Of a stretch of DNA of 64,000 bases, positions 1 to 64,000 are shown piece after piece. The translations under genes were made by a program, and so were the position numbers. The notes below the pieces were generated by a model that saw nothing but the letters and a program-made list of their open reading frames with translations, did not search any database and was not told the DNA's origin. Numbering within the stretch: the stretch's first letter is position 1; each line of letters starts with the position of its first letter. Origin of the DNA: Rhizomonospora bruguierae (lineage in GTDB: Bacteria; Actinomycetota; Actinomycetes; Mycobacteriales; Micromonosporaceae); NCBI RefSeq assembly GCF_018397995.1, contig NZ_BBQH01000013.1:1-64000 (forward strand), written 5' to 3'.

Positions 1-366
1 CGGCTGGGCGCTGACCGGCCGGGCGCCGGTGGCGGTCGCGCCGTCGCCCGCCCCGCTGACCGGTGCCTTGCCGGCCGCCGCGGCGGGACCGCGGGCAGCG
101 CCGGCCGCGCCCACGCTGATCGGGGCGGTGGCGTCCTTGGCGTCGGTGGTGGTGTTGGCCTTGCCGTTCGGCGGCTCATCCGGAGGGGGTGACATACCGG
201 GAGCGCGGGTGAACTTCGGGGACGGGGCGTCGGCGGGTACGGTCGCTCGACCCACCGCGGCGGCGCGCCCGGTGGCGGGCGTACCACCATCGGCGGCCGC
301 GGCCTCCTGGTCGACCGGTTTCGCCGAGGTTTCGGAGCTCCCCGACTTCGCCTGTGTCTCCGTCAT
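1..366 (-). CDS. DUF3566-type membrane protein, N-terminal part (cut by window edge)
   Basis: An open frame of 122 codons reads from an ATG at 366 down to the window edge with no stop. It begins MTETQAKSGSSETSAKPVDQ and continues as an Ala/Pro/Gly/Thr-rich, probably disordered tail. The ATG lies 3 bases after the gyrA stop and in the same frame, so the gene is very probably co-transcribed and translationally coupled with gyrA. In actinobacteria the gene right after gyrA usually encodes a DUF3566 protein with a disordered N-terminus and two C-terminal membrane segments. That domain would lie outside the window, so the name rests on synteny and the tail composition. Confidence 0.72.
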   Translation of the reverse strand, partial: MTETQAKSGSSETSAKPVDQEAAAADGGTPATGRAAAVGRATVPADAPSPKFTRAPGMSPPPDEPPNGKANTTTDAKDATAPISVGAAGAARGPAAAAGKAPVSGAGDGATATGARPVSAQP

Positions 367-369
367 CAA

Positions 370-3300
370 CTAGTCCTGTTCCTCAGGCTCGTCGGCGTTG
401 CGAGCGATGGCCACGAGAGTCACGCCCTCGGGTAGGTCCATGAGCTTGACCCCCATTGTGTTCCGATCCCTGGTACGTCGTACAGGCTTCACCGGAGTCC
501 GGATCACGCCTCCGTTGCTGGTGATAGCGAACAGCTCGTCGTCCGGGCTGATGACCACCGCCCCGACGAGGGCACCACGGCGCTCGGTGATTTTCGCGGT
601 GAGCACCCCCTTACCGCCGCGGCCCTGGACCGGATACTCCTCTATGGGCGTCCGTTTCGCATACCCACCGTTCGTGGCGACCAACACGTCCATGCCATCT
701 TGGACCACCTCCATGGCGAGCAGTTCATCGCCGTCGGTGAACCGCATTCCGATCACACCCGATGTCGCCCGCCCCATCGGTCGCAGCGTGTCGTCGGTGG
801 CGGTGAACCGGATGGCCTGCGCCTTCTTGGAGACCAGCAGCAGATCGTCGTCCTCGCCGATCAGCGCGGCGCCGACCAGTTCGTCGTTGTCCCGCAGGTT
901 GATCGCGATGATGCCGCCGGCCCGGTTCGAATCGAACTCCTCCAGCCGGGTCTTCTTGACCAGGCCATTCTTGGTGGCCAGCACCAGGAACGGCGCCGCG
1001 CCGTAATCGGTGATGCGGATGATCTGGGCGATGTGCTCCTCGGGCTGGAACGCCAGCAGGTTCGCCACGTGCTGGCCGCGGGCCACCCGGTTCGCCTCCG
1101 GCAGTTCGTACGCCTTGGCCCGGTACACCCGGCCCTTGTTCGTGAAGAACAGGATCCAGTCGTGGGTCGAGCTGATGAAGAAGTGGCTGACGATGTCGTC
1201 CTGGCGCAGGCTGGCGCCGCTGACCCCCTTGCCGCCGCGGCGCTGCGACCGGTACAGGTCGACCTTGGTGCGCTTGGCGTAGCCGGTGCGTGTGATCGTC
1301 ACCACAACGTCCTCGCGGGCGATCAGGTCCTCCATCGAGACCTCGCCGTCGAACGGCACGATCTGGGTGCGCCGGTCGTCGCCGAAGCGGGCCGCGATGT
1401 CGCCCAGTTCCTCGCTGACGATCTGCCGCTGCCGCTCCGGCTTGGCCAGGATGTCCTTCAGGTCCGCGATCTCCACCTCGATCTTGGCGAGCTCGTCGAT
1501 GATCTTCTGGCGCTCCAGGGCGGCCAGGCGGCGCAGCTGCATGTCCAGAATCGCGGTGGCCTGGATCTCGTCCACGTCCAATAGCTGCATCAGGCCGACC
1601 CGGGACTCCTCGACGGTCGACGAGCGCCGGATCAGGGCGATCACCTCGTCGAGCATGTCCAGGGCCTTGACCAGGCCGCGCAGGATGTGCGCCCGCTCCT
1701 CGGCCTTGCGCAGCCGGTACCGGGTGCGCCGCTGGATGACCTCGATCTGGTGCGCCACGTAGTACCGCAGGAACTGGGCCAGGTTCAGCGTCCGGGGCAC
1801 CCCGTCCACGAGCGCCAGCATGTTGGCGCCGAAGGTCTCCTGGAGCTGGGTGTGCTTGTAGAGGTTGTTCAGCACCACCTTGGCGACCGCGTCCCGGCGC
1901 AGCACCAGCACCAGCCGCATGCCGGTACGCCCGGAGCTCTCGTCCCGGATGTCCGCGATGCCGGTGAGCTTGCCCTCCTTGACCAGCTCCGCGATCCGCT
2001 CGGCGAGGTTGTCCGGGTTGACCATGTAGGGCAGCTCGGTGACCACCAGCGTGGTCCGCCCCTTGCTGTCCTCCTCGACCTCGACCACGGCCCGCATCCG
2101 GATCGCGCCGCGGCCGGTCCGGTACGCGTCCTCGATCGGCTGCCGGCCGACCACCAGCGCGGCGGTCGGGAAGTCCGGCCCCTGGACGATCTTGATGAGC
2201 TCGTCCAGCGTGGTGGCCTCGTCGGCGTCCGGGTTCGCCAGGCACCACTGCACCGCGGCCGCGATCTCCCGCAGGTTGTGCGGCGGGATGTTGGTCGCCA
2301 TCCCGACCGCGATCCCGGTGGAGCCGTTGACCAGCAGGTTCGGGAACCGCGCCGGGAGCACGGTGGGCTCCTTGGCCCGCCCGTCGTAGTTGTCCTGGAA
2401 GTCGACCGCGTCCTCGTCGATGTCCCGCAGCAACTCCATCGCCAGCGGTGCCAGCCGGCATTCGGTGTTGTGGTTCACGAAGCCGTTGGCCACGAACGAG
2501 TGGTCGTCGGTGTCCACCCGGACGCTGTAGACCGGCTGGACGCCCGCGGCCTCGACCCCGGCCACCTCCGCGTAGTAGAACCGGCCGTCGACCAGTGGCT
2601 CCACCACGTCCAGCACGCCCGGCTCGGTGACCCGGGCGGCGATCTCGTCGCGGTCGCGCTCCCACCGGGCGATCCGGTCGACGTTGTGCCGACGCAGCCA
2701 GTCCCGCTCGGTCCGGCGGCGCGCGCCGTGCTCGCGGATGAACTCACCGACGAACGGCACCTGGTCGCTGCTCAACGCCGCGCTCCGGGCCGGCATCGCG
2801 GCCAGGATCTGCCGAAGCTCGGCCTGCTTGCGACCGGAGAACCCGACCACCCCGGCGAACATCACCGCATCCCGCCGGTTGGTGATGACGACCCTGTACT
2901 CGCCGCCGTCGTACCGGCACCGCCGGGCCACCACGCCGAACTCCAGCAGCAACTGCTGCACCTCGCGCGCCAGCCGGGCGCTGTGGGTCGAGTAGGAGAT
3001 CTGGACGGTGTCGCGGGGCAGCGCCGAGACCGAGCCGTCGGCCTCGAACACCGCCTGGAGAAACGCCCGCTTGACGGCCGGCCCGGCGCTCCAGACGGAC
3101 CCCGGCACCGCCTTCTGCGCGCTCCGCACGCCCGGCATCTCGCGGTCGGTGTTCGTGTTCTCGCTCGCGTACGCGCCGGCCAGGACCGCGGCCTCGACCG
3201 CCGCCGCGGGCGGGTAGCCGATCTCCTCGGAGGCGGTGCGCTGCATGACCACCCGGTCGCCCGGGCGGACCTCCGACAGCAGTTTCCACAGCAGGGTCGG

Positions 3301-3933
3301 CACCCCGGCCAGCGGTACCAGGCACAGCACCGGGTGGTTGTGAGTACCGGTGAGTTCGTAGCCCTCGCGGGTGCGCAGCCGCAGGGTCGGGTGCTCCCCG
3401 GAGTGGAACAAGCGGGTGGCCCGGACCAGGTCGCCGTTGCGGTCGCGGACCTTCAGGTCGATCTCGGTCTCCGAGTTCGGCGCGGCACCCGGCACGATCT
3501 CGTCGATGCGGAGCGTGCCCTCGGCCGTCCGCACCAGGGCGTCGCCGGTGAGGCAGTAGCGCATCGCGGCCGCCGGGTCGTTACCGGGCGAGCCGAAGTT
3601 GCCGTGGCCGTCGATCAGCGGGTACCGCAGCGACCACGGCTGCGCCATGCGCACCAGTGCGTCGTAGATCGCCGAGTCGCCGTGCGGGTGGTACTGGCCC
3701 ATGACGTCGCCGACGACCCGGGAGCATTTCACGAAGCCCCGGTCCGGGCGGTAGCCGCCGTCGAACATGCCGTACAGGATCTTGCGGTGTACGGGCTTGA
3801 GGCCGTCCCGGACATCGGGGAGGGCGCGCCCCACGATCACGCTCATCGCGTAGTCGAGGTAGGAGCGCTGCATCTCGATCTCGATGCCGACCGGCTCGAT
3901 GCGCTCGCCGCCCGGGACCGTCGTGTCGGTCAC
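370..3933 (-). CDS. gyrA: DNA gyrase subunit A with in-frame intein
   Basis: GyrA is the DNA-breaking and rejoining subunit of gyrase (A2B2), which adds negative supercoils. The ORF has 1187 codons. Residues 1-126 and 490-1187 make a normal 824-residue GyrA, and residues 127-489 are an intein inserted directly after catalytic Tyr126 (AAMRY|C...HN|TE). The GyrA box QRRGGKG is at 897-903, within the C-terminal DNA-wrapping beta-pinwheel. The gene lies 103 bases downstream of gyrB on the same strand. Splicing must occur for activity, because the intein separates the active-site Tyr from the following Thr-Glu. The identification is secure. Confidence 0.98.
2467..3555 (-). other. GyrA intein (363 residues) with reduced LAGLIDADG endonuclease
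   Basis: The intein lies inside gyrA, residues 127-489. The N-terminal splice block starts CLTGDALV with Cys1. Block B is GTHNHPVL, with the TxxH-type histidine. The C-terminal block is [13 protein letters not shown], ending His-Asn, and the +1 residue is Thr. The site is the same as in the mycobacterial GyrA inteins. A LAGLIDADG-like second motif, [12 protein letters not shown], is intact. The first is degenerate ([10 protein letters not shown]), and the spacer between the two motifs is only about 40 residues, shorter than I expect for a full two-motif endonuclease. Splicing residues look complete, while homing activity is doubtful. Confidence 0.95.
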
Positions 3934-3947
3934 TGGTCACCCTTCGC

Positions 3948-3977
3948 TGTGGATATCTCTGTGGAAAGTGTGGATCG
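3948..3977 (-). promoter_or_regulatory. Three DnaA-box-like repeats before gyrA
   Basis: Three TGTGGA repeats (TGTGGATAT at 3948, TGTGGAAAG at 3960, TGTGGATCG at 3969) lie in one orientation within 30 bases of the gyrB-gyrA spacer, just upstream of the gyrA start. They resemble DnaA boxes (consensus TTATCCACA on the opposite strand), but none is a perfect match. Binding is inferred only. Confidence 0.4.
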
Positions 3978-3983
3978 GCGATC

Positions 3984-4015
3984 GGCAGTGCGTGACGATG
4001 CGGTCACGCACTGCC
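3984..4015 (-). terminator. 13-bp perfect hairpin between gyrB and gyrA
   Basis: GGCAGTGCGTGAC and its exact reverse complement flank a 6-base loop, 22 bases after the gyrB stop. No T-run follows, so it looks like an attenuator, RNA-processing or mRNA-stability element between two co-oriented genes rather than a strong terminator. Confidence 0.55.
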
Positions 4016-4036
4016 GCCAAGCCGCCCGAGCGTGCG

Positions 4037-5980
4037 CTAGATGTCCAGGAAGCGGACGTCCTTGGCGTTCCGCTGGATGAACGAGCGGCGGGCGTCGACG
4101 TCCTCGCCCATCAGCACGCTGAACAGCTCGTCCGCGGTTGCCGCGTCGTCCAGGCTCACCCGCTTCAGCGTGCGGGTGGCGGGGTTCATCGTGGTGTCCC
4201 ACAGCTCGTGGTAGTTCATCTCGCCGAGGCCCTTGTTGCGCTGGATGTCCTCGGGCTTGGCGTTCGGCTTGGCCTCCTGGCGCAGCCGGATCAGCCCGTC
4301 GCGCTCCTTGTCGGAGTACGCGTACTGGACGTCGTCGCCCTTCCGGTTCCACTTGATCTTGTAGAGCGGCGGTTGGGCGAGGTACACGTGGCCGAGTTCG
4401 ACCAGCGGCCGCATGAAGCGGAACAGCAGGGTCAGCAGCAGCGTGTTGATGTGCTGGCCGTCCACGTCCGCGTCGGCCATCAGCACGATCTTGTGGTACC
4501 GCAGCTTCTCGATGTCGAAGTCGTCGTGGATGCCGGTGCCCAACGCCGTGACCAGGGCCTGCACCTCGTTGTTGCGCAGCGCCTTGTCGATCCGGGCCTT
4601 CTCGACGTTCAGGATCTTGCCGCGGATCGGCAGGATCGCCTGGATCTTCGGGTCGCGGCCCTGCTTGGCGGAGCCGCCGGCCGAGTCACCCTCGACGATG
4701 AACAGTTCCGAGACGCGCGGGTCGGTGGACTGGCAGTCCGCCAGCTTGCCCGGCATCGAGCCGGACTCCAGCAGGCTCTTGCGCCGGGCCAGCTTGCGCG
4801 CCTGCGCGGCGGCCATCCGGGCGCGGGCCGCCTGGGTGGCCTTCGTGATGATCGTCCGGCCCTCGGCCGGGTTGCGCTCCAGCCAGTCCGCCATCCACTC
4901 GTTGCAGACCTTCTGCACGAAGCTCTTGACCTCGGTGTTCCCGAGCTTGGTCTTGGTCTGCCCCTCGAACTGCGGGTTCGTCAGCTTGACCGAGATGATC
5001 GCGGCGAGCCCCTCGCGGATGTCCTCGCCGGAGAGCTTCTCGTCGCCCTTGAGGATCTTCTTCTCCGCCCCGTACCTGTTCACCACGGTGGTCAGCGCGG
5101 CGCGGAAGCCCTCCTCGTGCGTGCCGCCCTCGTGCGTGTTGATCGTGTTGGCGAACGTGTAGACCGACTCGCCGTACGACTCGTTCCACTGCATGGCGAT
5201 CTCCACCGCCATGCCCTCGCCCTCGCCGCCGAACTCCACCACGGTCTTGTGGATCGGGCTCTTGGTCTGGTTGAGGTGCCGGACGAAGTCCGCGATGCCG
5301 CCCTTGTAGCAGAAGGTGACCTCGCGCGGCTTGCCGTCCTCCTGGTTGGCCTCGCGCTCGTCGCGCAACTGGATGGTCAGCCCGCGGTTCAGGAACGCGT
5401 ACTCCTGAATCCGGCGGTAGATCGTCTCGAACGAGAAGTCGGTGGTCTCGAAGATCGCCGGGTCCGGCCAGAACGACACCGAGGAGCCGGTGCGGTTGGT
5501 CGACTCGCCCTTCTCCAGCGGGCTCGGCTTGGAGTTGTGGTACTGCTGCCGCCAGACGTAGCCGTCCTTGTGGATCTCCACGGCCAGCCGCACCGACAGC
5601 GCGTTCACCACCGACACGCCGACGCCGTGCAGGCCGCCGGAGACCGCGTACGCCTTGCCGTCGAACTTGCCACCGGCGTGCAGAACCGTCAGCGCCACCT
5701 CAACGCCCGGCTTCTTCAGCTTCGGGTGCAGGTCGACCGGGAAGCCGCGGCCGTTGTCGACGACCCGGACGCCCCCGTCGGCGAGCAGCACCACGTCGAT
5801 GGTGTCGCAGTAGCCGGCCAGCGCCTCGTCCACCGCGTTGTCGACGACCTCCCAGACCAGGTGGTGCAGCCCGCGCTCGCCGGTCGAACCGATGTACATA
5901 CCCGGCCGCTTGCGGACCGCTTCCAGTCCCTCGAGCACCGTCAGCGAGCTGGCGCTGTACTCAGGCTTCTTCGCTGCCAC
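4037..5980 (-). CDS. gyrB: DNA gyrase subunit B
   Basis: GyrB is the ATPase subunit of gyrase. The protein has 647 residues, normal for an actinobacterial GyrB. The GHKL ATPase fold shows [10 protein letters not shown] at 44-53 (Mg/ATP Asn48), DNGRG at 75-79 and GGLHGVG at 115-121. The TOPRIM domain shows EGDSAGGSA starting at Glu430 and the metal-binding DADVDG at 503-508. The end, [10 protein letters not shown], is the usual GyrB terminus. There is no intein. gyrA follows on the same strand. The ATG start is standard, and the preceding 500 bases are gene-free and probably hold the gyrBA promoter. Confidence 0.98.
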
Positions 5981-6502
5981 CCTGCGTCACTTTCTCCGCG
6001 CCGCCCGGGGCGGGGGCACGGGGGTTGGCGGGCGCCCGGGCACGCGGCACGGCGGCCACCGATGTCGGTGGGCCGGGCGCGGTCGCCGAGCGGGTCCCGC
6101 GAGGTCGTGATGAACTACACCCACAGCGGGACCCGCGGTGTCGCCCGACCGGCCCCCCGGGAGCCCGGTTTGGGCCCGTTAGTCCGGCGCTGCGCTCCAC
6201 GTGTTCGCTGGCTGGGGTCTTTCCTGGTCCCCGCGTCAATCCTACTGTGCACATGCCGCTAACCGCGCGTACGGCACCCCCGCCGAGGCACCTGAGGAGT
6301 CCGTAGCGGCACGATCGGTGCCGGTCGCGACTCCCCCCATGCGCCGGGGGCGTCGGCGCCGGCCCCGTGGCCGTTCCGACCGCCGGGCGTACCAACGGCC
6401 TGCGACGCACCGAGCGAGGCCCGGGGGTCGCGCGAACCGGTCGCCGTGCCGTACCCTCCCGGCGCGAGGTGTGCGGCGCAGCAGCAAGGAGGTTGGCCCA
6501 CG
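5981..6502. promoter_or_regulatory. Divergent intergenic region upstream of gyrB
   Basis: This 522-base gap separates divergent gyrB (minus) from a small plus-strand gene. It contains an inverted repeat with 11-bp perfect arms, GCGGGTCCCGC (6090-6100) and GCGGGACCCGC (6126-6136), in the probable gyrB leader. A TAGGAT hexamer on the minus strand (6239-6244) resembles an actinobacterial -10 box, though I found no convincing -35. The AAGGAGG at 6486-6492 serves the plus-strand gene. No coding region is credible here. Confidence 0.4.
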
Positions 6503-7057
6503 ATGGGGCTGGACAACGTCGCCGTGCAGTGGCCGCGAACCGGTCGTTTCTACGATCCGGTGGCCCCCGCCGCGTTCGTGGACTTCGCCGAGCTCGCCGA
6601 CGGGCCGGGCGTCTGGGCGCCGACCGCCGCCCTGGCCGGGCACATCGCCAAGACCGGAACGGTCCGCGCCACCGCCTACACCGAACTGGTGGACCTGCTG
6701 CTCGGGCTGGACGGCGTGCTCTACGCCACCGACAACTCCGCCGAGGACGAGGACCCGGTCATCGACCCGGACGGCTGTGCCTGGATCGCGGGTGGGCTGG
6801 AGCGCTTCGTCGCCGGCCACGCCGAGTACGGCGAGGCGGTGACCTTCGACTCGGTCGGCGCGGTGCTGCGCGCGGCGCTGGCCGACGGCCGCCTGGCCGA
6901 GCAGCAACTGCGCTGGCTGGCCGGGCGGATGAACGCACTGCGGGACGAGAACGGCGGCGCCCCGCAGTGGAGCTTCTCCCGCGGGGAGTTGGCGGTGCTG
7001 GCCCGCTTCTTCCGGCGCTGCGCCGACCGGGGCTTCGCCGTCTACGCCGACTTCTGA
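6503..7057 (+). CDS. Conserved-looking hypothetical protein, 184 aa
   Basis: I do not recognise this family. The ATG at 6503 is chosen over the upstream in-frame start at 6446 because AAGGAGG sits 10 bases before it. The protein begins MGLDNVAVQWPRTGRFYDPV, is acidic, soluble-looking and has no signal peptide or membrane segment. It has aromatic-rich motifs (DPDGCAWIAGGLERF, QWSFSRGELAVLARFFRRCADRG) and a C-terminal FAVYADF. Its codon usage has the strong GC-third bias of real genes nearby. It is divergent from gyrB and convergent with the DciA-like gene. No function is assigned. Confidence 0.8.
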   Translation: MGLDNVAVQWPRTGRFYDPVAPAAFVDFAELADGPGVWAPTAALAGHIAKTGTVRATAYTELVDLLLGLDGVLYATDNSAEDEDPVIDPDGCAWIAGGLERFVAGHAEYGEAVTFDSVGAVLRAALADGRLAEQQLRWLAGRMNALRDENGGAPQWSFSRGELAVLARFFRRCADRGFAVYADF

Positions 7058-7125
7058 CCGGGCCCGGCCCGCGGCTCGCCGCCATCGCCGCCGCCCGCGC
7101 ATCGGCCGGCCGGCCCGATCCGGGG

Positions 7126-7761
7126 TCAGCCGTACGTGTCCCGCGGACCACGCCCCCGCACCCGCCGGGGCCCCCGGTTCCACGACGGTGCCGCCGGCCC
7201 GTGCACATGCAGCTTCCGGACCACGTTGTGCCCGACCTCCGCGGCGATCCGTTGCAGCAGCGACGCGGCGAGCAACCGCAGCTGCGTGGCCCACGCCGTG
7301 GACTCCGCCTCCACGGTCAGTTCCCCGTCGGCCAGCTTGACCGGCCGGCTGTGCTTGGCCACGTCCGGGCCGACCACCCGTTCCCAGGCGCCGAAGACGG
7401 TCGCCTCGGCCGCCGGCTGCTGCCAGCCGCGATCCTTGACCAGTTTCGCCAGCACCGAGCCGAACGGCTGGGGGTCACGGGGGTCCGGCCCCGGCCCCGA
7501 GTAGCCCCGTAGCCGCCGGCGCGGCTCGCCACCCTCCCCCGACCGCCGCCGCTGCTTCGCGGCCGCCTGCCGGCGCGCCTGGGCGGCCTCCAGCACCGCC
7601 CGCGCCAGCTCCGGCCCGGCCAGCTTTGGATCGGCCAGCTTTGGATCGGCGCTGCCGTCATGCTCGCCCGGGTGGCCGGGGGCCTCGGCCGCGCCGCCGC
7701 CGTCCGCGGCCGGGTCCGGGGTGCGGGTGGGGGACGCCTCGCGGCGCCGGTCATCCGGCAC
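7126..7761 (-). CDS. DUF721/DciA-like protein
   Basis: This gene follows recF on the minus strand, the position of the DUF721 gene in most actinobacteria (Rv0004 in M. tuberculosis). DciA-type proteins act as loaders of the replicative helicase in bacteria lacking DnaC/DnaI. The product is about 211 aa: a charged, disordered N-terminus, then the DUF721 domain ([20 protein letters not shown] onward, with [20 protein letters not shown]). I prefer the GTG at 7761, overlapping the recF end by 11 bases with a GGGAG upstream. A longer frame from 7818 would run deeper into recF. The helicase-loading role is inferred from the family. Confidence 0.85.
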
Positions 7762-8881
7762 GGCGCACGTCTCCCTCGGTGACCTCGTAGCGGGCGCCGA
7801 CCAGCCCCGCCGGCACATCGGCGGCGACCGCGCACGTCACCAGCAGCTGACCGGCGCCGCCGACCAGTTCGGCCAGCCGCTCCCGCCGCCCCACGTCCAG
7901 TTCGGCGAACACGTCGTCCAGCACCAACACCGGCTCGATGCCGTCGGCGCGCAGCAGGTCGTACGCGGCCAGCCGCAACGCCAGCGCGTACGACCAGGAC
8001 TCGCCGTGGCTCGCGTACCCCTTCGCGGGCAGCGGCCCCAGCGTCAGCAGCAGCTCGTCGCGGTGCGGCCCGACCAGGGTCACGCCCCGGTCGATCTCGC
8101 CGGAGCGGGCCTCGGCCAGCGCCGCCAGCAGCGCCGCCTCCAGCGCCGGGCGGTCGGGGGTCAGGGCCCCACCCAACCCCGACCGGTACGCGATACCCGC
8201 CGCACCCTTGCCCGCCGCCACCGCGTCGTACGCCTTCGCGACGTGCGGCGCGAGCGCGTCGACGAGTTCGAGCCGCCCGGCGAGCAGTTCGGCGCCGTGC
8301 CGCGCCAGGTGGGTGTCCCACACGTCCAGGGTGGACAGGTCACCGCCGCGGGAGCCACCGACCTTGCGGCTCAGGTACGCGGTCCGCAGCAGGGCGTTGC
8401 GCTGCTTGACGACCCGGTCGTAGTCCGTGCGCACCCCGCCGAACCGGGGCTGCCGGGTGACGAGCAGATCGTCCAGGTACCGGCGGCGCTCGGCCGGATC
8501 GCCACGGACCAGTTCCATGTCCTCCGGGGCGAACTGCACCAGGCGCAGCGCGCCCAGCACGTCCCGGGCCCGGCGCACCGGCGAGCGGCCTAACCGGGCC
8601 CGGTTCGCCTTGCCCGGGACGATCTCCAGTTCGACCAGCAGTTCCCGGCCGTCGTGCACGATCGCGCACCGGATCACCGCGCTCGCCGCGCCCGCGCGCA
8701 CCAGCGGGGCGTCGGTGGCGACCCGGTGGCTGCCCAAGGTCGCCGCGTAACCCAGCGCCTCGACCAGGTTGGTCTTGCCGACCCCGTTCGGGCCGACCAG
8801 CACGCTGCCGCCCGGCTCCAGGTCGACCGCCACCCGGGGGTACGAGCGGAAGTCCACCAGTTCCAGCCGGCGCACGTACAC
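7751..8881 (-). CDS. recF: DNA replication/repair protein RecF
   Basis: RecF is an SMC-like ABC ATPase that helps RecOR load RecA at single-strand gaps. The protein is 376 aa. It opens with [17 protein letters not shown], the Walker A is GPNGVGKT (30-37), an ABC-signature-like segment is near 290 ([16 protein letters not shown]), and the Walker B is [12 protein letters not shown] near 320. The start is GTG, 6 bases after the gnd stop. The DciA-like gene overlaps its 3' end. This is the standard dnaN-(gnd)-recF order. Confidence 0.97.
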
Positions 8882-8887
8882 GGGTGG

Positions 8888-9760
8888 CTAGGCCCTGCGG
8901 ATCTCGTGGCCGCCGAACTGGTTGCGCAGCGCGGCCACCGCCTTCATCGCCGGCGAGTCGGCCTGGCGGGACTCGTACCGGGTGAACAGCGAGGCGGCGA
9001 TGACGTGCATCGGCACCGCCAGCCGGATCGCCTCCTCCACGGTCCACCGGCCCTCGCCGGTGTCCTCGACCCAGCCGCGCAGGTTGGACAGGCGCGGATC
9101 GTCGTCCAGGGCCCGGTCCAGCAGGTCCAGCAGCCAGGACTTGACCACGCTGCCCTCGCGCCACGACTTGATCACGCCCGGCACGTTGGTGACCAGCTCG
9201 GACTTCTCCATCAGCTCGTAACCCTCGGCGAATGCCTGCATCATGCCGTACTCGATGCCGTTGTGAACCATCTTCGCGTAGTGCCCGGCGCCGACCGGCC
9301 CGGCGTGCACGAAGCCGAAGTCGCCGGCCGGTTTGAGCGCCTCGAAGACGGGCATCAGCCGCCGGACGTGCTCCGCGTCGCCGCCCACCATCAGCGCGTA
9401 CCCGAGTTCCCGGCCCCAGACCCCGCCGGAGACGCCCACGTCCACGTAGCCGATGCCGCGCTCGTGGAGGCGCACGGCGCGCGGCGCGTCGTCGCTGAAC
9501 CGGGAGTTCCCGCCGTCGATGATCAGATCGCCCGGCTCCAGATACTCGGCAACGTCGTCGATGGTCTCCTCGGTGAACTTCGCCGGCACCATCACCCACA
9601 CCGCCCGCGGCGCGGCCAGCTTCCGCACCAGCTCCGGCAGGTCCGCGGCGTCGCTGATGGTGAGGTTGCGGTCGTAGCCGACCACCTCGATTCCGGCGGC
9701 GCGGATCCGCTCCCGCATGTTGCCGCCCATACGGCCGAGACCTATGAGGCCGAGCTGCAT
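8888..9760 (-). CDS. gnd: 6-phosphogluconate dehydrogenase, short NAD-type
   Basis: The enzyme decarboxylates 6-phosphogluconate to ribulose 5-phosphate with NAD(P) reduction. At 290 aa it belongs to the short YqeC/GndA-like class, not the 470-residue form. Rossmann motif MQLGLIGLGRMGGNM is at the N-terminus, the substrate loop is IIDGGNSRFSDD, and the catalytic segment is GPVGAGHYAKMVHNGIEYG. The ATG at 9760 is preceded by AAGGGGGAT, and an upstream in-frame ATG at 9784 lacks a ribosome site. Its place between dnaN and recF is a recurring actinobacterial arrangement with no direct replication role known to me. Confidence 0.95.
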   Translation of the reverse strand: MQLGLIGLGRMGGNMRERIRAAGIEVVGYDRNLTISDAADLPELVRKLAAPRAVWVMVPAKFTEETIDDVAEYLEPGDLIIDGGNSRFSDDAPRAVRLHERGIGYVDVGVSGGVWGRELGYALMVGGDAEHVRRLMPVFEALKPAGDFGFVHAGPVGAGHYAKMVHNGIEYGMMQAFAEGYELMEKSELVTNVPGVIKSWREGSVVKSWLLDLLDRALDDDPRLSNLRGWVEDTGEGRWTVEEAIRLAVPMHVIAASLFTRYESRQADSPAMKAVAALRNQFGGHEIRRA

Positions 9761-9811
9761 CGTTGCATCCCCCTTGTTGATCATCGTCGGCTCATACCGA
9801 CCCGGGCCCTA

Positions 9812-10945
9812 CTATCGGGTTACCCGGATCGGCATGATCAGGTACCGGTAACCGGCAATGATCTCTCCATCCTCGCCGGCGGGGGACAGCACGGCGGGCT
9901 TGAAGGCGTCCACGAACGACAGCACGGCGGTGGACGTGTTGAGGTGCTGGAGGCCATCGAGCAGGTACTGGGGGTTGAAGGCGATGGTCAGCGGCTCACC
10001 CGTGAACGTCGCCTCCATCGCCTCGCTGGCCCGCGCCTCCTCGGTGCCGCCCGCCTCGACGACCAGGCCCTCGTCGCTGAAGCTGAGCCGCACCGGGGTG
10101 GCCCGCTCGGCCACCAGCGCCACCCGGCGGACCACCTCGACCAGCGCCGCGACCTGAATCCGGGCCTGCGCGTTGTGCGCGTCCGGGAACAGCGAGCGGA
10201 CCGGCGGGTAGTTCGCGCCGTCCAGCAGCCGGCTCGTCGTACGTCGCGTGCCACCGGCGAAGCCGATCATGCCTTCGCCGGCCCCGCCGGCGGCCAGGGC
10301 CAGGGTCACCTCGCCGCCCAGCGGGCCGAGGGTCTTGGCGGTGTCGGCCAGGGTCCGCGCCGGCACCAGGGCGTTCAGGCTGATGTTCGGGTCGTCCGGA
10401 CGCCACTCGATCTCGCGCATCGCCAGCCGGTACCGGTCCGTGGCCAGCATCGCGAGCGTCGACCCGTTCAGCTCGATCCGGACGCCGGTCATCATCGGCA
10501 GCGTCTCGTCCCGCCCGGCGGCGATGGCGACCTGCTGTACCGCGGTGGCGAACACGGCCGCGTCCACCGAACCGGCGCTGGCCGGCATCTCCGGCAGGGT
10601 CGGGTAGTCCTCGACCGGCATCGTCGGCAGGGTGAACCGGGCACTGCCGCAGACCAGTTCGAGATGCGCACCAACGGCCGCGATATCGACCGGCTTGGCC
10701 GGCAACGCCTTGGTGATCTCGGCGAGCAGCCGGCCGGAGACCAGCGCGGCGCCGTCCGCGTCCGCCTGCACCTCCACGCTTACCTGGCTGGAGACCTCGT
10801 AGTCGAAGCCGGAGACCTCCAGCCGCCCGTCCGCCACGCGCAGCAGCACGCCGGCGAGAACGGGGACGGAGGGCCGGTTGGGCAGGCTCTTCGCCGTCCA
10901 CGCCACGGCGTCGGCGAGCGCGTCGCGTTCCACCCGGAACTTCAT
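9812..10945 (-). CDS. dnaN: DNA polymerase III sliding clamp (beta)
   Basis: The beta clamp encircles DNA and tethers Pol III and repair polymerases. At 377 aa it has the usual length for three tandem clamp domains. It begins MKFRVERDALADAVAWTAKS and ends with the characteristic YRYLIMPIRVTR, part of the partner-binding surface. The gene lies downstream of oriC on the minus strand, as dnaA does, with gnd and recF after it. Confidence 0.97.
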   Translation of the reverse strand: MKFRVERDALADAVAWTAKSLPNRPSVPVLAGVLLRVADGRLEVSGFDYEVSSQVSVEVQADADGAALVSGRLLAEITKALPAKPVDIAAVGAHLELVCGSARFTLPTMPVEDYPTLPEMPASAGSVDAAVFATAVQQVAIAAGRDETLPMMTGVRIELNGSTLAMLATDRYRLAMREIEWRPDDPNISLNALVPARTLADTAKTLGPLGGEVTLALAAGGAGEGMIGFAGGTRRTTSRLLDGANYPPVRSLFPDAHNAQARIQVAALVEVVRRVALVAERATPVRLSFSDEGLVVEAGGTEEARASEAMEATFTGEPLTIAFNPQYLLDGLQHLNTSTAVLSFVDAFKPAVLSPAGEDGEIIAGYRYLIMPIRVTR

Positions 10946-12283
10946 GGGATGCCTCCGCGTCGAGAGTCTTGTCTGCGTCGAACCTTAGGGCGCGGAGACG
11001 ACCGATGCGTCCCCACCCCCGTTCGAACGACTCGGGCCACCACGTGGTGTCGATGCTGCCAGGTCCGGGTACGGCGAGCGCAAGCCCTCCCGGCCGGGCG
11101 ACCCGGACTTGGCACGGCCCAAGCCGGGCGGCCAGCTCTGTCCCCACCCTGATGATTGGTTTTGTTTTCTCTTCAAAGAACTAACTCATCGTCTTCGTCG
11201 GTGCTGTGTGTTCTGTGGATGGGGCGCGTATCCGCAGCTGAGACGCCATATCCACAGGTGCGTTAGCTGTGGAGAACCCGGTGCGTAACCGGGGGTGTTC
11301 TCCACACGTCCACCGTTGTCCCCTGGTTGATGACCGTCGTCCACCGGTTATCCACCGGTTATCCCCGGGGTTTGTCCTCAGCTGTGGGTAACCGGGCGCA
11401 TGCCGATCGATGTAACGACCGGCTACTTTTCCCCAGATGGTTCCACAAGCCAGACACAGGCCGCATCAATCAGTGGATAAGTGCCGCCCTGTCCACACGC
11501 GTCCACAGGTGTTCCCCAGGGTTTCTCCACACCCTGTGAACATGCGCGGATCTCGTCCACCGAGTTCACAGGCTGTCGTACACAGGGCCTGTGGATGCCT
11601 GCGGACGGTGTGGACAACGGAGAAGGGCGCCAGATCCGGTGCGACGCCTTCGGACGGCTCATTGTCGGCTTTCTTGCACCGCTGCCTGGGTGTGCGCTGC
11701 CCATATCGGCGGGTGCCGCCGTCGCCGGCGACGTGGGAGCCTCCCGGGCGCAGGAGGCTTCGGGGACGGGAGCCGCAGGCCGGGGTGAGGCGGCGACGCC
11801 AGCGGGCAGGAGTGCTGGCGTCAGCGCGCTGGGCTCTGCTGCCGAGGAGGAAGCACCTCTATCCCACCCACTCCTCTCCCGGGCGGCGGGCTGGGTGGGA
11901 GATCTAGCTACGTATCTGTCCCTAAATCGGCGTATCTGTACCAAGCTCTGTGTCAATCTGCCGATCAAGCGGAGAAGGGAACAAGCGGAGAGAGGAGGTG
12001 GTGTTCTTCCCCTGCGGAAGCAGAGCAAAGCGGGTGGCACACCGAAGCTGCCCGGGCCGTCAACGGATGAGCTGCGTTGAACCGCGTGCCGGCGAACCGC
12101 GCCCCGGCCGAACCGGGCGCCGCCGAACCGCGCGCCGCGCCAACCGCAACCCGCGCTGCCCGCGCGCCGCGTCGACCGCGCTGTCCCGGCGCCGCGCCAA
12201 CCGGTGCTGCCCGCGCGCCGCGCCAACCCGCGCCGGAGCCGGGCCGCGCCTGCTCCCGTGAGCGGCGTCCCCGCGAGTGTGGA
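10946..12283. other. oriC: Replication origin (oriC), gene-free dnaA-dnaN spacer
   Basis: About 1.34 kb without a credible gene separates dnaN and dnaA. Between 11214 and 11617 there are at least 14 DnaA-box-like nonamers in both orientations, listed in the next entry. An AT-rich tract at 11151-11189, next to dnaN, is the best candidate for the unwinding element in otherwise GC-rich DNA. CGTATCTGT recurs at 11911 and 11931. From about 12060 to 12260 there is a C/G-rich imperfect repeat with no coding signature. Position and box density make this the chromosomal origin. Confidence 0.93.
11214..11617. promoter_or_regulatory. DnaA box cluster of oriC
   Basis: Boxes read directly include ATATCCACA (11248-11256), TTCTCCACA (11298-11306 and 11523-11531, and reversed at 11268-11276), TTATCCACC (11348-11356), TTATCCCCG (11359-11367), TTACCCACA reversed (11383-11391), TTATCCACT reversed (11472-11480), CTGTCCACA (11489-11497), GCGTCCACA (11499-11507), a reversed GCATCCACA (11590-11598) and a perfect reversed TTGTCCACA (11609-11617). 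The many near-consensus boxes and mixed orientation resemble origins of Streptomyces and relatives, which carry many weak boxes. Confidence 0.88.
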
Positions 12284-14158
12284 TCAGGCGGTCTGCTTGA
12301 TCCGGTTGGTCAGCTCGGCGATCTGGTTGTAGAGCGAGCGGCGTTCCGCCATCTGCTGGCGGATCTTCCGGTCCGCGTGCATGACCGTGGTGTGGTCCCG
12401 CCCGCCAAATGCCTGCCCGATGCGGGGCAGGGACAGGTCGGTCAGCTCCCGGCACAGGTACATGGCGACCTGGCGGGCATTGACGAGTACCCGGGAGCGG
12501 GAGTGCCCGCGTAGGTCCTCCAGGCTGACGCCGAAGTAGTCGGCGGTCGAGACCATGATCTGGTCGGCGGTGATCTCGGGGCCCGAGCCGTCCGGGATGA
12601 AGTCGCGCAGCACCTCCTCCGCGAGCGACAGCTCGACCGGGGCGCGGGTGAGGCTGGCGAACGCGGTGACGCGGATCAGCGCGCCCTCCAGTTCGCGGAT
12701 CGAGTTGGCGATCCGCGAGGCGATGAACTCGAGCACGTCCGGCGGGGCGAACAGCCGCTCCTGGGCGGCCTTCTTCTGGAGGATCGCGATGCGGGTCTCC
12801 AGGTCCGGCGGCTGGATGTCGGCGAGCAGCCCCCATTCGAACCGGGTGCGCAGCCGGTCCTCCAGGGTGGACAGCTGCTTCGGCGAGCGGTCCGAGGTGA
12901 TGACGATCTGCTTGTTGGCGTTGTGGAGGGTGTTGAAGGTGTGGAAGAACTCCTCCTGGGTACGCTCGCGGTTCTCCAGGAACTGGATGTCGTCGATGAG
13001 CAGGATGTCGACGTCCCGGTAGCGGCGCTGGAACGCGCTGGTCTTGTCGTCGCGCAGCGAGTTGATGAAGTCGTTGGTGAATTCCTCGGTCGACACGTAG
13101 CGGACCGAGCGGGCGTTGCCGAGGCTCGTCGCGTAGTGGCCGATCGCGTGCAGCAGGTGCGTTTTGCCCAGCCCGGAACCGCCGTAGATGAACAGCGGGT
13201 TGTACGCCTTGGCCGGCGACTCGGCGACCGCGACGGACGCGGCGTGCGCGAACCGGTTGGACGAGCCGATGACGAAGGTCTCGAACATGTACTTGGGGTT
13301 GAGCCGGTTCCCGCCGCTCTCCCCACCCGGGCGCCGGTCGTCGCGGGACGGCCCGCCCGGCCGGCTGTCCGGACCGGGTGGCGGGCGGTTCGGCCCGTTG
13401 TCGGAGCCGCCGTCCGGTCCGACGCCGTGGTGGACCGGTCCGTTCGGGTGGGTGCCGCCATGGTGAGCCGGGCCCTGATGGGGTGGCTGGTGTGGGTCGG
13501 GCGCCCTGCGCTCCCGGTCGACCGGCTCGGGCGCGGCGAACAGCGCGTCCTGGCCGTCGCGGGAGGGGGGCGCGGAGCGCAGGGTGGGGCCGTGGCCGCT
13601 CGGGTGATCCTGAGCGGAGGGCCCGGGGTTGGGTGGGCCGTAGGTCGGTGCTGCGGGGTTCGACTGGTAGCCCGGGGTGCCCCCGCCGTACTGGGGCGGC
13701 CCGGGGACCGGCGCCCGCCCGTACAAGCCCTGCTGGCCGTACGGGTTGTCGTAGTGGCCGGGGTAGCCGAGCTCGGGCTGGTCGGGTACCCCGGCGCCCC
13801 CGCTCGGGTAGCCGTACGCGGCCTGGTACGGGATGGGAACCCCCGGGTGCGCGCCGCCCGAGCCGTCCTCCGGCGGGCGGACCGTCACCGCCACCTGGAT
13901 CGCCCGGCCCAGCCGGCGGGACAGCGCGTCGGTGATCGCCGGGCGCAGCCGTGACTCGATCACGTCCCGGGTGAAGGCGTCCGGCACCGAGAGCAGGGCG
14001 GTGTCCTCCACGATCGCCCGCAGCCGGGTCAGGCGCAGGTACGCCCGCTGCTGCGCCGAGACGATCTCGTCGGCGAGCTCGTCGGTCGCGGCGGCCCAGA
14101 CCGCGGCGAGATCGCCCAGCATGTTCGGGCGTTCGCCGCCGTCGCTCATCTCCGCCAC
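12284..14158 (-). CDS. dnaA: Chromosomal replication initiator DnaA
   Basis: DnaA binds oriC boxes, forms an ATP-dependent filament, opens the duplex and recruits helicase. Domain I is at the N-terminus ([20 protein letters not shown]). Domain II is a long Pro/Gly-rich linker of roughly 180 residues, as in Streptomyces and Micromonospora relatives. The AAA+ domain has Walker A GGSGLGKT with Lys332, and Walker [11 protein letters not shown]. Domain IV has the box-recognition signature [10 protein letters not shown]. The start is uncertain: the GTG at 14158 has a G-rich site about 10 bases upstream, the ATG at 14149 has none well placed, and the frame is open to 14224. Boxes upstream suggest autoregulation. 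Confidence 0.97.
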
Positions 14159-14216
14159 CGTCCCGCTACCCCCATCGCTGCCGACCACCCGCTGTACGAG
14201 GCAACCGTGACACCAG

Positions 14217-14414
14217 TAGTCCACAGGTTATCCACAGCCTGTGCATCGTTCCGATCGCCGGCCAAGGGCGGTGAGTGAGCGGGCTCACCGTGCCGAACGA
14301 GCGACCACCTCGCCCGGTTTTGCCCCCCACACCGCCCGGCCCGGGTCCCCACCACCCGACGGGCAGACGCGCACGCTAACAGCGTTGTCCACAACCCTTC
14401 AACCGTTGTCCACA
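14217..14414. promoter_or_regulatory. DnaA boxes in the dnaA promoter region
   Basis: The dnaA-rpmH spacer holds TAGTCCACA (14217-14225), perfect TTATCCACA (14228-14236), and two perfect TTGTCCACA boxes in the same orientation at 14385-14393 and 14406-14414, 21 bases apart. They sit upstream of dnaA and probably mediate autorepression, as known for DnaA in many bacteria. The spacer (about 14159-14705) contains no gene. Confidence 0.75.
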
Positions 14415-14501
14415 CGATCCGGCAGCACCCGGTACAGGATTGGCGCGTTTGTGTGCGGAGAGTCGCCGTTGTGCTCACGGAGCGTGACGACCCGAGCGTA
14501 T

Positions 14502-14531
14502 TTGCTGATCAACTGGGGTGGCTCGTAGACT
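14502..14531 (+). promoter_or_regulatory. Candidate rpmH promoter
   Basis: TTGCTG (14502-14507) and TAGACT (14526-14531) are separated by 18 bases on the plus strand, a reasonable match to housekeeping actinobacterial -35/-10 boxes. They lie 175 bases before rpmH. A TACTAT near 14621 is an alternative -10. Confidence 0.4.
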
Positions 14532-14705
14532 CGTGGGGTTGCGCCGCCGCTCCGCGGTCGCCGGCCGTCGCCGGACGGGCCGGGTGCGGGGGGCGGCCAG
14601 CCCCGGGTCGCGTACCGCTTACTATGGATGTCGGCTATGGCCGCATCCGGGTGCGGCTGCCGGCCAGACCAGCCGTAACGCCACCGCCGACAACGGAGAC
14701 CTGAC

Positions 14706-14843
14706 GTGAGCAAGCGCACCTACCAGCCGAACAACCGCCGCCGCGCGAAGACCCACGGCTTCCGGCTGCGCATGCGCACCCGGGCCGGTCGCGCCATCAT
14801 TTCCGCCCGCCGTGGCAAGGGGCGCGCCCGCCTGTCGGCGTGA
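14706..14843 (+). CDS. rpmH: 50S ribosomal protein L34
   Basis: This 45-residue basic protein reads [20 protein letters not shown] through to GRARLSA, the full L34 sequence. L34 is a small structural protein of the large ribosomal subunit. The start is GTG. It is divergent from dnaA and followed by rnpA after 32 bases, the universal rpmH-rnpA pairing. Confidence 0.97.
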
Positions 14844-14875
14844 GCCCGCGGTGGGTGCCAGGGATGTAGCCGGCC

Positions 14876-15253
14876 GTGCTCGCGGCGACGTCGCGCCTCC
14901 GGCGCAGCGCTGAATTCGCCGCGGTCGTGCGCGCGGGTGACCGCGCCGGCCGTGGTGGCGTCGTCGTGCATCTGGTCGAACCGGGGCCGGCGCAGGCCGG
15001 GGAGCAGCTCCCCGCCCGCGCCGGCTTCGTCGTGTCCAGGGCGGTCGGACCGGCCGTGGTCCGCAACCGGACCCGGCGTCGGCTGCGGCACCTCGTTCGC
15101 GACCGGCTGAACACCCTGCCGCCCGGCACCGACCTGGTCGTGCGCGCGCTACCGGCCGCGGCCACCAGCACATATGCCCAGCTCGGCGCCGATCTCGACG
15201 CCGCCATCGCCGCCGCACGCAGCCGCCGACTGCGCGCCGGGGGTACCCGGTGA
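14876..15253 (+). CDS. rnpA: Ribonuclease P protein component
   Basis: RnpA binds the RNase P RNA and assists 5' maturation of tRNA precursors. The protein has 125 aa and is strongly basic, with the RNR signature in [20 protein letters not shown], plus [15 protein letters not shown] at the N-terminus. It starts with GTG. Its stop overlaps the yidD start by 4 bases (GTGA), indicating translational coupling. Confidence 0.95.
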
Positions 15254-15522
15254 GCACCGCCTCCCGCGGTGCGCGGATGCTGGCGGTACCGATCGTCGCG
15301 TACCGTCGTTGGGTAAGCCCGGCACTGCCGGCCCGCTGCCGATTCCACCCGACGTGCAGCGCGTACGCCCTGGAGGCGATCGCGACGCACGGCGCCCTGC
15401 GTGGTCTGCGACTGGCGATCTGGCGGCTGCTGCGGTGCCACCCCTTCCACCCCGGTGGGTACGACCCGGTGCCACCGGTCCGGTCCCGCCGACGCGCTGA
15501 CGTATCTGGAGCCCCGAATTGA
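15250..15522 (+). CDS. yidD: Membrane protein insertion efficiency factor YidD
   Basis: YidD is a small membrane-associated protein that aids YidC-dependent insertion. At 90 aa it shows the family pattern: [34 protein letters not shown] and [18 protein letters not shown], including the conserved Cys residues. The GTG start overlaps rnpA, and its stop overlaps the TTG start of yidC (TTGA), so rnpA-yidD-yidC are read as a coupled unit. Confidence 0.95.
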
Positions 15523-16499
15523 GTCTCGACTGGATCTACACGGCCATCTCGTGGATCCTGCTGAAATGGCACTCGGTCTGGGACGCCATCCTGCCCGGCG
15601 TTGCTTTCCTGGGTACCAACTGGGACTGGATCCTCGCGATCGTCTTCCTGGTCGTGACGCTGCGGGTGATTCTGTTCCCGGTCTTCGTCAAGCAGATCAA
15701 GTCGCAGCGGGCGATGCAGGCGCTCAGCCCGCAGATCAAGGCCCTGCAGGAGAAGCACAAGGGTGACCGGGAGACGCTCCAGAAGGAGATGATGGAGCTC
15801 TACCGGAAGGAAAAGGCCAACCCGCTGATGGGCTGCCTTCCGATGTTCCTCCAGATCCCGGTCTTCATCGGCCTGCTGCACGTGCTGCGTCGCCTCCAGC
15901 CGACCAACGATCTCAAGGACATCTACGGCTGGACGGTGGGCCAGTTCAACAGCGCCACCGCTGCCCGCCTGTTCACCGCACCGATCTCCGACTCGTTCGC
16001 CACGGGTAACGGGACCACCAAGATCGTCGCGATGATCCTCGTCCTGATGATGACCGTGACGACCTATCTGACCAGCCGCCAGATGATCCTCAAGACCGGC
16101 TGGGCCGCGGACCCGCAGCAGAAGATGATCCAGCGGCTGATGCTCTACGGCATCCCCGCCTCGCTGCTGTTCTCCGGGTTCATCTACCCCTTCCCCATCG
16201 GTGTGGTCATCTACTGGGTGACGAACAACCTGTTCTCGCTGGCCCAGCAGCAGTGGGTGCTGCGCAAGTACCCGCCGCCGCCGATGGCCGGCCGGACGTC
16301 GGCCACGGCCACGGCCGGGGCCGCCCGCAAGAACGGCGGGCCGGTGCAGGACGCGAGCAAGGGTGGCCTGCTGGCCCGCTTCCGCCCGCAGCCGCCCGCA
16401 CCCGAGCCCAAGCCGGCGGTCACCAAGGCGAACGCGCCCCGCCCGGGCGCCAAGCCGGTGAACCCGAAGAAGGGCGGCGCGGCGCGGCGGCAGGGCTGA
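15519..16499 (+). CDS. yidC: Membrane protein insertase YidC/Oxa1
   Basis: YidC inserts and folds inner-membrane proteins alone or with Sec. The protein has 326 aa. The first membrane segment is near residues 30-50 ([19 protein letters not shown]), followed by the cytosolic coiled-coil hairpin ([19 protein letters not shown]) and core motif [20 protein letters not shown]. Further membrane segments lie around 170-190 and 205-245. The tail is basic, Ala/Pro-rich and ribosome-binding-like. The TTG start is fixed by overlap with the yidD stop and by the short Gram-positive-type N-terminus ([17 protein letters not shown]). Confidence 0.96.
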
Positions 16500-16600
16500 C
16501 GGCCCACCCCGCGCCGCCGCGGCGGCCACTGACGTACCCGCCGACTGGGCGGGAAACCGCGGACCGCGCGTTGGTCCGTCAGACCAGTACGGAGACAGAT

Positions 16601-17290
16601 GTGACCGACACCAGCACTCCCCACGTCGACGAGGACGAGGTCCGCGACGACCCGGCCGATCGCGCCGGCGCGGACGACGCCGCCGACGACGGCGCCCTCG
16701 GCGTCGATCCGCGCGCCGAGGCCGACGAGGATGAGGACGAGGGCGACGACGAGGAGGACGACGACGAAGAGGATGAGGAGGAGGCCGACGAGGAGGCCGG
16801 TGGGACCGGCTCCGCGAAGGCCGACGAGACCGACCTCTTCCGGCAGAGCGAGATCGCCGCGGACTACGTCGAGGGCCTGCTCGACGTCCTGGACTACGAC
16901 GGCGACATCGACGAGCTGATCTCCGGCGGGCGCCCCGTCGTGGAGGTCGTCGGCGGTCGCCTCCAGTCCCTCGTCGGCCAGCGCGGCGCCACCCTCGAGG
17001 CGCTGCAGGAGCTCACCCGGCTCGCCGTCTTCCGGCAGACCGGTACTCCGAGCCGGCTGCTGCTCGACGTCGGCGGCTACCGCGCCGCCCGCCGCAAGGA
17101 ACTCGCCGCCGTGGCGAAGAACGCGGTGGAGAAGGTCAAGGAGTTCGGCGAGCCGGTCCGCCTGGAGCCGATGTCCGCGTTCGAGCGCAAGTGCGTGCAC
17201 GATGTGGTGAACGCGATCGACGGGGTGCAGAGCGAGTCCGAGGGCGTTGAGCCGCAGCGCCGGATCGTCGTCCACCCGGTCGCCGACTGA
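16601..17290 (+). CDS. khpB: Jag/KhpB family RNA-binding protein
   Basis: KhpB (Jag) is a KH-R3H RNA-binding protein that in Gram-positives works with KhpA and lies beside yidC. The 229-residue product has a very acidic N-terminal third (long Glu/Asp runs to about residue 75), a KH-like domain (VEVVGGRLQSLVGQRGATLEALQEL) and a C-terminal R3H domain (MSAFERKCVHDVVNAIDGVQ, ending in SEGVEPQRRIVVHPVAD). The GTG at 16601 has GGAG six bases upstream. rsmG starts 2 bases after its stop. Confidence 0.93.
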   Translation: MTDTSTPHVDEDEVRDDPADRAGADDAADDGALGVDPRAEADEDEDEGDDEEDDDEEDEEEADEEAGGTGSAKADETDLFRQSEIAADYVEGLLDVLDYDGDIDELISGGRPVVEVVGGRLQSLVGQRGATLEALQELTRLAVFRQTGTPSRLLLDVGGYRAARRKELAAVAKNAVEKVKEFGEPVRLEPMSAFERKCVHDVVNAIDGVQSESEGVEPQRRIVVHPVAD

Positions 17291-17292
17291 CC

Positions 17293-18165
17293 GTGCCTCC
17301 ATCGCACACCGGCGCCCCCTCCGGCGATGACGCCGAGGGGGCGCTGCCCTCTACGCCCGGCTCGTCCGGCCCGGTGCGACCGGATCTCGCCGAGTCCGGT
17401 CCGCTGCCCGAGGGACTCGTCGTCCCCTCGCTGCCCGAGGGGCAACTTCTCGACGCGGCGCGGGTCGTGTTCGGCGACCGCCTGCCCCTCGCCCACGCCT
17501 ACGCCGACCTGCTCGCCACCGATGGGGTCATCCGTGGCCTGATCGGTCCCCGCGAGACACCCCGCCTCTGGGGGCGCCACCTGCTGAACTGCGCGGTGGT
17601 CGGGGAGCTGATTCCGCAGGATGCTTCGGTGATAGATGTGGGGTCTGGGGCGGGTTTGCCCGGCATTGTCCTTGCCGTGGCCCGGCCGGACCTCACGGTC
17701 ACCCTGGTCGAGCCGCTGGCACGACGGGCCGCCTTCCTCACGGAAGCGGTCGCGACCCTCGACCTGGCCGGTACCGTCACGGTGCTCCGGGCCCGGGCCG
17801 AGGAACTCGTCGGGACCGCCCTCGCCCCCGCCGACATCGTCACCGCCCGCGCGGTCGCGCCACTCGACCGGCTCGCTGCCTGGTGCCTACCCCTCGCCGC
17901 CCCCGGCGGACGGCTGCTCGCGCTCAAGGGCGCCGCGGCCGTCGACGAGGTCGCCCAGCACCGGGCCGCGGTCGACCGGCTCGGCGGCGGCGCCCCGGTC
18001 GTACGGCAGTGCGGAGCCACCCTGGTCGAGCCGCTGACGACCGTCGTGGACATCGTCCGCGAGCGCGCCGTCGCGCCGACCGGACCGCAGGCACGCACCG
18101 GGCGCGCCGGCCGCCGTTCGAGTCCGGATGGCGGTGGGGTGCGCGGGAGACCACGGAGGCGTTGA
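17293..18165 (+). CDS. rsmG: 16S rRNA (guanine-527-N7) methyltransferase RsmG
   Basis: RsmG (GidB) methylates G527 of 16S rRNA using SAM; in other bacteria its loss gives low-level streptomycin resistance. The product has 290 aa. A disordered tail of about 45 residues precedes the core. SAM-binding motif VIDVGSGAGLPGIVLAVARP is followed by VEPLARRAAFL, and RWG-like substrate residues appear in RLWGRHLLNCAVV. The GTG start is 2 bases after khpB. The C-terminus is basic and extended (RSSPDGGGVRGRPRRR). Confidence 0.94.
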   Translation: MPPSHTGAPSGDDAEGALPSTPGSSGPVRPDLAESGPLPEGLVVPSLPEGQLLDAARVVFGDRLPLAHAYADLLATDGVIRGLIGPRETPRLWGRHLLNCAVVGELIPQDASVIDVGSGAGLPGIVLAVARPDLTVTLVEPLARRAAFLTEAVATLDLAGTVTVLRARAEELVGTALAPADIVTARAVAPLDRLAAWCLPLAAPGGRLLALKGAAAVDEVAQHRAAVDRLGGGAPVVRQCGATLVEPLTTVVDIVRERAVAPTGPQARTGRAGRRSSPDGGGVRGRPRRR

Positions 18166-18750
18166 TGGGCGGGCGAGGAGCACCTCGCCACCGTCGTTCT
18201 CTGCGCCGAACCGTCTCCCGCTGCCTCGCCGCCCGTTCCGGCGCCGCCGTTGCTCGGTGGCTCCTCCGGTTCCTCGGCCGCTTCGGCTTCTCCGCTTCTG
18301 TGGCGGTCACCCGTGGCGCTGCTGTCGGCCGCGGTGCCATCGCAGACGGCGTCGCAGCGATTGGTGGCACCGCCGAAGGTGAAGACGGCGATGCTGGCGC
18401 CGACCGGTACGCCACTCATAGCGCCATGGCGAGGGTGGCTCCGCCACCTACGGCGTCGTTGCGAGCGCTGGTGCCATCGCCCGGGGCGACGCCGAATCGG
18501 CCGCCCCGCTCATTCGCGGCGCCACCGCGAGCAGTGATGGCAGGCCGGCTCACCGCTGGTGCCTGCGGCGCTCGGTGGGCGTCTCTCGAGCGTCGACGGA
18601 TTTCCTATCCTCGTGCATCAGGAGGACCGTGACGAGGCGGGGGGCCGTAGCCTCGGTAGGCCATCGGCCGTAGGCTGGCCGCGCACCCACTTTGCGAGCG
18701 GCTGCGACGTGCAGGCCGATCAGTCCGACGCGGCGGGTAGGGATGACACG
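18166..18750. other. Gene-free spacer between rsmG and parA
   Basis: About 585 bases show no frame with a family resemblance or ribosome site. The sequence is C/G-rich with many short Ala/Ser/Arg-type repeats. The last part presumably carries the parA promoter; a TATCCT at about 18605 is a weak -10 candidate. GGGTAGGGAT lies just before the chosen parA start. Confidence 0.4.
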
Positions 18751-20160
18751 GTGCAGAACAGCGGTAGTCACGACGGCAGCGCCCCCGTTTCACGTGAAAC
18801 AGAGCGCGAAATCGGGCACGGAGTCGACCAGGAGCAGGTCACCGGTGCGTTCCCGCCGGTCAACCCACCGCCACGGCGTGAGGGTCGGATCTACGGCAGC
18901 GCGGCGGTGCCCGGTCCGGCGGAGCACGGCGTCGACCGTCAGGTTCCGTCGCCAAGGACCAGCAACGGTTACTCGGGTCGCGCCGAGGAGCCGACCAGCG
19001 GCGCTCCCGGGTACCGGGCGCCGGGCGGTCCACCGTCGCCGCACCGCATCCCTGCGGCGAACCCCGCGGGGAGTTACGCTACTTCCGGCGGTCCCGCCGA
19101 CCCGGCCCTACGCCGGCCGACGCCGTCCCCTCGGCCCCACGCCGCACCGGTACCGGCGCCGGCGGAACAGGTCGACGGCGGACGGCCCGCGCCAGCCCCC
19201 CGTTCCGACGCCCGAGCCGACACGCCCGCGGCGTCCACGAGACCTTTCGCCGAGGAAACCGTGACGGACGCGTACGTTTCACGTGAAACAGAGTCGCGTG
19301 AAGAGGATGATCCACCGTTGGCCATGGAAGCCATGCGCGCCGTACATATCCTGAACCCGAGTGGCGAGGTGACCATGCCTCGGCCCGCCCACGCGCGCAT
19401 CATCTGCGTGGCCAACCAGAAGGGTGGGGTCGGCAAGACGACCACCACGGTGAACCTGGCCGTGGCACTGGCCCTGCACGGAAATCGGGTGGTCGTCGTT
19501 GACCTCGACCCACAGGGCAACGCCTCCACCGGGCTCAACGTCCCGCACCACGCCGGCGTGCCCGACGTGTACGACTGCCTGATCGACAACACGCCGCTCG
19601 CCGAGGTGGCGCAGGCGGTCGAGGGCATCCCCAACCTGTGGTGCGTGCCCGCCACCATCGACCTCGCCGGCGCCGAAATCGAACTCGTCTCGGTCGTCGC
19701 TCGGGAGTCGCGGCTGGCCCGAGCCATCGCCGCCTACCCCGGCGCGTACGACTACGTGTTCATCGACTGCCCGCCTTCGCTCGGGCTCCTGACGGTGAAC
19801 GCGCTTGTCGCCGCCCAGGAGGTGCTCATCCCGATCCAGTGCGAGTACTACGCACTGGAGGGGCTGAACCAGCTCATCAGCAACATCAACCTGGTGAAGG
19901 CACACCTGAACCCGACCCTCGACGTCTCCACCATCCTGCTGACCATGTACGACCGGCGCACCCGCCTGGCCGACGCCGTCGAGCAGGACGTGCGGAACCA
20001 CTTCGGGGACAAGGTGCTGCAGGCGGTCATCCCGCGGAACGTCCGGGTTTCGGAGGCACCGAGCTATGGGCAGTCGGTGATGACCTACGATCCCGGTTCG
20101 CGGGGCGCCACGAGCTACTTCGAGGCGGCCCAGGAGATCGCGGAGCGCGCGGCGAAGTGA
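18751..20160 (+). CDS. parA: Chromosome partitioning ATPase ParA (Soj), extended N-terminus
   Basis: ParA is a Walker-type ATPase that binds DNA nonspecifically and with ParB-parS drives origin segregation. The deviant Walker A is KGGVGKTT (224-231), followed by [13 protein letters not shown] and [18 protein letters not shown]. The ATPase ends [15 protein letters not shown]. The first 200 residues are a low-complexity Pro/Ala-rich tail in which the peptide VSRET occurs twice, each encoded by a parS site. The start is uncertain. The GTG at 18751 follows GGGTAGGGAT; the frame is open to 18559, and a core-only start near 19324 is possible. parB follows after 46 bases. Confidence 0.95.
18787..18800. 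promoter_or_regulatory. parS: parS site 1 (inside parA)
   Basis: GTTTCACGTGAAAC is a perfect 14-bp palindrome identical to the bacterial ParB-binding consensus. It lies within the parA N-terminal coding sequence and encodes most of VSRET. Confidence 0.95.
19276..19289. promoter_or_regulatory. parS: parS site 2 (inside parA)
   Basis: A second perfect GTTTCACGTGAAAC lies inside parA, again in the frame that encodes VSRET. It is 489 bases, an exact multiple of three, from site 1. Confidence 0.95.
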
Positions 20161-20206
20161 TCGCATCGGCCGGCACCGTGCCGGTGGGGACTGTGGGAGG
20201 CGTGGC

Positions 20207-21241
20207 ATGAAGAACCGTCCGAAGGGCGGCCTCGGGCGTGGGCTCGGTGCGCTCATTCCGACCGCGCCCCCGCCTGGAAGCGTGGCGACCGCCCCGCTGC
20301 CCGGCATCAACCCGGCCTATGGCGCCCCGGCCGACTCGGGCGCCACGGCACCGGTGCAGCCCGGTCCGTCGGCGGCCGCGGTCGGCGTGCCGTCGTACCC
20401 GGAACTGGCGCCGGTACCCGGGGCGCGGTTCGCGGAGATCCCCGTCGTCGCGATCGTCGCGAACCCGAAGCAGCCGCGGCAGATCTTTGACGAGGAGGCG
20501 ATGGCGGAGCTGAAGACCTCCATCGAGGAGGTCGGGCTGCTCCAGCCGATCGTCGTGCGAGAGCTCGGCGAGGACAAGTACGAGCTCGTGATGGGCGAGC
20601 GGCGCTGGCGGGCCTCCCAGGCGGTCGGCAGGGACACCATCCCGGCGATCATCCGGGACACCCGCAACGACGCGATGCTCCGGGACGCGCTGCTGGAGAA
20701 CATCCACCGCGCGAACCTGAACCCGCTCGAAGAGGCCGCCGCGTACCAGCAGCTGCTCGACGAGTTCGGCGCGACCCACGAGGAGCTTGCCCGCCGGATC
20801 GGGCGCAGCCGCCCGCAGATCTCGAACACCATCCGGCTGCTGAACCTGCCGCCGGTGGTTCAACGCCGGGTGGCGGCCGGCGTGCTGTCGGCCGGGCACG
20901 CCCGCGCACTCCTCGCCCTCGACGACACCAACGGGCAGGAGGAGCTCGCGACCCGGATCGTCGCGGAGGGGCTGTCGGTCCGGGCGACCGAGGAACTGGT
21001 CTCGCTGGCCATCTCGGAGGGCCCCACCAAGAAGGCCGCACCGAGGCGCCGCGCCAAGCCCCACTCGCCGGCCCTCGCCGATCTGGCCGACCGGCTCAGC
21101 GATCGCTTCGACACCCGTGTCAAGGTCGACATCGGCAGGGCCAAGGGGAAGATCACCATCGAGTTCGCCACGGTGGACGACCTGGAGCGGATTGTCGGCA
21201 TCATCGGGGTGGAGCGGGAGGACTCCCTCAGCGACGGCTAA
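20207..21241 (+). CDS. parB: Chromosome partitioning protein ParB (Spo0J)
   Basis: ParB binds parS and slides on DNA as a CTP-dependent clamp, loading SMC and partnering ParA. The 344-residue protein has the N-terminal ParA-interaction segment ([14 protein letters not shown]) and a Pro-rich linker. The CTP-binding domain holds [13 protein letters not shown]-like and GERRWRA (130-136) boxes, followed by [14 protein letters not shown]. The HTH is [20 protein letters not shown], and a C-terminal dimerisation domain ([11 protein letters not shown]) closes it. The gene ends just before a terminator and parS site 3. Confidence 0.97.
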
Positions 21242-21256
21242 CGACCCCGTCCCACT

Positions 21257-21290
21257 GAGCCCGCCGAGCGCCTGAACGCGCGGCGGGCTC
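21257..21290 (+). terminator. parB intrinsic terminator
   Basis: GAGCCCGCCG (21257-21266) and CGGCGGGCTC (21281-21290) form a perfect 10-bp stem followed directly by TTTGTTT, 15 bases after the parB stop. The T-run merges into parS site 3. Confidence 0.88.
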
Positions 21291-21293
21291 TTT

Positions 21294-21307
21294 GTTTCAC
21301 GTGAAAC
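21294..21307. promoter_or_regulatory. parS: parS site 3
   Basis: A perfect GTTTCACGTGAAAC lies immediately after the parB terminator, so close that the parS supplies part of the terminator T-run. Confidence 0.95.
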
Positions 21308-22544
21308 GGCAGGCCGCCGTGCCGGCGCCGCGACAGCCGACGTGGGCCCGCCGCTTCGCCGACGGTCTGGCGAACGGCGGTGCGCGGGTGAACGGGATTG
21401 CGGCCACGGCACCGACGGCAAAGAGGACGGTCCTGGCGAAGCCCGCCCGCCGCCCGCAGTCGGCCGGCGGCGCCCGTGAAATGTGCCGCCCATTCCAGGA
21501 GGGCGCAAGCGGGTGGGCGGCGCTCGAACGAGATGCGTCTGTCGCCCGTCGTCCTTCGTCGCCGCCCTCCAGCGCGCGCTCCGCTGCGCGGGGAACGACC
21601 CCGTCCCTCGCACCGCTCGCTTCTCGCGGGCCCGGCGCGGACGCCACCTCCGCGCCCGCAGGTCGGCCGGACGCGATGAGCAGCGAGACGAGCACCAGTT
21701 GCGCAACGGCGCGGTCGGCGGCGGTGAATGCTCACACCGAGGCGGCCGACCCCTCACCGCGACGCGGTCGAGCGCCGTCTCCGTATGGCGGCCACTTGCC
21801 GTGCCTGCGCTGCCTTGGGAGCGTCTGTCGCTCGTCGCCTGGGGGCGTCCGTCGCGCTGGATCGGCGGGGCCGACTCCAACCGGTCGGACCACTAGTCGC
21901 TACCTGACTCGGGCTCTAACCCGTCGCTCGGTCGGGCCCGCGTGGCCCCGAACCGCGAATGGCCGCCGCTCGGCGAACTCGGCGTGGACCGCGCCGAGCG
22001 CCGGCCGGTGTGCCGAGCAAGGGGGGCCACTCGTCAAGGCAGGACCGCGTGGCGCACCATGGCGTGCCCGGACGTCCAGGGTAGCCAGATGCGAGCAGAA
22101 GACGCTCGAAGGGCGACGAGAGCGTGGCACGGGATCGCCGCGCTCAGGCGGCGCTACGCACTGGCCGCCCACGCGCGCCGCGCTGCTGGTCGGCGGTGCC
22201 GCCAGCCCACGCTGAACGTTGCCGGGTACGCAGCGAACACCGGACGCTTCCGGCAGCGCAGGCGCGGCATGGTCTCGGCGCCCCCAAGCGGCGCTCGGCC
22301 CTAGCCGCCATGGAAACTCAGTACGGGCGTCGGCGTCGGGCCGCAGAGTGTCGCTCCCGGGCGACCCGGGTCGCAGAGTGGCACTCGGGCGCCGCCGGGG
22401 TAGCAAAGCGCCGAGGCCGATGCGGAGTGCAGTCCAGGGCGGAGTCTGTTCGAACGGAGCGGGGGCTGAGCGGAGCACGGACAGAGCCCGACGCCGGGGC
22501 GGACTCAGAGTCCGACGCGGGCGGAGTTGCCCGTGCGGGATCCT

Positions 22545-22609
22545 GCGCTCGCGGCCCTGTGCTCGTGGCCCTGTGCTCGTGGCCCTGTGCTCGTGGCCCT
22601 GTGCTCGCG
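22545..22609. repeat. 14-bp tandem repeat array A
   Basis: Three exact copies of GTGCTCGTGGCCCT (22559-22600) are flanked by a degenerate copy on the left (22545-22558) and a partial copy on the right (22601-22609). There are no spacers, so it is not a CRISPR array. Confidence 0.9.
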
Positions 22610-22716
22610 CTATCGCGGCAGGCACCGCCCGCACGAGATTTTGCCTGCGGAAGTCCTGCGGGGCGCTTGCCAAGGGCCGAGACGGTAGCCCGTAGACAGA
22701 GTCGCCGGAGGTCGTT

Positions 22717-22730
22717 GTTTCACGTGAAAC
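22717..22730. promoter_or_regulatory. parS: parS site 4
   Basis: A perfect GTTTCACGTGAAAC lies in non-coding DNA about 110 bases right of tandem array A. Confidence 0.95.
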
Positions 22731-23346
22731 CGGGGGTCGGTTCGGTGAAGCGGGGCGTCCTGCGGGGCCCCCAGGAACGCCGAGGTTACGAGCGACAGCG
22801 CTCGTGGCCGACTCGTGGAGTTGCGATCGCGGATGGGGCTTAGCTCTGGTCCGCGACGCAGCGCCTACGGGTAGCGGCCATGGGCAGGACTGAGGTGCCG
22901 CGCGCCGGCAGCGGACCGAGCGACACGGGTCGCGGCAAGAACGGCGGGCCGACCGTGGTGATCCGCAGAGGGCGGACGCCCGACGTCAGGCGGGGGCGCC
23001 GCTCCGACCGCCCCCCTGTACACCACCGCTACGGCTAAAACGCGCTTCCGCGTCCCCTCGACGGATCGCTACCCGCCTCGCAGTGGCGGCCCAATTCACG
23101 CCTGCCGTGCTGGCTAGGCTTCCGGCGGCCCGCGCCCGTAACGGCGCCATGGAGCAGGAGCGGCCCACTGCCTCGACCGCAGCACACGGCCTCTGCGTCC
23201 ACGCCAGGCGTCGCCTCAACGGGAGCCAAACTCTGGAGCCGGCGAGGCACCGGACCTGACCCGGGTTTCGGTCGACGGGGCCACCACTGCGACCCGAGCA
23301 GCGGCTCGACGGATTATCAAGGGGCCGTGGAGCACAAGCCTCTGTG

Positions 23347-23456
23347 GGAGCCAGGGGCCCGGAGCCAGGGGCCCGGAGCCAGGGGCCCGGAGCCAGGGCG
23401 TGGAGCCACGGGCGTCGAGCCACGGGCGTGGAGCCACGGGCGTCGAGCCACGGCGT
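23347..23456. repeat. 14-bp tandem repeat array B
   Basis: Eight head-to-tail units span the array: three of GGAGCCAGGGGCCC, then a 13-base transition unit, then four variants of (G/C)GAGCCACGGGCGT, the last of 13 bases. The period matches array A but the sequence differs. It lies about 200 bases left of parS site 5. Confidence 0.9.
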
Positions 23457-23667
23457 GGAGCACCGAACCTGGAACACGAACCCGTGGAGCGTGGAGCAGG
23501 CCGCGAGCACAATGCCGCCGACCCACAGGATCGCGGGGCCGCCGGCCCACAGAGTCGCCGATGGGAACCCCCGGCCGGCAAGCCGTCATCGTCCAGAAGC
23601 CGGGTACGGCATCCCGTCTTGAAGCGGACCCGCCAGCCGGCCCGTCGGCCGAGAACACCATCCCTTC

Positions 23668-23681
23668 GTTTCACGTGAAAC
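23668..23681. promoter_or_regulatory. parS: parS site 5
   Basis: A perfect GTTTCACGTGAAAC lies in non-coding DNA. It is the fifth exact site within 4.9 kb. Confidence 0.95.
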
Positions 23682-23896
23682 GGCGCCACCGGCGGTCTCG
23701 CGCCCCGGCTCCTGGAGCAGGCCGTGACATCGCCCGACTCCAGCCCGCCTTCCCGCCGGCTCGCCCGGTGGCAACAGACGGGGGCCGACAACGCCCACCC
23801 GCCGAGAAGAGCCGCCGACTCAACGGGTGCCGACGCCCCGCCGGGAGGCCGTGCCCAGAGCAGCACCGTAGCCCCGAACCGGGCCGCCCGACTCCG

Positions 23897-24032
23897 CCGT
23901 CCACAGGGGGATCGAACCGGCGGCGGCGACCACCTCCGCCATCCACAGGAGTTATCCACAGGCGGGCGGTAAAGACCGCATAACTGCGGGTCAGCGAGTT
24001 ATCCACCCTGTGGATGACGGGCCTGTGGACGG
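23897..24032. promoter_or_regulatory. DnaA-box cluster outside oriC
   Basis: Six box-like nonamers lie within 136 bases: CCGTCCACA (23897), CCATCCACA (23939), perfect TTATCCACA (23952-23960), TTATCCACC (23999), and reversed TCATCCACA (24009) and CCGTCCACA (24024). A small hairpin GCGGT-aaag-ACCGC sits at 23966-23979. The cluster is about 12 kb from oriC and immediately upstream of the HIT-like gene, which it might regulate. Confidence 0.6.
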
Positions 24033-24093
24033 TCCGGCGAGCCGGCCGATATGGGGAGCGACAGGGGGTACCGGGCTCGACTAGTGTCGGTCC

Positions 24094-25077
24094 GTGCCCG
24101 AGAACCCCCCGCTGCCTTCGTTCACGTCGTGGCCCTCGTTTCCGTTCGAGGGCCAGATGCGCGTCAAGCCGCTCGACCCGCCGGTCGCCGTCGAACCCGC
24201 GCGCAAGGGCGACGACGGCAGCGACTGTGTCTCCTGCAACACCCCGGACGAGGAGTACATCTGGGTCAGCGAGCGCTGGCGGGTCCGCGCCATGGACCGG
24301 CCCACCGGGCTGCCGATGGTGCTGATTCTCGAGTCCCGTTCGCACCTGGATCTGGGGGACCTGCCGAACCTGCTCGCCGCCGAACTGGGCGTCATGACGG
24401 TCCGGCTGGAGCGGGCGATCCGCTCGATCGACGGGGTCGCGCGGGTTCACGTGAACCGGTGGGGCGACGGCGCGGCGCACCTGCACCTGTGGTTCATGGC
24501 GCGGCCGTACGGGCGGCTCCAGTTGCGGGGCACGTTCCTCCCGCTGTGGGATGACATCCTGCCGCCGATTTCCGAATCGGTCTGGCGGGAGAACCTGGCG
24601 CTGATCGCCGCCTGGCTCGCCGAGTTCGGCGGGCGCCCACTGGCCGAGCCGCCCCGCATCGAGTGGAAGGCACCGTCGTCCTTCGGCGAGGCCCCGGCGG
24701 TGGATCTGGCGGCCGCGGAGCCGGCGCGGGAGGCCGAGCCCGCGCTGCCCCTGGAGGGTCCGGAGGAGTTGGAGCCGGGCACCGGTGAGGCGGCGGCCAA
24801 GGCTGCCGTTGCGCGGTCCGGGGCGGCGGCTGCGACCGGCTTCCTGCCGGCTCAGACCGGGAGGATGGAGGCTTCCGCTTCCGGCACTGCGGGAGCGGCG
24901 GCATCAGGCCAGCAGGTGGCGCCGGTACCGGGCGCGGCGAGCGAAGGGAAGTCCGACAGTGAAACGGTGGGCGACGACGCGCCGTCCGCCAACGTGGCAG
25001 CGGAAGGCGACGGGAGCGGGCGGGCCGGCGATGCCGCGCCGGAGCCGGTGAAGGCTCCCGAGACCGCTGGCGCCTGA
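24094..25077 (+). CDS. HIT-like protein with disordered tail, function unknown
   Basis: The protein has 327 aa with a GTG start. Residues 1-205 are a folded domain. Cys45-x2-Cys48 may be part of a metal site. AAHLHLWFMARP (128-139) resembles the HIT catalytic motif, with His129 and His131 present but Trp133 where the third His would be. WGDGAAH precedes it as in some HIT proteins. The rest is an Ala/Gly/Glu-rich tail. By position it corresponds to the uncharacterised gene beside parB in other actinobacteria. A degenerate parS (GGTTCACGTGAACC, 24444-24457) lies inside. The nucleotide-hydrolase assignment is tentative and the altered motif may mean no catalysis. Confidence 0.75.
   Translation: MPENPPLPSFTSWPSFPFEGQMRVKPLDPPVAVEPARKGDDGSDCVSCNTPDEEYIWVSERWRVRAMDRPTGLPMVLILESRSHLDLGDLPNLLAAELGVMTVRLERAIRSIDGVARVHVNRWGDGAAHLHLWFMARPYGRLQLRGTFLPLWDDILPPISESVWRENLALIAAWLAEFGGRPLAEPPRIEWKAPSSFGEAPAVDLAAAEPAREAEPALPLEGPEELEPGTGEAAAKAAVARSGAAAATGFLPAQTGRMEASASGTAGAAASGQQVAPVPGAASEGKSDSETVGDDAPSANVAAEGDGSGRAGDAAPEPVKAPETAGA
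24444..24457. promoter_or_regulatory. Degenerate parS-like palindrome in coding sequence
   Basis: GGTTCACGTGAACC matches parS at 12 of 14 positions and keeps perfect symmetry. It lies within the HIT-like gene. ParB binding is possible but probably weaker. Confidence 0.5.
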
Positions 25078-25135
25078 GCGCCCAGGTCCGTTCCAGCCGC
25101 TGAGCATCGCGGACAGGGCCGCGTGCTGCGCGTGA

Positions 25136-26119
25136 TCAAGCGGCCGACCGCGCCCGGGCGGCCGCCCGGCTGACGAGCGTGGCGAGAACCTTGCCGAAGT
25201 CGAGCCCTGCGGCCTGCACCGCCAGCGGGAGCAGCGACGTCTCCGTCATGCCGGGAGCGACGTTGGCCTCCAGGACGTGGGGCTGGCCCTGCTCGTCCAC
25301 GATCAGGTCGACGCGGGAGAGGTCGCGCAGGCCGAGGGCCGTGTGGGCGGCGAGCGCGGTCTCCGCGACCCGGGCGGCCACCTCCTCGGGGAGGCGGGCC
25401 GGGGCGTGCCAGGTGGTGAGGCCGGCGGTGTAGCGGGCGGCGTAGTCGTAGACGCCGTTGCTGGGGACGATCTCGACGGCGGGCAGGGCCTGGGGGCCGT
25501 CGCCGAGGTCGATGACGGAGACGGCCACGTCGGCACCGCAGACATAGCGCTCGACCAGGGCGGTGGAGTGGTACGCGAAGCAGCCGACCATGGCGGGGGG
25601 CAACTCGCTGATCTGGCGGACGACGGCGCTGCCGAGGCCGGAGCCGCCCTGGGCGGGCTTGACCATGAGAGGCAGGCCGAGGCGGTCGGCGATGCGGTCG
25701 AGGATGGCGACGGCGCCGAGTTCGGAGAAGCGGTCGTGGGGCAGGGCCACCCAGTCGGGGGTGGGGATGCCGGCCTCGCGGAGCACCGCCTTGGCGGACG
25801 GCTTGTCCCAGGCGAGGCGGGCCGCGCGGGCGTCGCAGCCGACGTAGGGGACGTCGTACAGGTCGAGGACGCCGCGCAGGGAGCCGTCCTCGCCGGTGGC
25901 GCCGTGCAGGGCGATGATGACGGCGTCCGGCGGGTCGGCCTGGAGGGCGGGGAGCAGGCAGACGTCGGCGTCGCGCAGTTCGGCGTCGTGGCCGACCGAG
26001 CGCAGCGCGTCGAGGACCCGGCGGCCGGAGCGCAGCGACACGTCCCGCTCGTAGGAGAGGCCGCCGGCGAGGATCAGCACGCGCGGTTCGGTTGCTCCGG
26101 TTTCGGATGCGCCAGTCAT
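25136..26119 (-). CDS. D-alanine-D-alanine ligase family ATP-grasp protein
   Basis: ATP-grasp ligases of this family join D-Ala to D-Ala for peptidoglycan. The 327-residue protein has RVLILAGGLSYERDVSLRSG at the start, the Ddl-type loop ALHGATGEDGSLRGVLDLYD, a nucleotide-binding segment VKPAQGGSGLGSAVV and the metal-binding end RVDLIVDEQGQPHVLEANVAPGMTETSLLPLA. The family's usual Asn-x-x-Pro metal motif appears as EANVAPG. It lies 7 bases after the aminotransferase on the same strand. This could be a second Ddl or a ligase of related substrates, and the sequence does not decide. Confidence 0.85.
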   Translation of the reverse strand: MTGASETGATEPRVLILAGGLSYERDVSLRSGRRVLDALRSVGHDAELRDADVCLLPALQADPPDAVIIALHGATGEDGSLRGVLDLYDVPYVGCDARAARLAWDKPSAKAVLREAGIPTPDWVALPHDRFSELGAVAILDRIADRLGLPLMVKPAQGGSGLGSAVVRQISELPPAMVGCFAYHSTALVERYVCGADVAVSVIDLGDGPQALPAVEIVPSNGVYDYAARYTAGLTTWHAPARLPEEVAARVAETALAAHTALGLRDLSRVDLIVDEQGQPHVLEANVAPGMTETSLLPLAVQAAGLDFGKVLATLVSRAAARARSAA

Positions 26120-26126
26120 GGCGGCA

Positions 26127-27488
26127 TCATGCCAAGTCGGGGCCTGGCGCGTCGAAGCCGGTCCGTTCCCGGCGGCGCCGACCGGAGCCGGAGCCGGTGC
26201 CGTCCCGCCCCGAAGCCCCGCTGAACAGGGAGCGCAGGGCGATCTCCTGTTCCATCACCCCGGCCAGGCGGCGGACGCCCTCCTGGATGAGCTCGGGCGA
26301 GGGGTACGAGTAGTTCAGGCGCATGTGGTTGCGCCCGGTGCCGTCGGCGTAGAAGCCGGTACCGGGCACGTAGGCGACCCGGGCGGCGAGGGCGCGCGGC
26401 ATCATGGCCTTGGCGTCCAGGCCCTCGGGCAGGGTGGCCCAGACGAACAGGCCGCCCTGCGGCCGGGTCCACGAGGTTCCGGCGGGCATCAGGTCGGCCA
26501 GCGACGCGAGCAGCGTGTCCCGGCGTTCGCGGTACACCTCGCGGTACACCTTGATCTGCTCGCGCCACGGCATCGTGGTGAGGTACTGGGTGACCGCGGA
26601 CTGGGCGAACGCGCTCGGGCAGAGGATGTTGGCCTCGGAGACGATGACGAGCTTGTCGCGGACCGCGTGCGGGGCGAGGATCCAGCCGACCCGCAGCCCG
26701 GGCGCGAAGGTCTTGGAGAAGGTGCTCAGGTAGATCACGCCGTCCCGGCGCCGGGCGCGCAGCGGGGCCGGCGCGTCGCCGTCGAAGCTGAGCTGGCTGT
26801 ACGGGTCGTCCTCGACCACCAGCAGGCCGGCGCGCTCGCAGATGTCCAGGATCCGCTCGCGTCGCTGTTCGGACAGGGTCACTCCGGCGGGGTTCTGGAA
26901 GGTGGGGATCGTGTAGAGGAACTTGGCGCGGCGCCCCGCGCGGGTGACCGCGGCGATCGCCTCCTCCAGGGCCTCGGGCACGAGCCCGTCGGCGTCCATG
27001 GCCACGTGCACCACGCGTGCCTGGGCGGCCTGGAACACGCCGAGCGCGCCGACGTAGGTCGGGCCCTCGGCGAGCACCACGTCGCCCGGGTCCACGAACA
27101 GGCGGGCCACCAGGTCGAGCGCCTGCTGCCCGCCGACGGTCACCACCACGTCCTCCGGGGAGGCGCCGCACGCCGCGTCGATCCCGGACAGGGTCATCAC
27201 GTCGCAGATGCGCTCGCGCAGTTCCAGGGTGCCCTGGCCGATGCCGTACTGGAGCGCGGTGAGGCCCTGCTCGGCGCCGATCCGGCCGAGCATGTCGCCG
27301 ACGGCGTCCAGGGGCAGCGCCGCGAGGTACGGCGAGCCGCCGGCCATGGACACGACCTCGGGGCGGCTGGCGACCGCGAACAGGGCACGGATCTCGGAGG
27401 CGGTCATCCCGCGCACCCGGTCGGCGTAGCGATCGGTGTAGTCGTCCAGCGTGGTACCGGAACGCGGAGCGGGTTGATGGTGGGTCAC
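26127..27488 (-). CDS. PLP-dependent aminotransferase, class I/II (MocR-like type without HTH)
   Basis: This fold-type I aminotransferase has 453 aa and resembles 2-aminoadipate/valine-type transaminases. Visible motifs are VSMAGGSPYL, LQYGIGQGTLELRERI, VTVGGQQALDLVARLF, TIPTFQNPAGVTLSEQRRE, VVEDDPYSQLSFDG and the PLP-lysine segment YLSTFSKTFAPGLRVGW. The last 35 residues are a basic/Gly-rich tail absent from most relatives. It is transcribed with the Ddl-like gene. The substrate is unknown; pairing with a D-Ala ligase suggests amino-acid supply to the wall, an inference. Confidence 0.88.
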   Translation of the reverse strand: MTHHQPAPRSGTTLDDYTDRYADRVRGMTASEIRALFAVASRPEVVSMAGGSPYLAALPLDAVGDMLGRIGAEQGLTALQYGIGQGTLELRERICDVMTLSGIDAACGASPEDVVVTVGGQQALDLVARLFVDPGDVVLAEGPTYVGALGVFQAAQARVVHVAMDADGLVPEALEEAIAAVTRAGRRAKFLYTIPTFQNPAGVTLSEQRRERILDICERAGLLVVEDDPYSQLSFDGDAPAPLRARRRDGVIYLSTFSKTFAPGLRVGWILAPHAVRDKLVIVSEANILCPSAFAQSAVTQYLTTMPWREQIKVYREVYRERRDTLLASLADLMPAGTSWTRPQGGLFVWATLPEGLDAKAMMPRALAARVAYVPGTGFYADGTGRNHMRLNYSYPSPELIQEGVRRLAGVMEQEIALRSLFSGASGRDGTGSGSGRRRRERTGFDAPGPDLA

Positions 27489-27719
27489 GGCGGGACCTCC
27501 TGCGCGGCGGGGACCGCCGGAGGCCGGACCGGCGGCCAGTTCTCCGATGAGCCAGCACTCCGATGGTAACTACCGGCACCCGTCCCGGTCACCATGCATA
27601 ACGCGATCGGTCCGGTTCGCGATGGATCTGCCCTACTCGGAAGTTCCATCCCCGTGGCCGGGCTTTCCGGGTACGATTCCCCGGGGGCAAGAGCCGGACG
27701 AGGTATCGAGGACGGGCCG

Positions 27720-28394
27720 ATGTCGCGACGCCTGGTCAACCTGACACTCGACACGCTCGAAGATCTCCCCCGGCCGTGCCGGGGCTGCGTCTACTGGGAA
27801 CTCGATCCGGTCGCCGCCGAGCGGGCGTGCGCCACCGGCGACCCCGGCCTGGAGAAGGAGGCCTGGGTCAGCCAGACCCTGCTGGAGTGGGGCTCCTGCG
27901 GCAAGCTGATGTACGTGGACGGCATGCCGGCCGGTTTCGTGATGTACGCGCCGCCGGCCTACGTACCCCGCTCGATGGCGTTCCCCACCTCCCCGGTCTC
28001 GGCCGACGCCGCGCTGCTGATGACCGCGCACGTGGTGGCGCCGTTCGCCGGCGGTGGGCTGGGCCGGATGCTGGTCCAGGGCGTCGCCCGGGATCTGACC
28101 AAGCGGGGCATCAAGGCGATCGAGGCGTTCGGGGACGCGAAGTACGGCGAGCAGGAGGCCGAGGCGCCGGCCCGGGGCACCGGGTGCCTGGCTCCCGCCG
28201 ATTTCTTCCTGTCGGTCGGGTTCAAGACGGTACGCCCGCATCCGCGGTACCCGCGCCTGCGGCTGGAACTGCGTACCGCCCTGTCCTGGAAGTCGGACGT
28301 GGAGTACGCGCTGGAGAAGCTGCTCGGCTCGATGAGCCCCGAGACGCTGCTGCGCCCCGTCCGGCCCGCCACCCGCTCCGCCGGGACCCTCTGA
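27720..28394 (+). CDS. GNAT-family N-acetyltransferase
   Basis: The 224-residue protein starts at the ATG at 27720 (MSRRLVNLTLDTLEDLPRPC). The longer frame to 27594 lacks a ribosome site. The acetyl-CoA loop is APFAGGGLGRMLVQGVARDL, preceded by a beta strand, LMTAHVVAP. A conserved Cys-rich start (PCRGCVYWE) and GTGCLAPADFFLSVGFKTVRPHPRYPRLRLEL are typical of the GNAT gene found beside cwlM in actinobacteria. It is divergent from the aminotransferase and convergent with the amidase. The substrate is unknown. Confidence 0.82.
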   Translation: MSRRLVNLTLDTLEDLPRPCRGCVYWELDPVAAERACATGDPGLEKEAWVSQTLLEWGSCGKLMYVDGMPAGFVMYAPPAYVPRSMAFPTSPVSADAALLMTAHVVAPFAGGGLGRMLVQGVARDLTKRGIKAIEAFGDAKYGEQEAEAPARGTGCLAPADFFLSVGFKTVRPHPRYPRLRLELRTALSWKSDVEYALEKLLGSMSPETLLRPVRPATRSAGTL

Positions 28395-28446
28395 CGCCGC
28401 CCGGTGCTCTCGGGGGCGCCGGGGGGCGTCGGGGGGTAACGGGGCG

Positions 28447-29598
28447 TCAGCTGTCGGCTGCCACCATCGCCCGCAGTTGGCGCACGTCGATCGAGCCGGT
28501 GGGCACGTCGGCGTCGAGCGGGTACCACATGCGCTGCACCGCGGCGACGATCGCCTCGACCACCTGCTCCCGGAACAGCGGGTCGACCAGGTGCTCCCGG
28601 TCCTGGGGGGAAGTGAGGTATCCGACATCCACCCGTACGGCTGGCATCCGGGTCAACCGGAGCAGATCCCACGTCTTGGGGTGGATCTGGCAGTTCCGCA
28701 GCCCGGTGCGGGCGACGATCTCCCGTTGGACCAGGCCCGCCAGCCGCTCGCCCACCGTGGAGGTGGCACCATTGCCGGTGCCGTAGTGGAACGTGGCGAC
28801 GCCGTCGGCCCCGGGGTTGGCGTGGCCGTCGACGTGCAGGGAGATGAGCAGGTCGGCGCCGAGGTCGTTGGCGAGTTGGGCGCGCTCCAACTGGCTGGGC
28901 GAGCTGGCCGGCGACGGACCCCGGGTCAGGTGGACCCGCATGCCGGCCGCCCCCAACCGGCCCTCCAGCCGGGCGGCCAGGTCGTAGGCGAGCTCCGCCT
29001 CGGTCCAGCGCAGGGGGCCGTCCGGTACCACGATGCCGGCGTCGGGACCGCCGTGCCCGGGGTCCACGACGATGGTCTTGCCGACCAGGTTGGGGCCGGA
29101 CTGGCGGAAGGTGTCCTGCTCGCGTAGCCACTGCGGGCGGCCGCCGACCACCTTGCGGCCGAGCCGGCGCAGCGCGTTCATCGTCTGCGGCCCGCAGCCG
29201 CCGTCCGGGTGCAGCCCGACCTCGCGCTGGAACTGGGCGACCGCACGGGCGGTGCGGGCGCCGTAGACGCCGTCCGCCCGGCCCACGTCGAAGCCCATCT
29301 CCAGCAGGCGCTCCTGGAGCGTGCGCACGTCCTCACCGACCAGCGGGTCGGGGATCGACTGGTACAGCGACCGGGCGCCGAGCCGCCAGCGGGCCGCGTC
29401 CAGCGCGCGCCAGGTCTCGTCGTCGACCTCGCCGTCGGCGGTCAGGCCGCGGCTCTGCTGGAACGCGCGGACCGCCGTCTCGGTGGCGGCGTCGAAGTCG
29501 CCGGGGTCGCCGCCCTGGGGCAGCAGGTCCTGGCCGACGAGGATCGCACGGATCTCCGCCACGGCCGGCCCATGATCGCCATGCCGGATCCGACGCAC
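28447..29598 (-). CDS. cwlM: CwlM-like N-acetylmuramoyl-L-alanine amidase fold protein
   Basis: Two peptidoglycan-binding domains (about 6-65 and 85-145) precede an Amidase_3 domain (about 173-375). There is no signal peptide, so it is cytoplasmic, like CwlM (Rv3915), which in mycobacteria regulates MurA rather than cutting wall. Zinc-site candidates are His182 in DPGHGGPD, Glu200 and His255 in SLHVDGHA. The catalytic Glu expected near the end is Asp324 (VRVDVGYL). The start is GTG at 29598. Location next to trxA/trxB/sigM matches cwlM. A regulatory, non-lytic role is inferred. Confidence 0.88.
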   Translation of the reverse strand: MRRIRHGDHGPAVAEIRAILVGQDLLPQGGDPGDFDAATETAVRAFQQSRGLTADGEVDDETWRALDAARWRLGARSLYQSIPDPLVGEDVRTLQERLLEMGFDVGRADGVYGARTARAVAQFQREVGLHPDGGCGPQTMNALRRLGRKVVGGRPQWLREQDTFRQSGPNLVGKTIVVDPGHGGPDAGIVVPDGPLRWTEAELAYDLAARLEGRLGAAGMRVHLTRGPSPASSPSQLERAQLANDLGADLLISLHVDGHANPGADGVATFHYGTGNGATSTVGERLAGLVQREIVARTGLRNCQIHPKTWDLLRLTRMPAVRVDVGYLTSPQDREHLVDPLFREQVVEAIVAAVQRMWYPLDADVPTGSIDVRQLRAMVAADS

Positions 29599-29736
29599 GC
29601 GCGACCTCCCTCAACCGCGAATCGGGCAAACGCCTCCGGAGCGTACCCCTCGCCCCCACCGTCCATCCGGCGGCGCCGGGGGCAAAGGCAACGCGCCGGC
29701 AAACGATCACCCGCTCGGGGTGAGCGGGGCCGAAAA

Positions 29737-29775
29737 CGCCGCGGGGGCCGCCCCGATCGGACGGCCCCCGCGGCG
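29737..29775 (-). terminator. trxA intrinsic terminator
   Basis: A perfect 14-bp inverted repeat (CGCCGCGGGGGCCG and its complement) encloses an 11-base loop. Read on the minus strand it is followed by TTTT, about 10 bases after the trxA stop. It separates trxA from cwlM. Confidence 0.9.
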
Positions 29776-29785
29776 GTGCCGCGAA

Positions 29786-30109
29786 CTACAGGGCCGCCTC
29801 GATCATGCGGATGAGGTCGCCCTTGGGCTTCGCGCCGGCCACCGACCGGACCGGCTCGCCGCCCTTGAACACGGTCAGCGTGGGCACGGACATCACCCGG
29901 TAGGCGCGCGCGGTCTCCGGGTTCTCGTCGATGTTGAGCTTCACGATGGTGACCTGGTCGGCCATCTCCGTCGCGATCTCCTCAAGCACCGGCGCCACCT
30001 TGCGGCACGGCGCGCACCACTCCGCCCAGAAGTCCACCAGGACCGGCTTGTCGGACTGGAGTACGTCGCTGACGAAGTTGGCGTCCGTGACGGACTTGGT
30101 TGCTCCCAC
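29786..30109 (-). CDS. trxA: Thioredoxin
   Basis: Thioredoxin is a small disulfide reductant recharged by TrxB. The 107-residue product has the full fold, with active site W31-C-A-P-C35 and cis-Pro in [11 protein letters not shown]. The usual WCGPC carries Ala in place of Gly, which may shift redox potential slightly. The start is GTG with GGAGGACCTCA before it. It lies 35 bases downstream of trxB and ends in a strong terminator. Confidence 0.95.
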
Positions 30110-30144
30110 TGAGGTCCTCCTTGGGGGTTTGCCGCAGGTTGCGG

Positions 30145-31098
30145 TCAGCTTTCCAGCGAGGCGATGTAGCGCTCGGCGTCGAGGGCGGCGGCACAGCCGG
30201 TGCCGGCCGCGGTGATGGCCTGCCGGTAGGTGTGGTCGACCAGATCGCCGGCTGCGAACACCCCCGGGATGTTGGTGCGGGTGCTGGGGGCCTCGACCTT
30301 GACGTAGCCGTTCTCGTCCAGGTCCACCTCGCCGCGGAACAGGTCGCTGCGCGGCACGTGGCCGATCGCCACGAACACGCCGCTGACCCGCAGGTCGCGC
30401 GGCTGGCCGCCGTGGACGTCGCGCAGCCGGAGGCCGACGACCCTGCCGTCCTCGCCGAGCACCTCGTCCACCAGGCTGTTCCAGGCGACCTTGATCTTCT
30501 CGTTGGACAGCGCCCGGTCGGACATGATCTTGCTCGCCCGGAACTCGTCCCGGCGGTGCACGATCGTCACCGAATTGGCGAAGCGGGTGAGGAAGGTGGC
30601 CTCCTCCATCGCCGAGTCGCCGCCGCCCACCACCGCGACGTCCTGCTCACGGAAGAAGAAGCCGTCACAGGTCGCGCAGGACGAGACGCCGTGGCCGAGC
30701 AGTTCCTGCTCGCCCGGCACGCCCAGCGGCCGCCAGGCGGAGCCGGTCGCGAGGATGACCGCCTTGGCGAAGTACGCCGTCTCACCCACCCAGACCGTCT
30801 TGTACGCCTCGGCGCCCGCGGCCGTCGACTGGAGCAACTCGACCCGGGTCGCGTCGTCGGTGAGGAACTCGGCGCCGAACCGCTCGGCCTGCTTGCGCAT
30901 CTGGTCCATCAGCTCGGGGCCCAGGACACCGTCCGGGAAGCCCGGGAAGTTCTCCACCTCGGTGGTGGTCATCAGCGCGCCACCGGACGCCACGCCCTCG
31001 ATGACCAGCGGCTTGAGGTTGGCCCGCGCGGCGTAGACGGCGGCCGTGTAGCCAGCCGGGCCCGATCCGATGATGATCAGTTCGCGGACCTCGTCCAC
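30145..31098 (-). CDS. trxB: Thioredoxin reductase
   Basis: This NADPH-dependent flavoenzyme reduces thioredoxin. It has 317 aa, with FAD motif [16 protein letters not shown] near the start, redox pair CATC near 136-139, NADPH motif [15 protein letters not shown] and the C-terminal FAD site [32 protein letters not shown] choose the GTG at 31098 because GAGGAG lies just upstream; an in-frame start at 31143 adds 15 residues absent from relatives. It follows the sigma/anti-sigma pair, and in mycobacteria sigM-linked trxB-trxC is similar. Confidence 0.96.
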
Positions 31099-31269
31099 AG
31101 CAACTCCTCGTCTGATGCGCGCCGGCCGGGCCGGCTCGTCCACCCCTGCCTTGTCAGCAGGGGGCGCTGTCGGCAGAACGCCATCGTACGAACGGGGATT
31201 CCCGATCGGGAGCCCGGCGTGGCGGCCATCTCAACCGGTGCTCGTCAACCCGGTGCTCGCGGCCTTGCC

Positions 31270-32232
31270 TCAGGGTACGGCCGATGTGTACATCGTGTCG
31301 GCTCCCGCGGCCGGCGTGCCACAATCCGGCCCCGACACCCAGGCGACGCGGCTGCCGTCCCCGCCGACCAGCACGGTCACGACGGCGGGTCGCCCCTCGA
31401 AGGTGGCCAGGTCCACGACCTGGACGGCGGCGCCCGGCTGCCCGTAGGCGGCGACCACCGCGCCGAGGCAATCGGTGAGCCCGGGCTCCTGCGCCAGCCG
31501 GTAAAGCGCCTGGGGAGTGCCCGGCGGCGGGGCCGCGGCCAGGCTGGCCGGCGCCGGGCGCACGGTGGGGTTCCCGCCGCTCCCGGCGGCCTCCAGCGGC
31601 GTCGCCGCCCGCACGGACGCCGCCGCACCGAGGCTGCCCCGGCGGTAGTCGGTGCCGCTGGCCACCAGCCGCCGATCGGTCCCGCCGGACCTGTCGCGAC
31701 CGGCGCTGTCCGAGTCGGCGCCGCTGTCCTCGGCCTGGTACGGGGCGGCGTCGGGGGCGCTGGCGCTGGTCGCGGCCTCGTCGGACGCGCCGCCGGTAAG
31801 CATGGAGTTCACGCCCAGCGCCGCGATCGCGACCAGCGCCGCCGCGGCCGCGGAGCCGCCAGCCCAGCGGCTCCACCGGCGGTGCCGGCGGGCCGTGGGC
31901 CGGTCGTCGCCCACACCATCGATCACCGTCAGCCGGGGGCGATCGCCCCCGACCGAGGACCCGGCTGACGAGGTGTGCGCTGTGCCGAGCGCCGCGTCGA
32001 TCCGGGCGGCCACGTCGGCGGGCATCGGCTCCGTGGCCTCGGCCAGGTCGGCCAGATCGCTCTCCACCGCCGCCAGTGCGGCGGTCAGTTCCTCGTGTGC
32101 GCGCGCCCAGGCGGGGTCGGCGGCGATCCGCGCGGCCACGGCGTCGGCCTCGGCCGCGCCGTCCAGCGCGCCGCCGACGTAGTCGGCCAGCAGGTCGACA
32201 TCGACCTCGCCGAACCGCTCACCGCCGCTCAC
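31270..32232 (-). CDS. Probable membrane anti-sigma factor of the SigM-type pair
   Basis: The protein has 320 aa. A cytosolic acidic helical N-terminus (residues 10-85, VDLLADYVGGALDGAAEADA) fits an anti-sigma domain but lacks the HxxxCxxC zinc motif. One membrane segment lies at about 124-145, and an Ala/Ser-rich extracellular part ends in a small folded domain (about 235-320, with two Cys). The start overlaps the sigma-factor stop by 4 bases. Membrane topology and coupling to the sigma gene give the role; sequence similarity to RsmA is weak. The signal sensed is unknown. Confidence 0.78.
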   Translation of the reverse strand: MSGGERFGEVDVDLLADYVGGALDGAAEADAVAARIAADPAWARAHEELTAALAAVESDLADLAEATEPMPADVAARIDAALGTAHTSSAGSSVGGDRPRLTVIDGVGDDRPTARRHRRWSRWAGGSAAAAALVAIAALGVNSMLTGGASDEAATSASAPDAAPYQAEDSGADSDSAGRDRSGGTDRRLVASGTDYRRGSLGAAASVRAATPLEAAGSGGNPTVRPAPASLAAAPPPGTPQALYRLAQEPGLTDCLGAVVAAYGQPGAAVQVVDLATFEGRPAVVTVLVGGDGSRVAWVSGPDCGTPAAGADTMYTSAVP

Positions 32233-32915
32233 CGCGCCCGCCCTTCCGGTGATCCCCGGCGCCCGTCGGCGCCCGTCGCGGATGTTTGGACGCCGGAAAC
32301 GCCCGTGTCGTTCCCGGTACCGGTGTGCCGGTCGCCGCCCCGGCCCGCCGGGCGGAGGTGACCGAGGGCCACCGCCAGCCGGGCCCGACCCCGGGAGCAG
32401 CGACTCTTCACCGTGCCCTCCGCGACGCCCAGCACCCGCGCCGCGTCCGCCACCGAGTAGCCCTGCAGGTCCACCAGGACCAGGGCGGCCCGCTGCTCCA
32501 GCGGCAGGGCCGCCAGCGCCTCCCGCACGACCAGGGCGGTGTCGTGGTCCACCGCGGGCGCCGCCGGCTCCCGGACACCGGCGCGCGGGGCGTCGGCCGG
32601 CTGCTGCTCGGCGGTCACCAGCGGGACCGCCGGGCGCGCCTGGCGGCGGCGGGCCCGGTCCAGGCAGGCGTTCACCACGATCCGGTGCAGCCAGGTGGTG
32701 ACCGCCGAGTCGCCCCGGAACCGCTTGGCCGCCCGGTACGCGGACAACAACGCGTCCTGCACGGCGTCGGCGGCCTCCTCCCGGTCGCCCACGGTGCGCA
32801 GGGCCACCGCCCAGAGCCGGTCCCGGTGCCGGCGGACCAGTTCGGCGAACGCCTCCGGGTCGCCGTCAACGTGGGCGCGTAGCAACGCCTCGTCACTCCG
32901 GCCACCCTCGGTCAC
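32229..32915 (-). CDS. sigM: ECF RNA polymerase sigma factor, SigM-like
   Basis: This is a group 4 sigma factor of 228 aa. Region 2 contains LVRRHRDRLWAVALRTVGD, DREEAADAVQDALLSAYRA and TWLHRIVVNACLDRARRR. Region 4 contains LPLEQRAALVLVDLQGYSVA and ARVLGVAEGTVKSRCSRGRA. A disordered tail of about 35 residues follows. The start is GTG. It is coupled to the downstream anti-sigma gene, and the murJ/pseudokinase-sigM-trxB-trxA order is that of sigM in other actinobacteria. Target promoters cannot be read from this window. Confidence 0.93.
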   Translation of the reverse strand: MTEGGRSDEALLRAHVDGDPEAFAELVRRHRDRLWAVALRTVGDREEAADAVQDALLSAYRAAKRFRGDSAVTTWLHRIVVNACLDRARRRQARPAVPLVTAEQQPADAPRAGVREPAAPAVDHDTALVVREALAALPLEQRAALVLVDLQGYSVADAARVLGVAEGTVKSRCSRGRARLAVALGHLRPAGRGGDRHTGTGNDTGVSGVQTSATGADGRRGSPEGRAR

Positions 32916-32973
32916 GGGTGCACCCTACCGTCGTGACGCCCCCGGTCCGCTCCCGCGCGACCGGGGCGTGCCG

Positions 32974-34518
32974 CTACCGACCCTGGACCGTGATCTCGCT
33001 GATGCCGGTCTTGAACCCGCCGTCCCGGGTCGACGGCAGGTCCGTGATCCACAGCAGCAGGTACCGGTACTTCTGGTCCGGCGAGAAGCCGTTGAACACC
33101 ATCGTGGTGCCGTCGAAGTCGTCGAACGGGTCGCCGATCGCCGTCTTGTACTGGTTGAGCACCTGGTTGTCGCCGGACTTGCTGCTGCCCGGGTCGGCGG
33201 CGGTGCCGGTCAGCAGGCGGGCCGAGGTGCCGGTGGCGGTCAACTCCACCCGCATCGAGGTGACCGAGCGCTCCTGACCGAGGTCGATGAGGACGCCCAT
33301 GCCGCGCTTGAGCTTGCCGAAGTGGCTGTCGGTGACGTACCGGTCGGTGGTCCACGCCGTGTCCGGCTTGCCGTCCACCATGTGCCCGGCGTCGTCCAAC
33401 TCGTTGCGCCGGCCGTCCGGGTCGACGATGCGCACCTGATCGGCGCTGAGCTTGATGGTCTTGGGTGGGCCGGTGTCGTCGCCGGCGGACCCGCCGGTCG
33501 CGTCCTGGCTGGGCGCCTGGGCGACCGCGCCCGGGTTCACCGTCGGCTTCTCGTCCGGCGTGCCGGACCCGGACAGCGTGTTCACGGCGACCAGCAGGCC
33601 GACCACGGCAATCGCCAGCAGCGCGCCGAGGGCCATCGCGATCTTCCGGGTGGGCGGCCGGGACGGCTCCGTCGCCGGGTCCTCCTCGGCGAACCGCAGC
33701 GGGCCCGCCTCCTCGTAGAACGGCTCCTCGCCGGCGTTGTCCAGGCGGGCCAACTCGGCCGCGAGGGTGTCCGCGGCCGGCGGGGTGACCTGCGGGTCCA
33801 GCAGGTCCATGGCCAGCTCGTCGAGCACGGCCGGCACGCCGGCACGGATCTGCCGGGGCGCGGCGAGCGCGCCGGTACCGTCCCGCACCGCGTCCGGCAG
33901 GCTGCGTTGCCCGGCCTCCAGGTGCGGCCAGTGCGAGGTCAGCGCGAAGTACAGCACGCCGCCGATCGCGCGCACGTCGCTCTCGGGCGTGGCGTCGCCG
34001 TCCGCCCGGGCGTCGGCCAGCACCACCCGGCCGTCGTTGGCGATCAGCACGCTGCCCGGGTGGATGTTGCCGTGCTCCATGCCGGTGGCGTGCACGGCGG
34101 CGACCGCCGAGGCGATCGCGTGCGCCACGGTTGTGGCCCGCTCCGGGTCGAACACGCCGTCGGCCACGTGCTCACGCAGGGAGGCGCCGTCCACCCACTC
34201 GCGGACCACGTAGGCGCGCTCTTCCTCGTCGATCGCGTCGTAGACGCCGACCAGGTTGGGGTGGACGACCCGACTGGCGGTCACCGCCGCCTTCAGCATC
34301 TCGGCGGCCGACTCGCCGCCGGGGTAGCGCAGCACGACCGCCACCGGCCGGCGCAGCACCACATCGACCCCGCGCCAGACCTTGCGGCCGGCACTGTCGT
34401 CGTTGACGTGCTCCTCCAACCGGTACCGGTCGGCGAGTACCTCGCCGGCGGTGGGCGCACCGAAGGTCATCACTGGCGCCGACTCGGCGTCCTGATGGCC
34501 TTCGCCGACCTGGGTCAC
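32974..34518 (-). CDS. Membrane pseudokinase associated with MurJ
   Basis: The product has 514 aa. The N-terminal kinase-like domain (about 30-265) has lost catalytic residues: the ATP lysine is Arg64 (AVVLRYPG), HRD is HGN (149-151) and DFG is DAR (169-171). A membrane segment lies near 292-312. The extracellular part, about 370-514, looks like a discoidin/galactose-binding-like beta domain. In M. tuberculosis the same architecture is fused to the C-terminus of MviN/MurJ and recruits FhaA; here it is a separate gene 177 bases after murJ. Its role is probably regulation of lipid II export. Start GTG with GGGAGG upstream. Confidence 0.88.
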   Translation of the reverse strand: MTQVGEGHQDAESAPVMTFGAPTAGEVLADRYRLEEHVNDDSAGRKVWRGVDVVLRRPVAVVLRYPGGESAAEMLKAAVTASRVVHPNLVGVYDAIDEEERAYVVREWVDGASLREHVADGVFDPERATTVAHAIASAVAAVHATGMEHGNIHPGSVLIANDGRVVLADARADGDATPESDVRAIGGVLYFALTSHWPHLEAGQRSLPDAVRDGTGALAAPRQIRAGVPAVLDELAMDLLDPQVTPPAADTLAAELARLDNAGEEPFYEEAGPLRFAEEDPATEPSRPPTRKIAMALGALLAIAVVGLLVAVNTLSGSGTPDEKPTVNPGAVAQAPSQDATGGSAGDDTGPPKTIKLSADQVRIVDPDGRRNELDDAGHMVDGKPDTAWTTDRYVTDSHFGKLKRGMGVLIDLGQERSVTSMRVELTATGTSARLLTGTAADPGSSKSGDNQVLNQYKTAIGDPFDDFDGTTMVFNGFSPDQKYRYLLLWITDLPSTRDGGFKTGISEITVQGR

Positions 34519-34695
34519 CCGTTCCTCCCTTGGTGCTCAGGCGTTGCCATGAGCCGTTGCCTCATAGCCTAGGCGTTGCGCGCCCGCGTCGAGTGCGACC
34601 TTACTCGCGTTTGCCAGACTCCCGACACGTCATCTTCCTCCCGTGACCCGTCCGAGCGCGCCAGCCCGCCGCGTGTGCGGGCGTGTGTCGCCGGC

Positions 34696-36435
34696 TCACC
34701 GCCGCAGCCGGCCCTTGACCAACGCGAGTACCGCACCGATCTCGTGCACCCGGAGCACCGCCGCCAGGGCCAGATAGCTCGCCCCGATCGCGGCACCACC
34801 CACGATCAATTGGACCAGGCCCTGCTCGAACGTCATGACGTCCCTGCCGGGCAGCACCTTCACCACGAGCAGCCCGACCAGTGCGGCGCCGAGCGCGGCG
34901 ACCGCGATGCGGGCGAACGACACGACGATGACCGGCAGGCCCAGGCGGCCGACCCGGCCGTGCAGCAGTAGCGCTGACACGCCGAATCCCACGACATAGG
35001 AGATCGCGTTGCCGAGCATCAGACCCGCGGCGGCGAACTCCGTGGTGAGCCAGGCGAACAGGACAATCTGGACGATCACCCGGAACACCACGATCGGGAT
35101 GTTCACCAGCGCCGGCGTCTTCGTGTCCTGCATCGCGTAGTACACGACGGTGTACAGCTGGCTCAGCGAGAACGGCACCAGCGCCACCCCGGCGACCAGC
35201 AGCACGTGCCCGGTGGCGACCGCGTTGTCCCGGTTGTAGGCGCCGTGCTGAAACAGCACCACCGAGATCGGCAGGGCCAGCACCATGTAGATGACCGCGA
35301 CCGGGGCGAGCACGGCGGCGATGGTGCGGGTGCCGCGGGACAGATCGGAAGCCAGATCCTCGCGCCGGCCGTCCGCCGCCGCGCCGCTCATCCGGGGCAT
35401 CAGCGCGGTGATCACCGAGACCCCGATGATGCCGTGCGCCATCATCAGCAACAGGTAGACGTTGTTGTAGATCAGCGGACCGGCGTGCTTGCCCCCGCCG
35501 CGGTTGAGCAGGTTGGTCACCACGATCAGCCCGAGCTGGCTGACCGCGACGTAGCACAGGCTCCACACCCCGATCCGGGCCAGCTCGCGTAGGCCGAGGC
35601 CGCGGAAGTCGAACCGCAGGCGCCAGCGGAAGCCGACCCGGCGCAGCGCCGGCAGCAGGCCGGCCGCCTGGATCATCACGCCGAGCACCGCGCCGCCGCC
35701 GAGCACCACGATCCGCCCCGGCGTCATCTGGGACGGCGCGAGTTGCTTGGCCCCGAACGCCGCGATGTAGAAGCCGACCGTGCCGATCACCACGAGGTTG
35801 TTGAGGATCGGCGCCCACATCGGCGCGAAGAAGTGCCCGCGGGTGTTCAGCACCGCGCCCATCAGCGCGGACAGGCCGGTGAAGAACACCATCGGGATCA
35901 TCAGGTACGACAGCACGGTGACCAGCGAGCGCCAGTCGGCGTTCTGCTGGCCGGTCGCGTACACGATGGTCAGCAGCGGTGCGCAGAGCATGGCCAGCGC
36001 GGTGGCCGCCGCGAGCGCGACGACGGCGAGGGTCAGCAGCCGCTGCGCGTACGCCTGGCCGCGGTCCGGGTCGAACTTCCGCCGGCGCACCAGCACCGGT
36101 ACCACCACGCTGGTGAGCACGCCGCCGAGGAGGAACTCGTACACCATCCCCGGGAAGATCTGGGCGGTGGCGTAGGCGTCGCCGACCAGGCCGCCACCGA
36201 GCGCGGCGCCCAGCACCAGGGTCCGCAGGAACCCGGTGCCCCGGCTGACCAGGCTGCCGATCGCCATGATCGCGCTGTTGCCGGCCGCCGACCCCTCGAC
36301 CTGCTGGGTGTTCCCCCCGGGCAGGCGCGCGCCGATCTCGTCCGGCGGCGTGGTGGAGATCAGTACCGCCTCGTCACCCGGTGGCGGCCCGTCCGGACCG
36401 GTCGCGTTCGCGCTGCGGTACAGACCGCCGCTCAT
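34696..36435 (-). CDS. murJ: Lipid II flippase MurJ (MviN)
   Basis: MurJ moves lipid II across the membrane for peptidoglycan synthesis. The ATG at 36435 follows GGGGAG; the frame is open to 36474. The resulting 579-residue protein has a disordered N-terminus of about 45 residues, then about 14 membrane segments of the MOP fold, with SIMAIGSLVSRGTGFLRTL-type first helix and FFTGLSALMGAVLNTRGHFFAPMWAP. It has no fused kinase domain. It is divergent from the tRNA nucleotidyltransferase gene and heads the minus-strand run into the pseudokinase and sigM. Confidence 0.95.
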   Translation of the reverse strand: MSGGLYRSANATGPDGPPPGDEAVLISTTPPDEIGARLPGGNTQQVEGSAAGNSAIMAIGSLVSRGTGFLRTLVLGAALGGGLVGDAYATAQIFPGMVYEFLLGGVLTSVVVPVLVRRRKFDPDRGQAYAQRLLTLAVVALAAATALAMLCAPLLTIVYATGQQNADWRSLVTVLSYLMIPMVFFTGLSALMGAVLNTRGHFFAPMWAPILNNLVVIGTVGFYIAAFGAKQLAPSQMTPGRIVVLGGGAVLGVMIQAAGLLPALRRVGFRWRLRFDFRGLGLRELARIGVWSLCYVAVSQLGLIVVTNLLNRGGGKHAGPLIYNNVYLLLMMAHGIIGVSVITALMPRMSGAAADGRREDLASDLSRGTRTIAAVLAPVAVIYMVLALPISVVLFQHGAYNRDNAVATGHVLLVAGVALVPFSLSQLYTVVYYAMQDTKTPALVNIPIVVFRVIVQIVLFAWLTTEFAAAGLMLGNAISYVVGFGVSALLLHGRVGRLGLPVIVVSFARIAVAALGAALVGLLVVKVLPGRDVMTFEQGLVQLIVGGAAIGASYLALAAVLRVHEIGAVLALVKGRLRR

Positions 36436-36551
36436 TCCGGCTCCCCAGGGGTGTGGCGCATCGCCTATGAACACTATCCGTACCGGCGGCTCCGGCGGTG
36501 CCCGCCCGCGCGACGTGGTGGCGACCCGATGTCGTTTACGCTAACCGCGCG

Positions 36552-38012
36552 ATGTCCGATCAGATCACTCCACTCACCGATCGTGAGTTGACCGAAGCCC
36601 AACGCAGTGCGGTGGCTGAGCTGCTGCGCGTCTCACCCGTCGCGGATGAGCTGGGCGGCCGGTTCGCCGCCGCCGGCCACGAGCTGCACCTGGTGGGCGG
36701 TTCGGTGCGCGACGCGCTGCTCGGCCGGCTGGGCAACGACCTGGACTTCTGCACCGACGCCCGCCCGGAGCGGACGCTGGAGCTGGTCAAGGGGTGGGCC
36801 GAGGCGATCTGGGAGACCGGGCGGGAGTTCGGCACGATCGGCCTGCAGCGGCGCGGGCTGCGCCTGGAGATCACCACGTTCCGGGCCGAGGCGTACGACG
36901 GGGTCAGCCGCAACCCGGTGGTCGCGTTCGGCGACAGCCTCGCCGAGGACCTGCGCCGCCGGGACTTCACCGTCAACGCGATGGCGGTCAGCCTGCCCGG
37001 GCACCGGTTCACCGACCCGTACGGCGGCCTGGCCGACCTGGCCGCGCGGCTGATCCGGACGCCGGGCACGCCGGCCGAGTCGTTCGGCGACGACCCGCTG
37101 CGGATGCTGCGTGCCGCCCGGTTCGCGGCCCAGCTGCGGTTCACGCCCGCCCCGGCGGTCCGGGAGGCGATGGCCGGGATGGCCGGCGACCTGTCCCGGA
37201 TCACCGCGGAGCGGGTCCGCGACGAGTTCAGCAAGCTCATGACCGGCGCCGACCCGGTCTGCGGGCTGCGGCTGCTGGTCGGGACCGGCCTGGCCGACGT
37301 GTTCCTGCCGGAGCTGTCCGGGCTCCGCCTGGAGATCGACGAGCACGCCCAGCACAAGGACGTGTACGAGCACACGCTCACCGTGGTCGCCAACGCGGTC
37401 CGGTTGGAGGAGGGTGAGCCGGACCTCGTCCTGCGGCTGGCGGCGCTGCTGCACGACGTGGGCAAGCCGGCCACCAAGGCGGTCGGTCCGGACGGGCGGG
37501 TCAGCTTCCATCACCACGAGATGGTCGGCGCCCGGCTCGCCCGGCAGCGGCTCAAGGCGCTGCGGTACCCGAAGGATCTGATCGCCGACGTGGTCGAGCT
37601 GGTCGCGCTGCACCTGCGGTTCTACGGCTACGGGCGGGGCGAGTGGAGCGACTCGGCGGTCCGCCGCTACGTGACCGACGCGGGGCCGCTGCTGCCGCGC
37701 CTGCACCGGCTGACCCGCTCCGACTGCACCACCCGCAACCGGCGGAAGGCGGCCCAACTGGCCGCCGACTACGACGCCCTGGAGGAGCGGATCGCGCGGC
37801 TGCAGGCCGAGGAGGATCTGGCCCGGGTCCGGCCGGACCTGGACGGCAACGCGATCATGCAGTTGCTCGGCCTGCCGCCCGGCCCGCTTGTGGGCAGGGC
37901 CTGGCGGTACCTGAAGGATCTGCGCCTGGAGCGCGGCCCGCTGGACCGGGACGAGGCCGAGGCGGAGCTGCTGCGCTGGGCGCGGGAGCAGGGGATCGAA
38001 CCGCCGGGCTGA
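36552..38012 (+). CDS. CCA tRNA nucleotidyltransferase
   Basis: Class II enzyme that adds or repairs the 3' CCA of tRNA. The ATG at 36552 gives 486 aa; upstream frame (to 36498) reads into the promoter gap. The nucleotidyltransferase motif GGSVRDALLGR is followed by catalytic NDLDF (Asp63, Asp65), RRRDFTVNAMA and ERVRDEFSKL. A C-terminal HD domain, LAALLHDVGKPATK near 300 with HHHEMVGARLA, is typical of actinobacterial forms. Rv3907c is the positional equivalent. Divergent from murJ. Confidence 0.93.
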   Translation: MSDQITPLTDRELTEAQRSAVAELLRVSPVADELGGRFAAAGHELHLVGGSVRDALLGRLGNDLDFCTDARPERTLELVKGWAEAIWETGREFGTIGLQRRGLRLEITTFRAEAYDGVSRNPVVAFGDSLAEDLRRRDFTVNAMAVSLPGHRFTDPYGGLADLAARLIRTPGTPAESFGDDPLRMLRAARFAAQLRFTPAPAVREAMAGMAGDLSRITAERVRDEFSKLMTGADPVCGLRLLVGTGLADVFLPELSGLRLEIDEHAQHKDVYEHTLTVVANAVRLEEGEPDLVLRLAALLHDVGKPATKAVGPDGRVSFHHHEMVGARLARQRLKALRYPKDLIADVVELVALHLRFYGYGRGEWSDSAVRRYVTDAGPLLPRLHRLTRSDCTTRNRRKAAQLAADYDALEERIARLQAEEDLARVRPDLDGNAIMQLLGLPPGPLVGRAWRYLKDLRLERGPLDRDEAEAELLRWAREQGIEPPG

Positions 38013-38110
38013 CCGGTTCCACCGGTTCCGCCGTGGGGCGCGCTGACGCGGAGCATCGCCCCGTTCACCACCCGTATGACCCGCGAGAACTGACGTACCT
38101 ACGGATCACA

Positions 38111-46105: not shown

Positions 46106-48073
46106 TCAGAGGTGGAAGATCACCGCGTCGGCGGTCTCCTCCCGCTCGATGCCCAGGCCGTACACGGGTGCGCCCAGGGCGACCTGCCACGGCGTGCCGG
46201 TCGCCTCCTCGCGCAGCACGATGACGGTCTTGACGCCCTGCTTGCGCAACTCGTCGACGCTCACCGGGTCCGGGAACGTCTCGGCCGACTTGCGGATCTG
46301 CTCCTGGAGCGCCGGCTGGAAGCCGCTGCCCCCGTTGACCACCTGCTGGAACCCGGTGACCGACCAGAGCATCACGTGCATGTCGTCGCGCTCGTTGCTG
46401 GGCAGAACCAGGATCGGGCCCGCGGCCGTGCGCATCACCGAGGGCTGCGCCGGCACCAGCGGGTGGGGCGTGGTGTTCAGGCCCTCCACGAGCACCAGCG
46501 CCAGCGGTACCAGGGTGGCCAGCCGCAGCAGCGGCCCGGGGCGCGCCGGTACCCGGTCGGCGCTGTACTCCACGGCCCGGTTGACGAACGCGCTCACCGC
46601 GCCGGCCGCGAGGATGCCGAGCAGCAGCGTGGTCCACACCATGAGCCGGCCCGAGGTGCGCAGGCCGTTCCAGCCGGGCAGGTTCTCGAACAGCACGAGG
46701 TAACCGACCCTGCCGCCGAAGAACCAGGTGCCCATCGCGAGCACCATCGTGACCAGCACGGCGGCGAACAGCAGCAGGCGGTGGCGCAGCTTCCAGACCG
46801 AGACGAACAGGCCGGCCAGCGCCAGCCCGTACAGCACGAAGCCGGGGAGCAGGGTCATCTCCGGGTGCCAGGGCAGCGCGTCCCGGGCGTGGGCGTGCAG
46901 CCCGCCCCAGATCCGCGACTCGGGCGGTGCCGTGAACAGGCCGGCCAGCGGCGCCGAGTACGCCTTCAGGTCGTCGATGCTGCGCTCGGCGTTCGGATGC
47001 GCCTGGGCCACCCGGAAGTACGGGATCGCCAGCAGGCCGCCGACCGCCGCGAAGAGCAGCCCCCCGGCCAGGTTCGCGCCCACCAGGGCCCACCCGAACG
47101 GGTGCCGGACGGGCCGGACCAGCCAGCGCCGCACGAACCAGGTGATCACCGCGACCACGCCGATGCCGGCCAGCGCGTACGCGAACGGCAGGCCGATGCC
47201 GAAGCCGAGGGTGAGCTGCCAGGTCGCGACCAGCCAGCCGGCCAGCACCCACCACGCGTTGCGCCGCTGCGGCCGGTACCCGTGGCGCAGTGAGTAGCCG
47301 TGCCCCCGGGCGAGCATGGCCAGGGCCAGCGCGATGCCACCGGTCGAGATCACGTGCAGGTGGCCGGCCTGGGCCAGCCGCCACGGCGCGTACGCGAAGG
47401 CGGCACCGGCGACCGCCGCGCCCGTGCGGTTCGCGCCGAGCTGCCGGACCAGCGCGTACGCCCCGAAGAAGGCCAGCGCGTGCAGCAGCACGTACATGAT
47501 GTTGTAGCGGACGATCGCGGCGGTGAAGCCACTGCCGATCATGCCGGCCGGTGCGTACCCGAGCAGCGTGTCGGAGAAGGCGAACGTGTACCGCTCCGGG
47601 AAGAACGTGTTCGAGTGCCACAGCTGGGCCGGGTCGGTGGTCAGGATGTGCCCGGACCAGGCCATCTGCCATGCCTGGAGGGTCGGGTCCCAGGTGTCCT
47701 GCGGGATCTTGTAGGCCGGGAACTCGAGCGTCGGCCAGGTCATCAGGGCGGCGAGGACCAGCGAGCCGAGGGCGGCGAGGGTCCACTCGTGCACCAGGAA
47801 CCGACCGACCGCGCGGGCGGCGCGCCGGAACCGGCCGGGGACCGTGACCGGCGCCGGGCCGAACGCGGCCCACGGATCATCCGGCTTCTCCGCGGCGCCG
47901 TCTGCCCCGCCGGCGGCGTCCGCCTCGACCGCGGTGGCGGTGGCAGTGGTGGCGGTGGCGGTGGCCTCCTCGGCGGGCCGCTCGCGCTGCGCGGGTGCCG
48001 GCGCCGCGTCCCCCAGCGGGGTTTCCGCCGGCGCGGCGTCCTCCGGCGCAGCCGGTGGCTGGTCCGTTGTCAT
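46106..48073 (-). CDS. Large polytopic membrane protein, GT-C-like
   Basis: The protein has 655 aa from the ATG at 48073. An Ala/Thr/Glu-rich N-terminus of about 75 residues is followed by 11 or so membrane segments, with periplasmic loop features such as KIPQDTWDPTLQAWQMAW and LWHSNTFFPERYTFAFSDTLLGY near the N-terminal half. These resemble the lipid-linked sugar transferases of the GT-C superfamily. The C-terminal 150 residues form an extracytoplasmic domain. It lies 8 bases after the endonuclease IV-like gene. The sugar and acceptor are unknown. Confidence 0.8.
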   Translation of the reverse strand: MTTDQPPAAPEDAAPAETPLGDAAPAPAQRERPAEEATATATTATATAVEADAAGGADGAAEKPDDPWAAFGPAPVTVPGRFRRAARAVGRFLVHEWTLAALGSLVLAALMTWPTLEFPAYKIPQDTWDPTLQAWQMAWSGHILTTDPAQLWHSNTFFPERYTFAFSDTLLGYAPAGMIGSGFTAAIVRYNIMYVLLHALAFFGAYALVRQLGANRTGAAVAGAAFAYAPWRLAQAGHLHVISTGGIALALAMLARGHGYSLRHGYRPQRRNAWWVLAGWLVATWQLTLGFGIGLPFAYALAGIGVVAVITWFVRRWLVRPVRHPFGWALVGANLAGGLLFAAVGGLLAIPYFRVAQAHPNAERSIDDLKAYSAPLAGLFTAPPESRIWGGLHAHARDALPWHPEMTLLPGFVLYGLALAGLFVSVWKLRHRLLLFAAVLVTMVLAMGTWFFGGRVGYLVLFENLPGWNGLRTSGRLMVWTTLLLGILAAGAVSAFVNRAVEYSADRVPARPGPLLRLATLVPLALVLVEGLNTTPHPLVPAQPSVMRTAAGPILVLPSNERDDMHVMLWSVTGFQQVVNGGSGFQPALQEQIRKSAETFPDPVSVDELRKQGVKTVIVLREEATGTPWQVALGAPVYGLGIEREETADAVIFHL

Positions 48074-48081
48074 CGCCGCCC

Positions 48082-48858
48082 CTACCGGCTCAGGCGGTCG
48101 CGCAGGAACGAGATGTCCGCGCCCTGGCCCTCGGCGCCGCCCGGCGTCTCCACCACCACCGGGGCGCCGGCCGCGCGCACGACCGCCACGATCAGTTCCG
48201 GGTCGATCTGGCCGCGGCCGAGATTGTCGTGCCGGTCGCGGCCGGAGTCGAACGGGTCCCTGGAGTCGTTGGCGTGGATCAGGTCGATCCGGCCGGTGAC
48301 GGCCTTGACCCGGTCCACCAGGCCCAGCAGCTCCTCCCCGCCGGCGTGCGCGTGGCAGGTGTCCAGGCAGAAGCCGACCTCGTCGTACTCGCCGACCGCG
48401 TCCCACAGGCGGGCCAGCGCGTCGAGGCGGCGGGCGCAGGCGTTGTCACCGCCGGCGGTGTTCTCGATCAGTACCGGGAGCGGGAACCCGCCGGACTCGG
48501 CCGCGTACGCGAAGGTCTTGCGCCAGTTGTCGAAGCCCTTGGCCAACTCGCCGCCGCCGACGTGGCCGCCGTGCACGATCAGCCCCTTCGCCCCGACCGC
48601 GGCGGCGGCCTTGGCGTGGCTGAGCAGCAGCTTGCGGCTGGGGATGCGGATGCGGTTGTTCAGCGTCGCCACATTGATCACGTACGGCGCGTGCACGTAC
48701 ACGTCGACCTGGCCGCCGGCCAACGCCCCGGCGTCCGACCGGGGCTTCGGCGCCGTCCAGCCCTGCGGGTCCGCCAGGAAGAACTGGACCAGGTCGGCGC
48801 CGCGCGCGGCGGCCTCGTCGAGCGGTGCGGCGGGATCGACGTGCGCTCCGATTCGCAT
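48082..48858 (-). CDS. Endonuclease IV/AP-endonuclease-like TIM-barrel protein
   Basis: The product is 258 aa from ATG 48858 (MRIGAHVDPAAPLDEAAARG). It has the metal ligand pattern of endonuclease IV: VYVHAPYVIN, LIVHGGH, LIENTAGG, GFCLDTCHAHAGG, DLIHANDSRDPFDSGRDRHDNLG and VVVETPGG. Endonuclease IV cuts 5' to abasic sites. The many conserved His/Asp/Glu residues support activity, though related sugar-phosphate isomerases share the barrel. It is followed closely by the membrane protein gene. Confidence 0.88.
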   Translation of the reverse strand: MRIGAHVDPAAPLDEAAARGADLVQFFLADPQGWTAPKPRSDAGALAGGQVDVYVHAPYVINVATLNNRIRIPSRKLLLSHAKAAAAVGAKGLIVHGGHVGGGELAKGFDNWRKTFAYAAESGGFPLPVLIENTAGGDNACARRLDALARLWDAVGEYDEVGFCLDTCHAHAGGEELLGLVDRVKAVTGRIDLIHANDSRDPFDSGRDRHDNLGRGQIDPELIVAVVRAAGAPVVVETPGGAEGQGADISFLRDRLSR

Positions 48859-49033
48859 GCCCGCCACCCTACGACCCTCCACCGACATGGACGGCCCGCG
48901 GTGACCGCCACCGGAAATGATGCCCGGTGAGGGCGTCACCGCACTCGCCGGGCGGTCGTTGATCCGGGTGATTGCGGGCGGTGGCGCGTCGCTGCGGCGT
49001 GCCCCCCATCGGATGACCTGGGGGAGCAAGGGC

Positions 49034-49897
49034 ATGGGTCAGGGGTATCGACAGCGCGTGGCGGCGGCGGCCTCGGCGGTCGCGCTGGCGGGCGTGCCGC
49101 TGCTCCTGTCGACCGCCGCGCCCGCGTACGCGGACTCGGACAGCGCCCAGGAGTCGGACAGCGGCAGTGAGGTCGTGTTCGACGGCGGCGGGCTCGGCCT
49201 GTTGTCCTGCGGGTCGCGGCCGAGCGTCAGCGACCTGACCGTGCCGGCGGAATCCACGGTGCGCTTCGTCAACCGGCTCAACCAGGGCGCCACGCTGCGG
49301 CTGGACGGCCGGGACGCGGCCCGGGTGCCGCGCGGCGGGGTCCGGCCGGTGCTGTTCCACCGGGGGCCGGTGCGGGTGGAGATGGTGCCGGACTGCCTGG
49401 CGAACGTCGGCTCGAAGTACGGCGCCACGATCGTCGAGGTGGAAAGGGTGGATCGGGCGACGCCCGGGACGACGGGCGCACCCACCGGCGCCGCACCGTC
49501 GTCCGGCGCGGGTACCGGATCGAGCGCGCCGTCACCCGCCGGCTCGTCGCCCGGCGGCGTACCGGGGCGCCGCACTCCGGGCGCGGCCCGTACCTCGCAC
49601 GGCGCGGGCGACGGCACGGGGGTCAACCCCGACGGCACCCCCTCGGCCCCGCCGTCCCCCGCCGCCGTTGCCGCCCCGGGCGACGGTGGCAGCCCCGCCG
49701 CGGGCGGCGCTACCGTGGACGAAAACGCACCTCAGGGTGGGTGGGCGGCCGAGCCGGTCGCGGCCGGCGAGCCGGTCGGGGACACCGGGCCGGTGGGCCT
49801 GCTGGCGCTGATCGCCACCGTCTGTGTCGTGGGCGTGTCCATCGGAACAATTCGGGCTATCATTACCAAGCGTGCAACCCGCCCTAGCTGGGCGTAG
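49034..49897 (+). CDS. Secreted protein with C-terminal membrane anchor
   Basis: The ATG at 49034 follows GGGGAGCAAGGGC. The 287-residue protein has a clear signal peptide (RQRVAAAASAVALAGVPLLL, cleavage likely after AYA). A folded domain of about 110 residues with two Cys follows, in which strands such as TVRFVNRLNQGATLRLDGRD suggest a cupredoxin- or Ig-like beta sandwich. Next come a Pro/Ser/Gly-rich linker and a membrane helix near the end (LLALIATVCVVGVSIGTIRA) with a basic tail. It is likely cell-surface displayed. Function is unknown. It precedes the rpsF operon. Confidence 0.83.
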   Translation: MGQGYRQRVAAAASAVALAGVPLLLSTAAPAYADSDSAQESDSGSEVVFDGGGLGLLSCGSRPSVSDLTVPAESTVRFVNRLNQGATLRLDGRDAARVPRGGVRPVLFHRGPVRVEMVPDCLANVGSKYGATIVEVERVDRATPGTTGAPTGAAPSSGAGTGSSAPSPAGSSPGGVPGRRTPGAARTSHGAGDGTGVNPDGTPSAPPSPAAVAAPGDGGSPAAGGATVDENAPQGGWAAEPVAAGEPVGDTGPVGLLALIATVCVVGVSIGTIRAIITKRATRPSWA

Positions 49898-50187
49898 CGG
49901 TACAATTCAACAGGCTCCGCGGGGCGTCTCTTGTCCAACCTCGTCGGTGTGGTCGTTCCTCCCCAGGTCCCACCCAAAGAAGACGGACGAGAGCGCCCCG
50001 CGGCTTTTCGTCGCCGAGGGCCGCCTCCGTCGCGAGGGGCCCTTCGGCGCGTCCGGGTCACCCGAGTATTCTGGTCGGGTTCGTCTGCCGCGCCGCCGGA
50101 TCCGCCGGTCGGCCGGCCGCGAACAGACGCACGACCTCCTGCCACGGACGGACCGTGGCCGCCAAGACCAGAGGAGGTGAGTAAGTC
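49898..50187 (+). promoter_or_regulatory. Leader and candidate promoters of the rpsF operon
   Basis: TACAAT at 49901-49906 and TATTCT at 50067-50072 are -10-like hexamers, neither with a strong -35. The long leader may carry an S6:S18 autoregulatory element, known in other bacteria but not verified here. GAGGAGGTGA precedes the rpsF TTG start. Confidence 0.35.
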
Positions 50188-50478
50188 TTGCGTCACTACG
50201 AAATCATGGTCATCCTCGACGCCAGCCTCGAGGAGCGCACCGTCGCCCCGTCTCTCGACACGTACCTCAACGTGATCCGGACCGCGGGTGGCTCGGTGGA
50301 GAAGCTCGACGTCTGGGGCCGCCGGCGCCTGTCGTACGAGATCGACAAGAAGGCCGAGGGCATCTACGCCGTCATCGACCTGCAGGCGACGCCTGCGGCG
50401 GTGGCGGAGCTGGATAGGCAGCTGCGGCTCAACGAGTCGGTGCTGCGCACCAAGGTCATCCGGCCGGAGATGCGCTGA
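50188..50478 (+). CDS. rpsF: 30S ribosomal protein S6
   Basis: S6 binds S18 in the small-subunit platform. The 96-residue protein starts at TTG after GAGGAGGTGAGTAAGTC and begins [20 protein letters not shown] (initiator read as Met). The S6 core [20 protein letters not shown] is present. The order rpsF-ssb-rpsR-rplI is conserved. Confidence 0.97.
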
Positions 50479-50585
50479 CGCATCGCCGGTCCGTCCGCCC
50501 GAGGCTCATCGCGCGACCGCCAGTCCTGTCGCAGGGCTGTGGCAGCCTGTCGGCAACAGACGATGAGCGCCCGAGGAGTTAGGTC

Positions 50586-51101
50586 ATGGCAGGAGACACC
50601 ACACTCACCGTCATCGGCAACCTGACCGATGACCCCGAGCTGCGCTTCACCCCGTCGGGCGCCGCGGTCGCCAAGTTCCGGGTCGCCTCGACGCCCCGGT
50701 TCATGGACCGCCAGTCCGGCGAGTGGAAGGACGGCGAGCCGCTGTTCCTCTCCTGCACCGTGTGGCGGCAGGCGGCGGAGAACGTCGCCGAGTCGCTCCA
50801 GCGGGGCTCGCGCGTGATCGTCACGGGGCGGCTGCGCCAGCGGTCGTACGAGACGCGTGAGGGCGAGAAGCGCACGGTCATCGAGCTGGAGGTCGACGAG
50901 ATCGGCCCGTCGCTGCGGTACGCCACGGCGAAGGTGCAGAAGATGTCGCGCTCCGGCGGCGGTGGCGGCGGCTTCGGCGCCTCCGGTGGCAACTCCGGCG
51001 GGAGCAACTTCGACGACCCCTGGGCGACCGCCTCACCGGCGCCGTCCGGCGGGAACTCGGGCGGCGGTGGCGGCAACTTCGACGACGAGCCCCCGTTCTG
51101 A
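50586..51101 (+). CDS. ssb: Single-stranded DNA-binding protein
   Basis: SSB coats single-stranded DNA and recruits partners through its tip. The 171-residue protein has the OB fold ([20 protein letters not shown] through [20 protein letters not shown]), a Gly-rich linker and the acidic tip FDDEPPF. It lies between rpsF and rpsR and belongs to the operon. Confidence 0.97.
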
Positions 51102-51124
51102 GCTGAGTAGACGGAGTAACAGAC

Positions 51125-51364
51125 ATGGCCAAGGCAGCCGCGCTGCGCAAGCCGAAGAAGAAGGTGAATCCGCTCGACAAGGAGGGGATCACCTACATCG
51201 ATTACAAGGACACCGCGCTGCTGCGCAAGTTCATCTCCGACCGCGGCAAGATCCGCGCTCGGCGGGTGACCGGGGTCACCTCCCAGCAGCAGCGCCAGAT
51301 CGCCCGTGCGGTCAAGAACGCCCGCGAGATGGCGCTCCTGCCGTACACGACGACGGCCCGCTGA
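51125..51364 (+). CDS. rpsR: 30S ribosomal protein S18
   Basis: The 79-residue basic protein contains [20 protein letters not shown] and [20 protein letters not shown], typical of S18. It partners S6. A basic start ([12 protein letters not shown]) is common in actinobacteria. It lacks the Cys-containing N-terminus of zinc-type S18 paralogues. Confidence 0.96.
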
Positions 51365-51378
51365 GAGGGGGCACTTCC

Positions 51379-51828
51379 GTGAAGATCATTCTGACCCAGG
51401 AGGTGTCCGGCCTCGGCTCGCCCGGCGACATCGTCGAGGTCAAGGACGGGTACGGCCGCAACTACCTGCTGCCGCAGGGCTTCGCCATCCGGTGGACCAA
51501 GGGCGGCGAGAAGCAGGTGTCGGTCATCCAGCGGGCCCGCGCGGCCCGGGAGATCCGCGACCTGGGCCACGCCAACGAGGTCAAGGGCCGGCTCGAGGGC
51601 CTCAAGGTCACCCTGTCGGCGCGCGCCGGCACGGCCGGTCGGCTGTTCGGCTCGATCACCCCGGCCGAGGTCGCCGAGGCGGTCCGCGCCGCCGGCGGTC
51701 CGGCGCTGGACCGGCGCCGGCTCGAACTGCCGACGCAGATCAAGTCGGTCGGCTCGTACCAGGTGTCCGTGAAGCTGCACCCGGAGGTCACGGCGAAGTT
51801 CAGCGTCACGGTGAACCGCGCCAACTGA
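51379..51828 (+). CDS. rplI: 50S ribosomal protein L9
   Basis: L9 is an elongated two-domain protein that helps maintain reading frame. The 149-residue product begins [20 protein letters not shown] with [17 protein letters not shown], the L9 signature. The C-terminal domain runs [20 protein letters not shown] to [16 protein letters not shown]. The start is GTG 14 bases after rpsR. Confidence 0.97.
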
Positions 51829-51890
51829 CGGCCAGCACGTGAGCGGGGCGGCGGGCGATGAGCCCGGCGCCCCGCTTTCGTCGCCCCGGC

Positions 51891-53885
51891 TCAGCTCAGC
51901 GACTGGCCGGTGATGGCGGAGAAGACCACGGTCGCGACGCCCGCGCCGACCGCGGCCGCCGCGAAGCCGACCCAGATCGGCCGCCAGGTCCGCCCGGCCC
52001 AGCGCAGCATCGCCGCCATCAACAGGCTGATCAGCAGCGACCCGGCCGCCGTGGGCAGCGCGCCGCGCAGCGAACCCAGCGCGCTCCCCCGCTGGTCACC
52101 CGCGCCGCCCAGCATGATCCACATTGCCGCCAGGGCGAGCGGGACCGCGTACCAGGTGACCGTCCACAAAGCGGTCACCCAGTACCGCTGGTCGGCGGCC
52201 TCGTGGGTGCCTTCGCTCGACTCGTCCTCCCGCCCCCGGTCCGGCCACTGGCGCTCGCGCGGTGGGGCGTATCGATTGGCCGGCGAGCCGGCGCTGCCGC
52301 GGCTCCCCCCGGCGATGACCCCCGGCGGCGTGGAGCGTGGGACGACGGTGGGGTCCTGGCCGCCGGGGCCGGCCGCCGCCGAGCGTGCCGTCGTCACCAC
52401 GGGACGGCCCCGGTAGTCGGTGGCCGCCGTATCGGCGTACCGGGGAGTCGTGCCGCCGGAGTAGCCCGTTGACGGTGGTGCCGAGCGTGGTGCCGGTGTG
52501 CCGGTGACGTGGCTTCCCGCGCCGGTGCCGGCGGGCGGTGCCGAGCGTGGGCCCCCGACCGCGGGGACGCGGCTCTCTGCGCCGGCGGTGCCGGGCGCCG
52601 GGTCAGCGGCGCGAAGGTCGGCGGGGCGCCACCGGCGTTCCCGCCCCTCCCACGAACGCGGCTCCGGTTCGGTCTCCCGCCGGGACCGGTAGCCGTTGGC
52701 GACGCCGTCACGGGGTTCCAAGCCGTGCCAGGTGGACGTGCCAGGCGGCCCGGACCTGGGCGCCAAGCCCGACCACGAGGACCCGTCCGGTGGCCCGGAG
52801 CGAGGTTCCGAGCCCGCCCGGGACGGACCGACCGGCGGTGCGGATCGCGGCTCCAAGCCTGGCCAGGATCCGGCGGCCTGGGGTGCCGAGGGTGGCTCCA
52901 AGCCTGGCCAGGATCCGGCGGCCTGGGGTGCCGAGGGTGGCTCCAAGCCTGGCCAGGACCCGACGCCCGGGGGTGCCGAGGCAGGCCAGGCCGGCGCGCC
53001 GGGCGGTGCGGAGCGAGACTCTAGGCCGGACCGGTCGCCACGGGCGCCGGGAGTGCCGCCCCGACCCCGCCGACCGCTCGTCCCGTCGGAGCGAGCGGCT
53101 CTGCTTGACCCGTCGCCGCCGCGAGTGGACCGGGAGGTCGTGCGCTCTCCGGTCGTCCAGGTGCCGAGGTCGGCGTTGTAGCGCGGCGAATCCTCGGCGC
53201 CGTGCCAGGAGGGATCATCCGGGCCCGGCAGCACCGGGTTCCCCCGACCCGGCCAGGTGTGCGGCCCGCTGACGGGCCGACCAACCGGCCCGCTCACCGG
53301 CCGACCAACCGGCCCGCTGACCGGCCGCGAGGTCGGCCCGCTGATGGGCCTATCGACCGGCCCGCTGACCGGTCGCCCGACGGGCCCGCTCACGGGCCGG
53401 GAGGAGTAGCCGCTGACGGGCCTGTCCGCGGGCCCGCTGACCGGGCGGGCCGCCGGGCCGCTCACCGGCCAGGACGGCGACCCGCTGGCGGGCCTGGAAT
53501 CCGCGCCGCTGACGGGCGGCGACGAGTAGCCGCTCGCCGGCCGGTCCACCGGCCCGCTGACCGGTCGCGAAGCCGGGCCGCTCGCCGGCTGCCCAGCCGC
53601 TCCGCTGACCGGCCAGGACGCCGGCCCGCTGACGGGCCGCGACGGATAGCCGCTCACCGGACGCGACCGGAGACCTTCGCCGGCCGGGTCGCGGGACGCT
53701 CCGCGCCAGCCGCTGCGCGCGTCGCTCGCCGGCTCGCTCGCCGGGCGGTCCGGCGGGACGACGCGGCCGCCGTATTGGGCGCCATAACGGGACGATTCAC
53801 CGTGCCGGGCATCCGGCTCGGCGCCGGGGTCGGTCGGGTAGGCACCCCGAGCGCGGGCGCGCTCCTCCCAGTCGCCGTAGCTCAC
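51891..53885 (-). CDS. Repeat-rich disordered protein with C-terminal membrane domain
   Basis: From the GTG at 53885 the product has 664 aa. The first 540 residues are low-complexity. A central block repeats RPVSGP-like units about 20 times, and a second has 15-residue repeats ([15 protein letters not shown]). The last 110 residues hold about three hydrophobic segments ([58 protein letters not shown]). The frame is open to 53990. I do not recognise a family. It is convergent with rplI and divergent from dnaB. Confidence 0.75.
52849..52983 (-). repeat. 45-bp tandem repeat inside the disordered protein gene
   Basis: Two exact 45-bp copies (52849-52893 and 52894-52938) and a diverged third (52939-52983) encode the 15-residue unit. 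Exactness at DNA level suggests recent duplication. Confidence 0.9.
53240..53660 (-). repeat. RPVSGP-coding degenerate tandem repeats
   Basis: Many imperfect copies of a segment reading CCGCTGAC(C/G)GG on the plus strand encode (S/G)RPVSGP. Unit lengths vary in multiples of three, so the protein frame is kept. Confidence 0.8.
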
Positions 53886-54047
53886 CCCCGAAGAGTGGCC
53901 GTTTCGATATCCGAGCGCAACCCTCCGGACGGCCTTCATAGGTATGTGGCGATCCCCCCGGCGTGTCGCACGAAGGTTTTTGTCCTCCACATCGCGTAGA
54001 TGCCGTTATCCCTGGTCAGCGGGGTGCGTCAGTGGTCTTCCCCATAG

Positions 54048-54100
54048 TTGTCCACAGGCTGTGCACAGCGTCACGCACACGCTGCCCGGCATTGTCCACA
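54048..54100. promoter_or_regulatory. Two perfect DnaA boxes upstream of dnaB
   Basis: TTGTCCACA occurs at 54048-54056 and 54092-54100, both in the same orientation, 44 bases apart, within the 350-base gap before dnaB. A TTATCCCTG is at 54006. This suggests control of dnaB (or the divergent gene) by DnaA. Confidence 0.65.
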
Positions 54101-54235
54101 GGTTGTCCCGATCCTCGTCCACCGGCCTGTTTGAAACGCTCTTCCCGGGTTCGTATCGTCGCCACGCTGCCTACCACCCTGATCGGGGTTGTCGTACCCG
54201 GCTGGTAGACCGCGACAAGGAGATCGGAGGCCCCG

Positions 54236-56914
54236 GTGTCGATCACGGACGACGTGCGGACGGAGGGGCCGTCCTCCGCGGGTCCGCCGTCGAGCGGCGG
54301 GCCGGAGGGGCAGTTCGACCGCACCCCGCCGCAGGACATCGCGGCCGAGCAGTGCGTCCTGGGCGGCATGCTGCTGTCCAAGGACGCGATCGCGGACGTG
54401 GTCGAGATCCTGCGTACCGGCGACTTCTACCGGCCGGTCCACGCGACGGTCTTCGACGCCATCCTGGACCTGTACGGGCGCGGCGAGCCGGCGGACCCGA
54501 TCACCGTGGCGGCCGCGCTGGCCGACTCGGGCGACCTGGGGCGGATCGGCGGAGCGCCGTACCTGCACACGTTGATCGCGAGCGTCCCGACGGCGGCCAA
54601 CGCGGCGTACTACGCGCGGATCGTCTCCGAGCGGGCGGTACTGCGCCGGCTCGTGGAGGCCGGCACCCGGATCGTGCAACTCGGGTATGGCGGCGCCGGC
54701 GGCGGGCGGGACACCGATGACATCGTCGACCTGGCGCAGCAGGCCGTGTACGACGTGACGGAGCGGCGGGTCAGCGAGGACTTCGCGATCCTGGCGGACA
54801 TGCTCCAGCCCACGCTGGACGAGATCGAGGCGGTCGGCGCGCAGGGCGGCGTGATGACCGGCGTTCCGACCGGGTTCACGGACCTGGACCGGCTGCTCAA
54901 CGGCCTGCACGCCGGGCAGTTGGTGATCGTGGCCGGCCGGCCGGGTCTGGGCAAGTCGACCGCGGCGATGGACTTCGCCCGGTCCGCCTCGGTGAAGCAC
55001 AACCTGGCCAGCGCGATCTTCTCGCTGGAAATGTCGAAGGTCGAGATCGTCATGCGGCTGCTCTCCGCCGAGGCACGGGTGCCGCTGCATGTGCTGCGCT
55101 CGGGGCAACTCTCCGACGACGACTGGACCAAGCTGGCCCGGCGGATGGGCGAGATCAGCGAGGCGCCGCTGTTCGTCGACGACACCCCGAACATGAACCT
55201 GATGGAGATCCGCGCGAAGGCGCGCCGGCTCAAGCAGCGGCACGACCTCAAGCTGATCGTCGTGGACTACCTCCAGCTGATGACCTCGCCGAAGCGTACC
55301 GAGAGCCGCCAGCAGGAGGTGGCGGACCTGAGCCGGGGCCTGAAGCTGCTGGCCAAGGAGGTCGAGTGCCCGGTCATCGCGGTCAGCCAGCTCAACCGCG
55401 GCCCCGAGCAGCGCACCGACAAGCGGCCCCAACTGTCCGACCTTCGTGAGTCGGGCTGCCTGACGGCCGCGACGCGGGTCGTCCGGGCCGACACGAACGC
55501 CGAGGTGACACTGGGCGAGCTGCTCGTGCAGGGGGCCCGGAACGTGCCCGTGTGGTCTTTGGACGAGCGCCTGATGTATGCGCCCCGGACGATGACGCAC
55601 GTCTTTCCGAGCGGCCGCAAGCAGGTCTACCGCCTTCGGTTGGCCTCGGGCAAGGAGATCGAGGCGACTGCCAATCATCCGTTCCTCACCTTCGACGGGT
55701 GGGTCCCGCTGGACCGGCTCCGCCCGGGCGCGCGGATCGGCGTTCCGCGGCACCTTCCGGCGCCACTGGCCCCGGTTGCCTGGCCGGACGAGCGGGTGGT
55801 CATGCTGGCGCATCTGATCGGTGGCGGCTCATTCGTGCGCCGGCGGCCGATCCGGTATGCCAGCCGGGACGAGGCGAATCTCGCCGCTGTGGCCGAGGCC
55901 GCACGAGTCTTCGGCGTAACGGCGGTCCGCGACGACTCCCCGGCGGCGCGCGGCACCACGCTGCGGCTGCCGGCGCCACAGCGGCTGGCCGGCGGCCGGC
56001 GCAGCCCCGTCGCCGAATGGCTCGATGGCCTCGGCCTGTTCGGGCTGCGTTCGCCCGAGAAGTTCGTCCCCGGCGAAGTCTTCGCGCTCCCGAAGCGTCA
56101 GGTCACGCTGTTCCTCCGGCATCTTTGGGCCACTGATGGATCAGTGGCGCTGGGCGGGTCGGGCGGGGGCCGCATCTACTACTCGTCCACGAGCCGGCGA
56201 CTGGTGGAGGACGTCTCCCGGCTGCTGCTGCGCTTCGGTATCACCGCGCGCCTGCGCACGGTGCGGCCGGATGCGCACCGTCCGCGGTACACGATCGATG
56301 TCTCGGACCGAGATGATCAACTTCGGTTCCTGCGGGAAATCGGCGTCCACGGCGAGCGCGGAGCGGCTTGCGAACTGCTGCTGCGGCTGATCGAGGGCAG
56401 GGTGGGCACCCCGAACGTCGACACCGTGCCCGGAGAGGTTTGGGACCGCGTCCGCGAGATTCTGACCGACCGGGCCACGACGCGCCGGCAGGTCGCGGCC
56501 GCCATGGGCGCCCGGTTCGGTGGCGGCACCAGGCGGGAGACGACGCCGAGCCGACAGCGCCTGGGGCAGGTCGCGGCGGTGCTCGACGCCGCGGATCTGG
56601 ATCTGCACGCCACGAACGACATTGTCTGGGACGAGGTCGTCGAGGTGCGGTCGCTCGGCGAGCAGGACGTGTTCGACGCGACCGTGGTGGGCACCCACAA
56701 CTTCGTCGCCAACGGCATAGCCGTCCACAACAGCATCGAGCAGGACGCCGACGTGGTGATCCTGCTGCACCGGGACGACTACTACGACAAGGAGTCGCCG
56801 CGGGCGGGCGAGGCGGACTTCATCGTGGCCAAGCACCGTAACGGACCGACCGACACGGTGACCGTGGCGGCCCAGCTGCACCTCGCGCGCTTCGTCGACA
56901 TGGCGATCGTCTAG
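54236..56914 (+). CDS. dnaB: Replicative DNA helicase DnaB with in-frame intein
   Basis: DnaB is the hexameric replicative helicase. The ORF is 892 codons from GTG 54236. Exteins 1-407 and 833-892 total 467 residues, a normal DnaB. The N-terminal domain is TPPQDIAAEQCVLGGMLLS, Walker A is GRPGLGKST and Walker B-like is LIVVDYLQLM. The intein interrupts SDLRESG|SIEQDAD in the RecA-like domain, the site used by other DnaB inteins. Splicing is needed for ATPase function. The C-terminus, after the splice, includes VAKHRNGPTDTVTVA. Confidence 0.97.
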   Translation: MSITDDVRTEGPSSAGPPSSGGPEGQFDRTPPQDIAAEQCVLGGMLLSKDAIADVVEILRTGDFYRPVHATVFDAILDLYGRGEPADPITVAAALADSGDLGRIGGAPYLHTLIASVPTAANAAYYARIVSERAVLRRLVEAGTRIVQLGYGGAGGGRDTDDIVDLAQQAVYDVTERRVSEDFAILADMLQPTLDEIEAVGAQGGVMTGVPTGFTDLDRLLNGLHAGQLVIVAGRPGLGKSTAAMDFARSASVKHNLASAIFSLEMSKVEIVMRLLSAEARVPLHVLRSGQLSDDDWTKLARRMGEISEAPLFVDDTPNMNLMEIRAKARRLKQRHDLKLIVVDYLQLMTSPKRTESRQQEVADLSRGLKLLAKEVECPVIAVSQLNRGPEQRTDKRPQLSDLRESGCLTAATRVVRADTNAEVTLGELLVQGARNVPVWSLDERLMYAPRTMTHVFPSGRKQVYRLRLASGKEIEATANHPFLTFDGWVPLDRLRPGARIGVPRHLPAPLAPVAWPDERVVMLAHLIGGGSFVRRRPIRYASRDEANLAAVAEAARVFGVTAVRDDSPAARGTTLRLPAPQRLAGGRRSPVAEWLDGLGLFGLRSPEKFVPGEVFALPKRQVTLFLRHLWATDGSVALGGSGGGRIYYSSTSRRLVEDVSRLLLRFGITARLRTVRPDAHRPRYTIDVSDRDDQLRFLREIGVHGERGAACELLLRLIEGRVGTPNVDTVPGEVWDRVREILTDRATTRRQVAAAMGARFGGGTRRETTPSRQRLGQVAAVLDAADLDLHATNDIVWDEVVEVRSLGEQDVFDATVVGTHNFVANGIAVHNSIEQDADVVILLHRDDYYDKESPRAGEADFIVAKHRNGPTDTVTVAAQLHLARFVDMAIV
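55457..56731 (+). other. DnaB intein (425 residues) with altered endonuclease active site
   Basis: It spans residues 408-832 of the ORF. Cys408 starts it (CLTAATRVV), block B is ATANHPFLTF, and the end is GTHNFVANGIAVHN followed by Ser833. The LAGLIDADG domain motif 1 reads LAHLIGGGSF: the catalytic Asp expected in LIGDGS is Gly530. Motif 2 keeps Asp634 (LRHLWATDGSV). The sequence resembles the mycobacterial DnaB intein, which shows LAHMIGDGS. Splicing looks intact; homing cleavage is probably lost. Confidence 0.95.
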
Positions 56915-56950
56915 CGCCCGTTTCGGGAAGGGCCTGGTCGGGCGCGCCGG

Positions 56951-57289
56951 CTACAGCCGTCGAAGGACGGAGACGACCTTGCCGAGGATGGTCGCGCCCT
57001 CGCCGTCGACCACCTCGTAGAGCGGGTTGCGGGGGACGAGTTCGACCCGGTCGCCGCCGCGCCGGTACGCCCGGACGGCCGCCTCGCCGTCGATCATCGC
57101 CGCCACGAGATCTCCGTTCTCGACGGTCCCCTGCCGGCGTACGACCACGGTGTCGCCGTCGCAGATCGCCGCCTGGATCATCGCGTCGCCGGTGACCCGC
57201 AGGGCGAACAGGCTGCCGTGGCCGACCAGGCTGGACGGCAGCGCCAGCTCCTCCCCGGGGGAGCCCTCCTCGGGCGGCGGCGTGGTCAT
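56951..57289 (-). CDS. LexA-like S24 domain protein lacking HTH and catalytic dyad
   Basis: The 112-residue product aligns with the C-terminal half of Lex[57 protein letters not shown] and [14 protein letters not shown]. The catalytic serine position (GDSM in LexA) is Ala36 (GDAM), and the lysine position (ATVK) is Arg73 (AAVR). There is no DNA-binding domain and no Ala-Gly cleavage site. It can hardly be a protease or SOS repressor. It may be a scaffold or LexA-interacting protein. A GTG start at 57298 is also possible. Confidence 0.85.
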
Positions 57290-57312
57290 GCCGCACACGA
57301 TACACAGGCGCC

Positions 57313-57328
57313 TAGTACAGGTGTACTA
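57313..57328. promoter_or_regulatory. 16-bp palindrome upstream of the LexA-like gene
   Basis: TAGTACA-GG-TGTACTA, with perfect 7-bp arms, lies 24 bases before the LexA-like start. It does not match the actinobacterial SOS box, so a different regulator of GntR- or PadR-like dyad type is more likely. Confidence 0.55.
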
Positions 57329-57358
57329 AGGCGTGCCGGCTACGTCAGCAGCGGGAAC

Positions 57359-57399
57359 GAGCCCGCCGCGCCCGTGTCGGGTGGGGGCGCCCCGGGCTC
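57359..57399 (-). terminator. Possible terminator after the zinc-ribbon gene
   Basis: GAGCCCG (57359-57365) and CGGGCTC (57393-57399) form a 7-bp stem with a long loop that itself contains G/C-rich pairing. It is weak evidence for a transcription end between the four-gene unit and the LexA-like gene. Confidence 0.35.
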
Positions 57400-57405
57400 G
57401 AACGG

Positions 57406-57717
57406 TCAACCCAACAGTTCACCCAGGAAGCCCGCCCGGTGCGGGTAATGGCTGTGGCGGTCCTCCGCGGGCTGGGCGTACCCCGACACCGGCTGACCGT
57501 AGCCGGGCGGCGACGGGGGCGGCGGCGGAAGGGTCTGCGCCACGGGGGTGGGTTGGCCGTGCCGCTGACTCTCCCAGTGGGCCTCGGCCTCGAAGATCTT
57601 CTCCAGTTCGCCGCGATCGAGGAAGATGCCGTGGCACGTCGTGCACTGATCGACGGTGACGCCGCCGCGCTCGTACTGGCGCATGTCGCCGCGGCACTTC
57701 GGACAGATCATCGTCAT
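57406..57717 (-). CDS. TFIIB-type zinc ribbon protein
   Basis: The 103-residue product starts at ATG 57717 (MTMICPKCRGDM); a TTG at 57723 and ATG at 57711 are alternatives. The N-terminal half is a zf-TFIIB domain with CPKC and CTTCHGIFLDRGELEKI. The second half is Pro/Gln/His-rich and disordered. Such proteins are common and mostly uncharacterised. It is the last gene of a closely spaced unit with the phosphoribosyltransferase. Confidence 0.87.
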   Translation of the reverse strand: MTMICPKCRGDMRQYERGGVTVDQCTTCHGIFLDRGELEKIFEAEAHWESQRHGQPTPVAQTLPPPPPSPPGYGQPVSGYAQPAEDRHSHYPHRAGFLGELLG

Positions 57718-57719
57718 CG

Positions 57720-58361
57720 TCAAACGGTACCGGGCGCGTTCAGCAGCGCCGCTGCCTCGTCGTCCGACACCTGGTGAAAGTCCGCGAAGTACCGGCTCAC
57801 GGCGCCGAAGTCGGGCGGCGCGAGGGGGCAGACCACCTCGTCGGCGTCGGCGCCGACCGCGGCCAGCGCCTCCGGCGAGCCGACCGGCACCGCGACGATC
57901 ACCCGCGTGGCGCCGAGGCGGCGCACGGCGGCGACGGCGGCGCGGGCGGTCGCGCCGGTGGCGAGGCCGTCGTCGACGATGATCACGACCCGCTGGTCGA
58001 TCGGCACCGGCGGGCGGTCGCCCCGGTACCGGCGCTCGCGGCGCTCCAGTTCACCGGCCTCCGCGGCGGTCACCGCGTCGATATCCGCCGGCTCCAGGCG
58101 GCTCACCACCTGCTCGTTCAGGACCTGGACGCCACCGCTGGCGAGCGCGCCGAAGGCCACCTCCGGCGCCCACGGCACGCCCAGTTTGCGGACCACCAGC
58201 ACGTCCAGCGGCGCGCGCAGGCGCTCGGCCACCCGCGCGGCCACCGGCACGCCGCCGCGCACCAGCGCCAGGACCACGGTGTCCGGCCGGCCGGCGTACC
58301 CGGACAGCAGGTCGGCGAGCGCGTCCCCCGCGGCGGCGCGGTCGCGGTATGCGGTGCTCAT
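57720..58361 (-). CDS. Phosphoribosyltransferase-family protein
   Basis: The product is 213 aa from ATG 58361 (MSTAYRDRAAAGDALADLLS). The PRPP-binding loop is VVIIVDDGLATGATARAA, and ALVRGGVPVAARVAERL and VRKLGVPWAPEVAFGALASG are typical of the stand-alone predicted phosphoribosyltransferases (COG1926). The substrate base is unknown. The start overlaps the stop of the upstream membrane glycosyltransferase by 4 bases (ATGA). Confidence 0.9.
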   Translation of the reverse strand: MSTAYRDRAAAGDALADLLSGYAGRPDTVVLALVRGGVPVAARVAERLRAPLDVLVVRKLGVPWAPEVAFGALASGGVQVLNEQVVSRLEPADIDAVTAAEAGELERRERRYRGDRPPVPIDQRVVIIVDDGLATGATARAAVAAVRRLGATRVIVAVPVGSPEALAAVGADADEVVCPLAPPDFGAVSRYFADFHQVSDDEAAALLNAPGTV

Positions 58362-59644
58362 CCTTCTACGTGTACGCCCCGCTCCCCGGCCTGCGGGCCG
58401 GGTTGCGTCAGCGGTGGTACCCAGAGGGCGAACGCGACCGGGTACAGCAGGTACCCGAACCGGGTGGACGGCATGAGCAGGATCGCGGCCAGCAGCCCGT
58501 ACCCGATGATGGCGCTGGCGGCGGTGGCCGTGCGCGGCGGGCGGCGGGCGAGGCGGACGGCGATGGCCAGGCCCGCGACGACCAGCAACGCGGCGGCCAG
58601 GACCCGGCCGCCCGGCAGCGCGGTGGCGATCAGGTGCCCGGGGAACGGCGACTGCGCCGGGCTCGTCACCAGGGCGTGGCCGAGCGGGAAACGGACGACG
58701 TTGTCCAGGGCGGCGCGCGGGTCGGCGGCGAGCGAGGGCAGCAGCGTGCCGACCGGCAGCCCGAACGCACCGGCCGCGTACCGCAGGGCCGGGCGGCGAC
58801 CCCGGGTGAGGAACAGGACCAGTAGGACCGCCGCGACCGGCCAGGCGAACAGCTTGAGCGCGGCGGCGGCGCCGGCGGCCAGCCCGGCGGCGACGGGGCG
58901 GTCGCGGGCGGCGTAGGCGAGGGCGAGCAGGCAGAGCGCCAGCACCGGTAGGTCGTCGCCGCCGGTGGCGAGGGTGAGCGCGCAGATCGGGAAGACCGTG
59001 GCGGTCTGGATGCCCCGCAGCAGCCGGGTGCTTCGGGGCAGGAGGCACGCGGCGGTGGCCAGGGCGGCGCACGTGGCGAGCGCGAACCAGACCCGGGCGT
59101 CGGTCCACCAGGCCGCGCCGAACAGGGCGCGCGGGACGCCGAACAGCGCCATCGCCGGCTGGTACGGCACGTACGACAGCAGCCACTCGGCCGGCGGCAG
59201 CTGGGCGATCGCGTGTTCGGCCAGGTACGGCGTGCCGTGGTCGAGCAGCCGCTGGCCGGCCCGCTCGATGACCACGACCTCCTCCTGCGCCCGGTCCGCC
59301 CGCCCGGCCGCCCGCTGCGCCGCCGCCAGCAGCAGCGGGACCAGCACGGTCGCCGCGGACGCCAGCATCGTCAGCACCCAGCGCAGCCGCTGGTCGTACC
59401 GGCGCAGCGCCAGCGGTACCAGGGTGGCCAGGGCCGCGGCGGCGTACCCGTACCAGGCGATCGAACCCCAGGCGCGGTGCGGGGCCAGGGTCGACATCAC
59501 CGCCGTGACCAGCGCGAACACGGCGGAAAGGGCATACAGGGCGAGGTCGGTGGCCAGGCCGCCGCCGGCCCGGTCCAGGCGCTCCCACCGCCGGGGGCCA
59601 CGCGGGGCGGCGGTGCGCCGGGCCGGGGCGTGGGCGGTGGTCAC
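58358..59644 (-). CDS. Polytopic membrane protein, GT-C/DUF2029-like
   Basis: From GTG 59644 the protein has 428 aa and about 9-10 membrane segments. VVVIERAGQRLLDHGTPYLA and LLSYVPYQPAMALFGVPRAL form the first large loop, as in DUF2029 mannosyltransferases, and GDDLPVLALCLLALAYAARD follows. Its start overlaps the GGDEF-EAL stop by 4 bases (GTGA) and its stop overlaps the phosphoribosyltransferase start, so expression is tightly coupled. Sugar and acceptor unknown. Confidence 0.83.
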   Translation of the reverse strand: MTTAHAPARRTAAPRGPRRWERLDRAGGGLATDLALYALSAVFALVTAVMSTLAPHRAWGSIAWYGYAAAALATLVPLALRRYDQRLRWVLTMLASAATVLVPLLLAAAQRAAGRADRAQEEVVVIERAGQRLLDHGTPYLAEHAIAQLPPAEWLLSYVPYQPAMALFGVPRALFGAAWWTDARVWFALATCAALATAACLLPRSTRLLRGIQTATVFPICALTLATGGDDLPVLALCLLALAYAARDRPVAAGLAAGAAAALKLFAWPVAAVLLVLFLTRGRRPALRYAAGAFGLPVGTLLPSLAADPRAALDNVVRFPLGHALVTSPAQSPFPGHLIATALPGGRVLAAALLVVAGLAIAVRLARRPPRTATAASAIIGYGLLAAILLMPSTRFGYLLYPVAFALWVPPLTQPGPQAGERGVHVEG

Positions 59645-62169
59645 GCGGGGAATTGTGGCAGATGCTCGCCCCGGGCGCGGTCGCACGCGCGCCGCGCGGG
59701 CGACAGGCGGATGACCGAGCCCTCCTGGTGCAGCGGCGGCGCCAGCGTGCCCGGGCGCCCGCCCGAGCCCCGGTGCAGCGCCGCGAGCAGCCGGTCGGCG
59801 GTCATCGGCCGGGAGAACAGGTGCCCCTGCCCGGCCGTGCAGCCCAACTCCCACAGCGCGTGCCGCTGCGACTCGCTCTCCACGCCCTCCGCGACCACCA
59901 CCAGGTTCAGGCTCCGGGCCAGGTCCACCGTGGAGCGGACCACCGCCGCCGCCTCGGTCGAGGACTCCATCGCGCTGACGAACGCGCGGTCGACCTTCAG
60001 TTCGTGCACCGGGATGCGGGACAGCACCGACAGCGACGAGTACCCGGTGCCGAAGTCGTCCAGGGCCAGCCGGACGCCGCCGTCGCGCAACTGGCGCAGC
60101 ACGTCGTCGACGACCTCCAGGTGGCTGATCGTCAGCGTCTCGGTCAACTCCAGGAACAGCCGGTCCGGGGGTAGGTCGTGGGCGCGCAGGCGGGCCAGCA
60201 CGGCGCCCGGGAAGCGGGCGTCCAGCAGGCTGCGCGGCGACACGTTCACCGCGACCGGGATGTCGAAGTCCGCCTCCCGCCAGGTGCCCGCCGCGATCAG
60301 GGCCTGGTCCAGCACCGCCTCGGCGAACGCCGGCAGCAGACCGGAGCGCTCCACCGCGTCCAGGAAGCGGCGCGGGTCCAGGTTGCCCCGCTTCGGGTGG
60401 TGCCAGCGGGCCAGCGCCTCCGCCGCGATCACCTCGCCGGTGCCGAGGTCCACGATCGGCTGGAACTTGACCGTGAACTCGTGCTCCTTGACCGCCCGGG
60501 GCAGGTCGCCGCCGAGCGAGAGGCGACCCAGGTCCGCCGTGTCCCGGGTCCGCGCGTAGGTGGCGGTCCGCTGGCCCGACCGCTTCGCCTGGTACATGGC
60601 CACGTCGGCCCGGCGCAGCAACTCGCCCACGCCGCCGGTGCCGTTCGCGACGGCGATGCCGCCGCTGGCCTCCACGGTGATCCGCATGCCGTCCAGGTCG
60701 ATCGGCTCGTACAGAGCGCCCAACAGCGCCTCCGCCCGCGGGGTCGCCACCGCCGGCGCCGGTAGACCGGTCAGCAGGACCGCGAACTCGTCCCCGCCCA
60801 GCCGGGCCACCACGTCCCCCGGGCGCGCCGCCGCCCGCAGCCGCTCCGCGACCGCGATCAGGACCCGGTCCCCGGCGGCGTGGCCGAGCGTGTCGTTGAC
60901 CTCCTTGAAGTGGTTCAGGTCGATCAGCAGGAGCGCGGTGACCCCCTCGGTCGGGCCCTTGACCAGCAGTGCGGTGGCGCGTTCGAGCAGCTGGCGGCGG
61001 TTAGCCAGCCCGGTGAGCGGGTCGTGGGCGGCGGCGTGCGCGTTCTCCACCGCGATCCGTTCCAGTTCGGCGTACGCCGACGCGTTGCGCAGTGCCGTGC
61101 AGAGCGCCGAGGCGAACGTGCGCAGCGTGTACTGCTCCCGCTCGGAGAGCTTGACCGCGCCCCGGAAGCGCAGCCGAAGCTCACCGAGCACGGTGCCCTC
61201 GTGCGACTCCAGCGGCACCGGGTAGGTCTGCACCGGCTCGGCGGGTGCGCGGTCCGGGTCACCGTCGTAGCCGATCGCGTCCAGGGTGCCCCGCACCAGG
61301 CGGCGGGGGGCGTCCTCCCGCCGGATCTCGACCTCCACCTCGTCCGCCGAGAACAACCCGCAGGCGCCGTGGATCGCGGTGGCCAGTACCCGGTCCAGTT
61401 CGACCACGTTGAGGCCGTCGGTCGCGGCCGCCAGGTTCTGCCAGGCCCACCGCTCGGTGCGGGTGCGCATGCGGTTCGAGTAGGCCAGGTGCAGGCTGAG
61501 GACCAGCGGCGGGACCGCGAACAGCAGGTTGCGGTTCTGATGCAGCAGCACGAGGGCGACCAGCACCACCGCGAAGTGCATCGCCATGCCGAAGAAGCGG
61601 ATGTCCAGGTTCGCCAGGAGCCGCTCCCGCATGCGCGTGCGGGTGTCCAGCGCCAGCACCGGAATGAGGAAAAGCTCATCGATGATCGTATATACGATGT
61701 AGGCTGCGACCAGCGGGGCCAGGTGCCCGACCGGATCCTCGATGAGGGTGGTCGGGCCGAAGGCCCCGAGCACGAGCGCGGCGCCCGCGGTGCTCAGTAC
61801 GCCCTTGGCGACGCCGAACGCCTGCTTGATGGGCGGTAGTCGCATGACGGCCTTGGCGACGGCCACGCCGAGCGCGGTGAACACCACGATCCAGGGGGCG
61901 GGTGCGATGGCCAGACCGACGAAGACCGCGACGCCGGTCCAGGCCATGCCGTACTTCGCGGAGCGGATCCGCACATCGACGACCGTGCGGGCGCTGATCG
62001 CGATCAGGCAGACCAGGATGACGGCGTTCAGGCCGCCCGGCGGCTCCGGCGCGAGCGCGATGAGCAGGATGGCGAGTGCCACGGCGACGAACGCGGCAAC
62101 GACGACGAGACCGACGAGCAGCCTCAGCCGCCGGTCGGTCGCGTTGTCGTTCGTCGTCGGGCGGGTCAC
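59641..62169 (-). CDS. Membrane GGDEF-EAL protein (cyclic di-GMP synthesis/degradation)
   Basis: The 842-residue protein starts with GTG. Several membrane segments span about 17-235, followed by a GAF-like region (about 255-380). The GGDEF domain has GGDEF at 458-462 intact. The EAL domain has EAL at 584-586, NVSPRSLLD, ELTETL, DDFGTGYSSL, LKVDRAF, EGVES and QGHLFSRP, so both active sites look functional. Its tail has a short basic end. As first gene of the coupled unit it probably links c-di-GMP to the membrane glycosyltransferase. Confidence 0.94.
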   Translation of the reverse strand: MTRPTTNDNATDRRLRLLVGLVVVAAFVAVALAILLIALAPEPPGGLNAVILVCLIAISARTVVDVRIRSAKYGMAWTGVAVFVGLAIAPAPWIVVFTALGVAVAKAVMRLPPIKQAFGVAKGVLSTAGAALVLGAFGPTTLIEDPVGHLAPLVAAYIVYTIIDELFLIPVLALDTRTRMRERLLANLDIRFFGMAMHFAVVLVALVLLHQNRNLLFAVPPLVLSLHLAYSNRMRTRTERWAWQNLAAATDGLNVVELDRVLATAIHGACGLFSADEVEVEIRREDAPRRLVRGTLDAIGYDGDPDRAPAEPVQTYPVPLESHEGTVLGELRLRFRGAVKLSEREQYTLRTFASALCTALRNASAYAELERIAVENAHAAAHDPLTGLANRRQLLERATALLVKGPTEGVTALLLIDLNHFKEVNDTLGHAAGDRVLIAVAERLRAAARPGDVVARLGGDEFAVLLTGLPAPAVATPRAEALLGALYEPIDLDGMRITVEASGGIAVANGTGGVGELLRRADVAMYQAKRSGQRTATYARTRDTADLGRLSLGGDLPRAVKEHEFTVKFQPIVDLGTGEVIAAEALARWHHPKRGNLDPRRFLDAVERSGLLPAFAEAVLDQALIAAGTWREADFDIPVAVNVSPRSLLDARFPGAVLARLRAHDLPPDRLFLELTETLTISHLEVVDDVLRQLRDGGVRLALDDFGTGYSSLSVLSRIPVHELKVDRAFVSAMESSTEAAAVVRSTVDLARSLNLVVVAEGVESESQRHALWELGCTAGQGHLFSRPMTADRLLAALHRGSGGRPGTLAPPLHQEGSVIRLSPARRACDRARGEHLPQFPA

Positions 62170-62725
62170 ATGGCCCCCTGGCAGGCCGCTTCTCCGTCTC
62201 GGTGACGGTGTGCGCCTGCCAGACTACGGGTTACCCTGCCATCGCCAACAGTGTTCAGTGCCACTCGCCGAACTGCATAGCCGGCTCCTCTCGCTCTCGT
62301 GCCAATATCGGGAGGCTCATCGTCACCTTTGGAAGCCTTTTGCCCCGAGCACGGAAGTAGCTTAAGTTACCGCCCATACTTTCGCTCTGAATAATGTCCT
62401 ATTGCTCATTATCCGATAACACACGGCCATTTGTTACAGTCCGTTCCCGTCGTGCGACAGAATGCGCTGGCCGGCTAATCCCGAGAGGTCCCAAAATAGC
62501 CCCATCCCAGGTGGTGACGGCGCCGCGGGTCCTTAAGCACCGTTCGAACACAGTTTCGAACAATCCTTCTTGACGGTGCGGGTCGGCTCGCCGCGACGGG
62601 CAGTTGATCTCCTTTGTGTGAATCACAAACGGCGAATGCCGGAGACGCGTTTGGTGGTCTTGGTGAAGTCCCCGCGTAACCGTATGCCAATCGGGCGGAC
62701 ACATTGTGCCCGGCCGCCCCCAGGG
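62170..62725. other. Gene-free, lower-GC spacer with SOS-box-like dyad
   Basis: 556 bases separate the GGDEF-EAL start from the transposase remnant. GC content falls visibly. A possible promoter for the GGDEF-EAL gene lies within about 150 bases of 62170. The only clear element is the dyad at 62542-62561. Short frames here have no recognisable features. Confidence 0.4.
62542..62561. promoter_or_regulatory. SOS-box-like palindrome
   Basis: GTTCGAA and TTCGAAC arms flank six bases. Within it TCGAACACAGTTTCGA (62544-62559) matches the actinobacterial LexA box TCGAAC-N4-GTTCGA at 11 of 12 defined positions. No intact gene lies close by. Confidence 0.5.
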
Positions 62726-63670
62726 TCATTGCGTAGTTGGGTAGCTGCTGGTCACGGTGGTGATGAGGTCGTGGGGGCGGCGGTTGGCGCGGCGGGTGGC
62801 TCTGGCGATGTTGGTCTCGCCGTTGCCGCGGTGGAATCCGATGGCGGTGTTGCGCAGGACTGCTGCGACGGCGGGTCCGTTGCCGGTACGTGCCCGGTGG
62901 GCGTCTTCCTGGAAGGTCACGTCGCGGACCCAGTGCAGCCGGTTCTCGATATGCCATTCCAGGCGGGCCCATTCCTGCAGGTCAGCGGGTTGGGCGTGGG
63001 CGGCGGGCAGTGACGCCACCAGATAGACGGTCTCTCGTGTGCGTTTGCCGGCCACGGTGCGGGAGCGGGTGATCCGGACGGCCTGCTGGGCGTGCGGAAC
63101 CGCGATGCCGCCGGGAGTTTGGACGGTCAACGCCTTGACGGTGCGGGTCTCGCGGCGGCCGTGTCTGGTGCGCGATGTTGGTCCCCGACCGGCACCTGCG
63201 CCCAGGGCAGCTGCTTGAGCTGGGCGTACAAGGTCGGCTGGTTGGCCTTGACCGATACGTACGGTGTGCGCCGGCAGCGGCGACGGCTCGGGCGTGGGCG
63301 ACCTGTGCGTGGAGCGCGTCCGCGACGATCACCACACCCGCCAGGCTGCCCAACCGGGCCGCGACCTGCTCCAGCAGTGGGGCGAACGCCGGAATTTCGT
63401 TCGACATCGCCGCGACTTGGACCTGCGCCAGGACCACACCGGTCGAGTGTCGTAGGCCGACAGCAGGTGGACCCGCCCCTCGGGCAGGACAGCGCCTCGC
63501 ACCACCTTGCCGTCAACGGCGATGACCCGCCGCACCAGCGGCGACGCTGGCAGCCGGGAGCACAGCCAATCGGCCAGGACCGCCGTCAACGTCTCGGCGT
63601 CGATGCGGACCAGCAATCGCCACACCGTGGTCAAGACCGGCACCCGATCGGTGAACCCGAATCGAGTGAT
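62726..63670 (-). pseudogene. Decayed ISAs1-type transposase
   Basis: Fragments in three frames read in order as one DDE transposase. 63329-63670 includes VPVLTTVWRLLVRIDAETLT and RRVIAVDGKVVRGAVLPEGR. 62982-63437 includes VLAQVQVAAMSNEIPAFAPL and VVIVADALHAQVAHARAV. 63127-63516 includes VSVKANQPTLYAQLKQLPWA, and 62726-63130 includes TVYLVASLPAAHAQPADLQE with WHIENRLHWVRDVTF. Frame shifts fall near 63449, 63258 and 63170. The N-terminus is missing: a stop lies just upstream at 63671-63673. No terminal inverted repeats were found. It is a dead IS remnant. Confidence 0.88.
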
Positions 63671-63918
63671 TCATCTGTGATCTTCATCACATTGAATCCT
63701 TACGGACGGTTACGGACTGCAGTAGGCCCACTGGTGGATCGACGATAACGGAGTGCCGCGAACACTTAACGTCACCTCCCGAGCCCAGAGGGTGATGGCG
63801 GGGATCATATATCCAAGCCAATCTATGTAACCTCCTGTCGGCATGGCGATCGTCGTCAAGTCGCTGCGGCTGGCACTGCTGACCGCATCGCTGCCACAGA
63901 AACAATGCGGGAGGGCTT
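63671..63918. other. AT-richer spacer before the terminal secreted-protein gene
   Basis: About 250 bases of relatively AT-rich DNA (e.g. around 63800-63830) contrast with the core. I see no gene. GGGAGG at 63910-63915 belongs to the following start codon. Confidence 0.4.
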
Positions 63919-64000
63919 GTGAAGAAACTCGTGCCGTTGAGTGCTGCTGGGCTAATACTGGGAACACTGTCGATGGGCGCTGCGCCTGGCACTGCCTATG
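63919..64000 (+). CDS. Start of a secreted protein (cut by window edge)
   Basis: GTG at 63919, five bases or so after GGGAGG, opens a frame reading MKKLVPLSAAGLILGTLSMG and AAPGTAY up to the edge (27 codons). This is a classic Sec signal peptide with a Lys-Lys start, hydrophobic core and probable AxA-like cleavage region. Codons such as CTA, ATA and AGT are unlike the neighbours, suggesting a low-expressed or recently acquired gene. The mature protein is outside the window. Confidence 0.65.
   Translation, partial: MKKLVPLSAAGLILGTLSMGAAPGTAY

Follow-up and report, generated by a model that had tools for sequence, protein, structure and literature searches.

Why do bacteria need several parS sites, and does the DNA between these sites matter? 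In ParABS systems, ParB loads at parS, clamps, slides and recruits SMC, and transcription units in its way would disturb loading and sliding or be silenced. The locus studied here comes from a 6.7-Mb genome of the Micromonosporaceae, which ParB places nearest to Micromonospora, Actinoplanes, Catellatospora, Dactylosporangium and Asanoa. The window, that is, the whole stretch of DNA analysed (64,000 nucleotides, to which all positions below refer), holds a long gene-free block directly behind parB, for which the original prediction offered two readings: a centromere-like loading platform or a decayed insertion. Our findings make the centromere reading the better of the two. Judging from sequence comparisons, the interval probably constitutes most of the ParABS centromere of this chromosome, close to the origin and kept free of genes, with a separate DnaA/parS site. 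What is new is a family-wide gene-free interval whose sequence turns over completely, together with a rigid DnaA/parS module.

The interval behind parB and its parS sites

The block lies between parB and a conserved gene, and further parS sites are found in parA, the Pfam domain of which was also detected in the window.

18787–18800: parS in the parA reading frame, exact 14-mer GTTTCACGTGAAAC
19276–19289: parS in the parA reading frame, exact 14-mer GTTTCACGTGAAAC
20207–21241, + strand: parB, with Pfam ParB_N, HTH_ParB and ParB_C
21242–24093: gene-free interval from parB to the next gene, 2852 bp, without three-base periodicity and without matches in Pfam or Rfam
21294–21307: parS at the left border of the interval, exact 14-mer GTTTCACGTGAAAC
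22717–22730: parS in the middle, exact 14-mer GTTTCACGTGAAAC
23668–23681: parS on the right, exact 14-mer GTTTCACGTGAAAC
24094–25077, + strand: conserved gene bounding the interval, present in 97 of 101 family genomes

This is the longest non-coding interval within the window. The claim that no frame in it looks protein-coding was borne out for the whole of 21242–24093. Across the three codon phases, G+C content has a spread of 0.04–0.17 in the block, as against 0.3–0.6 in clearly coding windows nearby, and an Rfam search returned nothing at threshold (one sub-threshold match was disregarded). No Pfam family was matched by the three long ORFs tested in the block. Scanning the block for promoters and terminators gave no hits.

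The exact parS 14-mer occurs five times in the genome, with no sixth copy, and all five copies lie at 18.8–23.7 kb of the window. Shuffled versions of the window contained a mean of 0.01 sites, counted with at most two mismatches to the 16-mer. The two exact sites originally reported, and the third at the left border, are thus real. The locus has the sequence features of a ParABS centromere: the consensus in multiple copies, a position adjoining parAB and near the presumed oriC (the DnaA-box cluster at 11.25–11.6 kb of the window), and parS sites that are kept in relatives amid changing sequence. Clusters of parS near the origin have reportedly been described for chromosomal ParABS systems, among others in Streptomyces coelicolor, and the present locus resembles them in consensus, in having several copies and in adjoining parAB and oriC. 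It is unlike them in that most sites here fall behind parB in one gene-free interval, up to 8 kb long, in which related species have entirely different sequence. For parS in Micromonosporaceae themselves, our literature search found only general remarks. The two sites inside parA each encode V-S-R-E-T in frame, within a long N-terminal extension, and most relatives carry parS at distances about equal to those of these two sites.

Retention and turnover of the interval in relatives

Relatives were compared over 27 loci from named genomes, about 38 whole genomes, three Catellatospora and Actinoplanes sandaracinus, which carried out the comparison between parB and the next gene that had been proposed for this locus. 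In about 70 Micromonosporaceae the interval measures between 222 bp and 8.3 kb and is mostly non-coding, with coding-like islands in a few relatives. It usually contains 1–12 exact parS sites, and few intervals have none. In other actinobacterial families, an exact parS behind parB was found in only 1 of 39 loci, the sites lying mostly in and upstream of parA. This family-wide retention of a gene-free, parS-bearing interval supports the idea of a centromere-like platform.

The second original reading, a decayed insertion particular to one strain, fares poorly. In its favor, the filler contains one clear scrap of coding sequence (see below). However, the interval is present and gene-free in relatives across the family, and the three ORFs searched against Pfam contain no domain of a transposase or phage. 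Because relatives share the gene-free interval, an insertion is not needed to account for the block as a whole, and we regard this explanation as very improbable.

Interval length varies 35-fold over the family, and any length requirement would therefore be lineage-specific. Many draft contigs of Actinoplanes and relatives (L053, L056–L058, L060, L069–L072) stop within the interval, at 1–5 kb behind parB, as if this DNA resisted assembly. At the short end of the range, the gap in Asanoa hainanensis (L066) is 238 bp, and several one-mismatch parS sites lie 2–4 kb behind parB, past the next conserved gene.

The interiors of the gaps are largely unalignable between species, even within a genus. 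Between genomes with a parB region that is 93–96% identical, 16% of the interior aligns versus 91% of other low-periodicity windows, and at 87–90% identity the values are 3% and 88%, respectively; the control windows, selected for their low periodicity, may contain the edges of genes. The pattern is clearest in Catellatospora. C. paridis and C. methionotrophica share 92% identity in parB. They align over 100% of the 8 kb that precede the gap, and the gaps themselves (7.4 and 7.6 kb, with six parS each at similar places) share only parS-centred islands over about 7 kb until alignment resumes at the DnaA module. Global alignment of this pair gave no clear signal above shuffles for three of the four testable spacers, the fourth including the conserved right end. 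In all three Catellatospora species the gap is 7.0–7.6 kb long and carries 6 parS, similarly placed. When words were counted in 52 interiors with exact parS masked, the clearest signals were one-mismatch parS variants and DnaA boxes, and no other word was clearly prominent. The striking point is that length and parS persist while the letters change.

How could such an interval work? ParB would load at parS and then slide or spread over the flanking DNA, for which a gene-free landing zone would be well suited. The DNA between parS sites would serve as spacer and landing area, so that only its presence and the absence of genes would matter, and its letters would be free to change by substitution, by slippage that builds arrays and by insertion of scraps. 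Eukaryotic regional centromeres likewise conserve place and role on fast-changing DNA. We tentatively suggest that the Micromonosporaceae interval might be a bacterial analogue of these, selected for its presence and its spaced parS sites and not for sequence, with a closing DnaA/parS composite that ties initiation to segregation. It would differ from regional centromeres in that the loading sites here are short fixed sequences.

The rate of change itself may call for little explanation. In the Catellatospora pair, parB is only 71% identical at its fourfold-degenerate sites, so the turnover need not much exceed neutral drift; near-neutral drift together with indels may explain most of it, with no special process needed. 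This value also fits a different account, in which the parS sites are real and ordinary and the long spacer is unselected junk, into which insertions and gene scraps fall and where they decay since ParB-coated DNA tolerates no expressed genes and length brings no benefit. The filler of the interval bears on this account.

21668–21763, − strand: decayed scrap like a permease gene elsewhere in the same genome (UPF0014/FetB-like by eye), 75 bits, 75% identity
22040–22092, − strand: possible ppc (PEP carboxylase) scrap, 57 bits, 84%, barely above other intergenic DNA
22174–22208, + strand: possible smc scrap, 55 bits, 94%, barely above other intergenic DNA
22542–22607, + strand: 14-bp tandem array, unit CCTGTGCTCGTGGC, 4.7 copies, 96%
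23347–23461, + strand: 14-bp tandem array, unit GGAGCCACGGGCCC, about 8 copies, 92%

The scraps were found by searching the gap against its own genome, with donor gene names read by eye from translations. Controls with the reversed gap reached at most 42.8 bits. Other intergenic DNA reached 53.6 bits at most, via a dispersed repeat, and only the 75-bit match is therefore called firm. One 5-kb Actinoplanes gap likewise gave matches to its own genome at 64, 61 and 60 bits, although the donor sites are not all clearly coding. As far as such matches can tell, gene scraps do land in the interval, and at least one is part of the filler in the window. An origin of the scraps by short-patch illegitimate recombination remains a guess for which we found no supporting paper. 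A match of 21306–21353 to DNA of other genomes was set aside, as it had no strong counterpart in the genome of the window itself. Elsewhere in the window, part of the presumed oriC intergenic DNA (~11877–11949) resembles about nine other sites in the genome, that is, a dispersed repeat.

The two 14-bp arrays had been described as unrelated, a label that holds because the similarity of their units is at chance level (best 9/14, p ~0.17). No counterpart was found in relatives, where other species have arrays with different periods and units or none. Across the family loci, tandem arrays make up 5.9% of gap DNA versus 2.1% of upstream DNA and 0.04% of shuffles. The arrays in the window look like neutral slippage and, by this comparison, are incidental and outside any conserved mechanism.

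Own-genome coding scraps, arrays that differ per species and are enriched in the gap, and the coding-like islands of some relatives are all consistent with junk spacer DNA. Against this, the three Catellatospora keep both the length of their gaps and the number of their parS sites after complete sequence turnover. Bacteria, moreover, are expected to lose unselected DNA through deletion bias. We put the probability of an unselected spacer at somewhat below even. The family would offer naturally graded centromeres, from 0.2 to 8 kb in size, in which the protein partners stay the same and no genes intervene; the lack of genes means that spacer length, site number and site spacing could be altered without touching any.

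A rigid frame of DnaA boxes at the right end

The window contains 20 DnaA boxes (at most one mismatch) where 1.4 are expected, the majority on the oriC side. The DnaA-box group originally noted in the block is real, spanning 23897–24032 and including one perfect TTATCCACA; it sits at the right border before the next gene and not in the middle of the block.

23897–23905, + strand: extra DnaA-box-like site CCGTCCACA
23939–24017, + strand: conserved DnaA frame, with box 1 at 23939–23947, box 2 at 23952–23960 (13 bp on) and inverted box 3 at 24009–24017 (57 bp on)
23999–24007, + strand: extra DnaA box TTATCCACC
24024–24032, − strand: extra DnaA-box-like site CCGTCCACA

The frame recurs at the right end of the interval in relatives as TCCACA, a second box 13 bp on and an inverted TGTGGA, with box starts 56–57 bp apart. 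Of 66 gaps, 53 contain the 57-bp box pair and 43 the full triple, and the 13 gaps lacking the 57-bp frame include those of more distant genera. Shuffled gap ends yielded the pair at a rate of 0.0002, and across the 1.10 Mb of loci that were fetched, each of the 18 triples falls in the gap between parB and the next gene. In most genomes a parS starts 18–19 bp after the start of box 2. Of 151 genomes, 20 contain a stricter pattern of two boxes plus parS, which had 0 hits in a reversed-pattern control and lies in the same interval wherever coordinates were comparable. Some genomes have the box/parS module mirrored on both flanks of one parS. The frame in the window is without an embedded parS: the expected position, 23971–23984, reads AAAGACCGCATAAC, and the nearest parS is ~270 bp away. 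Asanoa and a few others likewise lack the embedded parS. The DnaA boxes of the original prediction thus turn out to form a module of their own with strict spacing.

We envisage this frame, usually built around parS, as a separate regulatory site where DnaA would meet ParB, which would let partition and initiation sense each other. The fixed spacing suggests, by analogy, a meeting place like those of Caulobacter and Vibrio. In Caulobacter crescentus, according to a passage in a review, binding of DnaA to the parS region sets off segregation even when DnaA is too scarce for replication (Mera et al. 2014, via review PMC6399470). As that passage has it, DnaA boxes lie within the centromere region there, and boxes also lie inside the parS region here, at offsets fixed in most of the family. 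Unlike Caulobacter, which is an unrelated lineage, the boxes here form a fixed frame of 13 + 57 bp with parS at a set offset. On chromosome II of Vibrio cholerae, ParB2 and the initiator compete for sites close to parS (PMC3688505). Its parS2 and 39-mer thus resemble the present module as a centromere site near an initiator-binding site, where ParB can affect initiator binding (PMC3688505); in contrast, the initiator there is RctB and not DnaA, and the site is inside the origin itself. The DnaA/parS module is a defined 79-bp site at which direct initiator–centromere cross-talk could be examined in Gram-positive bacteria.

Two other functions were considered for the frame. First, it could be a DnaA-titration or DnaA-switching site like datA and DARS of Escherichia coli, with parS merely modulating. 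Neither datA nor DARS is known to contain a parS. These are non-coding DnaA-binding regions that tune the initiator, according to a passage in PMC4585315, and they share with the frame their nature as non-coding DnaA-box clusters outside oriC; the box layout differs. The cluster here is conserved, non-coding, fixed in spacing and about 12.5 kb from the presumed oriC, and the versions without parS, in the window and in Asanoa, keep the exact frame. The small number of boxes, however, and the fixed offset of parS in most genomes speak against this function, which we consider rather unlikely. Second, the frame could serve chiefly as an operator through which the next gene responds to DnaA, with no relation to partition. 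It lies upstream of that gene wherever it was found and placed, and a TAGGGT-like hexamer, whose position a few bases before the start codon suggests a leaderless promoter of this gene, is kept in many relatives. Yet the distance from box 3 to the start codon ranges from about 75 to >300 bp, whereas spacing within the frame is constant within 1 bp, and parS lies inside the frame in most genomes. An operator is thus an unlikely main function, and a site for DnaA and ParB remains our preferred reading of the frame.

The HIT-like label originally given to the next gene found no confirmation, as its sequence had no match in Pfam, NCBIfam or PDB sequences and an AlphaFold model of its product was discarded (pLDDT 36). 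The product is ~80% identical over 200 aa in the family and has C-x2-C and H-x-H residues. Outside the family, two Kribbella loci (L077 and L079) carry a three-box DnaA cluster no more than ~100 bp from a parS upstream of parB.
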